A model generated the notes under the pieces. It was not told the origin of the DNA and searched no databases. It saw nothing but the letters and a program-made list of their open reading frames with translations. The position numbers were made by a program, and so were the translations under genes. DNA of 64,000 bases, taken from Lineus longissimus (Eukaryota; Nemertea; Pilidiophora; Heteronemertea; Lineidae). Location of the stretch: assembly GCF_910592395.1 (NCBI RefSeq), contig NC_088326.1, positions 2,299,001 to 2,363,000 of the forward strand. The letters run 5' to 3'. Numbering within the stretch: position 1 is the stretch's first letter; each line of letters opens with the position of its first letter. Shown here piece after piece: positions 1 through 64,000 of the stretch.

Positions 1-7
1 ACACCAA

Positions 8-79
8 GGTCCAACCGGGGATTGAACCCGGGACCTCTCGCTTATAAGGCCATCACTCTACCGACTGAGCTGAAGGGAA
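8..79 (-). pseudogene. tRNA-like sequence, anticodon UAU (Ile-type), broken acceptor stem
   Basis: Read on the minus strand this has a good D arm (GCTC/GAGT), an anticodon loop CTTATAA that puts UAU at positions 34-36, and a perfect T arm (CCGGG, loop TTCAATC, CCCGG). The acceptor stem is badly mismatched: only about 2 of 7 pairs form between the strand at 73-79 and the strand at 8-14. The anticodon stem forms only 3 of 5 pairs. The UAU loop matches the isoleucine AUA-decoding tRNA, which in animals often carries an intron; none is seen here. It is more likely a decayed tRNA copy or the head of a tRNA-derived SINE running off the window edge than a working gene. Confidence 0.5.
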
Positions 80-597
80 TTTCCCTCTAGCCTAGGCTAG
101 TAGGAATGATCCCACCACTACATTTATCTTCATACACTGGATGCATTGTCACATGTTTTTTCTGTGGACATCAACCTTACAATGCTTTAAAAATATTCTA
201 ATGGACATCGTGTAATTTGGGAAAAGCTAAAACAATAAACAATATATTGTTCAGTAAGTGTCATACTGCAGCAGCCCAAGGTTAGTACACTTCAATGATA
301 TATGTTGCCTATGAATTCGTTATCTGACATGTACAACATATGCTTATGGATCCGCGGGGTCAAAATTAGTAACAAGTTGTATTGATATTTCAGTTAATCA
401 AAGACTTTGTTGGCATTCATGATAGCCATCTGCTTCAGCACTTGTATTTAAATGTATTTAACTCGATTTTCGAGGTCAAATAAAGTTCATGCGATTGACA
501 ACCATGCCATACAGAGTTCAAATAGCCCAACTTTTCATGCCAACGTAAAGAGGCGGTCAGGCAGTCATAGGCCTACTCCAAACATGTTCATCGTGCA
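80..597. other. Gene-free stretch
   Basis: AT-rich sequence with no convincing coding region. The short open frame at 452-655 runs into the minisatellite and shows nothing recognisable. Confidence 0.5.
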
Positions 598-2125
598 TGC
601 TCACCCGAGAGGTGGTCGTACTCCAAACAGACCCACTTTGCTTGCTTACCCTTGAGGATGTAATGCTCCAAACAGCATACTTCAAACAGACCTATTTTGC
701 ATGCTTACCCTAGGCTTGTGGATGTCATGCTCCAAACAGCATACTTCAAACAGACCCACTTTGCTTGCTTACCCTTGAGGATGTAATGCTCCAAACAGCA
801 TACTTCAAACAGACCTATTTTGCATGCTTACCCTAGGCTTGTGGATGTCATGCTCCAAACAGCATACTTCAAACAGACCTATTTTGCATGCTTACCCTTG
901 AGCAGGTCATGCTCCAAATAGCATACTTCAAACAGACCTATTTTGCATGCTTACCCTTGAGGAGGTCATACTCCAAACAGCATACTTCAAACAGACCTAT
1001 TTTGCATGCTTACCCTTGAGGATGTCATGCTCCAAACAGCATACTTCAAACAGACCTATTTTGCATGCTTACCCTTGTGGATGTCATGCTCCAAACAGCA
1101 TACTTCAAACAGACCTATTTTGCATGCTTACCCTTGAGGATGTCATGCTCCAAACAGCATACTTCAAACAGACCCACTTTGCTTGCTTACCCTTGAGGAG
1201 GTCATGCTCCAAACAGCATACTTCAAACTGACCTATTTTGCATGCTTACCCTTGAGGAGGTCATGCTCCAAACAGCATACTTCAAACAGACCTATTTTGC
1301 ATGCTTACCCTTGAGGATGTCATGCTCCAAACAGCATACTTCAAACAGACCTATTTTGCATGCTTACCCTTGAGGAGGTCATGCTCCAAACAGCATACTT
1401 CAAACAGACCTATTTTGCTTGCTTACCCTTGAGGAGGTCATGCTCCAAACAGCATACTTCAAACATACCTATTTTGCATGCTTGCCCTTGAGGATGTCAT
1501 GCTCCAAACAGCATACTTCAAACAGACCTATTTTGCATGCTTACCCTTGAGGAGGTCATGCTCCAAACAGCATACTTCAAACAGACCCACTTTGCTTGCT
1601 TACCCTTGAGGATGTCATACTCCAAACAGCATACTTCAAACAGACCTATTTTGCATGCTTACCCTTGAGGATGTCATGCTCCATACAGTATACTTCAAAC
1701 AGACCTATTTTGCATGCTTACCCTTGAGGATGTCATGCTCCAAACAGCATACTTCAAACATACCTATTTTGCATGCTTACCCTTGAGGATGTCATACTCC
1801 AAACAGCATACTTCAAACAGACCTATTTTGCATGCTTACCCTTGTGGATGTCATGCTCCAAACAGCATACTTCAAACAGACCTATTTTGCATGCTTACCC
1901 TTGAGGATGTCATGCTCCAAACAGCATACTTCAAACAGACCTATTTTGCATGCTTACCCTTGTGGATGTCATGCTCCAAATAGCATACTTCAAACAAACC
2001 TATTTTGCATGCTTACCCTTGAGGATGTCATGCTCCAAACAGCATACTTCAAACAGACCTATTTTGCATGCTGATTACAGACAGCGGTGGTCTCACTCCA
2101 AACTTGTCCAATTTGCATGCTGAAT
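598..2125. repeat. 59-bp minisatellite, about 24 copies
   Basis: A head-to-tail array with a period of 59 bp. Each unit contains CTCCAAACAGCATACTTC, then AAACAGACCTATTTTGCATG, then CTTACCCTTGAGGATGT. Units vary at few positions: GAGGATGT / GAGGAGGT / GTGGATGT at the join, and TATTTTGCATG / CCACTTTGCTTG in the middle. Two early units are 6 bp longer (TAGGCT insertion near 710 and 836). The left edge (about 598-660) and right edge (about 2070-2125) decay into diverged units. Because 59 is not a multiple of 3, a reading frame passes through all phases over three units. The open frames at 947-1231, 1714-1983 and 1832-2074 are products of this and are not genes. Confidence 0.95.
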
Positions 2126-3887
2126 GCAACGATTGTTATGAGACTCAGCATGGCCTTCTTTGCATGCTGACTGCCATGCTTATACTGTACATGAATAACA
2201 ATGCTTTCAGTGTGTTTGCAAAACGATGCTACATTCATCAGCGATACACATTGCCGTCTTAGTGCACAGTACATGCATATCACAGTACCGACCGGAGGCC
2301 AGCTTACTGAAACAAGAACTAATATCACTTTCGTAGCAGGGGGGTTGAATTTAATGTCAGACCTTACAGTAATTGACTTGATTTATCCGAAGAAAACTTC
2401 GAAAACATTTGTGTGATTTTAGATTTACTGCGTCATCTTTGCATGTGGTGATATTGAAAATGGTTTAGTTCGACGTGTTGATATGAAATACCGCCATTGA
2501 CTGCACAAAAAGACCCAGGACATCTAGTAGATGCAACCAGCCCGCTTTCTATCATCCCGTCCTTAAACTGGATGAATATGCTATCGCTAATTCCATAATC
2601 ATCATCATAAAAAAGATATATTGGACCGATGATGCACTCATCGGGATTAACGACACCTTATAGCGGCCTTAATCAACCAATGGAATGAGAGGATCGACAT
2701 GCTGCATTTACTGCGGCGCAGACAATTTGCAATGCCGCAGCAAATAACTCAACAGACAATAATTGGAGCGGCGGTACTGACGATTAATAAGTGATAATTG
2801 TCTGTAGCGAACCAAATATGATATATTGATGTGGGGGCACATTTCAACGGGAATGGAAGAGGAAATTTATGGGTGTTGTGCTCGTGTAGATTAATTTCAT
2901 AATTCTAAGCATAAATTGGATAATTTGATGTTGCTGCTTCATCTTAATCGCGAATCCCGCACGTAATTTATCATCCCGGCACCGCCATTCCAGACTCTCT
3001 TTCGTCATTTTTGATCAAGATCTTCAGAGATGTACCCAGCTTTGAAAGATTCTGTCTAGACGGTGCTAAACCTTCATAAAAATCATTCTAATGCAATCGT
3101 CGAGCGGACTTTTTTGTATTTGTTGATTTTGTCTTGCAACGTCATCGGCTTCCTGATTAAATACCAATGTCTTATAGGTCAGGTCATCAGACGATAGTTT
3201 GCAATTAAGGAGATATCAAAAAGCATTGGTGTTCAATATGCCTCGTCGGACAGTCTTTGAAACTACAGGCAATTTCAGTATTGTAAGTCCTTAACCTTGT
3301 AATGTACATGTAGGCTTTTATCTCACAAAGAGGTCAACGCATTCGAACACTATCAACGACGTAAAGTTATACATCATCACCAAGTTCAGAACTTTCAAGT
3401 GAACTAAGTCTATTAACCGTATAGATAAACATATACATGGACCATCACATAATTTTATCACTGGCAAGTTAGCGGTGCAAAAACGATGTGGTCAGTTGTT
3501 CGGCAACACTCTAACTGTACACATTTTTAGATGCACACGTATATCCATCCGACTGTGCCAGACGGACTTGAAAGTATGTTTTGAGTGTAATAGCTAATGA
3601 CGTTGGTTTTCCTATCTAAAAAGTTAAAATCTATTTATAGAGATAACACATGTCTCTTGAGGCCTGTTCTGAGTCTGAGACTAATTAGTACAGCCTTCCT
3701 ATCAATGATTAATGTCGCTGAAATCTCTGGTGGATGAGTAATAAAGTAAATAAGTCTGCATAAGCTATTTACCAGACTAGCAGTTTAATGTAAAAGATAT
3801 ACACAAATGTACATGCGATCCTTTATGTCACACTGATATTAACACTAACGATATTTCCCAGCACTTGACATCGTACAGTAAGCGTAT
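2126..3887. other. Gene-free stretch
   Basis: No coding region, RNA gene or mobile element recognised on either strand. Open frames are short, without similarity that can be recognised by eye. Confidence 0.5.
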
Positions 3888-4168
3888 TGACCATATACAT
3901 CTCCATTGGTACCCGATTGCAAAACATGAATCAACAGTATTACACTGCGAGTGTCATTTCGTGACTTATGACAGTGCAAGTAAATATAGTGCACTCAGAC
4001 GTAATGTGCTTCACCATGGTACTAAATACCATACAGTGACAGTATTTCATCAGTGCTAAAAACCGTACAGTTCTAGTATCGATCATATCCTCGTTACCCG
4101 ATCTCAAACCAGTCAGTAATCACCGAGTGTCATTTCGTGACTTCGTGACTAATCGCAGTGCAAGTAAA
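3888..4168 (+). repeat. Diverged direct repeat, two units about 190 bp apart
   Basis: The segment at about 3888-3988 recurs at about 4079-4168. Both carry GACCATAT/GATCATAT, then GTACCCGAT/GTTACCCGAT, then GAGTGTCATTTCGTGACTT and CAGTGCAAGTAAATA. Spacing inside the units differs by small insertions, so this is an old local duplication. Confidence 0.65.
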
Positions 4169-7100
4169 TAAACTGCTTCGCGATAATGATGTGGAAGATC
4201 AGAGTAGTTCGGTTCACCACTAGTCGAACCAGTGAAACGATCTGCGTTAAAACGGGTTTTACAGGCTAGTGATTTCTATCGCAGAGTTGGCGATACTTAT
4301 TTATCGCACAGGAAACCGGGCAAATTCGTTGAAGACCACTGCCTGATTTTCGCCCGGCACATGCGAGGACTCCAGTGAAAATCTTTCGTCGCATGCGATT
4401 TATATCCGACGTATCTGCAATAAAATCGCTTGTCTGTTGCCCAATTATAGGATCTGCGGATTTTCTGCATCGATTGGCTGCGTGTAATAGTTTGTTGCCT
4501 GTGATAGAATCTGACAACGAACGAATTGATCGTAAGCTTAAAAACACTTTTAAATCCTTTCTGGGGAAAGTTCGGTCATGCTTCACGTCAACATGCGATC
4601 AAATTGATTTTACAAAGTTTAGGAGAGTGCGATCTGACTGAGACATCGTGCTAATGTTGTACGTTCTTGCATCGTTTCCCTCGACTAAAATCTTGCTAGC
4701 CCGAGCATGAGATTGCACAACGATAGTCCGCCGAGGCTGTCATTAAGTGTGTGTAAGGGGGTACATATGATCATTGTACGGACGTATTTTAGCGTGGACT
4801 ATCGTCTACCAATGAATACGAAATAAAAATATGATACGTTCGGACGAGAAGCAGTTGTTTTTTACTTGGTCGGGTCTTCAATCCGATTCGCCGTGACGCG
4901 CTTACTTTACCGATGGTACAATTCTCAGGAAGTGGTATTTTTCAGTCGCTTCTCTGGTGACTGTTATTTGTCCTCACATCTACAATCGTCTGCTGCATTG
5001 GCAATCACCACTTGCCAATTTCCTCGCGAAATAAATGTCAGCCCTATTGGCAGAAATAACAAGATGGCACGACATGCTGCCTGTGGTCATGTTCTTAATG
5101 TGATGGATCATGGAAGGCTACTGCGAACCGCGAAATTTTCACCCCTGCTTATTTCACAATTCGCAAATACTTTTCATACATGAATAATATTTATTCCGAT
5201 TTTGCCTTTGGTGGATTATGAAATTCTTCTTTGTTTTCGCGAATGAGGTTGTTCGATCCGCAAACTTGTATCATATTTTCAAAAACTTAAGTTTTTTAGA
5301 TGTTGACATCAATTTCTATTTTTACATTGTTGCAAACCATTTCAGAATGTTGCAGCATATTTACAACGTCGTACTTATTCCGCTTTCTGGCATGTCATAG
5401 ACGAAACATTCTCATCAATTCGATGTAACGCCGCAATTAGTACAACACTTATCTTACGACAGCCTGCAGTGAGGTTTTTGCCTCTCATTCTAGTCGACGC
5501 TCCTATAGTTTGCTGCAGCACTAATAGGCAATTAGTGCTGGACACTGTTTTAAAGAACGGTCGATCTCTCTAGCGAATTGGCATGGCGATGTTCCCTTAT
5601 GGTAGATTTTTTCATATTGTGCAATGACTTACAAACGACTCGGACAATTGCGGCCTTGTTTTTTTGTGGGGAAGATCGCCATCCTATTAACACTTGAGGC
5701 GAGGTTTGTCGGCATTACGATTTATTTTGCCTTACCTCGCAGTTAAAAGAAATCAGACCTAGCCCAGTACATGGTCTAGTGCACCTAGGCCTATTCCGGT
5801 TCTTCTTCTGTCTTATCGGAGGGTTATCAGGGCAAAACATCTACCCCACAAAACACCTTCCATGAGGGTCGTTGGGCCCAAATCGGCAACCTTCCGACTG
5901 TTAAAACAAATAAGAACATATGGCGGAAAACCTGTGATGAAACGTGATTTGCGATACCACAATAGATTCATGTGGGTGACGTTTGATTTGCCTGCTATTT
6001 CCCCTGTACCCATCACTCGAAACGTGATGTTAGGTTACTCTAGTTTCCCTGTAAATGGAATGGCCAAACCTCCTGGGTACTTTCGCGTCGGCTGCAGCCA
6101 ATTTGCATTCATTTTTCCCTCAAATTGGTTCTCAGACTTCATGATTAAATAACGAACTCAAAGCGGGCATAATAGCTCCTATTATTCATAAAAGGAGGCG
6201 CTAATTCAATCATGTACTCTTGAGGCCGGAAGACGGTCTGATGTTTGTTTTTTACGACTGTTTTGTGTCGATCTTTGAAATAAAGACGTTTTAACGAGTG
6301 CCAGATTGTCCTCAGCGCAGAGTTATCTGTTTGTTTAAATTTGCTACGATGAAAGGAGTGATTATGTTGGCCGGGCAATAACGGCAAAGCGAAATATCGG
6401 AAGACTTCCAGGTGATACGGATGTTGCGAGCGTATCATTTATGACGATTTCTAAAGCCAACCAAAGCCATGAATGTCATTTCCTCGTGAGAATTAAGACA
6501 CCATATTGAAAACTGTTAAAGTCGTTTTCCTATATCCGTGCTTACAACGAGGATGAGACGTGTTCCTCGTCTCTTACAATGACATCCAATCTTGGAGGGA
6601 ATTAAAAAACAACAAATGTGCATGCGATATCATTTCGGATGACGACAAGGAATTGGTATACGTTAATCCGATTTGTTCGGTTTAATGGAATTATCATCAG
6701 TCTCACTGTTTACCTTTATGTATTACTTTTGAATGATGAACCGTAGATTTTTTAGATGATGTCTGTCTCATCGCTTTAATGGTGAACCTCAAGAAAACCA
6801 AACTAAAAACTATATTAACTTAGTAACCAGAAAGTGAGAGTACCCCTCTATCTAAGTACATGCTGCCACTGCACGTAAGAAGAGCCTCTATATACATGTA
6901 TAGTAAACATGGTTAAAAGAATTTGTCAGTATTTCACTCAATGGCTGTTCTCGATCTTCCTTTATCAAATTCGGATAGGAGATGATTTTAGATACTTCTG
7001 ACTTTGACGTTTTAGGTGAAATATAACACTGTAATGATATAGTACAGCTGTAAATTTTCCCTTCTGAGTGAAACCATCTAAATCAGGGTGCCCTTTCATT

Positions 7101-8463
7101 TTGAAATGGACTATTAGCCAAGATTGACTGTGGTTGAATCCCAGCATTGCCAGTGGTTGCCACCCTGCTGGTGACAGCGTAATCAGTAGGGATGTTCTCC
7201 TGGTATTTCTCCGCTGCTTCGCCCTGTTGAGGAAACCTACAATTCTCTAAACCACGAGGCCACTCATATGTATTTCTGCAGTGGGGTAAACACCGGGGAC
7301 GGAAGGTCCTGGGCAGTATAATGGTGCCAATTCGGTTGAGCATTGGTTGGCCATGGGTGGTCAGCAGCGGCAATTACGATCACAGCAGCCTCAAAACGGT
7401 TTCAGGGGAAATCAAGCATCTCCTTTTCGACACGGACAATCGCTGCGGTGAGCTGGGGAGTGAATTCTGGTAGCAATATGTAGCCCATTAATCGTGAAAT
7501 AGGCTCCAATACGTGGTACTCTTGAAGAGGGATGGTCGTGTCAATAGTAGTGAAAGACCTTCGTGGCTGATGAAAGTGAGGGGTGAAGGAGAGCATTAAA
7601 CCCCTAAGAAAAGATTCGGTCGACTCTATTCTGGCCGTAACTCATTCGATTGTGCACCTAAATAGCAGCTTTAAGAGTCGCCAGCCGATCTGCAAACGGG
7701 TAGATGAGACAGATTGGGCCAGAGTTTGGAATAGGTCCATTTGGATATAACTAGTGGTTTGTAGCCCTACTTCGAGCTACCCTCAAGTGGTCTATCACCA
7801 GCACCTGTAATCGACCGCGAAAAGAGTTGGCCGAAGCCGGAGCTCTAGTTGATCGCACCGTTTAGCAGAGAAGGCCATCTCGGTGGAATAATGACCATCG
7901 TTTGTATGAAGCATACTTTGAGTCTCTGAGGGTGGTTGCTGTGATGTTCGATGAATGACTGAGTGTACGCCAGGAACCACTAGATGTCAATGTTTAAACA
8001 TTTTATCAAACACAATTATCACAGTAGGAGGTGTACTGAGATGACGACGAAGCCATATAAAAGAACAGTTATTGCACTATCCGATGACTAGGCTCACCAT
8101 GACTATAGCAGGACCCTTCCAGTAAGTTAAACGTTGCTGTGGCCACATAGTGAGTTAATGAATGGTTGAAAAGCAATTTGGCCGAAGCTTTGCTGTTGCG
8201 TGAACGTAAGAAACAACTTGGTGAAAAAACTGAAGAAGAAAAATTGTCCACCAGCATAATTTTGTTTTATTGGAGTTTTTGTGTTTCCCGTTCATTTCCC
8301 TGAACAACTCTGCAAGAAATAAGTTACTATGGTGCTACCCAGACCGACAAACCCTCTGAAGGTTGGTCGGGAGGGTAGCAAACACAATGTCGGCTGAAGT
8401 GGATATTTCTGTTCAATCTCTAATTGTTTCCGGCCATGGTTGGCCAGTTGTTTACGAAACATT
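4169..8463. other. Gene-free stretch
   Basis: Many short overlapping frames on both strands (for example 4266-4586, 5862-6152, 7083-7373), none with a recognisable domain or splice context. No mobile-element ends were found. A perfect hairpin at 5516-5540 is listed separately. Confidence 0.45.
5516..5540. other. Perfect 10-bp hairpin
   Basis: CAGCACTAAT, 5-nt loop AGGCA, ATTAGTGCTG. No poly-T or coding context follows; function unknown. Confidence 0.6.
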
Positions 8464-8577
8464 ACGAAATGTTTATTCAAGCACTCAAACCCACTATTGC
8501 ACGAAATGTTTATTCAAGCACTCAAACCCACTCTTGTTCGAAATGTTTATTCAAACACTCAAACCTACTCATGTTGT
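8464..8577 (+). repeat. 37-bp tandem repeat, three copies
   Basis: Three units of about 37 bp, each starting (A)CGAAATGTTTATTCAA and continuing RCACTCAAACCYACT. The third unit is the most diverged. The open frame at 8363-8587 crosses it and owes its length to the repeat. Confidence 0.9.
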
Positions 8578-9433
8578 GAGCACATAACTTTTTTTTGAAA
8601 ATGCATCTCGCGACCCTCGATTTTTACTTCGATTCCGAACTCCGGAAAGCAAGCGCAGATCATGACATAAGACTGTTATGTAGGCCCGTGAGCAAACGAA
8701 ATCGGCCATCGTCACGATTATTTGCCTATAAGAGCCTGTCAACCCCCATGTTAGCTGATTCGTGGGGATCGATGTTGTCATGATTTGCTCTGTTAACCCT
8801 TCGATAAGACAATAGAACTATTGGAATTTAGGCTTAGGTACGAGCAGGCTTTGTTCAAAGACAATAGCAAAGGTTAGGGGCAAAGTAACGTTATGAGTGC
8901 TATATGTACTCTACATTCCTCGGGTGATGAATCGAAGTCGACCCAAGAGTTACGAACCAATGCCAGCACAGAGACTATCTGCAAAATGACAATCCTCGTA
9001 TTAGTGGCCATTAGGTAATGACAATTCTTTGTTGTTGTTGTAATCTTGATTAAGGTAAGATCAGAGAGGTTCAATCACGATTATTTTCAGTTTTGCGGGC
9101 GGACGGAAAAGGTCGGATGGAGAAAACGTAGCCGCCTTCTTATAGTCTTTTTAGATCTCAAAGGAATAGAATGAATATGGCCATTACCGTTGTTTGATAA
9201 AAACAGCTACAACTATCCTGTTATTGTTCTTAATATTCCCTCCATCATGTCCATAACATTGTCTCTGAGAACAAAATAAATAAGTTTGCAGCAATTTTTG
9301 GAGGACTATACCCTTTCAGAGCTGGACACTCGATGCGATGTATACAGCGGGTATAGCTTTCAAAACGGGTTGGGTCTCATTTAGGTACGTGATATCAACC
9401 AAACGAAATAAAGATGCCCGTTTTGTCCGTTTT
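8578..9433. other. Gene-free stretch
   Basis: Nothing recognised on either strand. Confidence 0.45.
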
Positions 9434-11053
9434 TGAGGGGATTTGAGGACAGTCACGTACATTGTGTAACTATTTGCATCAGATTTTGTTTTGCCTTGGA
9501 GATGTTCCCCAGGCAGTTGATCATCATAGAATCACGCTTAACGATGCATTTTATGGCATGATATTACGCTGACCTGCGCGCAGATAGCGGGATGATTTGC
9601 CAAAGCGGTGATAAACCTAGATTTACAAGGCTGATTGTGTAGTCAGGGAGAGTTTCGGGATGATACCAGTTAAGTAGCGCGGCAGCAGTCCATCCTTCTA
9701 ATGGACTTTTTGATCTCAGTCATTGTCACATGTCCTTTAGTCTGCATCTGCAACTTCTGGTTTCAAATGATTTCGCTCTGTGGACCTCTCGTTAGGGTTT
9801 ATGACGTCCATGATGTCTAGACATTAAGAGGAGTTTCTTAGTGGTCGTCGTAGTCATCGTAATCATGTATGGTGTCGTTTATAATTTGGATGTTTGTCAT
9901 CACAAAAACACAACAACTGTTATAAAAATCCAACATGGCCTTTAGCGGTCTTCGGAGGCACTGTAATAGAATTGCTAAGTGACTCAGTCTTCAGCAAGAG
10001 ACAAGGTGACCATCACCAACTCCTCAATGTTTCTTCGAAGGGGTCGTCGGTGTGTTTTTCTTGTCCCCTTCCCCTAAGTACCCAGAGCACTCTCCCCCCA
10101 AAGTACCTTGAATAATTTTCGGCGTGCTCATATCTTGCTGCTTGTGTAAGGCCAAAGGGAATTGGGCTTACCGGAATAAGATGAAAAAGATGTGATAACA
10201 CTTGCTATCAGTAAAAGGATTGACTCCCGTAGGGGTCAGAATAGGTACTTTAAGTGCCATAAATATAGCAAATGCCATCAATAGAGACATTGACAAATTG
10301 GTAGAAGAGCTAGTTTTGCTTACCCGTCAACAGTAAATGTCTTTATTCACAGTAAGATGCTGATCCCCAATGGGCTCAAAGGTCGCAAATATACTGGAAG
10401 GTTACGACCAGCAGAGTTGACAGATGCACTGAGGTGTCAAAGTGTGTCCATCCAAGGTACTTTAAGGGCCAGGGAACGGCTTATTCCAGAGCAGCCCCAC
10501 TGGAGCTTTTCCAGAGCAGCCCCACTGGATTTCGTGCTCAATCTTGGAAACGGAAAATGGCCGATTTATTTGTTTACCATATCCATCTCCTTTTTGGAAC
10601 CTGGAAAAACTGAGATAAATCCATGTAACACTGTCCTTAAGCTCTGTGCTCACAAGGATGTATTGGATGATAGGCCGTATGAATTAACTGCGTCTAATTT
10701 ACGTTATAATAGGGAAAGTATGGAGTTGAGGCCCATTTGTCAGCTTATTTTTAGATCGGCGCCTCAAGGTTTGGTGCTAAATCATGCCAAGATTGGAAAT
10801 AGGATGTTATCCAATTAGGGTATAAACGGCCATAAAATAAAAGTTAAGGCTGTATGACTGGTAGATACAATTTTCAAAATGAGTTCATCTGCCCAAGGCA
10901 CTTTAAGAGAAGGTAAAGCGTAATATCATGCCATAAAATGCATCCTTAAGCGTGATTCTATGATGATCAACTACCCGGGGAACATCTCCAAGGCAAAACA
11001 AAATCTGATGCAAAAAGTTACACAATTTACGTGACTGTCCTCAAATCCCCTCA
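9434..11053. mobile_element. 1.62-kb element with 137-bp terminal inverted repeats
   Basis: The left end 9434-9570 (starting TGAGGGGATTTGAGGACAG) is repeated in inverted orientation at 10917-11053 (ending CTGTCCTCAAATCCCCTCA). Both arms are 137 bp long, with about five or six mismatches, so roughly 96% identical and fairly young. The 1,346-bp interior encodes nothing recognisable as a transposase; its longest frame is 10357-10818. The motif GGYACTTTAAG recurs inside at about 10244, 10457 and 10898. No target-site duplication is obvious next to the outer ends. The likeliest reading is a non-autonomous DNA transposon or fold-back element; a chance inverted duplication is possible. Confidence 0.75.
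10357..10818 (+). CDS. Unrecognised 153-aa open frame inside the long-TIR element
   Basis: An ATG-started frame of 153 codons lying wholly inside the element between the inverted repeats. I recognise no domain, no catalytic triad and no zinc-binding cysteine pattern. Part of its length comes from a 25-bp-period duplication (TTCCAGAGCAGCCCCACTGG at 10484-10503 and again at 10509-10528), which gives duplicated peptide-like segments. The translation is not compositionally odd, but the opposite strand is also open over part of the same region (10462-10653). It may be an element-encoded accessory protein, an exon, or a chance frame; chance is the default. Confidence 0.15.
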   Translation: MLIPNGLKGRKYTGRLRPAELTDALRCQSVSIQGTLRARERLIPEQPHWSFSRAAPLDFVLNLGNGKWPIYLFTISISFLEPGKTEINPCNTVLKLCAHKDVLDDRPYELTASNLRYNRESMELRPICQLIFRSAPQGLVLNHAKIGNRMLSN

Positions 11054-11121
11054 GAGAGAAGGTAAAGCTTGTGACTCAAGCGGTTCGTATACTCTGGCAC
11101 ACCGCATCTCGTGGTTGTACA

Positions 11122-11162
11122 TTTCTTCTTCTTCTTCTTCTTCTTCTTCTTCTTCTTCTTCT
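11122..11162. repeat. (TTC)n microsatellite
   Basis: About 13 uninterrupted TTC triplets. The poly-lysine run in the minus-strand frame 11041-11271 is a consequence of it. Confidence 0.95.
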
Positions 11163-11169
11163 CGGCAGA

Positions 11170-11201
11170 CCAGATAACCAGATAACCAGATAACCAGATA
11201 A
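11170..11201. repeat. (CCAGATAA)4 microsatellite
   Basis: Four tandem 8-bp units directly after the TTC run. Confidence 0.9.
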
Positions 11202-14200
11202 AGCCATATATATTAGTGCCTTTTCGTACAATACAGTTAAAACATGGCGTGATATGAATAAAGTCTAGCAATTGCTTTTACTTCAGTTTTGTACATAAAG
11301 GCCCAGTGTAAATGTACATGGAGTTTTAGATAAAAGCTTTTGCTAGTCTTTATTCATATCACCCATTGTGTGGCTAGACAAACCTGTAACAGAGTTAGAA
11401 TAATGGAACACAGCGAAAGACATCGTAACCAAATTAGACGGCCAACATCAAAATGGATAGGGGCCGGCAAAATGATTGGTTGACGAATAATATCCAACGA
11501 AATCCCTTCGCTGTCTTCAAATCATCCAATTACATCCCTTGGCTGAATTCAAATACATTTAGGTCCGATTTTCCTAATATGTATCATATAGAACGAACAT
11601 TTGGCGTCCAAAATCTCATTATTTGTGCAACCGATATTTCCGTCCTGTAAGAGTCAACTAACGCTTAAGTGAATTACAGATGCTATCGGCGGCGATATGG
11701 GTTTTGATGTATTTTGTTGCGATTGTTATTCATGCTGTGGTGTTGCTGTCCGCCCGAGAGACAGGTTTGGAAATCGTCTGGTAATGTGTTTGGAATTAGA
11801 TTAATGTCAGGTTGTCTTGTGGTATAAGATTGCCTAAATATGTCATCTGGACCGTGAATATTTTGACATTCTCTAGTAGGCGCTGGTTGAAGTATGAGAT
11901 GGTACAGGGCCACAACTCTCGGGAAGATGTTATGTACATGTAAAATGGCCCTAACTTGTTTCCAAAGCCGGAACTCATTAAAGGCCTACGCCATCCATTC
12001 AAAATTTGAAATTTGAAATCGAATTTGAGATTTTTCAATTGATATGTAAGTATGCACTGAATATAAATTTTAACATTACTGCTGTGCACATCGTTCTACC
12101 TGCACTGTATACCGGTTAATTTTCATCACGTTTACACGTCTGGTTACTGTACTGTGGCAGTATTTACCCCGTTTTCTAGAGCCACAGGGACCAGGGCAAC
12201 ATGTACAATGAACACCAACGGCGAGGCCCTATAAGAACGTCTTGAATATTGCTTTCTAACGGTACCATTTCTGTCAAAATGTAATCTATTCTCGGACAGA
12301 ATATTTCCGTTTTTGATTTACCGCCCTAAAGGGTTCTTTGGACGTTTAATCCCCAGTACCACTATCAAGTATGGATAGAGAATCCATACATGGGTCTATC
12401 AACGTGATAACCAGCACGAGTCAGATCAGGGTCGCCTTTCGATATTAATATAACTTGACAGTCAGTCAGAAGGAGTGGAGGAAATTTAATTAAATTTCTT
12501 TTTATTGAGTTTGAGAAAATGCCTGCCGCGTGAAAAAGCTTCGTGTAACTGGTATCGTACAACAGCCTCTCGTTCGTTCTACTACATCCTCGCATAGACA
12601 CAGTGGCTAAAGGTACCGGTTTGCCTTAGAAAAATACGTGCTTACCTTGAGAGGATATGACGACACAAAAGAAACAGACAAAAGATTAGTCCATTTTGAG
12701 GAGCGGTAGGCCCGGCATTTATTATTGTTATCCGATTGTACCCTCCAGTACTGTAATGGGAGGGTCTTGTTTCTATTGTGTTGCAAAAGTAAACCAATAC
12801 CTTTACCTGCCGTGATAGGCCTTTTGGTTCCTTCTCAAATACGTTCTCACAAAGCCTATACTCGGAATCTTGTAATTAAAGAATCATAGCTGGATTTTGC
12901 TGAGCTTCCAACGTGAATCATCGCTTAATGACGTTTAGGATTTGAATCAAGCAGTGGCATTGGACAACATGCTGCGCTTTTGAAAATCTTCGGCAGAAAT
13001 CTGTTTAGAAATCTGTAATTTGATGGGAATGTCTACTTTGATGTTCGTCCTGGGGATGGCTGCAGTCAGTAGAAATAAGATGGCTTTTTAAAGAATTTGA
13101 AGTTATTAGGTTCTTGGCGGTGAAAAGAGTCTGGATTCTGGTACTAGTGGGATTTAGATGGGATAATACGACGCGGAACTAAAGAAATTACGGCACAAAA
13201 TAAATTTGGAAGTACGAACAAATGAATACGAAATACAGAAAAAGGGATACAAAATACAGACGCATGTGTATGAATATGAAGTACAGACAAATGAAGCGAA
13301 ATATTAACAAGTGAACAGGAAATACATGACAAATAGATAGGAAAATATACGAATCTGACTGTCAGAAAAAAATCTATTATGTTCAAGCCCGTTTGCCATA
13401 TGGACAAAAAAACCTATAATACCATCGTTTTTAAGCACCCATTGTGAATATTTTTTTCATAAACGCAATAGATTTTTCTTTGGAATATCTGTTTTCGATG
13501 ACGACTTATGACTTTTTTCCAATAGTTAATACTGGAGCATATTGTGAGCTTATATTTCCCGTCTCATGACGCCGGCATTTCAAGTGAAAGGCTGATCTCC
13601 TTCCGAGGCTATTTGGGTACTGTGACCTTAAGCCACACTTGATCACAGAAATCCTGTCTGGGTTTTTTCAAAATTCTTGATCCTCTCAAGATGCTGCCAT
13701 GGGATACTAGTATGTGAACAACAGCATTCTAAATTTAGATGATTATCTGTAGGGCTTAAGAAAACTTCCCTGACCTCATTTCAGAACAGGAAATAAGCTG
13801 CATGGCGATCACGGCTGAATACATCTTTACCCACGACGTATTGACGCTGCTCAGCTTCCAGGCAACGCACGTATGGGCGGAGGTTACGGCGGCAATACCG
13901 CTGGAAGTTCAGCAAGGGAAGAATAAGGCCATAATGTAAAACCGTGATGGTGTGGAAAATATACCGCTATCGAACCGTGTGTCTGGTTTTTTATATAAAA
14001 AAGACATGAGTTGAAATACTTCTGAAGAGTACCCTTTGTATGATTGAGCTAATCCACACAAAAGCACCAGAGTGCATTCACTATCCATCTATGCTTTCTG
14101 CAGCAATTTCCCAGTTACTGGTCGCTGCGGTTTAAACAGACGTACCAATGTCAATAGTAGACCTAGAGACTCACGGACCTGAGAGAATTAGTCCACAGCT

Positions 14201-14384
14201 AAATAAATTGTTTGGTCGTGTAAAGGCTTTATTGTCTAAACTCAATAACTTGCAGGATTTATATAGAGATGGGAATATTTGAAAGGGAGCATATTCTCTA
14301 AGTAGACGAACAGACAACGGAGTTTGGATGCATTAGAACCAGCTGATATCAACGCTTTGTTAATGACAATGCCCTGAGCGAAAA
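11202..14384. other. Gene-free stretch
   Basis: No gene recognised. There is a perfect 8-bp hairpin at 12369-12389 (GTATGGAT, loop AGAGA, ATCCATAC). A degenerate run related to GAAATACAGACAAATGAATA lies at about 13205-13330. Confidence 0.45.
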
Positions 14385-15400
14385 TGTTGAAGGATCCATA
14401 CTCCCCGTGGTTATCCCGCATGTGCGGTCATGCTGTAGAACAACTCCATATAACCACGACAAGGCACTGGACATCCAGACAAAACAAAACATTGGTAACG
14501 GACGCTACGTTATATTTCCACTGAGGGAAAAGAACATGTTGATGGCATATGGCACTCTCCCTGTGATAATTTGAAGGATCCAGACTCCTCGTGGCAACCT
14601 CGCTAGCCTAGCCATCTACACAAGAGCAAGACGATGAAGTTAGATGGAGATGGCCACAAAAAGGCATTGAGCCATGATGCAAAACGAATTGCTGTCAGGG
14701 ATCTTATGTTATATCTCCATGGTGGAAAGAACAATTGGATAACATATGGTTTGCTGCAATCATTCTATGATCCAGACTCCTCGCGTTGACTCGCTTGGCT
14801 AGCCGTCGTCACAAGAACAAGTCGATGCAAAGGAGATTACCACAAAAGGCAATGACCCATGCGTCAAGACGAAAAAATGGTCAGGTCTCTCATGTTACAT
14901 TTTCATGGCGGAAAAGAACATTTTGATTACATTACATATGGTTCTGTGCTATCATTCAAGGATCCAGCCTCAATGAGGTGACTGAATATACCTGAAGGCC
15001 TATATACCAGTGTATGCGAGTATCTCAGAGTATTTTTAGCCATTCCTCCGATTATCCGTGTTGTTAATGACATGTTCCTGTGCGACCATCTAAAATATCC
15101 AGACTCCCTGAGGTGACCGAGCTTGGCTAGCCAACTGCGGAAGAACAAGTCGATATGAGATCGAGTGAGATAGTCCAGACAAGGTAATTAGCCGTCAGTC
15201 AAAAAGACATCATGATCAGGGAAGTACGTTATATTTCCATGGCAGAAAATGACACATTTATGACATGGCATTCAGTGACCATTTGATCTCTCCTGGGTGA
15301 TTCTTTGCGCAAGAACTAGCCGATAGGTGGAGTGAAATGGTCATAAAAAGGTGATGGGCCATCATGATCAGACAGAAAGAAAGAAGGGAAGTCACATTTT
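14385..15400 (+). repeat. Diverged satellite array, units of about 184-192 bp
   Basis: Five to six units whose starts are marked by (G)GATCCAGACTCC or variants at about 14392, 14576, 14768, 14960, 15096 and 15284. Shared blocks in each unit are CTNGCTAGCC, ACAAGARCAAGWCGATG, CACAAAAAGGCAATGAGCCA, and a closing TTATATTTCCATGGYGGAAAA-like block before a GCATATGG block. The interval starting at 14960 is short (136 bp) and largely unrelated inside. Divergence between units is high, so the array is old and no longer homogenised. Confidence 0.75.
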
Positions 15401-15949
15401 GTGACTGATTGGCGCTCCTACTTTCTTAAAAACAATCAGCCACTTCACATCACTGCACTGTAACCGACGCCAACAAAACGCAACAAGCCTTTTTATATCA
15501 AACCTCTGTGACACACTCCCTCAGACACTTTATACCTCTGTGTGATCTCAGTTTAACCGATGAAAGACTTTCAGGAAGAATGAAATCGTAATGAAAGTAA
15601 TCCTACGTATCATGAAGGTCATGGTACATAGCAGCTTCTTGTTGTTTCGAACTTCGTTAGCATGTTAATGAAAAAGATCCACAGGAAAGAGAGGTGTACG
15701 CAAACAAGGAGGTTCTAGTTAGTTATAATGCCCGTAGATAAAGAGGCGCAGGTGAATTCGTGGGGGTCTAATTGAATGCGGTGGGTCTCTAACTAGTTAA
15801 TCAGGTGTAATCTCGCTGTTCCCTAGTTTTTTTCACCATCTTCGAAAAAAATCGCTAACATGGTTGAAGCCAATTAGGCCATATCGTCAAAAGGCGGCGC
15901 TGCCGACCAGTTTTCTGCGAGCCTGTTGTGGGAGGACCCGACACCTACA
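15401..15949. other. Gene-free stretch
   Basis: No gene or element end recognised. Confidence 0.45.
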
Positions 15950-16605
15950 CGTCTACCGCGACCGTATGATAGTTTTTGGCCTCCGGGGTCGGGAGCAAAT
16001 GTTGGCGAGAGAGATTAGTCTGCATGAGTGCAGCGACCTAGGTGTTACTTATGTAGAGAGGAAAGAAAGGGAATAATATTTTTCCGTAGGCTATATGCGA
16101 AATAGATGGTTGTTGGACTTTAAATGTAGATGGGTATAACTACGTACTGTCCTAAAGACATGGCATACCTAGCTGCCTGCTTGTGTAATGTATTGAGTAA
16201 GAATAGTGTTTAAAGTCAATCTCAGTGGTACTGCCGGCCTTGGCGTTCAGTTATGCAGAATCAACATCAAAGAAGTGGGGCAGGATCCCACACTCTTACT
16301 GCATGGTGACGCCGCCTAGTTTTCTGACGGCGATGTTTCTTCTGGTCACGGAAATGGATTAACCATGCTGTCCCTTTAAATGACCAATGGATACAAGACG
16401 TTACTACATGTAGATCACAGCTGAAGCGAATACATTCTGGTCGATCAATCGATTTCCAACACCCTCGACCCCGACACGTTCGCTGTTAAAAAAGGATCAC
16501 AACTTGGCCATCAACTCGACCGTATGATTGTTTTTGTGCCTCCGGGATCGGGAGCCAACATTGGCGAAAGAAGTTATTCTGCACCAGTGAGGTGGCAAAG
16601 GTGTT
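15950..16605 (+). repeat. Direct repeat pair of about 95 bp, 560 bp apart
   Basis: The segment at about 15957-16050 (GACCGTATGATAGTTTTTGG, then CCTCCGGGGTCGGGAGCAAA, then a TTGGCGA block) recurs at about 16518-16603 (GACCGTATGATTGTTTTTGT, then CCTCCGGGATCGGGAGCC, then a TTGGCGA block). The first copy sits in an open frame at 15864-16076 (70 codons); the frame is not conserved in the second copy. Probably two copies of a short interspersed element, or a local duplication. Confidence 0.7.
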
Positions 16606-18475
16606 AATTGATAAATAAAGCAGGGACAATTTGCCCTGCTGCAAGCTTGGAGTGATCAATACTGCTGTAAATCAGTACCTCTCTAATATTGGCTTTTTAT
16701 AGCGCTTATCAACAAACCAGGGTCTGTTACAAAAGCGCTTCGCGTAATACTGAGAATGGTATCGAAATACAAGCTTCACTTAACCAGTCTGAGATTGCTT
16801 TTTAAATCAAAGTCTCCTCTAACCCCTTCTTTCAAAATTTATTGAACTTTAAATATTTTCAGCGTATGACTACATGTACTAAGGTCGGACACACAGTAAT
16901 CAGTGTCGGAATTGATGGCAAGGAACTCGAGACGAAGGCGTGATGAAGTTGTAAAATCAGTATGTTCTTATAAAACATGGCTAGTATCGAATTTCAAGCT
17001 TCACCCAACTGTCGCCAAAATGTCCTCTGTACGGATCCTCACTAATGGCAAAAACATTCCCCCTGGTTCCGCTTCAAACAGCTTCTGGGATGACATGGCT
17101 AATGCACACTCGAATCGGAATTCGTGCCAAATTTATCATCGGAAACAATATGACAAGGTGTCTAAGATGGAGGAAATGTACGGATAATACCGTAATGTTT
17201 TATATATCGTTTTAACCCTCGAAGGAGTACGTGTATTATATAACTAGATTACATTTCTTATAAATAGCTCAGCGGCATTTGAGGAGATGAAAATCTGCTT
17301 GCCATTACATGTTTTCTAATATTCACACTGCCATCATACATGTCATGTACTTCTCATCATACATGTCATACACAGTAGTTACGCTGTCACACAATCTTTT
17401 AGGTTCCTTGTAAAAGATTGACCAGCAATGTCACAGTAATCAAAACAGTGTAAGCATAACTGTAGTGGATATGTTTAAAATGTTGCAAAAGCTTCAACCA
17501 GAAAACGATATAATATCCCAGCTCTTGTATCAATCCATTAAACTCTGCTTTATCTTTACCAGTATTGAGATTCTGACACATGTTAAACACAAAATCTTCC
17601 GATCACTAAAAAGAATCTACTTGGCAGTGTCACGCGTGATTGAAATAAACTTCCGATGCGACTGATCCGTGCCTCGGGTATGATCAATCACCTTGATGTT
17701 ACGCGTGACACCGTCACAATGACTTTATTCCACAGTTAACTGCAATTAAATGCATGGGTCGGATTCCCAGGGAGTCATTCTTGAGAAAGAGACGTCTATT
17801 CGGTTCTATTCCCAATCGTAGCATTTTTTAAAGTAGAATTTGGGTAATATCTTGTTTTCAAGTCAGAATCTGATTGACTTGTAAGACACCGTCCGTTTCA
17901 AAGAGACGAAGGGGTAGAAAGGTGTCTTGGCTCCTATGGTGAGGTACGTTAAGGGTGAACTCCTTAACACTTCTACACATTGTACTGAGCAAGAAATTAT
18001 AAATGGAAAACAAGAAACGTCTCAAGTCGGAAAGAAATATTCCAATTACAAATTGGAATAAATTGGGAAGTAGAGTAGCTGTGCCATTGATAAAAGACGA
18101 CCACGTAACAGCGTAATGGCTCTTGTGGGACCTCATTTATATTCAGCACGCGACAGTACCATTCATTGACATTACAGAACATGTTGATTGTCTCATGAAA
18201 CAAACGGTTCAGCTAAAATGTGGGAAAAAGCCAAGGCATCTCGCCAGGTTTTTGGCAATTGACAGCTCCATCAGAGTGTGGTTTGGTGAGGCAACAAATA
18301 CCGACAGTGTGGAATCTGTCCTGAAACATCTTAAACTAAAAATCGAAATGTCATTTCGACTTCGACTGCAAGCATGCGGTTGCCTAACTGTAATTGCTGC
18401 CACATGAAAGAGGCGCAGTGCATTATACACTATACCCAGTGGTACATTAACCATGAATAGAATGATTACTAGTAT
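16606..18475. other. Gene-free stretch
   Basis: No gene recognised. The open frames at 16903-17187 and 18123-18407 have no familiar domain and no supporting splice or start context. An AGCAGGG/CCCTGCT hairpin lies at about 16619-16640. Confidence 0.45.
18038..18060. other. Perfect 10-bp hairpin with a 3-nt loop
   Basis: TATTCCAATT, loop ACA, AATTGGAATA. An AT-rich near-palindrome without recognisable context. Confidence 0.6.
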
Positions 18476-18769
18476 CAAGCCTCCCAAAATAGGTCAGTAG
18501 AGATCAAAGGTACATGCTGAATAGGGTTACTGAGGTGTGAGCCAAACACTCAGAGTGACCTTCAGTGTGAATACAAATTAGCTCACTCAATTAGGTCACC
18601 CTATCAACCCCATTCAAAGTAGGCCTTTGATCTTCACTGCCTTATTTTGGGAGGCCCTGGTATTTTTCACAAGTTTTCTAGAAATCCGACCTTTTAGGAA
18701 AAAGTCGGACTTTAGTCAGATAAATCAGGAAAGTTAGAGAGACCGTTAGGAAGTCGGAAAAACCTCCTA
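18476..18769. mobile_element. Fold-back MITE, truncated copy (family also at 40957-41319)
   Basis: The right half matches the complete copy at 40957-41319: CCTTTGATCTTCACTGCC, then TTTTGGGAGGCCC, TATTTTTCACAAGTTTTCTA, GTTAGAGAGACCGTTAGG and AAGTCGGAAAAA, ending CCTCCTA. The left arm starts only at GCCTCCCAAAATAGGTCAG, so the outer 100 bp or so of that arm is missing. The arms pair as an inverted repeat around 18500-18640. It has no coding capacity. Confidence 0.7.
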
Positions 18770-18780
18770 CCAGTGACACT

Positions 18781-19085
18781 GGCACGTTGTATGTCCATTC
18801 ATTTGGTTCTAGCCATTAGGTAATGAATATGCCTAGTTGGTAATCTCGAAAGTGACAAGAAGTCTCGCATTTAATTCACATCAGTTTTTGATCAAGATTC
18901 TGCGTGGGTTCACCATGAAGCACATTGCCACCAGACTACACATTGGACACGTATATATTCCATCTAGAAGTAGTTTGCATAGATTTGGGTTTGAGGAAAA
19001 TAATAATGTGTTACCCCACCTTGCAAGCACGTTGTTTCTCCATTCGTTTAGTTCCAGCTATAAGGTAATGAACATTTTGGTAATC
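18781..19085 (+). repeat. Direct repeat pair of about 65 bp
   Basis: The segment at about 18781-18845 (GCACGTTGTATGTCCATTCA, then TTTGGTTCTAGCC, TAGGTAATGAA, TTGGTAATC) recurs at about 19028-19085 with around 80% identity. It lies directly beside the truncated MITE. Unknown origin. Confidence 0.65.
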
Positions 19086-20459
19086 CTAAAATTGATGGCA
19101 AATACCTATCGTTCTTTTTTCGTATTAAGTATTAACAATGCTTCTGTTAGGATTCAAGGATAGAGTTCAGGAAAGGTCCATCCGCAGACTACATATCAGA
19201 CATGGAATCATTAGGATTTGATCCTAGTTTTACCTTGTAAAGGAATCACAACAGTTTCGTCGTCAGTCTGACAAAGCTTGTTGTCACGCCAGCACCCGGC
19301 ACCCTTCATCTGTACGTGTTAGTGCAATATCAGATATACTCTATAAAGCACATTTAATGTTAATACATTGAGTTTCGTTGATGACGGACAAGGGCGTCAA
19401 AGGAACTTACCAACAAGTTCGAACTTGTTTCAATAGGTCTAAGGATAGATCGTCATTTCAATTGTCAGACTTTTAATTGTCCAGCACACCGACTTCTTCG
19501 TGTGTGCACTTGAGATTGTAACCAAGTCAGTCTACCTTCTATTTACAGTCTCAACGTTGATAAGTTGAACAATCAACACATACCCATGTATTGGAACACT
19601 CTCGAAGTAGTCCTAGGAATTATCTCTATGGGCTTCACATCTCGCAGTTCCTTTCACATTCAACACAACTTATTCATACACGAAAACACAGTTCTCAAAC
19701 TCCTTAACACTATCTATAGAAAGTCAACTTCAAAGCCTTTGTCCTCGGTCTGAAAACTCTATTTTTATCAAGTACATTCCACAGCATCACAAAGTCAGAC
19801 AAAACATCGAGTTGGCTGCGGACAACATCATCAAAGTTGCATGCGACCAAGTCATAAGACGATTCAAAGCCAAAGTTATATATATCTTGAGATAGAATAT
19901 GAATCAAAGCCTTTACATTTGTTTTTCAAAAGCCCAGCTTGCTTGCCTCTTCGCGTACGCAATCGAGAACATTATCCTGACGCCTTCCGCCCACCAGCCC
20001 TGCCACATTAAGACTTTCGGGGTATATAACCTGGCATCAAAAGGACTTGGATGCCCTTTTGACATTTGGAGCAATGGTATGCTGTATCCCCTGGCTTTCT
20101 ATGAGATTAAGCTTTTGGGGAGGAAAAATGTTGTAACATAGTAAAAAGTACATGTAGCTGAAGCTTTCGAATCCCAATAATATCTGCTTGTGTTCGACTT
20201 TGGAGTTTGGTAAGGATTTATACTGTACAAAAGCTGTATGTAACTCGTTTTGGGGGAAAATGGGGCCTAGTGTGTTGCAGCTATGCTTATAAAAAAAGAT
20301 CGAGGTGGCTTTCTGTATCTTATGAAATGTAACATTTACTTCAATTACATGTGCACAATGTATTTAGGAAATGGGAACGTACAATTGATACAGAGCCTTC
20401 CAACGGATGGATGTGTCAATAAGGTTGGGCGTTGCAGATGTGCTAACTGTAGATTTTAA
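19086..20459. other. Gene-free stretch
   Basis: No gene recognised; only short frames. Confidence 0.45.
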
Positions 20460-20694
20460 ATCTCTCTGTGCCTGTTTTTTTTGGTTTTTTTTAGTCCAAT
20501 ATTGATTGATTTTTATCATTATATGTATTAATTTTTAGGGACCCCCTATTATGGGTCTATGATCCCTCTGGGTGTCCCTATTGAGTGCCATCATTGTGTT
20601 CCTTCGTTTGTATGTATTTTTATTGTTTATGTTCTGTACTCTTGTATAATTGGTGCTCAATAAACCTACATTAAATTAAATTAAATTAAATTAT
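20460..20694 (+). mobile_element. 3' end of a non-LTR retrotransposon
   Basis: A T-rich stretch is followed by a 3'-UTR-like segment ending GTGCTCAATAAACCTACA and then a tail of ATTAA pentamers (20670-20693). A polyadenylation-like AATAAA just before a short tandem tail is characteristic of 3' ends of invertebrate LINEs such as RTE/Jockey-type elements. No reverse transcriptase is present upstream, so this is a 5'-truncated insertion. The exact clade cannot be told from the tail. Confidence 0.6.
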
Positions 20695-23600
20695 AAGTTT
20701 CCACTAAAAAATATTTCAAGTATTTATTGAATCTCATGCCGATCTCTCTTGTATATTTCCAGATGACCTGATATAAGATATTTCACTGGTGTACCCTGAA
20801 GGACAATCTGTAATCCGCATCACCCAGTTAATGTACAATGGGTAAACCCCTGTATTGATCCATGTGCAGAATATTGCACCAGATGGAATAATTACCTAAG
20901 TAAGTATGTTTCTATTTGTGTGTGTATTGGTTTCTCGTGGCATATCGTAACATCAGGTTTGCTCTACTGTTGTTGGTGTAGCAGGTTGGCAATACCATAA
21001 GCCGGAGGATTTGCCAGTAGATTTAGGGATTGAAAGTTTGAGGTTGTGTTACGCCGCCATTATTTAAGAAGCAAGATGAATGGCATCTTCTCTTAAGAGA
21101 CGTTTTGTTTTAGTTTTGTTAAGTGGATACTTGTGATTGCTGTATACGTTGGAGAAACTTTGTTGAAGAGACTTTACTTGGAGTTTTCAGAGAATGGAAA
21201 TGGAGGTACTGGTTGTACTTGCTCATGCCTTTGAGGAGGATTATATATGATAGAGTAACTTCAGGATACACTGCGGTTGTTTCCGAGTTTCGTGACAAAA
21301 GTCAATAGAAATTCAAATTGTGTAAAACGTTGACCAAACGTTGTTCCGGGGGCATTATTTGATTTCAGTGTAGAGAAATGCTTTTTTGTTTCTTCAAGAC
21401 TGTTGTTTTAAGAATAACTTTTTATTGTTGTGCCTGTTTTGCTCGGTGGATAAGTCAAATTGAGTAAGTGATCGGGCTTTGCACTGACATTCGATACCAG
21501 AAATATTATTTTTGGATAATTTGTGGTGTTTAGAATAGTCTTTTGACAGAAATGGATAAAACAATTCTGACTTCGGATAAATAATACCTTGAAAGGTAAG
21601 CTTTATGTAATATTTTTCTGAATTTGGTTCACTTTTTTGGGGACACCCGAGGTATTCCACATCTTGATTAACTAACATATTGATAATATTAATAAACAAA
21701 GCAATCTCAATGCCAATCCTTTCAATGTTTTCCGATGATCTTTTCAAAAATTTATAAGATAAACAATATCTGTTATTCGGAATTCTTTTGAAAGTGATGT
21801 GTTAAATTCAACCATACCAATAACTAATTACCTATTATTGACAAAGTGTATCAATAATTGATCTTTTAAAATTGGTTTGAAGAATAGATCGTGAGGTAAA
21901 AGCTGTGCTGAATACTTTCAATCTGGAAATAGATATTTGGTTTGCATTGGAACTGGGCTACAGTTACACTAAAAAAGTAGTCATTATCATAGCAACTGAG
22001 ATTTTATTTGCATAGACTATGAGATCAATTTGGTAGAAATACTATTCAGCACATGTAATGTCGATATAAATTGATTATCTAAAAATTAATGAAGGGCCAA
22101 TAAAAATTGCAAAGAGCTACATTTATTGATGTTTAACATGGCCACCTAGCAGCCATTTTGAAATATGTCTTCTATCCTCTCAATAACGAATAAACAGACT
22201 TAATCATTTCCCATGACGCTGGAGAAAATCTTTGTTGGCACATTTCTATATCTTTATTTATTTCTTAAGCAGATGCAGAAATTGAAAATCGTTCCATTTG
22301 CGAAGGTTTAAGTTACATTGTGAAGCAATCATGTGCGTAAGATTTACAGAATAAAATGTGCATGCACAGAGCTCATTTCAGTCCTGCTACTGTCAACAGA
22401 ATGTTTTGTGGGATGAATGGCATTAATCAAGAACTTGAATGATTAATCATGGTGATGGATAAGTTAGACTTCAAATTACATTTCTCCTCAGTAGCGCTTG
22501 TTGAATGCCGTCCTGATGAGCCTTTGGGTTGGTGTACAAGAATACGCCAGACTCTTGATGATGCAGTTTATAGAAAATGGCAGAATTGTTCGGTGGTGAA
22601 TTCAAACTATCAGTCGGATATCAAGAACGTATTCGAGTAAATTATTTTGATAAAGTCATAAATAATATTCATTCGCAGAGGAAAAAAATCACGAAAAATA
22701 TTTTTTGATTTGGAAAAATCGAAAGAAATTTTCTAATCAGCCTTAATGAAAATAACGAATTTCAAATTTGAATATTTTTCAAAAATTTTCATGAGTCACA
22801 AAAATGAAGAGGCGCAAAATGTTGATACAGTACATGTACACGATTATGATATTGATTTCAATGGCTTTGCACTAAAAAACCAGCTGTGACCAAGTACTAT
22901 AGAATCATCCGTCTGGATCACTTGGCTGTCCTGGGAAATTTATGGAAACAACTTTTGATACTATTCAAAGCTGCCTATCTAAAATGAAATCTTAAAGTTT
23001 CCTCCAGGCAAAGATGAATCTTTATGACCATGGCCAGCTGTTCAAAACAAATCTGTCACGAGCTTGCTAGGCATAAAACTGCAATTAACTGTAGAATTGC
23101 CCACTTGTGAATTAACTTCATTTCAACAACTTGATTCTGTAATCTTCCTCATCAGATTTCTTTAGTGAACTCATAACGCACTGGAGAAAAAACTGTGAGT
23201 GGCTGGATTGTTGATTACAGTTGCAACGCGTTTTCTTTTGGAGAATAACTACATTTTCTAAACTATGGCGAACCTTTTCTGAGAGACATTCTTCGAATCT
23301 TCTTCAGCATTCGGACTTGTCGAGATGCACGCTAGACAGTGAGTCCGTGGTTCTACAACATTGGTTTGACGGAAAAGTTTAGTAGAGACTAACATTAACT
23401 GATAAACAGTTTTCTACAAAGTTAAACGTTGATTTTGATGTCATCGTACAGGTATAACATACTTTCTTCCTATACTTTCAGGCTTCTTTACCAGTAACCT
23501 TAACGCGAGCCTTCACGAGGAGACAGACACAGGTATGAGATCATAACGCATATTCTAGTGAAAGGTACAATAATATTATATATCCGTAGAAATTCCTGTT

Positions 23601-25640
23601 GTGGCTGGAGTAAGTTACTAAGAGGTTAAAAGTTTAGGTTGTTCCTAGAAACCACTGGAAGCCACACGAGTAGGATACTACCGTAGAGTAGCCCATTCTC
23701 GATTCGTAAGAAAAGGATACTCACGCTGCTGGAGTACTATACAAATATTACAATCATATTGCACCTTAAGTTCGTTCTAGAGTGGAATACTTGTACTACA
23801 GAGTGCCAACTCATACAAGGTCCACTTCAAAGTGCACAAACTTTGTAGGATATCACAGTTGCACGCCGAAGGACCTTACAACAGAAACGATTTAACAGAT
23901 ACATTGGCAAACCATCACTGTATTTTGTTTTAATGGACTGCCTGAAGAGGGAACCGTGCCTGTCATGAAGTGGTTTTGATAAACTTCACTTCAGCACTTT
24001 TGGATTTTTTTTACAAATTGACAGGTTTTTCAAATACACACTGTATGATTTGAAGAACACTTCAAATCGGCTGTTTCAGTGGCAATAACTTCTCACGGAT
24101 GAGAAAAATGTTAATTTGTTGAACAAACGTGATATTAGCTTGAGTGTTGTCATAAATGCAATCTTTGCTGTCAACAAGATGATACTCGGAGAGAAATAAA
24201 TGCTTCGGATGGAATTATTTTTTAATGATAACAACGATATGTTTACAGTGTTCAAATCTAGTAAAATATAAACAGATAAGGACCCGGAGTGCATGAATAT
24301 TAGAGTATTTGATAATCATAATTGGAGAGTCTTGTATAAACAACTGAATATAAAGTAAGGCATTACAACTGGATATAGTTAGGTATTGATTAGTTTCGAT
24401 AGTTTGGAATACTTTCGGGAAAAGTGTTAAAGATCTGGATTATGTCAGCAAGGACTTGAATATTATTACATGTAGGAAGAAATGGGCGAATAAGGATTAA
24501 AGGATATTTATTCACTTGGAACTGCACATCAACTTCTATGTATCTGGCATAAAAAGATACAGAGCATTCGTATCATCATATGAATTTGTGACGATATTCA
24601 TTTTGAGCACTATAGTGAAGGATCCGAGTCATTTCCAACTTGATATCAATTTTAGATTAAGGATATTCGTCACTTGGATCTTAACATTATATTCAATACG
24701 GATTTATGGATGGTATTCAGGAGCCCGATATCCAATTGTACCTCTAGGATACTAAAGGATAGAATATCACAACTTGGAATAACGAATAAGAAGAAGTTCC
24801 TCCGATTTTTGCCTCGAACACGTATGAATATATTCCCAAGGAGACTCAGCCAAGAAACAGGTTTTGCCTCATAGAATTCATGATCCAAATCTGAGAGTAC
24901 CGAGCTACCCTTCTACATAAAGATATCACATTCATAAATCTCTGAATCAATCAATGTAATGAAATTGTCACCATTATAAAGGAATATCTGTGTTCTTATT
25001 AACAACATAAGTATCACCAGAGGTTTCAATTCAATTTGCCTTCAGACGGCCTTCGTCACTAGAGACTTCAAAGGAACACCCAAGGTCATTCAGAGATGTA
25101 CTACAAGATTACAGTTGTAACGAATCGACTCTAATGTGATTAAACATAGAAAACCTTCAATTAACGGAATTGTAATTTACTCTAAGGTTGTCAGTTGACA
25201 ATTCTTTCCAGTAATGAACGTTCGGGGATAGCTTCCACGTGACGAGATGGCAATGTAATCGGATACCGCTGAGGATTTATCTTGAAAGATTTGATTACGG
25301 GGAAGAAGACGAGGATTAATAGCAAATACAGAGTCAATTGGAAGGTTAGTACAGGTTCAATCATCATGTAAGGGCCAGTGTGTTGCTTGGCTTCTTTGGG
25401 TCGATATCTGATATGCTTAGTCCAGTCTATAATAGAATCGATTATGACGCTAATGGTACCATCAGAAAGAGCTCACCAAGACCTTTCCAATGAATGGTCA
25501 TGTCAGTAGGTTTGCAATGGTACCATTAGACCCGTTAGAAAGAGCTCATGGAACGTGGAACTAAATGTTCACAATTGGTTATTCGTCATTCGTCAGAGAT
25601 TGGCGAAACCTCAATTCTGCTAGCATCTTTAAACCACCGC
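20695..25640. other. Gene-free AT-rich stretch
   Basis: About 5 kb, low GC, with many short frames and none convincing. The longest, 21394-21747 on the minus strand (117 codons), has no recognisable domain. Around 24480-24680 short phrases such as AAGGATAT..CACTTGGA recur, suggesting old degenerate duplication. No element ends found. Confidence 0.4.
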
Positions 25641-25645
25641 GACAC
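25641..25645. repeat. Target-site duplication, left (GACAC)
   Basis: Identical to 26068-26072 on the far side of the retroelement. A 5-bp duplication fits integrases of Ty3/Gypsy or Ty1/Copia type. Confidence 0.85.
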
Positions 25646-25800
25646 TGTATAGTACCCCCAGGTATATGGCCCGGCTTAACCCGCCGGCCATGAGGGAATT
25701 CCTTTATGGCCCAGTGGTCGGCGCGTTGGCCCCAGAGTGGAAGTTAAGCAACGTTGAGCGCGGTCAACCTTTTGGATCGGTGACCGGCGCGTACAATGCA
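25646..25800 (+). repeat. Left LTR with 5S-like internal promoter
   Basis: 155 bp. The 5S-like part starts at about 25739 (GAAGTTAAGCAACGTTGAGC) and runs to about 25786 (GGTGACCG). Upstream of it, TGGCCCAGTGGTCGGC loosely resembles a tRNA A box. It has one extra T (CCTTTTGG against CCTTTGG in LTR2). Confidence 0.85.
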
Positions 25801-25913
25801 TCTGGCAGACCTTCCCACGCGATGCGAGCTCTGGATTTGTAGTTTGGTACTGAGACGCATGAAGCGTTAAGTAGGATCGAGGACGATCCATCTTTGTCCG
25901 AAGGGGGGAATGA
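25801..25913 (+). other. Non-coding interior: two stem-loops and polypurine tract
   Basis: Begins TCTGGCAGACC, where a primer-binding site would be expected. The TGG at the third base fits a tRNA 3' CCA end, but I could not match the following bases to a tRNA. An interrupted stem pairs ACGC/GCGT (25817-25820 with 25864-25867) and ATGCG/CGCAT (25822-25826 with 25856-25860). A second stem-loop is perfect: GGATCG, loop AGGA, CGATCC (25874-25889). The polypurine tract is 25900-25913. The stem-loops could serve RNA dimerisation or packaging; that is inference. Confidence 0.7.
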
Positions 25914-26067
25914 TGTATAGTACCCCCAGGTATATGGCCCGGCTTAACCCGCCGGCCATGAGGGAATTCCTTTATGGCCCAGTGGTTGGCGCGTTGGCCC
26001 CAGAGTGGAAGTTAAGCAACGTTGAGCGCGGTCAACCTTTGGATCGGTGACCGGCGCGTACAATACA
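25914..26067 (+). repeat. Right LTR with 5S-like internal promoter
   Basis: 154 bp and nearly identical to the left LTR. Its 5S-like part lies at about 26008-26053. It ends GTACAATACA against the GACAC duplication. Confidence 0.85.
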
Positions 26068-26072
26068 GACAC

Positions 26073-27239
26073 AACTAGACTACGTGTACTCTTTATTTCA
26101 TTATGAGATTCATGTTTGGCATTGGTACCATGACTAACATACAGGTACTTCAAAGGAAAAAAATTCTTACATGTCGTCTTGTCGGCTTTACAAATACACA
26201 TGAAAACAGGTATTCGCAAAGGTAACGAAGATAATGTTACTGATGGGGAAAGTTGTTTCTGTTGATGATTACACCTGTTGATAACTGAACAACCATTAGA
26301 CATGTCCGAAATGGTTAATTTGAGGGATAGGCTATTTTGTGTTGTTAATTACATGTGCACTAGTTGATCACATCAACTACCAATAGGGAAGTGAACATCT
26401 TGTTGTAGATATGTTTAAAAGATTGAAGGTTTCGCCGTGAGTTAACTATTTTAATTTTGATCCCACCTGAAAAGATCTCACAGCCAACTACTGAAAATAA
26501 ACAAAATGCATTCAGCTACTATTGTGATAATAGAAAGACATAAGAAATCAACATTACCACTGCTGAGTTGAAATTTTGTAAGTGATTGGTAGACTCACTT
26601 TGACAGGTGTTAACTAATGATACCTTGGGAGCTTCTTTCGTTTGGGTAGGATTTGCTTCTTAAACCTACACGTGTCTTGTCATCAATTACTTCCATGCAG
26701 ACATATTCATGATATAGGGCGAAAATGATGTTCAAACAGCCATTAAAGTAACGTGTGGGATAATTTACTGCACCAGCCCCCTCGTCTCGTTGTAAATTAG
26801 ACTTGAATTATGTTCTTAGAGAAACTACACGTGATACGTATTACGTATGTCTAAAGGACATTAGTGTCCTGGTGGTTGTCCCTGGTTGTGACATCACCGA
26901 TAGGTTGTCCCAGCATTTTGTATACTCCCGTTATAATTATCAATAAATAAAGCGATATGAATCTTGTGCGACACCCTAATTCAGTATATTCCTGACAGTG
27001 ACAGAACCTGAACTGCATGATGGGAGACACTCATCATGGGTTCGTAGCGTTGCCATCACCTGACATATGTTGTTATTTAGAAATATTGCCTTGGGCGTCT
27101 GAGAGCAGAGGCAAGGTTGACGTTAATCCCTGGTCTGTGGCAGAATATGATGATAAACTTGTATTTCCCCACAGAAGTATTAGTCTAACTTCGAGTTGGG
27201 ATGGGTATAATGACTTGGTCAGAGTTACTGACATACATG
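26073..27239. other. Gene-free stretch
   Basis: No gene recognised. The open frame at 27017-27304 continues into the retroposon 3' tail and is probably part of that element's untranslated end. Confidence 0.4.
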
Positions 27240-27328
27240 ATGTAAAAATGGTTTTATCTCTGTTAAGCGCCGCTGACAATTTATTTTTAAGCGGCGCTAT
27301 ATAAATCTTTATTATTATTATTATTATG
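27240..27328 (+). mobile_element. 3' end of a LINE or SINE with hairpin and (ATT)n tail
   Basis: A perfect 9-bp stem (AGCGCCGCT at 27266-27274, AGCGGCGCT at 27290-27298) is followed by ATATAAATCTTT and a tail of ATT triplets to about 27327. A terminal hairpin before a short simple-sequence tail is the usual 3' end recognised by CR1/L2-type reverse transcriptases and their SINE partners. The 5' extent is not clear. Confidence 0.6.
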
Positions 27329-29704
27329 ATTGTGGGAAGCAAAGAAACCAGTAATATTATATTCAATGAGTTGTCTCCTCCTTGTTATGCAATGTAAATA
27401 AATCGTAGTCAAAATCATTTCAAACTAATGACACCTTTTTTCAACTAAAAACTTTCCCTCCATCCCCCAAAGGGGAATAGTTGACATTTGATATTCCACG
27501 CTGGTTCAAAAAAGAATTCTAATTTTGAAGTCACTCAAATGTTTAGTAAGTTTCGAATAACAACCTGAGGCTTCCGTTGAAGCAACAAAGACCTTCTTCG
27601 CGTGTGAAATCGAAAGCCTTTTGGTCTTTTGACGGTGTAAGCCGTGTGAAGGTTTGAAATGTCGTCGGATAGAATGCCCGGGAAATCCCAGGTGAGGCTA
27701 CGAAATGATACTCTTGCGTTTGCTTCCTAAAGTCAGAGTTTTTTAGGGGAATCTAAATAATGAGGGTTTTTTTGCACCAAATAATGAACAATTGGTATGT
27801 GTAACGTCGCTTTGCCTAAAAAACTCCACCCGTTGATCTTTTCCATATACCCGTGTGTATTCGAAGAAGGAAAAAGCTGTACACGAAAGAGTTAGTGCAC
27901 GCAGAGGATCTGAAATGTCAATGGGATATACATGTAGTAAAGGCCCCTACCATGGCGCCTAACTCGTAGCCTTAAAAACGGGTACACTTTGGAAGAGACG
28001 AGATAACAACTCGTCTTCAAACAAGAAAAAACTTGTTGACGTACACACAAGAAGTATCGAGGAACAGAGCATTCTATCCATTTATAAGAAATAAGTTCAT
28101 GGTGGTCTGAAATGCTATTCAAGAGGTTCGTGTTTGGTGAGCTACCCTTTTTATCTTGTGAATGGTAGAAATCTGAAACGATGGATTAGTCTTAGGTCGA
28201 TCCACTGGATCTATACTTTGAGTCTGATGGAAATTAGCTTTATCACACTAAACACTTCAGTTAAGATTGTACACGTTTTTAAGTCTGAATCAATACGCAT
28301 GTTGTCTGCATGTAACTCAGCATGCACATGTACAGTGACCCACATCGCGGCGCCCGTGCTTTTGCACTAGCTATACAGTTCACTATGCACAACGAACGCC
28401 TCACAGCGGCCGATTAAAGATTCCGCGCCTGTAAACCCTTTACAAATTGATTTAAGCAATATGCGTATTAGTTTTAAATGTTAACAGGAGCAATGCTCTG
28501 GCAACTACTCCCGAAAAAAATGCGGATTCGGAAGTACACTCGGGGTGCTCAGGCTATAAGCTATATGAAGTCGTGAACTGATAAAAACACACCACGATGA
28601 ATACAAAATAATAATCAACTTGCCTCCAAAGAATTCCCCAATGGCATATCAACATCTTTTATGCAAAAGGCAGATGTACCGAACACAAAGCTGCCTGGGG
28701 ACTTCATAAAATATATGCGTAATTTCCTGCGGAGTACCCACCAGGTTGAAACCGGAAATTAACAACATGACTGCCTTAAAAATTTTTGCGAAATCTCTTG
28801 ATCTTCAAACGAACACTCTGTCGCTTTTTTCAAAGTGCATGTGTATGTTCACCTGCATTCATGTTTTATTTGTTTCATTTGGGGGGGAGGGGGGGAGGTA
28901 CTGGTAGGGTAGACTTACCAATCCTTGGAATAGCTGAATAACTGGGGTAGGGGATGACGATAAATGAATTACGACTCAAAATTTTATTTAAATGAACCAT
29001 GAAAATTACAAATTTTTAAATGTTTATATGTAAGTTGGTAATTTCACCGAAGTTCATGAATTCAAAACACAAAAGTAGGTGAAAACGGAAGACAATGTCA
29101 CATCCTACTGTACAAACTGGTGGTGCAGTGGGACCATTTCCCGCATACATTGCCAAAAAGATGACCAGCTACGGTCCCCCGAAATCCCGTTACAGCATTA
29201 AATCAACCCGAGAAACATACCACCACGGCAGAAATGGACAATATTAACGAATGTTAAGTCGGATGAACCCTGCTCCTAAACACTCCCCAGAGGCCTCCCC
29301 TTGGCATCTTTTATTCAGAAGACATCGATGGATTTTTATAATTCATGGCAAATCGGATGAAAAGAGTCGGTGATTTCTTATTTTGGGTTCGCAATAGGAA
29401 ATTAAAAAGCGGTCATTCTCCCCAGGTTTTCTGCCGTTTTTCTTCGATTATCACAGCTTTCTACTTGTGTATAACCAAAGAATAAACAAACATTACTCTT
29501 GGTATCCATTTAAGTCTGTCTAAATTCCATCCTGTGATCGACTTATTTAATTTCCTTAATAATATCATCATGAGGAAATTGATAAAGCCCCTGTCAATTG
29601 TAATGCGAATATAATAAAATTTCAAAAATTGGGTTTTTGCACAAAAAAAGGTTTTAGTTTTTAGTTAGGCAATCAAGTTTAAAAAGAAAAGTTCGTTTCG
29701 TTAA
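27329..29704. other. Gene-free stretch
   Basis: No gene recognised. A G-rich run at about 28881-28908 (two blocks of six or more G) could form a G-quadruplex. Confidence 0.4.
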
Positions 29705-30139
29705 AGCCCGTGTAGCACACTCGCCGCCAACTTCGTCGTTCACAGGCGTTTTTTGCCGCAAGAGTCCTGAACGCCTGAAAAATCACTAGTCTGCTACGAA
29801 CGGCGTCGGCGAACGCGACTTGCCGCGACTTGCCGCAACTAAACGCCAAACATGTTTGATTTTGACGCGTGTCGCCGCGTTTGAACGCAACAAGAAACAG
29901 GGTGTGCTACGGATTGCCGCCTGAATTGGCGTCTGCGGCGAGGCTATGGCCAATCAGTATGCGTTTTGATGTCACATGATTTCAAAATGGCAGCCTAAAG
30001 TGGCGGAAAAGAGGCTACTGGACGCCGATTCTGGGCAGGTGTGCTCTGACCGGGATCCACTGGCCGCCAACTTCGGCGTCAAGAGGCGTCAGCTGAATGC
30101 TTCTTGTCGCCAAAGTTGGCGGCTAGTGTGCTGCGGGCT
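29705..30139 (-). mobile_element. PIF/Harbinger-type MITE, copy 1
   Basis: A 435-bp GC-rich element, the inverted counterpart of 31135-31558. It begins AGCCCGTGTAGCACAC and ends GTGTGCTGCGGGCT. The arms carry repeated CGCCAACTT / AAGTTGGCG blocks. Its flanks (TAA left, TAT right) do not form a clean duplication, unlike copy 2. The interior has no transposase. The open frame 29976-30242 is produced by the GC-rich end. Confidence 0.8.
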
Positions 30140-31131
30140 TATGCCTTGCTTATCATGTTGCCCTTATTGGAGTCCCCTTTTGGTCACTTGGTCCTTTGAT
30201 GCGTGCTGGAGCTGGGAGTTGAACCGAATTCCGAAGGTCTAGGATGCTAAGTTAGTGGCCTTATCTACATGTAGCCTATCGGAATTTCTTTTTCAAATTC
30301 TCAAGCCAGGAGTTCAAAACAAGTTAGCCCGAAGCTAGCGCACATCCGCGCTGTCATCAACAGAAGAAATGCACATTCTTATACCAGTCTTTTAGCTTGC
30401 TGTTTGAGAAATTATGCAGTTTCATGACCATTTCAAAACCATTGCTACACACACGCTAGTACCAGATGCAGAAAAATCTACATTTCATGAACTACGCGGT
30501 AGAAGATTCGCATAATACATCCTACATGTAACTGCCGGTAAATATTACCGGTCTCTCGAAAACAAGTTTCTAGAAGCGGCTTTTCCCAAACGGTCGCCGT
30601 TACATGGGATCAAATGATTGGTACACCCATCTAGCTGATTAAACCAGTGTTTGCCCCGCATACTAAGGACCTCGGGGGCGGGCCTAATGACGGCTGGGGA
30701 TCCAGGGGTTACCATTTGTCTTATGATTGTAATCAGGGATATAAATGAGCGGGTGATTCTTAAATGATGGATGCTGATATCCATATCAATATCGACGCAC
30801 GTTTGCCGTCCACTGCGAACAACCACGAAAATAGGCCTGCTCATTCTTTGAAGAGATATTTGAATTGGTTATTGATAAGTACCCTTTATTAGTCTCACTT
30901 GGTTCAGTTGTGTGTATGCGGCAAGCTGCGATATTGATCGTTAACCTAAGGCATGATCCGGGAAAACCTTGACTGTTTTATGCATCGATAAATCAGCAAA
31001 AACCAATATATACATTCCAAATTCATCAAAATGATAAGTTAAACTTAATTCTTTAAACTTCATTGATTAAAACTGAAACTAACACCCAATGTACCGATAC
31101 GTACATGTACATGTGCTATGTTTGAACACTT
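30140..31131. other. Spacer between two opposed MITEs
   Basis: About 990 bp. The minus-strand frame 30545-30844 (99 codons) has no recognisable domain. The two flanking MITEs are in opposite orientation, so this segment could be inverted by recombination between them. Confidence 0.4.
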
Positions 31132-31134
31132 TTA

Positions 31135-31558
31135 AGCCCGCAGCACACTAGCCGCCAACTTTGGCGACAAGAAGCATTCAGCTCTCGACGCCGAAGTTGG
31201 CGGCCAGTGGATCCCGGTCAGAGCACACCTGCCCAGAATTGGCGTCCAGTAGCGTCTTTTCCGCCACTTTAAGCTGCCATTTTGAAATCATGTGACATCA
31301 AGACGCTAGCTGATTGGCCATAGCCTCACCGCCGACGCCAAGTCAGGCGGCCATCCGTAGCACACCTGGCTTCTTCTTGCGTTCAAACGCGGCGACACGC
31401 GTCAAAAATCAAACATGTTAGATATTTGGCGTTTAGTTGCGGCAAGTCGCATTCGCCGACGCCGTTCGTAGCAGACTAGGGATTTTTCAGGCGTTCAGGA
31501 CTCTTGCGGCAAAAAACGCCTGTGAACGCCGAAGTTGGCGGCTAGTGTGCTGCGGGCT
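31135..31558 (+). mobile_element. PIF/Harbinger-type MITE, copy 2
   Basis: 424 bp, starting AGCCCGCAGCACACTAGCC and ending GGCTAGTGTGCTGCGGGCT, a terminal inverted repeat of about 20 bp that continues imperfectly. It is flanked by a TTA duplication (31132-31134 and 31559-31561), the target preference of PIF/Harbinger transposases. It aligns along its whole length with copy 1 in reverse orientation, with scattered differences and small indels. Confidence 0.85.
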
Positions 31559-31561
31559 TTA

Positions 31562-32670
31562 GGGTTTAACATTTGGATTGTGTTACTGTGCTACTCAGCG
31601 GATGTGATTCTCTGCTGTATCAATCTACGTCAAAAAAATCATCCCGTGGGTTAATGCACTTTATCATAAAGATTTCTTCATCATTTCCAACCAGCCTGAG
31701 GATATCTCCTCTCAACCTCTGAGTGCATTATTTATGATTCTGAGCGAAGCCGGCAACCAAAGGCCTCGCCCAATAATTTCTTTGTATACAAGCGTAAACA
31801 ACAGCAATCCAGAAAGCCGCATTCTTCCGAAAAAAGCAACCTATTTTCATCTCAAGACAAATGTGTTTATCAGATTATTAGTACCCTGTAGCTATAAAAA
31901 TAACTCCAGTTGCTCCAAGTCAGCACGAGCCATACAAATTAGCACATAGTAAAAACCTTCTCCTATCTACCTGAGATATACACTTACAATGCATTATTAT
32001 GACTTTGTACAGTGTACATGCATGCTTTCACCAAACGAGGTAAATTATCTTTCCTCCTCCAAAATGATTGAGATTGTCAGCTGTCCATGGCTCTCAGACG
32101 AATCTAATCGATGGTTTCCCCAAGGTCACACTCTCGGTGAATGGCTCACTTATAAAGTTGTATGTGCCACCCGGGATCCCTACATGTTTGCAAGTTGCGC
32201 TGAATCCGATAAACGATAAACCTTTATCATGATTACATTCAAGTACATGGTGTGTTTTGGTACGAAAGAAATGGGGGGAAAGAGCACGTCGGGTGACGGT
32301 TCGCACTGCTGAAAGGGTGCATGTCGTCCTGGGTGCCGACAAATGGTACACAGGTTCGAGATCGACTGGACAATAAGCACCCTGGATGCCATTACACTAG
32401 ACAAACAGCACCCAGCTTCTTCTTCTACACTTTTTCTATAACTACAACCGAGGTTGGCCCCACGCTCACGGAGGTCACGTGTCACGATAACCATCATTTT
32501 GCAAGATGGCGACCGTCCCTGTTTCCAACCGCGCTCTGTCACAGAAAAGACTAGGTATAGAGGTCAGCAATGTCATGAAAACGTATTGGTACAGAGTGAG
32601 CGGGACATAAAAAGAACGGGGTTTGCAACTATGGTATAAGGCTTATCCACAACCCTGAAATTCACATATA
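31562..32670. other. Gene-free stretch
   Basis: No gene recognised. Overlapping frames at 32094-32554 on both strands have no known domain. Confidence 0.4.
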
Positions 32671-33456
32671 CAGGGTGTTAAAAGATACTTTTACTTTTTG
32701 AAATCTTAATAACTTTTTTGTCAATTTTTGTTTGCAGAAAGCAACTTCAAATATTGGAAAGTAGAGGCTATGAGAATTCTGTTAGCATAATGTGTATTGT
32801 AGTGATAAGTGGTTGTTACGCAATGGACCTCTGAAAAAGAAAGGCAATTTCTGAAACAACAGATTTTCAACTCACAGTTTAAAATCGATAGCTTTCCACC
32901 TGGCGATCTCCGAATGCATTGCAACGTCGAATTCTGGACAAGACGGCTCAGCTTCTCCCTGAAGTTGGCGAGGTCCCGTACGGAATTTGTTGAAATAATT
33001 CCGGACGAGTTGGCTTGAAATGCGATTATGTACCCCATATTCCCTTGAAAATGCTCTCAGTGTTTGAATTAGACTCCGGTTATTTGAAAAAAATGCAATC
33101 ACTACAAAAATTCGCTGCTCGGCAGAATATGGCATCCTGTCACCGTGAATGTAGAGAAAATGTCCTTTGCCGTATTGCACGCCTTTTGGGTGATGGGTGA
33201 CTTATGCAATATCATCCCTTCATATTTCATGGCACTGGACATTTGTTGTTTACTGACATTCCTGAAGTGGTTGAATAAAATCGACATGTAAATTGGATGG
33301 CTTGTTACGTAATAACTATTGGACCGTTTCATGCAGGTGTTTTTCTAACAAAGTTCTCAAAGCCTCTATTTTCCACATCTAAAGGTGTGTCCTCATATCA
33401 TTGTTTAAAAAGAGTTATTAAGATATTTTAAAGTAAAAGTATTTTTTAACACCTTG
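32671..33456 (-). mobile_element. Internally deleted mariner-like transposon
   Basis: Ends form an inverted repeat of about 28 bp: CAGGGTGTTAAAAGATACTT at the left and, inverted, CAAGGTGTTAAAAAATACTT at the right, each continuing TTACTTT. A TA duplication flanks it (32669-32670 and 33457-33458). Length is about 786 bp, against 1.2-1.3 kb for full mariner elements. The CAGGGTGT end is typical of Tc1/mariner elements whose transposase begins with a DUF4817-type helix-turn-helix. A remnant of such a domain is read on the minus strand; the catalytic DDE part is missing. Confidence 0.75.
32872..33180 (-). pseudogene. Remnant of a transposase N-terminal helix-turn-helix (DUF4817-like)
   Basis: A frame of 102 codons. 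From residue 16 it reads RMPYSAEQRIFVVIAFF, followed by about 35 residues with the spacing of the DUF4817 helix-turn-helix found at the start of many mariner-like transposases: an (E)QR.F.V...F opening, a LRAF.REYG middle and a RNYFNKFRTG end resembling the usual recognition helix and linker. Downstream the frame hits stops and no aspartate-rich catalytic region follows before the element end. It is a dead fragment of a mobile-element gene. Family assignment rests on the motif pattern and the element ends. Confidence 0.5.
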
Positions 33457-33543
33457 TATAATACTAGCTGAAATGGAAGCTTCTGAACTGACCTCATAAT
33501 CATCTCAATGTTGGATACGCAACCTTCTTGAAGTTAATATGTA

Positions 33544-33721
33544 CAGTAGAACCTTTCTATTAAGGACACCTTCGGGACTGGCAAGTGCGGTCCATGATAG
33601 AGAGGTGTCCTGATTAGAGAGGTCAAATTGAATAGAAAATACCAATTTGGGGCCAAAACTAGTGTCCTCAATAGAGAGTTTGTCCTTAATAGAGAGGTGT
33701 CCACTAAGGGAGGTTCCACTG
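33544..33721. mobile_element. Short MITE, pogo/Tc1-like ends
   Basis: 178 bp. The left end CAGTAGAACCTTTCTATTAA and the right end, inverted, CAGTGGAACCTCCCTTAGTG form an imperfect terminal repeat, and the interior repeats GAGAGGTGTCC-like phrases. TA dinucleotides flank it (33542-33543 and 33722-33723). CAGT ends plus TA target duplication fit pogo/Tigger-type elements. No coding capacity. Confidence 0.75.
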
Positions 33722-33887
33722 TACGTTGTACACGTGCAGTAAAACCCTGTCCCACAAGGAAGCGCGACCCTTCTTTACTGTGCTAATATTTAGAGTAAAT
33801 GTGTAAAAAGGTCAATCTTCACCGGTGAACTCGGCCGTTAAAGGTAATTTCAGACATTCCAGTACAAAATAAAAATGACAAATAGGT

Positions 33888-34041
33888 TGTATTGTACGCG
33901 CCGGTCACGGACCCAAACGTTGACCGCGCTCATCGTTGCTTAACTTCCACTCTGGGGCCAACGCGCCAACCACTGGGCAATAAAGGAATTCCCTCATGGC
34001 CGGCGGGTTAAGCCGTTCCATATACCTGGGGGTACTATACA
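33888..34041 (-). mobile_element. Solo LTR of the 5S-derived retroelement family
   Basis: A 154-bp minus-strand copy of the LTR seen at 25646-26067. On the minus strand it runs from TGTATAGTACCCCCAGG to GTACAATACA. It is flanked by its own perfect 5-bp duplication, TAGGT (33883-33887 and 34042-34046). A single LTR with a target duplication is what recombination between two LTRs of one insertion leaves behind. Differences from the complete element include AACGG for CCCGG after TATATGG, and GGGTCCGTGACCG in box C. Confidence 0.88.
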
Positions 34042-34046
34042 TAGGT

Positions 34047-36808
34047 CATCAATTTTGATATGATTGATAAACGAATTATTCATATTGAACAGGTGAAGGT
34101 GAAGTTTCTTATCTTCAGAATTATTATTGAGATCGTCAGCTGTAAGAGACATTTAGGGCCAAATTCATAAAGGGCGTTTAGCTTAAAACAGCGTTTAACC
34201 ACTGAGTAGACAGATTCATGCAAATCTTCACAGAATATGAATAGGCCCTGAAACTGATTGGAGAGAAGTTACACACGGGTAACCCTTAAATGATTTTAAG
34301 AATTTGGCCCTTAGAATTTAGGTGAGGGTTTATTGTGTTGATTCTTAAAGGGGCAACATATACACCAGTTATGTTGGTTTTTCGTACAAAAGGGCATCCA
34401 GCAGGACCGCGACATCTCGAAAGGGGCTATTCATTGAAAAACCGTACAACTGGGATAAGGTTGTCACAAGAAACTGTCGATTTATTCAGATTTGCTGATT
34501 GTTTTTCCTTTTTTTAATTCTTCCTAAGCACATTTGGTGCCTTTTGTCATTTTTCTTCCGCTCCCTAATTACCTAATGGTGAATATAAACCTCTTCCATC
34601 GACGATCTTTAGAACATAAATCAAGAATAAAAACATTGTATAGCGCGAATGGGCAAAAACCTCGATATCGCTAAGTGAATTATAGGGTATCGCATATCAG
34701 CTCAGAAATCAGGGGAAAAAGCGAAAAAATTCAAAAGCTCTCGGAAGAACGGCGTACGGTTATCTGATGGATAATGGCGGTTGAATAATAATGGTATTAA
34801 GTACGTCACATGATTGTCATGTGACTGCTAAATGCGCTAATACCCTTTTGTTCATTTGGAGGAAATGTGATCATTGGAAGAATGAAAAGATTAGGAGTTT
34901 GTTCTGTATGGTCGTGTGCTTACCATTCATATAAAGCTCAGTAAATTGTGAGCTTTTGTAATTGAAGACGACAATGATTTTGTAATAATAAGTCCATAAA
35001 AACGTGTCTGAGTAAATATGAAACACGCAGACGTGAGAACTTTCGGTAACCAACTTGCTGAGATTAGCAACATTTGCAACCCATATAACATGTCTAATGT
35101 CAAAGGTATCCGTGCATGTTATTGTACAAGTACATGACACCGACAAAAAAAATGCAAGTCGCCGCTAATCTCCAAAACCTTTGTCCAAAACAAAACATTG
35201 TCATTGTAATTGTTGTTGGCGATGCGACTGTTAGTAATGTAATTTTTCTCAGAACATCGTCATTGGCAACCCATCTTGTTAATTGGCATTATCCTATCGG
35301 TTTTCGTTTGGTGTTGGCTGGAACCTGACAACACGGACATCGTGCGATCCAAGCAAGCCTTCTTATATCTGAAATCGTTGTGCTCACTGTTCAAGCTAAA
35401 AAGATCTGACGATGAAGTGCACATGATTTAAGTAATGTGCAGGTATTTCGGTCATATTTGTTCCTTTCGTGTTTACGTGATAATGGCATTGTATTCTTGT
35501 GACATGACACCTTCAAAATAAGAGACAGAAGACAGAAGATGAGACATAATGCAAATATTTCTTCCACCATTTTCGTCTTTAGGTTTTCTGAGCCTTTGTT
35601 TTGCTTGCAAAGACATTTATAAAGATAGGCCCTACTCTATTTGCGAACTGAAAAGGTCAGTTTCGAGTTCATAGATTCCGGCCTTTTTCTACCCTGTAAG
35701 GCGTCATAATTTGCTTTCGAAATGGGATCCGAGGTTTATCATCCAGAGCTATTGAAAGATAGACAACTTTCTGATGAATACCTCGTTTGTGATTGTTCAA
35801 TAACGCTGTACTCTATGAAAGAGAAACTGACCCAGTACGTCAGCGGATTGAGTATACATGTTAGTCAAAAACACGAAATGTTCAAAACAAACATGAAGAT
35901 AAAACTGGTTGACTGAATTTAAAGTTCATTGGCTTCCTAAGGAGTTATCACCAAATGTAAATCCACTCCTACAGTTTCACAATTAATTGCGAAACTGTAG
36001 AAACTTTGAAATATTACCGCGCCAGATTAGACAGTGCTTCACAATAACATTATTGCGCGTGATCCCGATGTCGCACCAAAATTGTGACGGCCTCCCATTG
36101 GCTGAAAACGTTTAAAAACAAGAATAACAATACTGCCAATAGATCAAGAAGGCGAAAGTTAATTACAATACATCATTCTCATAAATGTCAACGCCTTTCC
36201 CAATTCTCGTGTGTGTCCATGTGGGTGTCAGGGTTCTTTCCTCCAATATTATCCTATATCTGCAACATATCTTCTACCAAATGCCATAATCCATAAATAA
36301 CTCCGAAATTCCAATACTCGGAATCAAAAAGTATTACCTGGTGTTTTTTCCGAAAGACCATCTGAACGAACTTCCATAAGCTTACGTATCTAGCATCTTA
36401 CTCTCAGGGAAGTGACCAGATACATATATGTTCTTAAATTGCAATTTAGTTGTGATGACTTATTCATTGTACATGTAGATGTAATCTGCAAGTATAGGTC
36501 AGTATACATGTAGGTCAGTGTTTAAGGTTGGCGTTATAGTTCATTACTTTTGGCGTTGGTAAAAAACAATGAGCCATACCGTATAGGACTAATAATAATT
36601 TATTGTAAAAAACCTCCAAATAAGGAGCAGACAACAGAAATATGCAATAAAAATCATACACAGAGAACGAATCAAAAAAAAAAAAAAAATCATTTCTAAG
36701 TTGGAAGGATTAACCCTGAGCTTCTTGGCAGAAAAATGACGACTCATTCTATTTTTTCAGACGAAATGGGCCCAGCATCGATAACGCCAGCGTTATAGCA
36801 CATCTACC
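34047..36808. other. Gene-free stretch upstream of the GPCR gene
   Basis: No gene recognised. There is a poly-A run at about 36676-36690. The region immediately before 36809 is presumably promoter and 5' UTR of the GPCR, but no clear TATA or initiator decides a start. Confidence 0.4.
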
Positions 36809-38059
36809 ATGGATTACGGATTATTCACCAACAGTTCCGAGGGCCAGAACTTCAGTGTTATGGTCTCCGAGACACCGCTACCGGACTACGAACTTTACTA
36901 CTTGAAAGATCAATTAACCATGGTGCGTTCCATAACATCACGGATAGTAGCCCCGACGATTGCATTCGTGGGAATAATGGGAAATATAATCAATATAGTC
37001 GTGCTTACTAGACGCTGGATGCGCTCGTCAACAAATTGTTACTTGACGGTTTTAGCGATTTACGATACGTTGTACCTACTGATTGCAACGTCTCTATTTT
37101 TCTTCCGAGTCTATCCCGATATTCGTTATACGATGGAGTACACGTATTACTTCTGGATAGCGCGCCCCCTTTCGAATGTGTGCAGTAATACGGGAACGTG
37201 GTTAACTGTGACGTTTACAGTGGAACGCTACATCGGCGTCTGTCATCCTATGAAGGGTCGCGTCTTATGTACTGTTGAACGCGCGCGTTATATAATCGCC
37301 GCAGTGTGTGCGTTAGCCTTTCTTAGTACTCTTCCTGATTTCTTCGATACGGACGTTGTGAGACCCGACGTTAATGCCACGAAATATGAAATGACGCGTA
37401 ACCACGGACACGAGATACTTACACAGATTGGGTACTACTGGATTAACCCTACCGTATTCACCTTCATTCCACTCATATTACTAGCCGTCTTCAACTCTCT
37501 GTTAATATATTCCGTTATGGAAGCGTCTAAATTACGGAAGTCAATGGCCAACATCGAAGTCACGGCGACGGACAACCGACGCGAACGCCAACAACGCGAA
37601 CAACAACGGATCACGATTATGCTAATCAGTGTAGTTGTCGTTTTCTTTTTATGTCAACTGCCCAGTGCTTGTTTACTAATTGTGCAAAAGGTCTACGATG
37701 ATGTGAGAAAAACAGAAAAATTGCGCCATACAATCGCGGGAAATGTCTTCAATGTCTTCGTCATGGTGAATTCTGCGATTAACTTTTTATTATATTCCTT
37801 GTTCAGTACGAAATTCAGGAATACTTTCAAACGAATTTTCTGCCGGTGTTGCCAAGATAGACAATCCCGGAACGATGGCCTTTTTTCAGAGATCGCCACA
37901 GCGCACCCAACGGCGATGCGTAGCAACCGTCCAAGCCTATGTGTACAGTTTAATAATGTGAATATAAGTCAAAGCCGTAGCCCCCTACCGGACAGAGCTG
38001 TAAACACGAGTAAAAATGGATATTTACAAATACAGAATAAACAAGAGGACTCTGTGTAG
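36809..38059 (+). CDS. Class A GPCR, FMRFamide-receptor-like, intronless
   Basis: 416 aa in one exon; start context ACCATGG is strong. It is predicted to be a plasma-membrane receptor for a neuropeptide, signalling through a G protein. Seven hydrophobic segments lie near residues 47-67, 77-98, 118-140, 161-178, 213-236, 268-293 and 308-332. Family signs: GNIINIVVLTRRWMRSSTN after TM1, ERY (139-141) for DRY, FLCQLP (280-285) in TM6, and NSAINFLLY (321-329) in TM7, giving NFxxY in place of NPxxY. The N-terminus has sequons at NSS (8) and NFS (14). CRCC (345-348) is a likely palmitoylation site at the end of helix 8. TM3 has C125, but extracellular loop 2 (about 180-212) contains no cysteine, so the usual loop disulfide cannot form. 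Ligand cannot be told from sequence. Confidence 0.88.
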   Translation: MDYGLFTNSSEGQNFSVMVSETPLPDYELYYLKDQLTMVRSITSRIVAPTIAFVGIMGNIINIVVLTRRWMRSSTNCYLTVLAIYDTLYLLIATSLFFFRVYPDIRYTMEYTYYFWIARPLSNVCSNTGTWLTVTFTVERYIGVCHPMKGRVLCTVERARYIIAAVCALAFLSTLPDFFDTDVVRPDVNATKYEMTRNHGHEILTQIGYYWINPTVFTFIPLILLAVFNSLLIYSVMEASKLRKSMANIEVTATDNRRERQQREQQRITIMLISVVVVFFLCQLPSACLLIVQKVYDDVRKTEKLRHTIAGNVFNVFVMVNSAINFLLYSLFSTKFRNTFKRIFCRCCQDRQSRNDGLFSEIATAHPTAMRSNRPSLCVQFNNVNISQSRSPLPDRAVNTSKNGYLQIQNKQEDSV

Positions 38060-38470
38060 TGTTAACTTTAGTGTGTTAACTGTTAACATTGTTAACATTG
38101 TGTTTTCACCTACACAATGTGTTAACAGTTCATATTGAGTTAACACTAACACGTGTTACCGCATTGTTTTGCTAAACAATGAGTTAATACTAGTAGTTAA
38201 CTGTTAATTGTGTGAACTATAAGCATTGTGTTATAGTTACACAATGTTTTAACAGTTCAGATCAAGTTACTCTTACACGTGTTAATGCATCGTTTTGCTG
38301 ATTAACGATGTGTTAATAATGCTAATGGCAACAGTTAACAGTGTATTAACTGTTAACTTTTCTTGAGAAAAGTGTTAACTTTGTTTTGAAAGTTGGCTCT
38401 ATGTTAACAGTTAACTTTTGTGTTAACAGTTAACATTGTGTTAAATGTTGTTGAAATTTCACATTGTGTT
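38060..38470 (+). repeat. GTTAAC-rich degenerate array in the GPCR 3' UTR
   Basis: Starts right after the stop codon. The palindrome GTTAAC and near-relatives (GTTAAT, GTGTTA) recur throughout, often joined as GTTAACTGTTAAC or TGTTAACAGTTAAC, with ACAATGTGTTAACAG-like longer units at intervals of roughly 65-110 bp. It is either a decayed minisatellite or a palindrome-rich UTR; transcripts would be rich in short self-complementary sites. Confidence 0.7.
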
Positions 38471-38715
38471 ATACTGTACTGAGTTCCTTTCATGGTAGAT
38501 GTCCAAATACAAGCAGGGCCCGGTTGTTAAAAAGCACAAAATTCACGTTCCATTAATTTTTTTCTAACGAATCCGTAAAAGCTAACATGGTGTTGAACAG
38601 CCGAGTCCAGGAGGGCAATATGTACAGTTAAAGGATAAGATCATTTAGAAACCTAAGTGGAGCCACCTACCAAAGTGATATTTAGGAATTGCGTACATTG
38701 TATAAAAAATAGCTG

Positions 38716-38721
38716 AATAAA
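38716..38721 (+). terminator. Polyadenylation signal for the GPCR gene
   Basis: The first canonical AATAAA after the stop (38059), about 660 bp downstream. It would give a 3' UTR that contains the GTTAAC array. Confidence 0.45.
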
Positions 38722-39029
38722 GACTATATTTTAAGAGGAATCGGGGAAATTTTTCGTAGAAGATATATTCGATAAAATACATACTTGTAGCTCTGACTTA
38801 ACCAGCCCTATTAACACAGTTAGAACGGCGGACAGCGAGACGAAGAGGAGACCGAGTAACCAGGTCCCGCAGTGATATTTGGACCGTACATCTTTTTTAC
38901 CTAAGCAATAATAGCAAAGGTACCAAAAACGAACTGATCTGTGCTGCCATCTTGGTATTTGTAGTCGAGGTAGCAGCTATACGAAGCTATACCTTGTACT
39001 CAAAGTGAGGTCTTTTCGTCTCCTTCACT

Positions 39030-39288
39030 ATCACCTCAATCATAATCATCATCATTATCATCATCATCAACATCATCATCATCATTATCACCATCGTCAT
39101 CGTCATTATCATTATCATCGTCCTTTTCAACGTTACCAGCATTTTCAACCTCGTCATCAATATCGTCGTCACCATCACCATCATTAGCAACATCATCGCC
39201 ATCATCGACAACGTCTTCAACATCATTGACATCATCATAATCATCTATAACAACGTCGTCATCATCATCATCGATATCATTGACGACG

Positions 39289-39370
<82 letters not shown>

Positions 39371-39371
39371 T

Positions 39372-39407
<36 letters not shown>

Positions 39408-39565
39408 TATATCATCATTGACGACGTCATTATCATCATTGTCATCAGCATCATCATCATCATTAACAAAGCCACCATCATCAAAGAAAACATTATTACA
39501 TCTCCATCATTGACAACGTCATCAAAAGCTTTATCCTCGATCGTCATAATTACCATCGTCATCAG
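39030..39565. repeat. (ATC)n microsatellite and degenerate flanks
   Basis: A pure TCA run from about 39287 to 39369 and a second to about 39408, embedded in about 500 bp of imperfect ATC/GTC triplets. It creates long artificial frames of serine, histidine or methionine (39280-39513, 39005-39187, 38987-39244 minus), which are not genes. Confidence 0.95.
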
Positions 39566-40956
39566 CAGCAGCAACAGCATACATTATAACTTCCTTATAC
39601 TTTTGCAAAGTTGGTCAAACTGTTTTCAGACTAGGGTTGACGTAGTCCTACACTTTTTGAAATCAATCTATTTCTCTGGCCGAGGGTGGTAGTTTTTAGA
39701 TTTTGTTTACGGAGATGGGGTTGTTAATATTCTACAATTCATCGTCATATTACTCATTAGCACTGGTATCATAGCCACCATCGTTATCATACATCATCAT
39801 TATCATCGTCTTCATCCTCCAAACGCCATCCGTACCCGTCGCAGTATCATTTTCCTGAAATACCCTGTCCTGCACGCTCATGTCAACATCGACCATCAAA
39901 ATAGAATCATGTATTTCCCTCGTTGTCATCCCAATTTCCATATATCTGTTGTCATTAGTATCCGCCTGGGAATAAATAAGCTTGGCAGGAATTGAGCTAA
40001 GGCAGTTGATATACCCCAACCAACGATAGAATAGATCACTGCCAAGTGTATTTTTGTAAGAAAAGAATGAAGGTACAAAGTGCATCGGTCAAAACGCTTC
40101 ATAATATCAACTTTAGGCTAGTTGTTGACAGCCATTTTGCATTTTCGGGGCCATTTTGGATTTGCACACTCGCACTAAACAGTTCCGTTGAAAATTCTTC
40201 CTAACCATGTCATAAATGTCATACCTATGTCCACCACTCACCATCATTATCATAACCATTGGCTTTTTGTCAGAAGATAATACATGGCAGCTTAAGTCTT
40301 TACCATGATTCATACAGCATCATTTCAGAAGCGACATCTACACCGGCGGCAGATCTGTAACTCTCGGACAAGGGAATAGGTCATTCCCTTTGTTTCTCAC
40401 TTAAATCATCCCATTCCATGCTCCTTACTCGTCCATGGCCGGCATTGTCATTCATTTTCTCATGGCCTTCATTGTCATTGTCATCATAGTGAAAAACCCT
40501 CTGAGGTTTTTCACAGTTTCAAAAACTAATCAGGGTTTGTCATTTTACAAAATGAACACGGGGTGCATATTTATGTTGGCCGAAAAACCGAGTTTTTCAA
40601 AATCTCAGACACCGTCCTTTATTTTAAAGGGTACCTGTTGAGCTACTACAAAAACATGGCATCTTTCACTGTGAACTAATAATCAAAAACAGTTATCGAA
40701 CACATTCGCCAGAACTACAGTCTACACATTCATGGAAGTTTGCCTTGCAAAGCTCCCAGCATCATCTCCTCATCCTTCACCCTCGATTCCATCTCATCAG
40801 CATCAACAATGACAGCAGGATTTTCGTGTGCACCTTTTCGGCGGCTGGATTCGATTGAGACTCCTCCTCCTCCCTTTTCGAAACCAACGTCCCTATTCCT
40901 CTTCAGTTATAGACTTTTTACTTAGTGAGTTTTTGATTGATGAAAGGCTGCACTAG
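39566..40956. other. Gene-free stretch
   Basis: Further scattered ATC triplets up to about 40320. A perfect 10-bp hairpin lies at 40489-40514. No gene recognised. Confidence 0.4.
40489..40514. other. Perfect 10-bp hairpin
   Basis: GTGAAAAACC, loop CTCTGA, GGTTTTTCAC. It resembles a rho-independent terminator stem in shape but has no T run and sits in a eukaryotic context. Confidence 0.6.
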
Positions 40957-41319
40957 TAGGAGACTTTTTCCGACTTCTTAACGGTTTCTCTACTGATTTA
41001 TCCTGAAGTCCGACATTGTCCGAATTTTCCATGAAAGGTCGGATTTCTAGAAAACCTGTGAAAAATACAAGGGTTTCCCAAAATTGGGCATTTTAGATCA
41101 AAGGCCTATGAGATTAATGAGGTGACCTAATTGAGGGAGCTAATTAGTATTCAAACTTAGGGTCACTCTGAGTGTTTGCCTCACACCTCATTAACCCCAT
41201 TCAACATAGGCCTTTGATCTTTAATGCCATATTTCGGGAAGCCCTTGTATTTTTCACCGATTTATGGCAAATCAGGAAAAAGTTAGAGAAACCGTTGCGA
41301 AGTCGGAAAAAGTCTCCTA
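40957..41319. mobile_element. Fold-back MITE, complete copy
   Basis: 363 bp. The left end TAGGAGACTTTTTCCGACTT and right end AAGTCGGAAAAAGTCTCCTA are inverse complements apart from one length difference. The pairing continues inward through CGGTTTCTCTA, TATTTTTCAC, and AGGCCTATG/ATAGGCCTTTGATCT, so most of the element folds on itself. TA at both outer ends suggests a TA target. It is the same family as the truncated copy at 18476-18769. No coding capacity. Confidence 0.82.
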
Positions 41320-41385
41320 ATGCTACATATTGATACCAGGTGACAGCACTGCTTCAATTGGGAAGCTCTGTCTCTATAAGGATTT

Positions 41386-41637
41386 TTGGCAAACCCCCGA
41401 ATTGTCAACGCGAACGCCAATCAAATTGCTCGACCTATTGATCCCGATATCGAAGGGACAGGTGTTCACGTTGGCATTTCGGGGCCTTTGCGAAAACTCC
41501 CTATTGGTGATACTGTAGTCATTAGAATAAGCCTCCGTCATTTGTCCGTGGCGGCTTGGGGAATCAGTAAGAAAAGGCTGGGAATGTTATCAAATAATTG
41601 GTTACAGTGCCGATGTCTGGTCGAAGACATGTTTTAA
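41386..41637 (+). other. Open frame with possible decayed protein-coding origin
   Basis: A stretch whose translation includes NQIARPIDPDIEGTGVHVGI. The PDIEGTGV part recalls the (N/D)PDIxGxGV phrase that precedes the first membrane helix in a family of membrane proteins well known from fungi, but no membrane helix follows here. There is no confident start or splice site. It could equally be chance. Confidence 0.12.
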
Positions 41638-43390
41638 GCAAAATTTAAAATGGTCCAGAGCTTCTGTAGTATCACGCGCAGAGTTTTCGTAATAGTTGTT
41701 ACGTCTCCTTCACCCTCACCGCACATTTCGCTCACATTGATGACGGGGTCGGTGATACGACAATGGACAAATAGTTCTTTGCTCGGAAAAGCTGAATATT
41801 ATTTTTTTCGTGATTCGCCAAAATGAAAATACATTTTCTAGACATGTTCACGAATTGCAGAAATATGAGGCGAAACAATTATTCAGAGTATTCAGTTGTG
41901 ATTCGTTCGAGTTAGATTTGTAGGGAATACGGATCTCTGAGAGATATGCCAGAAATGATTTTAATTGCAATGCATTTGTAGGGAGAAATGTACATGAACG
42001 CAACCAAGACTTCGTTTTGTACAAAATATGTCTGTATCATTGCAAAAAATAAGGTTTTATGTATAACTGTACATGTACTTGTTACACTGTGCTAACTCGT
42101 TTGGTAATAAACAATTGCTTGGTTAGTTTTGTGTTGTATTTATTCAAGAAACACGATTGCGTAATATTCCAGAAAGTAGATCTGCCTCCGCAGTAGCAAT
42201 GCGGTCATCGTATACATACATGTAGTAAAAAGCCCTCAAACACGTATGACATTGATCACGGTCCGATCTAAGACACAATTATTTTATTCGTAGACGATAT
42301 CGCTCATTCATAACGTATTGTGGTTGTCGTATTCGCTGCTAATCTGGCAAAAGGAAGGGGTGACGGGTGATTACATGATACGCTATTAATCCTGCTGCCT
42401 GAAAAACGGCAAATGTAACCACCACGATGGGTAATGCATGAGCGACATTGCGTTCGAATGAAATGGTGTTTATTTGCCTTGGGCTGAGGCCTAACCAGCG
42501 TTGAGCGTATAACCATCCTTCGTGAAATGTGTGGTTCTGGTCAACTCGTAGCTTGTGACACACTGTCTAAATATATATCTTCTATGGACGAATACCATAC
42601 TACTTGAGCCCAGGTCAATGCAAAGCCTATTACGCAATCACCGCGAGGTGTGCATATGATTACATACATATTATATCAGGTGAGTGTAGGATAATTGTTC
42701 ATTAACATGCATATGCTGGCACTGCCTGTCTAGTAGGCACAAGGTACTTCTTCACAGAGTGATATTAAATATTTGTCTATTTATAATCAGTTTATAATCG
42801 TGGACGTACCCTCCATTGCTAATTGGAAGACCCACATAAGGAACTTGGGAAACTCGGCATGAAATCACATCAAGAAACAAGAGGGAAGAATGTGTGATGA
42901 ACTTGGTGGAGTTTCGAATGTTCCCAACAACGATTCCAGTCTGAACTAAATGTTCATTAGTAAGTATAGTATACTCATTTGTATCGTGTCTTATAAATCA
43001 ACTGAACTCCTTTAGGTTTAGCCCTATTTTCATTCAAGCCAGCGAGTTTTATTAAACCCCCCTGTGGGTTGTTGTGATGTTAAACTCTTTCAATGAATGC
43101 GGCAGTCCTAATGTTCTCTCAAGGCCGTGTGGTATTGCAATGGCGCTGTTCACTGGAACCTTCGGAAACTAGGCAATCGTTCCAACCACGAACCTGGAGC
43201 CAGGAATTCATGAGAGAAAGGTAAAATCAGTCAGGAAATTTTGCCACTTTGGGAGGTAAACTTCCAAGGGGGTGTCTGTGGGAGATGACCTCCCAAACGG
43301 GTCGTCGCCGCTTTCCTTGGCTATGTTATTTTGAAACCTAGTGAACGCGTTTATATTCAAGATATCTAACAATAAACTATTCTCAATTTC
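41638..43390. other. Gene-free stretch upstream of the sulfotransferase cluster
   Basis: No gene recognised. It probably contains the promoter and untranslated first exon of the first sulfotransferase gene. Confidence 0.4.
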
Positions 43391-43478
43391 AGGGACGCCG
43401 AGCACAGTTTTCAAGTTCCCACTGCCACGAAGGTGGCTTTCGTTGTTTAACCAGTGGCGCCATCTATACAGGGTTCCG

Positions 43479-44537
43479 ATGGGAGACAAAAGGTGGAGGC
43501 ACGCGATCATCCTGGTGATTTTTTTGACAATTTTCACTTGGATATTCATCAACTTGACATGGACCGCAGATATTTCACGAAAACTACGACGAATGAGAAA
43601 TACGGGCGTCCTACAACCTCAGGTGCCTTTCAGAATTAGAGATTACGATAGAGGGCGCTTCGATGGTCGCCTAGGTGATCACCATGGCTACCGTGGTAGC
43701 TATGGAAACCCCACCGACGTTACCAAGGCAAATGTTAGAAACGAAACACGGAAACTTCCTCAGTGTATTATTATTGGGGTCCGCAAAGGGGGCACACGGG
43801 CACTCCTTGACTTTTTAGAGGTTCATCCGGGAATTAAATCGGCCGGAAGGGAGATCCATTTCTTTGACACAGATGAGAACTACAATCTTGGTTTAGACTG
43901 GTACCGCTCAATGATGCCCCCGAGTTCTCCTGGACAAATCACAATCGAAAAAACGCCGAAGTATTTCGTCTCCCCTCGTGTTCCTGAGCGGATTGCAAAA
44001 ATGAACGGGTCTATAAAGTTGATTCTGATCGTCAGAGATCCGCTTGAAAGGAGCATTTCCGATTTTGCGCAGTTGAAGAAAAGTGGAAAGGGTCCGCGTG
44101 AGTTTGAAGGTGCAGCAATAAACTATACTACTGGAAATGTAACTTCAAAGTTTCGACCAATATTGTATTCACTTTATTATGTGCACTTGCGGCACTGGTT
44201 GAAACATTTCAAACTGGAACAAATGTTGGTGTTAAATTCTGAGAATTTTGTAAAGAATCCAACGAATACACTGTCTCAAATTGAGACGTTTTTGAACTTA
44301 AAACACGTGCTAACTCGTGAGCAGTTTTACTTCAATGAAACAAAGGGGTTTTATTGCTTGAAGGAGCAGACGGGGCTTCGCGGAAAGAAGAGGAAACAAG
44401 CAGGTTGCATGGGGTCATTCAAGGGCATTGAGCACCCGAACATTAGCGCAGTAGTCTCGGAGAAAATACGAACGTTTTTTCGGCCATTTAATGAGGTATT
44501 CTTTAAAACAATCGGTGAGGATTTTCATTGGCACTGA
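43479..44537 (+). CDS. Heparan sulfate 3-O-sulfotransferase-like, paralogue A
   Basis: 352 aa from the first in-frame ATG. Predicted type II Golgi membrane enzyme that moves sulfate from PAPS to the 3-OH of glucosamine in heparan sulfate. Short basic tail, membrane helix at about 9-26, stem, then the sulfotransferase domain: KGGTRALL (103-110, PAPS 5'-phosphate loop), REIHFFD with the expected catalytic base E125, EKTPKYF, RDPLERSIS (187-195, 3'-phosphate site), FYC...C (C293, C310 disulfide). The loop between these cysteines is 16 residues and basic (RGKKRK), against 7 in paralogues B and C. The frame stays open upstream to a splice acceptor (CAATTTCAG, ending 43392), so an N-terminal extension from an upstream exon is possible. 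AATAAA at 44685-44690. Confidence 0.85.
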   Translation: MGDKRWRHAIILVIFLTIFTWIFINLTWTADISRKLRRMRNTGVLQPQVPFRIRDYDRGRFDGRLGDHHGYRGSYGNPTDVTKANVRNETRKLPQCIIIGVRKGGTRALLDFLEVHPGIKSAGREIHFFDTDENYNLGLDWYRSMMPPSSPGQITIEKTPKYFVSPRVPERIAKMNGSIKLILIVRDPLERSISDFAQLKKSGKGPREFEGAAINYTTGNVTSKFRPILYSLYYVHLRHWLKHFKLEQMLVLNSENFVKNPTNTLSQIETFLNLKHVLTREQFYFNETKGFYCLKEQTGLRGKKRKQAGCMGSFKGIEHPNISAVVSEKIRTFFRPFNEVFFKTIGEDFHWH

Positions 44538-44684
44538 ACAAAGGGTGCAACCATGGACACTCAATTTCATCCGGGTACCACATCTTCCGGGCTTGGAAAT
44601 ACTTCGGTAAATGGAGCCTATACGACACAACGCTTTGCGGGACAGGACTTTTCTTAGTACAGGGTTATGTATATAATCTTAGAC

Positions 44685-44690
44685 AATAAA
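44685..44690 (+). terminator. Polyadenylation signal for sulfotransferase A
   Basis: Canonical AATAAA about 150 bp after the stop codon. Confidence 0.55.
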
Positions 44691-45094
44691 ATCAGGGAAA
44701 CTTCTAGTCAAAATGTCACTTCACAATTTTCTGTTGTGAGAATATTGTGCATCCCACTCTAGTTCTAAAACAGCTAGAAACAATATTCCAGTGGAAACTC
44801 TTGTATAATTTGCGAGAATGACATTTTCATCTCAAAATTATTTTATGAAAATCTTCCAGGCAATATGATCTATTATGAAAATGTCGGTATTTGTATAGTT
44901 CTGCCATGATATTTTATATTTTTATTTCAATATTTTATCCGACATACACAATTTTTCAAGTAAAGTGTTTCTTCTTATGTCATTAACTCCCCAGAGAACC
45001 AAAATCCGGAACTCCGGGTAGCAAGTGCCAAGTCCAGGTTCAGAGTCGTCTGGTATTCCTGAATTACGAGTCCTTCAATAGTTTCCTCGCAATA

Positions 45095-45572
45095 GCGAGT
45101 TTCCGCATCGCTTACGATTACGATTACGATTACGATTTGTGTTTGACGTCATCGATTTTTGATGCTACGTCGTCCCCAGCGAAATCGTCGATGGTACTTT
45201 CGTCTCGTTCTTGCGAGGATTCCGGCTATCTTGGTAAGTCGAAAAACGATTACATGGATTAGCGAAAAGCCTATTTTCCACGCTACATATCAAATTCAAG
45301 GTGAAATATTCATTGAAGAATACTTTAGAACATATCTGTCAAACATAGGAACTGCATTTAATTTGATCAACGACGATTTTGATCATGTTTTAGCGCCGAG
45401 AAAAGTGCACCCAGAGAATGAGAGAAGAGTATAGGGCCTATACTACAGTACACCAAGTCGTTGGTGTGAATGCGGAAACAAAATTTCTGGTTCATGCCAG
45501 TTTTGAGAGTATTACGATTACGGCTTTGAAATCGTAATCGCAATCGTAATCGTAAGCGATTCGGAAACTCGC
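45095..45572. mobile_element. 478-bp element with ATTACG-repeat terminal inverted repeats
   Basis: Left end GCGAGTTTCCGCATCGCTTA, followed by ATTACG-type hexamers. Right end, inverted, GCGAGTTTCCGAATCGCTTA, followed by the same hexamers. The match runs about 45 bp with two or three differences. TA lies at both outer edges (45093-45094, 45573-45574). The frame 45159-45434 inside has no start ATG at its beginning and no recognised domain. Probably a non-autonomous DNA transposon between sulfotransferase genes A and B. Confidence 0.72.
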
Positions 45573-45574
45573 TA

Positions 45575-47590
45575 ATGGCTCTCCCATGGCATACCTAAAT
45601 CAGGTAGTATTTAATGGACACGTACATTCGGATCTAGAGATAATGGGCCTACAACGGGCTGATTTCAAGCACCATATCTCTGCTTGGGCTGTGTGACGAA
45701 GCAAAATATCGTAAAGTAAGCACGAACATCGAAAGCTTTTCACTTATTGCAGCCTACCGGACGGAACCTTTAATGTGAAACTTCAACGTGTCTCATCAGC
45801 ACCACCTAATGGTATTAGACTAGGTTGATCCCACCACTGCGTTCGGAGTGTAAGAACATCTTGACGCCGAGATCAAGACTTTGCCGGACCTTTGAGCAAC
45901 TGCTCCAAGGCGGGACGGAGCCGGCTACCACCCCTAAATCGTGACACCATCGTAAGCAATATCTCTAACCCATTATGGTCCCTGTAGCTAGTTACCTTAA
46001 TTTGTCATCGTACAATAGTAGTAACTACATGTAATTCTCCGGGGGACTAACTTGACTTTCGCACCAACAGGAACGCACAACAACGACATTGAATCCCGGG
46101 TGCAGCCGAGTGCATCACGCGGCACAAAAGGATCGTCTGCTCAATGGCGTCAATTGTACTTATTCAGCTCTTCACGCTTGGTTTGCGGCTATTATCCTTG
46201 GCGAAACCTTGTTGAACATGTCTAATCCTCTCTGTACACCATTCAACGTGTTCAATGCATTGATTGCTCGCCATACCCAAAATTAAACAGGGCGAGCCCT
46301 ACTTCGGAGTGGTTGTGTGTGGTGCTTTTTTATGGAAGTATGTAACCTCCTTTCAGCAGGACAGAAGTAGTTTGGATTTGAGTTACGTTCTTGGGGGTTG
46401 ATTAGACTGACAGTTTGGGTAAGTGTCAATTATTATTATTCCCACTCGGGCATTCGTAGCCCCTACCCGGCCCCCAGGGTTCAGGGTGGGGGTTTACGCG
46501 GCCATGAGGTGTTCCTTGGAGAATTCTAGGTCGAGATGTATCACATTCTCAATTTTGTCCAACCCCATGTCGGCCGAGGTCGGGGCATGTAAAATATTGA
46601 AATCAGTCCGTGCAAAGAAGTTTTATAGAACCTCCTTTTCTTTCGTGTATGTTGTAACCATCGTTCGCCGGCGTGTGTCCGTATCCCATGTATGGCCCTT
46701 ACATAATCGCGGTGAACAGTAATTCAACCCCACTTCAACTCAGTTCACCACCATCTAAGCACTGTCACTGTAAACAATCATTGCGTCACTCTAATGCAAA
46801 CCGAGAACCTCGCGATAACTATTTAAAGCTGAACGAACTAAACTACCCACGGCCCCGACCACAACTTGGAAAAGATTGCTGATGTTCGCTCATACACACA
46901 AATATCCTATCTGCCATACTTTGCCTAAATTGCGCCATGAAAAATTTCACAATAGCTTGTCATAACCCCTTGAACCATTATTTGGTTGATTTGGGTCACG
47001 ACCAAAGTTCATTGAACCACAATAAGCAGGTCCTCTGCCCAAGGGCTAAAACCTGCTCTCAACATTTGACCGGGGACTCATTAGGGCAACACACTCAGGT
47101 CAAATCCCCGCGTTGAGATTTATACAGGCGGCACCGACGATTCCTTCCCTCAGCGTCGTCGAAAGTCAATACGTACAGTACCGTGACATTTTGCAGTCTG
47201 AAGTGAAGACAAAAATAGTTTTTTTCCCGCCAGTTAGCTCTTCTTGTTGACAATAATCATATATGTCATGCATTTATAGTCTCAATAATAAATGACGCCT
47301 TAATTACACGCGCGCCGATATCTAGGGCGACATGATTGGACATTTGCTGAAAAGCATATACATTGTACACTCAGTTGGGATTTTCTGATCAGCCAGAGGT
47401 CACTGTAGCGTTCTAGGGCAAAATGATGATTCCAACTCGTTTCCCAGCAGAGCAGCAGTTCGATTTCCCAAGTCCATGACTTGCGCAGGAAGATGAAAAT
47501 TGCCGTATCCGTCCCTTCGCCTGGTAGGGCGACTTCCGTGAAGTGATTTTAGTTACCCGTATGCCAAATGGACGGCTGGACTAAACCTTC
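45575..47590. other. Spacer between sulfotransferase genes A and B
   Basis: No gene recognised. A pyrimidine-rich acceptor (TCTTTCCAG, about 47602) just before gene B suggests an upstream untranslated exon in this region. Confidence 0.4.
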
Positions 47591-47688
47591 AATGATTCTT
47601 TCCAGATTCAACAACTGCACGCCGGTCTACACGAAGAAAAGTTCGGAAGAGAGGAACTTCTGGACCCATGCGATGAATAGCACTGAGC

Positions 47689-48702
47689 ATGCACCTCTCA
47701 CGTGACGTCGGCAAGCTAATTTCTGTGGTAATTGTTGCCCTTGCGATCTTCCTGTTTCTCTTGTTTGTCTTTCCTCGGCAACACGCAAACAAGCTTCCTG
47801 CAACTTTTTTCAAGACCCTTTCGTCCCGAAAATTACAAAATGGCAGTGCTTCGCATCGCCAAAGTGACTTTCCCGTCCGCATTTTAGCACACACTTGGAC
47901 TAACGAAAATGTGACTCATCGGAACGAAACTCGTCGCCGTCTGCCGAAATGTATCGTCATTGGGGTCCGCAAAGGGGGTACTCGAGCACTGTTGGAGTAC
48001 ATAAACTTGCATCCCTCAGTTAAAATTGCACACAAGGAGCCGCATTTCTTCGACATGAACTACAGTATGGGATTAAAATGGTACAGATCATTGATGCCCT
48101 ATTCTGAGCCCAATCAAATCACAATAGAGAAGACGCCGAAATATTTCGTTTGGCCTGAGGCCCCCGAAAGGGTGCACCGGATGAACAGTTCAATCAGGTT
48201 GATTTTGATACTGCGGGACCCTGTAGAAAGGGCACTTTCGGACTACTTGCAACTAAACAGGAAAGAGTTATTAGCAACTGACCTCGGAAACGAGTTTGAA
48301 AAATTGGCCATCAACCAAGTCACAGGCAAAGTAAACTACGTATGGAACGCAATACAGACGTCACTTTATCACAAGCATCTTATCAACTGGCTGAAATATT
48401 TCCCGCGCAATCAAATCCTAATTCTGGACTCAAACGTATTGATAGAAAACCCGTTACCTGTTTTGCAAAAGGTTGAATCGTTCTTAGGCCTTGAACCGAG
48501 AATCACGGATGATATGTTTTACTTCAATGCCACAAAGGGGTTCTATTGTCGGACAGAGGCCCTCGGTGGCTGCCTGGGAAAGTTTAAAGGTTTCCCCCAC
48601 CCATCCTTAAATCCCGTGGTTATTGAAAAGTTAAGGGCGTTTTTTAGGCCCCACAACCAGGTCCTATATCAAATTGCCGGCCACGACTTCAAATGGGCCT
48701 GA
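47689..48702 (+). CDS. Heparan sulfate 3-O-sulfotransferase-like, paralogue B
   Basis: 337 aa in one exon; the start is fixed by an in-frame TGA at 47674-47676. Predicted type II Golgi enzyme of the HS3ST family, acting on glucosamine units of heparan sulfate. Membrane helix at about 9-28, then KGGTRALL (95-102), KEPHFFD with E117 as the expected base, EKTPKYF, RDPVERALSDY, FYC-7-C. A proline replaces the valine or isoleucine usual after the catalytic glutamate. It is closest to paralogue C: both share the NxTRRRLPxCI lead into the domain and similar nucleotides around the start (GCATGC..CTCACGT). The gene lies about 3.2 kb after A, same strand. No clear AATAAA close to the stop. Confidence 0.87.
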   Translation: MHLSRDVGKLISVVIVALAIFLFLLFVFPRQHANKLPATFFKTLSSRKLQNGSASHRQSDFPVRILAHTWTNENVTHRNETRRRLPKCIVIGVRKGGTRALLEYINLHPSVKIAHKEPHFFDMNYSMGLKWYRSLMPYSEPNQITIEKTPKYFVWPEAPERVHRMNSSIRLILILRDPVERALSDYLQLNRKELLATDLGNEFEKLAINQVTGKVNYVWNAIQTSLYHKHLINWLKYFPRNQILILDSNVLIENPLPVLQKVESFLGLEPRITDDMFYFNATKGFYCRTEALGGCLGKFKGFPHPSLNPVVIEKLRAFFRPHNQVLYQIAGHDFKWA

Positions 48703-48865
48703 TACTCTTTCTAAGCAGTCGTAACATTTTCCCGGGGGACCGGAGTCCACTTAAGTGTGATCGCGATGATGTGGGCACCACTGGTTGCAGTGGAGTCACT
48801 TCGCCGTTGTTATTCTCCAGAATAGCTCGTCATTACCTAAGTGAGAAAAAAACCAATACATTGTA

Positions 48866-49052
48866 CTGCACAGCTCATTGTATATTGCGCTGTATAGTGA
48901 AGTGAACTGCAGCATATTGAACTCCACAGTGCATTGAACTGCAAAATTGCATTGTATTATTGCACAGTGCATTGGATCGTTCACTGCATGTCTGCATTGT
49001 ACTATACAGTGTATTGAATTGCACTGTGCATTGAACTGTATAATGCTTTGTT
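48866..49052. repeat. Degenerate short tandem repeat (TGCATTG/ACTGCA)
   Basis: About ten imperfect units of roughly 17-22 bp built from CACAGTGCATTGAACTGCA. The minus-strand frames 48796-49098 and 48875-49129, rich in Cys, Gln and His, come from it. Confidence 0.75.
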
Positions 49053-49514
49053 CTGTACCTTTGGCCATGTTTACAATACAAGTACGTTCGGGTATCATGG
49101 AAGAACGACCCTAGAAAAGTTACCATCAAAAAGGGTTCTTCAAGGACTTTTGCAGTATATCATTATCTACCTCATCATTTTATTTATTTGATTTAAATCT
49201 TCAAAATTACAAGATGGTGCGGTCTCCTTTATTTGTCAAGAAGTTTCCTGTTGTGAAGTAATATTTCTAAGAATTCGATTGTTATCAATGATGTTTGTTA
49301 CTTCTATATGACTTCCATGAAGTTATCTCAGTCCCGTCATTGTAAAAACGGTTTAATAAATAAGTAACATCGATATAAAACTTATTTTCCTCTTTTCTAA
49401 TTTAGTGTGCAAGTCCTCAACGAACAAGCCAGGGAGCATTTTTCACCAAACTTTTCAAAATACATTGTATACAATTCGCTTTCAGATTCATCAGAAATAC
49501 ATCCGGATGCTGGC

Positions 49515-50531
49515 ATGCGTTGCTCACGTAACACAGCAAAACCGATCATCTTTGCTGCTTCCGTGGCGTCCATCTTGTTTCTCGTCATCATCGACAAGCG
49601 TCCGAAAACGATCACTGCATCACCTGTCAAGGACCTCTTGTTTGCAAGAAAATCGTATAGAATGGAAAATGGCAGATCTTCGTTTCGCCGAAATGACTCA
49701 TCAGTTTCTGTTTTAGCAAATTCCGGACGAAACGAAAATGTGCCTCGGCGAAACAACACCCGGCGTCGTCTGCCGCAATGTATCATCATTGGGGTCCGCA
49801 AAGGGGGTACTCGTGCACTTTTGGAGTTCTTGAAATTGCATCCCTCTGTTAAAACTGTTCAAAAAGAAGTGCATTTCTTTGACAAAAACTATAGTTTAGG
49901 TTTGGATTGGTACAGATCACATATGCCCCTTTCTAACCCTCATGAAATCACCATTGAGAAAACCCCGAGGTATTTCGTTACGCCAGAGGCCCCTGAAAGG
50001 GTGCATCGCATGAACAGTTCTATCAAATTAATTTTGATTGTACGCGACCCAACAGAAAGATCTATTTCCGATTTTTCGCATTCTCACAGACGAGAAATTC
50101 GAGCTGGGCCATTAAACGAAACATTTGAAGAACATGCTATCAATGCAGACACGGGAAGATTGAATCTGGATTGGTCCAGCATTGGGATTTCCTTGTATCA
50201 CAAACACATCGAAAGATGGCTAAACTATTTCCCGCGAAAACAAATCCTCATCCTGGACTCGGAAGCTTTCATCAAAAACCCCGTCCCTGTGCTCCGAAGA
50301 ATTGAATCATTTCTAAACCTCGCACCCAAGTTTGGCCCCAATATGTTCTACTTCAACAAAACCAAGGGTTTTTATTGTCGAAATACGCCCCCTGGCGGGT
50401 GCCTTGGGTGGACGAAAGGTTTGCCTCACCCTGAGGTTCGCCCAGAGGTGATTGCGAGGTTGCGGGGTTTCTTTCGGCCACACAACACGGTATTTTATAA
50501 GATGGTTGGACATGACTTCAAATGGCCATAA
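49515..50531 (+). CDS. Heparan sulfate 3-O-sulfotransferase-like, paralogue C
   Basis: 338 aa from the ATG at 49515. The frame is open further up to a splice acceptor (TTTTCTAATTTAG, ending 49405) but without an ATG, and the chosen start matches paralogue B in position and surroundings. Predicted type II Golgi enzyme of the HS3ST family. Membrane helix at about 9-26, then KGGTRALL (96-103), KEVHFFD with E118, EKTPRYF, RDPTERSISDF, FYC-7-C near the end, and the usual terminal DFKWP. All key residues are intact. It lies about 0.8 kb after B, same strand. AATAAATAAAT at about 50690 can serve polyadenylation. Confidence 0.87.
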   Translation: MRCSRNTAKPIIFAASVASILFLVIIDKRPKTITASPVKDLLFARKSYRMENGRSSFRRNDSSVSVLANSGRNENVPRRNNTRRRLPQCIIIGVRKGGTRALLEFLKLHPSVKTVQKEVHFFDKNYSLGLDWYRSHMPLSNPHEITIEKTPRYFVTPEAPERVHRMNSSIKLILIVRDPTERSISDFSHSHRREIRAGPLNETFEEHAINADTGRLNLDWSSIGISLYHKHIERWLNYFPRKQILILDSEAFIKNPVPVLRRIESFLNLAPKFGPNMFYFNKTKGFYCRNTPPGGCLGWTKGLPHPEVRPEVIARLRGFFRPHNTVFYKMVGHDFKWP

Positions 50532-50949
50532 AATGCCGTAATCATTCAACATCATTTCAGGGCTGTATCACTTTAAAGGACCTCAATTTAGCCTTACAAC
50601 TGCCCTCAGTGTGCCCAGTAAATATCTCAGTTGTACAATATTGCTGTGGTTTTGAGCAGTTTTCTGTATGATGGCATAGCAAATCTTAAATAAATAAATC
50701 TATATCTTATATTAACAAAACAGTACATTTATTAGTAATCCTACTACATATATATATACCCAATTATCAAAATAATATTGTTGACCTCATATCATTGTTT
50801 GTTATATTTTTCAATTTGAATATCATTTGTAACCACATATTATTATTTATTATATTTTTCAACTTTTATTAAATTATGTGAAAATGCACTAGAATTTTGT
50901 GTTCAAAATTGATATACTCGAAAGCTCCGAAAAAGAAATTTGTGAAATG
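50532..50949. other. AT-rich 3' flank of sulfotransferase C
   Basis: Probable 3' UTR with overlapping AATAAA motifs near 50690, then AT-rich sequence containing repeated TTATATTTTTCAA (about 50800 and 50850). Confidence 0.5.
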
Positions 50950-51225
50950 CCAGTATCAGTATGGCAGCACCATCGACAGAACCCACTGTGAGCGCACTTG
51001 GCTGCCTCATCCACAGAGCGCAGTGTGAGCCCATTCGCCAGTATCAGCGTGGCAGCACTATCGACAGAACACACTGTGAGGCCATTTGCTCAGCGTGGCA
51101 TCGTGATCCACAGAACGCACTGTGGGTGAGTCCATTCGCTTTACAATCAGCGTGGCAACGCACTGTGCTTCCATTCGCCACTATATCGGCGTGGCAGCAC
51201 CATCGACTGAACACACGATGTGCAC
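50950..51225 (+). repeat. Degenerate tandem array, units of about 60-85 bp
   Basis: About five units built from CATTCGCCAGTATCAGCGTG, GCAGCACYATCGACAGAAC and CACTGTGAG. Unit length varies through internal deletions. The frame at 50961-51233 is a by-product. Confidence 0.8.
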
Positions 51226-51723
51226 CACATTGATATCAAAATAACCCTATTGATCGCGTTAAATAGAATACAATAATCGAAGCCTACAATAATACAGGCT
51301 TGTGCAATAATGTCATGCATTTTGTACACAGTACTTATCAGAGTGGGGAATTCGTTTTCAGCTCGTGACACGGTTTTTAAGAGTTTTGTTTGGCCCGTCT
51401 GTTCAGCATGGTATGCAAATTTGCGAGCTCGTGTGAACATGGAAGCATACGATGACAGGCTGTGCGTGGATTCCCGCCGAATTCCGTCTGGGGTTGATTC
51501 GCAGGAGGGTTTATTAAAAGCTTCCGTTGAAGAACGGGGAGAACGGTCACGTAAGTGTACTGGTATTTTGTGTTGGGATCCAGTCTCTCCTACCCTGTAC
51601 CGCCTACTCAATACGCCGCCATAACCTGAGGGCTGGGTGCGGGAATCTTGTACCACGGACTTTTGTGTAGACTTGAAGTCTGTTCTCGTACCAAACTTTG
51701 AAGATACTTCATTATTCTTTCAG
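51226..51723. other. Flank upstream of the GT31 gene
   Basis: No coding exon recognised. It ends at a splice acceptor (ATTCTTTCAG, 51723), so an upstream untranslated exon is likely. The opposed frames 51147-51656 (minus) and 51310-51624 (plus) show no domain. Confidence 0.45.
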
Positions 51724-51734
51724 GTGTTTTCAAG

Positions 51735-53079
51735 ATGGTGCCCTTCAATCAATCCCTCAAGGTCACGCTGGTGTCCATGACCTGCTACGTGGTAGTTGTC
51801 GTCGTCGTCATCCGGTACTACCGGTCCTCATGGGAACCGGGAGAAGACATTGGCCAACAAGATATCAACCCAGACCCGAAGATATTTCTAAACTCTGATG
51901 ATATATGTGAGAATGGCAAAAAAGGTAGTGTACATCGGTAATACTTCACGGTGGTTTTCGTTGTTGCGGGTGTCCGTAACGACAGCAAAACCCCTCTCTA
52001 CCTTTGTTCTTGATTGGTAGCAGTCGGACAAGTATCCCCGTTTTGCAAGTTGGCGCCAGGTCAGGCAGAAGCCATTGCCACCTGTTACGTTGCGGCACTT
52101 GTCTCACCAACAGAAGCATGTGCTGTGCGGTTTGCAGTGGGTCGCGTTTTAAAATCCAAACCCTCATCTTTCAGGTATTTTTCTTCTCATCATGATCTTA
52201 AGCGCCGTGGTAAACTTCGAACGAAGAAACGAAATCCGAGCATCATACCTCAATGTTACGCAATACCTTGGCTGTGAAGTACGTCACGTATTCTTGTTGG
52301 CACGAATCGATTACGTCGAAGCGCAGAAAATGGTAGGTGAAGAGGCAGCGAGATACAACGATGTGGTGCAATTCGACTTTGACGATCGTTATGTGAATTT
52401 GGCAAGGAAAACATTGGGCGGATTATACTGGGTAAACTCATCTTGCAGTAATGCTAAATATGTCGTCAAAACTGATGACGATGTTTTAATTCTGCCGCAA
52501 AACGCAGTAAGACTTTTAGCAGGGTTGTCTGCAGACCAAGAACGGACGTTATATTCCGGTCGGCTGCAGCCATCGGCGCGACCGGTCCGGAACTACGGAA
52601 AATGGAGGGTGGCGAAAGAGGTTTACCCTTACTTGAGGTATCCTCCTTACGTTTGGGGCCTGGCCATCATCATGTCAATGGAGGTCATACAAAGGTTTTC
52701 CAGGGCTTCGAAACGGGTGCCGCAAATTCACGTCGAAGATGCGTATATTGGATTGTTAGCCCGCGCTACGGGGATCAAACCAAAATGCAACACAGCGGTG
52801 CGCTGGGGATTCAAGTTAAAAAATTACTCGGCCCATCATGATTACTGCCGTTTTCAAAACGTGATGTTGTTGGCAGCGAGTTTCAATGACATGGCGAAAT
52901 TCTGGGAGGGATACTCCAGAGCGGAACAAGAGGGAAAGTCATGTGATGCGAACGTGACTCGCTATTTGCATACGGGTACTGATATTTGCCCCTGGCCCTG
53001 GGTTGCAATGTCTGACGTCCTCGATATGGTGCCGGCTGATGATAAGTCGGTTCAAAAAACTTGCGCGAGCTTGTCGTGA
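51735..53079 (+). CDS. Beta-1,3-glycosyltransferase (GT31, B3GALT-like), two exons
   Basis: Exons 51735-51924 and 52175-53079 join in phase (GT..AG intron of 250 bp; the split codon gives G64) into 364 aa. Predicted type II Golgi enzyme adding galactose or N-acetylglucosamine in beta-1,3 linkage to a glycan. Membrane helix at about 9-27. The intron splits the stem from the catalytic domain, which opens IFLLIMILSA..NFERRNEIR, the family's first motif. Then VVKTDDDV (DDD 164-166, metal and sugar-nucleotide binding), YPPYVWGLAIIMS (219-231) and VEDAYIGL (250-257). The family usually has CSGGGYVLS after YPPY; here Cys and the glycine run are replaced by VWGLAII, so substrate may differ. Exon 1 starts at ATG 12 bp after a splice acceptor. 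AATAAA at about 53383. Confidence 0.88.
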
Positions 53080-53768
53080 CAAACGTGTACTGGCAGCATT
53101 ATCGACCTGTGAACGCCACCGCAAACGACCGATTATCGCTGGTTGCAGCCATTTTTGAATCGCTCGTTTGCGCGACGCTAGTAGACTACCAACACAATGC
53201 CACTGACGAAACTGAAAAACAAAACTTACCTCTTAGTCTTTTCGAACAATATAGCATTTCAATGACCTCTGCGACCGGATCTTGCAGAGATACCTCTGTG
53301 TGCTTTCGGCTTTACAGTGTAATCTCATGAAGAAAGCTGGGATTTTATTTTCGAGCTTTTTTGTATCATTTTTACAATTGAAATAAAAGAATCTATGTAC
53401 AGTATTGTAGTTGAAGAGAGCAACATCAGGGCCGATGTAAGGGCCAAAATGAAGAAAATGAGACATTGTACTTCTATAGTCGTTGACTATACAAAGAGAG
53501 ACATTGGCGCCAAGTTTGAGAATATATCGTCCATGGCGTCGCATAAATTCATATATATTTATATATTTGAGTTTTCACCGGTGAAGGTAACCAATACAGA
53601 GAAGAAAAAGCTCTCCCCTTATTGAGTCCATTGACGACTGGCCAAACGTAGACATTCGTGGGCGTAAACGGGTCCATCCAATAGATGTGTTGTCCCTCAT
53701 GCCAGATTCTATAGCTATAATGTTCAGAAGAGTGCACTACTTGAATTCGCAGGACGGATGGACAAAAA
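53080..53768. other. Convergent 3' ends of the GT31 and cysteine-rich genes
   Basis: Holds the probable 3' UTR of the GT31 gene (AATAAA at about 53383 on plus) and the 3' flank of the minus-strand gene. Minus-strand AATAAA candidates lie near 53345, so the two transcripts may overlap in their 3' UTRs. Frames such as 53061-53330 and 53233-53544 have no domain. Confidence 0.5.
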
Positions 53769-55027
53769 CTAAGGCGTGATATATGTCAACGTCTTGAGCG
53801 CTTTTTTTAAACTGAATCCAGGTTTGTTGAAATCGAGTCCCACAAGGAAGTTCGTAGCCGTGCAGTTCCTGTCGTACATGTGGGTCTGCTCCTTCAGCCA
53901 GTGGCATTTCTCCCTGCAGCCTGCCTTCCGTTGCCCGCAGACTTGGGCCCTTTGGCGCTTTGCATTTTCCGGGTTTTGCACGTTCAACGCGAGACTCATT
54001 CTGTAGTGCACATTTGTAGTGTCGGAGAAGCACGCCGCGTATTTCTCCTGACACATGACTTGGCACAAGATGTACCGCGCCTCCAGCGGGTCTTGAGTTG
54101 TGAGGGTTTCGGTAGTCGTGGGAATCGTCACTGGAGGCGGGCGTGGCGTGGCAGGATCAGAGGCTGGAGCGACTGTCCCTCCGACACGGCCTCCGACAAG
54201 GCCACCGATGAGAATAATGCAGACTAGCTGTAAAAGATAAAGTACTAACTGTAGGAGATTCACGAGAATTGATATTCCGAGACTAATGTGGTCATCTCTC
54301 AAGTGAGACAATCGGGCGCCAATCACAATAGATACGACACGATTTAAATTTCATAGAAATTTCACGGTGGATAAAGGTATTGGTGTACCTTTTTAACACA
54401 ATAGAAACATGGCGTTCCCATCAGTGTTGGAGGGGTACAATCGGATAAGAATAATAAATGCGGAACCAAATTGAAACCAAATTTCGGCTCAAATAAACTT
54501 TCACAATTTCAATACAAATTACTTGGCAGGGCTTGTTTCTAGGTTAAAAAAAACTACATGTAAATTTTCAAATAAAGGCCTTTATCCAGTATCCGCGACA
54601 GGTTGCAATATTCTCTTCATGTAAGCTAGTACATTTGCATTTTAAACCATTTTATGCTGTCATGTTTTCAATGCATTTCACAAAGCGCTGTGACAGCTGT
54701 TCAAAATTGACTGCTGGTTTTTAAAAACGGTTTAGTGTTGATTGGGGAAATATCGACATTTGCTTTTGAACTGGCTTCATTCTCAAAGCAGAACAACCTT
54801 GCATGACCCCTGACGGGTAGGCTTGTACAGGGAAACCAAAAAAACGAGCCACCAGCATATTTCAATCGCCGTCAAACTTAAACATGACGATCTATAACTA
54901 CATCAGTTTTTATGATCTACTCTAGAAGAATACACCAAGTGAAGTAAGATATGTAACACCTTTGAGTCTTTAACTTGATTTTTTTCTTATAATCTAGTAT
55001 TGACTGCCTTACCTTCAGGTAACCCAT
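53769..55027 (-). CDS. Small secreted cysteine-rich protein, two exons
   Basis: Exon 1 is tiny: ATG at 55027 down to 55013 (15 nt, MGYLK), donor AAG|GTAAGG. Exon 2 is 54227-53769, acceptor TTTTACAG, phase 0. The joined protein is 157 aa. It begins with a signal peptide (about MGYLKLVCIILIGGLVGG), continues with a Pro/Thr-rich linker (about 24-50) and ends in a cysteine domain: C60, C64, C71 (CX3CX6C) and C102, C109, C113 (CX6CX3C), plus C127 in a sequon NCT. The two cysteine clusters are mirror images, suggesting a pair of antiparallel helices joined by disulfides. Seven cysteines leave one unpaired, so a dimer is possible. I do not recognise the family. Intron 1 is 785 bp. The exon 1 call rests on the consensus donor, phase and the signal peptide it creates. 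Confidence 0.65.
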
Positions 55028-55579
55028 CTTATAATCCAATGAGTACAACCCCAGTTGAACTAACGATGCTGAGATGAAGTCTGCTGTTCAAGACGTCTCC
55101 TGGCCTGTTATGAAGTTGTCTCCGTCTCAATCTGCAGTCTTCCAGCCAAGCCCAGTTGAAAGGTTGTCTTCGGGCAAACGTCAGGCGCTCACAACTTTGA
55201 ACGCTGTCTTTGTACTCAAGTACCTACTAAAGTTCACTTAATCCAGCGGGAATAGACGTGGATGCGCTCTCTCCTGCCTCCCTTCTCGGTGTGTCGCACC
55301 AATGGTGGCCTACTCTAAACGTTACATAGACAGATGGTGACTTTATTGTGTGGACAACAATATTAGTCGATTCACTCTGACACCTGTCGCTATGCTATAT
55401 TGATATGGTTGAAATGGTTCTGTATCATGGTCTCAATGATATGGCAGGACATAACCAGGTTTAGACCCGGACGGAAAATGGTGCTATGGATGCGACTATT
55501 AAGACATTCCAATGATGTCCCTAACTAAACTACATGCCGGAGATTGGGACGAGCAGGAGTCATTGCAATTCTCACTGTA
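55028..55579. other. Upstream flank of the cysteine-rich gene
   Basis: No gene recognised; probable promoter or 5' UTR of the minus-strand gene. Confidence 0.4.
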
Positions 55580-55985
55580 ACAGGATTGTGACTAGCTGGC
55601 GAATTTTGGGACAGATTCCAGGCCAGGTTGTGCTTCACTGGAGTAGAAATGTGACTGGCTGGAGACCTTTGGGATTGATTTCAAACTAGGTTGTGATTCA
55701 TTGTGACTGGCTTGAGACCTTTGGGACAGATTCCAGGCTAGGTTGTGATTCGTTGTGACCGACTGGAGACCTTTGGGACGGATTCCAAGTCAGGTTGTGC
55801 TTCGCTAGAACAGAATTGTGACTGGCTGCGACTTATGCACAGCATGAATTGAGTGGGTCGAGGAAAAAATTGAAATTTGGGACGGATCCAAGCGAGGTTG
55901 TGATTCACTGAACAGGAATTTTGATCGGCTGGAGACTTTTGAGACGGATTCCAATAGGTTGGGCTTCACTAGTAGCTGGGACATA
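55580..55985 (+). repeat. Degenerate tandem array, units of about 55-90 bp
   Basis: About six units built from TTGTGACTGGCTGGAGACC, TTTGGGACGGATTCCA and GGTTGTGATTCACT. One unit holds an inserted segment (about 55828-55878). Confidence 0.85.
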
Positions 55986-56489
55986 AGCACATCATGTATT
56001 TAGTGCGAGTGAGGACAAAGTTAAAGCAGGGAATGGTACAACCAGACAGGTTACCAGGTCTGGGGACGAAGCCTGGATGTGACAGGCCGGTGGCAAGCTG
56101 AAAATGTATTTGCATTCTATGGAATGCACCAGATGAAATAAACGATATTTCTAACACCTGTACCAGCAAGAATTGGTGCAGGTAAATGTTTTTATTTGCA
56201 TATGTGTCTATACAATATGTTGTGCTATATTCGAGCTGAATTACACTGGGCTGTAAGCCACACTTCCCCCCCCCAGCCTCATTTCTGTTTCGTCAATAAA
56301 GAGTAAAGGCCCCCAGAGAATCAAAAGCCAAATTACGAGCATAACGGGCTTTCGGGCATCTGTTGTTGCAGAGGTCAGACTGAGTTCCTCCTTCATTCCA
56401 CAATAACTCTAAGTCTCTCCTGGCTTACAGGGTTGAGTTAGCTTAGTACTCCGTGTGTCAATGTTGTCTAAAAAACACATTTATAGTTC
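55986..56489. other. 3' flank of the coiled-coil membrane gene
   Basis: No gene recognised. A minus-strand AATAAA near 56190 is about 300 bp after the stop of the next gene and may be its polyadenylation signal. Confidence 0.45.
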
Positions 56490-57669
56490 TCAACCTTTCT
56501 TCGACTCATTCCCACTCATCCCCAGGCCAATTTTCAGCCTTTCAACTACGTTCTTATACCGCTGCAGCTCGACTTTCAATCTCCAATGTTCAACGTACAG
56601 TTGCCGGAACTTTCCATTCTGCTCCTTAGAATTCGCGCAGAAATGATGATCATGCGTGAACACATCGTCCAAACCTCTATACATGTCCAAGCCTTGCAAA
56701 TGACCTGTTGGTTTAGTCAAATTATTCACCAAGATATTCTGTAAATGGATCCTCTGGTCCTTTTTCTTAAACCTACTACAACGTACATCCAAGATTTTTT
56801 CCAACGTTTCGTCGTAAACTCTTAATTCTTTTAGTTTTGCGAGGCGAATTATGTTCTCTTCACGCTCTAGCTCTGATAATAGTTCACCTGCAGCTCCCCT
56901 TCTGGACCCTCCATCGCCTACACCCTTCTGCTGTTCGAGCTCATTGACAAGTTTTGCGACAGTGTAGTCTCGATCTTTTTTCAGGGCCTTGGTCTCATCA
57001 CTGTGTCTTTTAGCAGTGTATGCTGGAAAGGAGAAAATGAGGTTTTATATTTGTTTTGAAAGTGTGTTTGATATTTGTTTAACCATTGCTTCGCACGAGT
57101 GTTGGATCCGAATTTTTAGCCATGACACAAGGGCTGGGCCCAGCTGACTTGGGTGGACTTTTACATGCATTCACTGCCCAGATTTTAGAGACTTCCTTCT
57201 TCTAGACTGGTTGCCTACCAGGGCCAAGGAGTCTCCCCCTCCCCCAAAAAAACTAGTTTCAGGACACCAGTGACAAGTAGTCAAACCTGCAGGCACACCT
57301 GCATGTGCTCTGGTCCTTACAGGGGGACATCTGACCTTAGGAGGTGGACGGACATAGTTTCTCTTGATATGTGTCGACTCTGACATCTAGCTTCAGTAAC
57401 AAATAAAAGCCTCAATTTTGAGAAAAGGTCAGCGAGAATCCATTTGTAAAATTTGATCTGGCCTAAAGTTACAGTTCTATTGGTAATTTACCGAAAAGAC
57501 AAATCCCAGCAATTGGTATGAGACCATTGAGAATAACCCCCAGCATCTGTTTTGAATGGGGGTTGTTAGGATCATTCAGCATTTGTCCGTCTGGAGGTAT
57601 GTTCATCACCGGTGCTGCCCCCTGTTGGTCGAAGACAGGGTTCGCTGGAAGGGGGATGATGTTACCCAT
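56490..57669 (-). CDS. Membrane-anchored, partly helical protein of unknown family, two exons
   Basis: Exons 57669-57492 and 57022-56490 join in phase (donor TTCG|GTAAAT, acceptor CTTTCCAG; the split codon gives A60) into 236 aa. The ATG has an ideal context (ACCATGG) and begins MGNIIP. The exon stays open upstream to another acceptor (TTCTTAG, about 57705), so either this ATG is the start after an untranslated exon, or coding continues in an unseen exon. Residues 1-40 are Pro/Asn-rich, about 42-62 form one hydrophobic helix (GVILNGLIPIAGICLF), and the rest is charged with Lys/Glu heptads at about 63-92 and 107-145 and again near the C-terminus (about 205-228), suggesting coiled coils. Two cysteines and a His-rich patch (THDHHFC) lie between. 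The membrane segment is split by the intron. Function and family not recognised. Confidence 0.6.
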
Positions 57670-58462
57670 TGGTGCCCCTGGAAAGAAGGCGTCAGGAATT
57701 TTATCTAAGAAGGAAAACAAAAGGGTGCAATCGGTCCTGACAGATCAATGCCAATTACAGCCTTGATGCATGCACATGCATGCATATACTGCAACAATGC
57801 ATTTGCTTAGTGTTTGTGTGGTGTAGCATGGTCTTGTAAAAAGGTCTAATACCGGCTTCTAAAGAGGCCTTCTAATTAATGCATGCGTCCAATTTAAGCA
57901 ATGGCAACCAGCTAGACTATAAGCTACAACAATACATCAGACATGAAAATAATTGTTACTACCAAATTTTCAGTCTACTATCAGTAAAATGCAGTTCTGT
58001 GACGCTTCTTCTACTGACATCATAACATTGGAAATGTTTGATTTTTCCCTTCCTTGTCCAATTCCGTATTTGCCGTGGCTGCGTGCCTAGTTCTGTCTTC
58101 GCCATGAAAACGTCCATGGTATGATTGTCTTCGGTGGAGGATGACAAAATCGACAACCGGAGGGGGGCTTAATTTTGACACACATCCAATATATATATGT
58201 AGCCTGGAATAACCCGACTGGTTGTGCTATTGTATTAGGTCTACAATGTTGTGAATATTGAACATGAGAATCGTGCTCTATTTTGATATCGGAATTGTTT
58301 ATTATTTGGATCATTACAGGACGTTTGAAACAAGAATTCAGATGTTTTAATTACATATTTCAAAGTCACCCATCACAAAGTCTACATTTTTTATTAAGAT
58401 TATCGCATCAGTTAGACAACTAAAGTTGGAATGTTCTCGTCCAGAAAAAGTTTGGATTGTCT
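57670..58462. other. Spacer before the DUSP genes
   Basis: Probable upstream region of the preceding gene. Contains TGCATG repeats at about 57766-57790. The minus-strand frame 57959-58156 has a good start context internally but its donor phase does not join to the exon at 57704. A minus-strand AATAAA at 58390-58395 serves the phosphatase gene to the right. Confidence 0.45.
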
Positions 58463-59665
<1,203 letters not shown>

Positions 59666-60510
59666 GGTTTACCAATGGCGAACCTAGGGTGAATAGAAGG
59701 AGAAATCTGTAAAGTCGTCTCTGAGTCGTCCTGTAGAGCGCCTTAGATTCAGACCAGCCAGAATCAAGGCAGGTAAACTTCATGATCGTAATTGATGTTG
59801 GTGGAACACACACGTTGGTGTGCACGTTCCTAAATCTAAACCTAACTTCTGTTAAATTAAATGAAGTTCGACGGGAAAGAAACGGCGTCAGGATATGGGA
59901 AGATGGGACCCCTTCGGTACGCCATTGAAAATACTGACCGGTGATCTACTGGAGAGCTGGATGGTATCTTCTCGATAGTTGGAAGAGTATTTTCAAAATA
60001 AGGGTGTCTTCAACAATAGGATCATGCGTGGATGACTCGTGACAACAATAAACGTGACTGTCCTATTTCAGGGCGAACGCACACGAAATAGGCCAAACAA
60101 ACTTAAAATCATATCATAAAATCAAGATTATCCAAGGTCAGATAAAGTCACCTGCTCGAGTGCACAAGAAATGTGCCAAAATTTAAATCATTAAATCGGG
60201 CTTGAGAGATCAGATAAGGTCGCTCATACTTTTGTATCTGTCGGTCACAGTGACCTTGCATGCAGTCCTCAAAGAGAGATAATGTCACAACCAGTCCCAG
60301 TAGATAGACGGCACAATCACTGTTCACAACCAGTCTTAGTTCACAATCACAGGTTGTTACTGCGACAGCACAGTCCCTTGTCCACAATCACGACTGCTAT
60401 GACACCACGCACCGTCCCCGGCCAAGCATTCACAATCCCAAGGCAGCTAACTAAATCTGATATCATCAGAGAGTCCTGATCTAAAACTCCGGTTAGTCAA
60501 CAGTTAGCCC
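59666..60510. other. Spacer between the two DUSP genes
   Basis: Holds the probable 5' UTR and promoter of DUSP gene 2 and the 3' end of DUSP gene 1. At 60280-60400 CACAACCAGTC/CACAATCAC phrases recur as a short imperfect repeat. No clear minus-strand AATAAA was found for gene 1. Confidence 0.45.
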
Positions 60511-61751
60511 CTACACGGACAATGTCTCATTGAGGTCGCAAAGCTGCTGTAAAAATCCCTCATTGGGACAGATGTCCCTCTTCTCCCTGACTGTCTTCAT
60601 GGCTTCCTGGGCGGTCATCCCGCATCTCTTCATGAGGTAGGCGATAACGAGGGTCGGGGCCCGACTGATTCCCATGATGCAATGGACCAACACCTTGCCT
60701 GAAAAGACATACATGTATATGTAAATGAGACAAGAAAGAAACAAATTAACACCTTTTTTGGAAGAGCTTTAGTTAATATTTGAAGTAGACCTCTGCACAC
60801 GCTAGTTTATTCAGATCCAGAATGTGCTCCCCCATTCGGAGTGTCCACAGTTCCTAGACTGAGAAACCGCCTTCTAACGTGTTACAATAACCTCACCCCC
60901 GTCAATAAAACTCCTTCCAAAAGCGCTTCTCATCTTGTCGAAGAACGATTATGATAAAGTTTTACGTCCACGAGATTGTTCCCGCATCAGAGATCAAGAG
61001 ATTAAGACGGCAACTACAGCAAAATAGGTCGGCACCGTCACGACTTTGACACCGCCGAACTTACCTCCTGCATCTAGCGCTCCCTGTATGTATTCCGCTG
61101 CCTCATCAAAATGCTGGCTGATGTTGTATTTCTCTGCATCTTCCCCGGCAAAGCCCTTGAATGTGATCCCAAACGGCTCGTAATAATCAGCATCAGTTTT
61201 GACGAAAAATGGTTCCGGTCCTTGGGCGGCGTTTAGTACATGGGTGATGCCGAGTTTCTTAAGGGTTTCGCGATCCTTGGCTATTCGCCTGGAACGCAGA
61301 AAGTAGTCGTGAGAAACGTGGGGTCGGGAATAGAGAGGTTCTGCGAGAGATATACCACAATTGCCTGCACTGGCTCGGAAAGTTTTAATTCCTTTTTAAA
61401 ATTAATCTACCGACGGACGGGTACGGTCTAGTTTACAGTATCAGAGAGCCAAGTCGAACAGCGTCATTTGGGTGCTGTTTTTTCAGCTACAAAAAGGAAA
61501 ACAACAGATTGCTGTAGAAAGGAAAATCAGACTGACACAATAGGCACGAGGTACTACTGTGACATCGTCAGGAACCGTCACGACCAGAAGCTGCAATTGT
61601 ACCAGCGCTAAAAAGTAACCTACCCCGTTGCAATGAAAATGTTTGGATGGACTTCATTATAATGATCGGGCCGGACCCACAAGTGCTGTTCGGTCCAGTT
61701 CCTTCCAGTGATGGCTTCCAGGTCCTCCTTCGAGCACTTTGGATTTGCCAT
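60511..61751 (-). CDS. Dual-specificity phosphatase, DUSP3/VHR-like, gene 1, three exons
   Basis: Exons 61751-61624, 61288-61065 and 60698-60511 join in phases 2 and 1 into 179 aa. Start context GCCATGG. N-terminus MANPKCSKEDLEAITG, then HPNIFIATG, RIAKDRETLKKLGITHVLNAAQ (44-65). The acid loop is GEDAEKYNIS (general acid probably D93). P-loop HCIMGISRAPT has C124 and R130. TLVIAYLMKRCGM and [18 protein letters not shown] follow, closely like VHR. The P-loop has IMGIS where human VHR has REGYS. A predicted MAP-kinase-type phosphatase; substrate is inferred from family. All catalytic residues are present. A further candidate first exon lies upstream at 62125-62249. Confidence 0.88.
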
Positions 61752-62124
61752 GGCCGCTCGCGATCAAACTGGATTTAAAATTGTTAAAGACCACTAAAAA
61801 CTCTTCTTTAATTCGAAGGTGTAGTGCACCTGGGGTATTAGTAGGGTTAACATGCGTGTACTGAAAACTTCGGCCAGGACCCGTCGCGACTGTTAAGACG
61901 GCGGTACCTTCATTGTCTTAGTCTGGTCGTAACTGGTGTGACGACGCCAATATTAGCAAACGTTGGTGTCTACGCTGCCACATTGAAAGTCGCAACGGCT
62001 TCTGAGAAGTTCACACAACTGGTTCTTTAAAACCGAAAGAACACCGTCGGTGGCTCGTACGCATGACTCTGCTCCTAAACCTCTCTATAATGTCAGTTTA
62101 TCCACAGTGACGTCATTAACGTAC

Positions 62125-62249
62125 CAATTCGAAATGAATACACCTGGAGAGACCTCGTCACAACCAGCCGGGTAGACACTGGGAACGACACTCCAACTCC
62201 TCTCGGCGATTTCTTCTAATGTTGCCACAGTGCATTTTGTGTTTGCCAT
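62125..62249 (-). CDS. Candidate alternative first exon of DUSP gene 1
   Basis: Starts ACCATGGCA after an acceptor (TTTTGCCAG, about 62255) and ends with donor TTG|GTACGT in phase 2, the phase needed by the exon at 61288. Its 41 codons, MANTKCTVATLEEIAERSW.. to DEVSPGVFIS, parallel the first exons of both DUSP genes (MA-x-x-KC, LEAI-like, then the V.P.VF(I/L) strand). Joined to exons 2 and 3 of gene 1 it gives 178 aa. It is either an alternative first exon or the relic of a third gene whose remaining exons were lost. Confidence 0.6.
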
Positions 62250-62255
62250 GGTTTA

Positions 62256-64000
62256 CTGGCAAAAGGAAAAGGTTACAGACGGTTAGCCTACTAAACTGGT
62301 CAGCGATGTAACTTTCTAACACTGCACAAGCTCAACAACTTTGAACTGTGTGTAAGCCATCTGGGTTCTACCTACTGATGGTCGAAGGAAATGAGGGCAA
62401 CTCTACAGCCAGAAGTAACCTTCGACCACATGCCGATGGCTCCCTCGATCGTATGCCTGTTGTATTGAGACACTGGAATATTGGGACCAACTACAGATGT
62501 TACACCGGTTCCCCAATTAGGTCTTCCTCTACTGAAGGTCTGAGATCATTTTCACAACAACCTCAACATCTTGCAGATCTTGTGTGGTCACGGCGGTTAG
62601 AAATTGGAATATACAAGTAACAGTACTGCTCACAATTAACTTCACCAGTTCAGCATATGCATTTTAGTTACTGGAGCTAGACATGACCTTATCTAGAGAC
62701 CATCATGCCTCACCACCGGCGTTGTGCGTATGTCCATCCATCACAGTGAATGGAGGAGACGAGGATTGATGTTCACCGCCGGTAAGTCGGCATAGGGGAC
62801 TCTTTGAAATCGGAACTGAGTATAGGCTCGGTATAAACATTGAGTGGGCCCAGTGTCAAGCCTAAACCACTAAAGACTTACCAGATATACACTTCAAGGA
62901 TGACCTGCAAAAAACCTCAACTGACTGTGGTCTTCCGGCTCTTGGAGTCGACAAGGACTGAATGTCTGATTGGGGGAATCCCCGCTGTTGCTAGACGACA
63001 CCTGACGTAGCTCAGGCTGAATCACTCATTCGCGAGGCCTCTTTGCAATAAATGATGACGCATCTATCCACATTTAGCAGTGAGAAAGAATATCGAGACA
63101 CTATAATATACAACGCAACTAACATGGCGCGACATGGCGACCTCAAAGCTGAGTGATCAATAGATATACAGTCCGTTCTAAAAACACGACATGCAGCCAA
63201 TAGATTCATTACAAAAACCTTTTGATGACATAATACTGTAAAATAACCTGTTCAAGCGTGCACGATGTGTAATGATACAGACTCAATAATTGTAATGGAG
63301 CGCAGGCCCGCCGCGACGGCTCTTTACCGATTTGACGGAAAAATTTATGGGATGGCCCTCTTGGTGACGTCATTAAATGGGATTCCTCAAATGGTGTCTA
63401 CGGTAGTGCAGTAGGAAGTATCTCCACAAAAATAGTAAAAAAACACGATCTCCAATGAAGATATACAATTTTGCAATGCTAACCATCGAAATTAACATTT
63501 TTAGTTCATATATGATCTTGTTATAGTTGGAGACTAAGTAAAGTTATCTTTTTAAGAATTAGAGGGGAGTTTGAGTAAATTTTTCACAATAACATCTAAC
63601 TGTTCCATCGCGAGACACCGTAATAATTTTGGAACTCCCATGTGGTGACGTCATTATTAGGAAACCCCTGCCGGCAGTGTGTTTTTGTGGCGGCAGTTTC
63701 AAAATCCGTTGAAAAGTTCTCGTTTCTGAGAGCTTCTTAAATTTTGGGGGTCGTAGCTTTGCTAGGATAAACCTAACATCTCATTGATTACTTTTATATC
63801 ATCAATTGAATGTAAATTCATCAACAAATAGTTCAATTGACCTTTCCTATTTTGCAATTTAGGAAGGGCGTGGTCGTGTGCATGGGGATGTGCAGACATA
63901 CTGCTGTATTGTGCAAGCAAGTGCATGTACGTGCTATACGCAGGGCCGGGGTCGAAGTGGGGCTGTAGGGGGCGGGGGATGACTCAACCAATCTGGGTAT
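62256..64000. other. Upstream flank of the DUSP locus, right window edge
   Basis: No gene recognised. The frame 62348-62620 (90 codons) has no domain. Around 63340-63380 and 63625-63670 related phrases recur (GTGACGTCATTA, preceded by TGG), a cAMP-response-element-like palindrome TGACGTCA in each, possibly from an unrecognised repeat. Confidence 0.4.

Follow-up and report, generated by a model that had tools for sequence, protein, structure and literature searches.

A copy of the TRIM Ajax, with a 5S-derived segment in its LTRs, in the nemertean Lineus longissimus and a candidate Gypsy partner for the family

Introduction

What is a short, non-coding LTR element with part of a 5S rRNA gene in each of its repeats doing in an animal genome, and whose enzymes could have moved it? 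The element in question lies on chromosome 19 of the lineid nemertean Lineus longissimus, within a stretch of 64,000 nucleotides that we analysed as a whole and call the window. An earlier reading of the window, which used the sequence alone (the sequence-only reading), described the element as a Cassandra-like TRIM and considered a 5S-promoter LTR element to be unusual in an animal. This was a fair belief, but it is outdated: in 2024, Kojima described such elements from two nemerteans, Notospermus geniculatus and L. longissimus, under the name of Ajax (PMC10886601, cited here and below from excerpts of its text, as are PMC7215508 and PMC1950507). Ajax elements are TRIMs of 421 or 434 bp with 5-bp target site duplications, and their LTRs contain a partial 5S sequence (box A, the intermediate element or IE, and box C only); 1,114 LTRs and 151 interiors were reported from L. 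longissimus (PMC10886601). In a literature search, we found no further paper on Ajax among the matches listed, and the word Ajax does not occur in PMC10853983.

Structure and identity of the element

Comparing the window with itself, we found an LTR element of 422 bp with LTRs of 155 and 154 bp (Table 1). The coordinates given earlier are exact to the base, and so are the LTR lengths, the TG...CA ends, the 113-bp interior, the polypurine tract, and the GACAC duplication that had been read from the sequence. The element is short and non-coding and has two LTRs, a primer-binding site (PBS), and a polypurine tract (PPT), as a TRIM does. Its two LTRs differ by two substitutions and one indel. The window also contains a second copy of the family, a solo LTR 8 kb from the first, which the sequence-only reading had missed.

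Table 1. Features of the two Ajax copies in the window (positions are those of the window)
Feature	Position	Strand	Remarks
Left target site duplication	25641..25645	+	GACAC
5' LTR (LTR5)	25646..25800	+	155 bp, TGTAT...ATGCA
tRNA-like box A segment, 5' LTR	25703..25729	+	81.5% over 27 nt to tRNA-like locus L120
5S-derived segment, 5' LTR	25740..25786	+	box A, IE, box C; extra T gives TTTT at 25770-25773
Interior	25801..25913	+	113 bp, without a long open frame
Primer-binding site	25803..25819	+	TGGCAGACCTTCCCACG, behind a 2-nt TC spacer; over 16 nt, departs from the 3' end of tRNA-Arg(ACG) by an inserted A and a mismatch
Polypurine tract	25900..25913	+	GAAGGGGGGAATGA, directly abutting LTR3
3' LTR (LTR3)	25914..26067	+	154 bp, TGTAT...ATACA
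tRNA-like box A segment, 3' LTR	25971..25997	+	23/27 to L120
5S-derived segment, 3' LTR	26008..26053	+	37/46 to native 5S positions 48-93
Right target site duplication	26068..26072	+	GACAC
Solo LTR target site duplication	33883..33887	-	ACCTA on the minus strand
Solo LTR, Ajax family	33888..34041	-	95.5% identical to LTR3; 5S-like part at 33902-33947
Solo LTR target site duplication	34042..34046	-	ACCTA on the minus strand

The element shares with Ajax-1_LiLo its species, its TRIM anatomy, its 5S part (box A, IE, and box C), its 5-bp duplications, and a large excess of LTRs over interiors. The length of the unit also agrees, as 154 + 113 + 154 gives 421 bp here and 421 bp was published. Given the species, the anatomy, and the length, the window element is almost certainly a copy of Ajax-1_LiLo, the TRIM whose LTRs hold a 5S promoter. 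What was read from the sequence is thus correct in itself, and both the family (described in 2024) and its host were already known.

Ajax copies across the genome

We searched the genome (391,118,348 bases in 30 contigs) for a 29-nt core of the LTR and found 381 places with three or fewer mismatches, versus none for a reversed control. Ajax copies number in the hundreds and are dispersed. In a search for full-length copies, the best 40 of 410 candidates gave 46 matches, and we fetched 39 loci, excluding the window's own. All 39 have an interior between LTR copies (one LTR was only partly matched in three single copies and in one array). The target site duplications are perfect at 31 of these loci, have one mismatch at five, and lack a match at three; by chance, 5-mers at that distance agreed in 9 of 11,800 cases. 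Among 32 copies, the median divergence between paired LTRs is 1.95% (range 0.65–5.8%).

Five of the 39 loci are arrays of the form LTR-interior-LTR-interior-LTR, and their outer duplications are perfect in three, have one mismatch in one, and are degraded in one. A three-LTR array within one duplication can arise by template switching before insertion (PMC1950507) or by unequal exchange after insertion. A second sample, taken from exact matches to the core (100 were listed), comprised 20 loci that looked isolated. Seven of these are lone complete LTRs, six of them with perfect duplications; the other 13 are full-length, truncated, or cut by the end of the fetched stretch. The sequence-only reading had staked its case on the form of copies elsewhere, and the sampled copies do have LTR structure and duplications.

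At one locus (L100, C11:9712700-9722500), two pieces of Ajax face opposite ways with about 1.1 kb between them, and a 3' LTR of the Gypsy family described below lies roughly 4 kb away.

The 5S-derived segment

As a reference we used the native 5S rRNA gene: 47 of 11,363 candidates were scored, all 47 at 110.4 bits, and the eight genes that we fetched are identical. LTR3 aligns without gaps to positions 48-93 of this gene, with 37 of 46 nucleotides identical and a score of 47. The maximum among 10,000 dinucleotide shuffles was 28, and when both strands of the window were cut into 154-nt tiles, none of the other 1,636 reached 47. The 5' LTR of the window element (score 45) and the solo LTR (37) each exceed all 10,000 shuffles as well. 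Thus the alignment to the native gene, which had been proposed as a check, bears out the claim of a 5S stretch in both LTRs of the element. Neither the interior nor the antisense strand of LTR3 matches native 5S beyond shuffles.

The remainder of the 5S gene is absent from the LTR. A search of the LTR with the Rfam 5S model gave no match up to an E-value of 10, which is to be expected when 46 of 119 nt are present and the 5S fold is missing. The match to human 5S was weaker, with a score of 24 for LTR3 that was equalled by 5 of 2,000 shuffles. A search of viral and genome contig collections for the LTR core pattern and for a 5S pattern gave no matches.

Within the aligned segment of LTR3, box A is identical to the native gene at 14 of 15 positions and box C at 15 of 18. 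The cores of the two boxes are 32 nt apart, as in the native gene, in all 71 LTRs that have both exact cores (among 98). In the 5' LTR of the window element, one extra T between the boxes makes a TTTT, which is found in 2 of the 98 other LTRs. The absence of TTTT elsewhere is uninformative as a signature of RNA polymerase III, because 1,150 of 2,000 shuffled units likewise lack it. Folded as RNA, the LTR is somewhat more stable than shuffled sequences (z = -2.29; 3 of 200 were equally good). Among 106 LTRs, the 5S part is as variable as the rest of the LTR (0.0207 versus 0.0204), and a comparison of copies thus gives no sign that the promoter is constrained.

The origin of this segment, and what it does, can be read in several ways. 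SINE3 elements have a 5S-derived promoter segment too, and Kojima proposed SINE3 as the source of the insert in the Ajax LTR (PMC10886601). If the segment is just a relic of such an insertion, with the element transcribed by RNA polymerase II, then its ordinary variability among the 106 LTRs and the extra T between the boxes of the window 5' LTR would be easily understood. But LTR3 keeps both boxes nearly intact at the native spacing, and when Ajax, SINE3, and 5S were compared, the promoter regions were more conserved (PMC10886601). We consider the relic reading unlikely and judge from these sequence comparisons that the Ajax LTR probably uses RNA polymerase III. That the element might instead be a SINE3 or an array of 5S pseudogenes would fit the genuine 5S part, but SINE3 elements have no LTRs or primer site and are moved by non-LTR elements, whereas here we find TG...CA repeats, 5-bp duplications, a primer site, a polypurine tract, and solo LTRs; the probability of this is negligible, and a 5S pseudogene is excluded by the LTR anatomy. 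An animal Cassandra, whether by common descent or by transfer from plants, would have the same architecture, since Cassandra too is a TRIM whose LTRs contain a 5S promoter and forms short tandem arrays (PMC7215508), which here have three LTRs. However, Cassandra belongs to plants and is 565–860 bp long (PMC10886601), versus 422 bp here; the primer site in the search pattern for Cassandra is TGGTATCAGAGC (PMC7215508), and that of the window element differs; and Kojima regards independent origins of Ajax and Cassandra as almost certain (PMC10886601). Kinship with Cassandra is therefore very improbable, and from length, primer site, and the excerpted text of Kojima, we found no support for transfer from plants. 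The label "Cassandra-like" holds as an analogy of architecture but not as a statement of descent.

A tRNA-like segment in the LTR

Upstream of the 5S part, LTR positions 58-84 resemble a tRNA-like locus found elsewhere in this genome (L120): over its D-arm and box A, 23 of 27 positions agree. ARAGORN calls this locus a tRNA-Leu, and its Rfam match is weak (42.5 bits). In a comparison with 24 fetched tRNA loci, the score of the match was equalled by none of 1,000 shuffles and by 1 of 1,342 tiles of the window. If L120 is left out, the best score is 24, which 7 of 1,000 shuffles reach under a null that still includes L120. From these matches, the head of the LTR would seem to be a composite of tRNA and 5S sequence. 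Kojima reported a longer stretch that is common to Ajax and some SINE3 families (PMC10886601).

The primer tRNA

A tail in a locus with Gypsy-type LTRs (L090) led us to the tRNA-Arg(ACG) genes of the host, whose 3' end predicts the primer site TGGCGACCTTCCCAGG. Three Gypsy copies match this site at 14–15 of 16 positions. Among 53 Ajax interiors, the primer site comes in three forms: 43 have TGGCAGACC, with an extra A; nine have TGGCGAC; and one has TGGCTGACC. One of the nine TGGCGAC interiors is a perfect match to the predicted site (16 of 16). If this primer is used, reverse transcription would be expected to leave a mixture of sites, some genomic and some copied from the tRNA. By sequence, the Ajax primer site fits the host's tRNA-Arg(ACG), which is at odds with the published primer, tRNA-Leu (PMC10886601); our comparison covered 24 tRNA loci, of which one (L120) is of the Leu type.

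The locus with the tail (C19:15167800-15169900) has its own peculiarities. Its copies of the Gypsy-type LTR stand in inverted order, and a stretch of about 50 nt that follows one LTR end reads as the complement of the 3' half of tRNA-Arg, extending into the anticodon arm, which exceeds a normal primer site.

A fused copy and a candidate Gypsy partner

In the excerpts of PMC10886601, Kojima does not name an autonomous element that would serve Ajax, and states that there is no indication of one for Cassandra. We searched for a helper in two ways. With the Ajax interior as the query there were 134 candidates; we scored the best 40, and all had 96–100% identity (flanks were checked for part of them). 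We also searched for the exact Ajax primer site behind a non-Ajax LTR end, that is, with a base other than T at position -4. This pattern found six places. Three of these were fetched: one has no Ajax match (L076), one is an Ajax copy (L077), and one is a fusion (L078). The remaining three coincide by coordinate with Ajax matches. The exact primer-site pattern, which is blind to fusions with T at position -4 of the LTR or with a changed primer site, therefore found one fused copy.

In L078 (on C13), a foreign LTR of 224 bp is joined to the first base of an otherwise ordinary Ajax interior, and a complete 3' LTR of Ajax ends the element. On either side stand CAGGA and CAGCA, identical but for one base, as expected of an aged duplication.

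The 224-bp LTR occurs at 13 places in the genome, including the one in L078, and one of them is partial. Pairs of it bound two large elements; we describe the Gypsy copies as they stand, unmended. The element on C1 (C1:15437244-15450209) measures 12,966 bp between the outer LTR ends and has the duplication CCTAC. The one on C10 (C10:8607387-8615510) is 8.1 kb long, with a pair of 224-bp LTRs and the duplication AGGAT. Open stretches in the C1 element encode protease, reverse transcriptase, RNase H, and integrase, and this order identifies it as Ty3/Gypsy. The two best relatives of its reverse transcriptase among solved structures are 4ol8 (reverse transcriptase/RNase H; 6.2e-45) and 7q5b (Ty3-G Gag-Pol; 1.5e-43).

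The Gypsy family and Ajax have in common a TC spacer, a primer site of the TGGCGACCT type, 5-bp duplications, a G-rich tract ending in TGA, and, in most of the LTRs printed, an ACA end. Of seven Gypsy LTRs, one starts exactly as Ajax does (TGTATAGTA), five are one base off, and one is two bases off. Beyond the ends, we found no similarity between Ajax and the Gypsy family: the LTRs align with a score of 15, and the interiors score 21–24 as compared to a shuffled maximum of 26–27. The sequence-only reading had suggested looking for a coding LTR element with the same primer site and polypurine tract. Such an element does exist as far as the type of primer site and a G-rich tract are concerned, but no longer sequence is shared.

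We regard the Gypsy family as a candidate partner because a fusion of this kind is what plus-strand transfer would produce if Gypsy and Ajax cDNAs were packaged together. On this single case, the low-copy family with the 224-bp LTR, or a close relative of it, is rather likely to be the autonomous partner of Ajax; other LTR families may share the same ends as Ajax. As for how L078 itself arose, we give about even chances to its being a fossil of trans-mobilisation, in which plus-strand strong-stop DNA of the Gypsy element, consisting of the 224-bp LTR and the primer site, moved onto the minus strand of Ajax and the hybrid was integrated. It is less probable that L078 formed after integration, when a Gypsy copy and an Ajax copy recombined or underwent gene conversion at their shared primer site, and it would then be silent on co-packaging. 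At the junction the two families do share a short stretch (ACATCTGGC together with GACCT), and just a single case was found, both of which suit such an exchange. However, the junction falls exactly between the LTR end and the start of the interior, and L078 has complete LTRs at both its ends, one from Gypsy and the other, at 3', from Ajax. Furthermore, flanks that are one base apart are as expected from a single insertion of a joined molecule: a random pair of 5-mers would agree as well as CAGGA and CAGCA in about 1.6% of cases (by arithmetic, with equal base frequencies). So little homology would also be unfavourable for ectopic exchange. L078 may also be an assembly error.

Our best overall explanation, in which we have high confidence, is that the window element is a copy of Ajax-1_LiLo with the following proposed life cycle. 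RNA polymerase III would start near position 48 of the 5' LTR (about 25693), and the short Ajax RNA would be packaged in trans by a Ty3/Gypsy particle. There, tRNA-Arg(ACG) would prime the packaged RNA and reverse transcription would follow. The Ajax cDNA would then integrate with a 5-bp duplication, and recombination between the LTRs would later leave solo LTRs, of which that at 33888-34041 would be an example. For L078, the plus-strand transfer would run from Gypsy to Ajax cDNA within the same particle, by way of the tRNA-Arg primer site that both have, and would therefore yield a Gypsy 5' LTR, an Ajax interior, and an Ajax 3' LTR, which is exactly the structure of L078.

If L078 is a true fossil, then it is a physical link between a TRIM with a Pol III-type promoter and its autonomous partner, and it would imply that shared ends and a shared primer suffice for parasitism, without homology in the LTR or the interior. 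The idea that a Pol III-type LTR element borrows the machinery of another becomes testable now that there are a specific Gypsy family, a primer tRNA common to both, and a fusion. The window element itself confirms the description of 2024 (PMC10886601), and the candidate partner is what we add to it.

Relation to known systems

The candidate Gypsy partner, the fusion, the three-LTR arrays, and the tRNA-like box A are absent from the excerpted text of Kojima's paper (PMC10886601); as noted above, the primer tRNA is also read differently. Helenus TRIMs resemble Ajax in having a Pol III-type segment in the LTR, and the Ajax LTR likewise has a tRNA-like box A, but animal Helenus elements have 4-bp rather than 5-bp duplications and contain tRNA sequence without 5S. 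The three-LTR arrays have a parallel in complex insertions in Triticeae, in which three LTRs and two interiors lie within one 5-bp duplication (Sabot and Schulman 2007, PMC1950507). In those cases the elements are of full size, come from plants, and are joined to relatives of their own, whereas here the element is a TRIM and, in L078, the fusion is with a foreign LTR.

Other features of the window

Besides the two Ajax copies, we observed several other features in the window. Self-comparison shows an array of tandem repeats, each about 59 bp long, at 619-2072. At 15-71 on the minus strand there is a tRNA-like Rfam match (34.6 bits) with no ARAGORN call, which is perhaps a tRNA-derived repeat. 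Two stretches of about 440 bp, at 29702-30141 and 31133-31561, are inverted copies of each other with 90% identity. Three consecutive open frames (43335-44537, 47677-48702, and 49401-50531) have mutually similar DNA and are probably local duplicates; by their motifs, they look like sulfotransferases. Finally, a single open frame at 36785-38059 encodes a GPCR that resembles FMRFamide receptors, with matches at 84% identity and, in the nemertean Tubulanus, at 50%.
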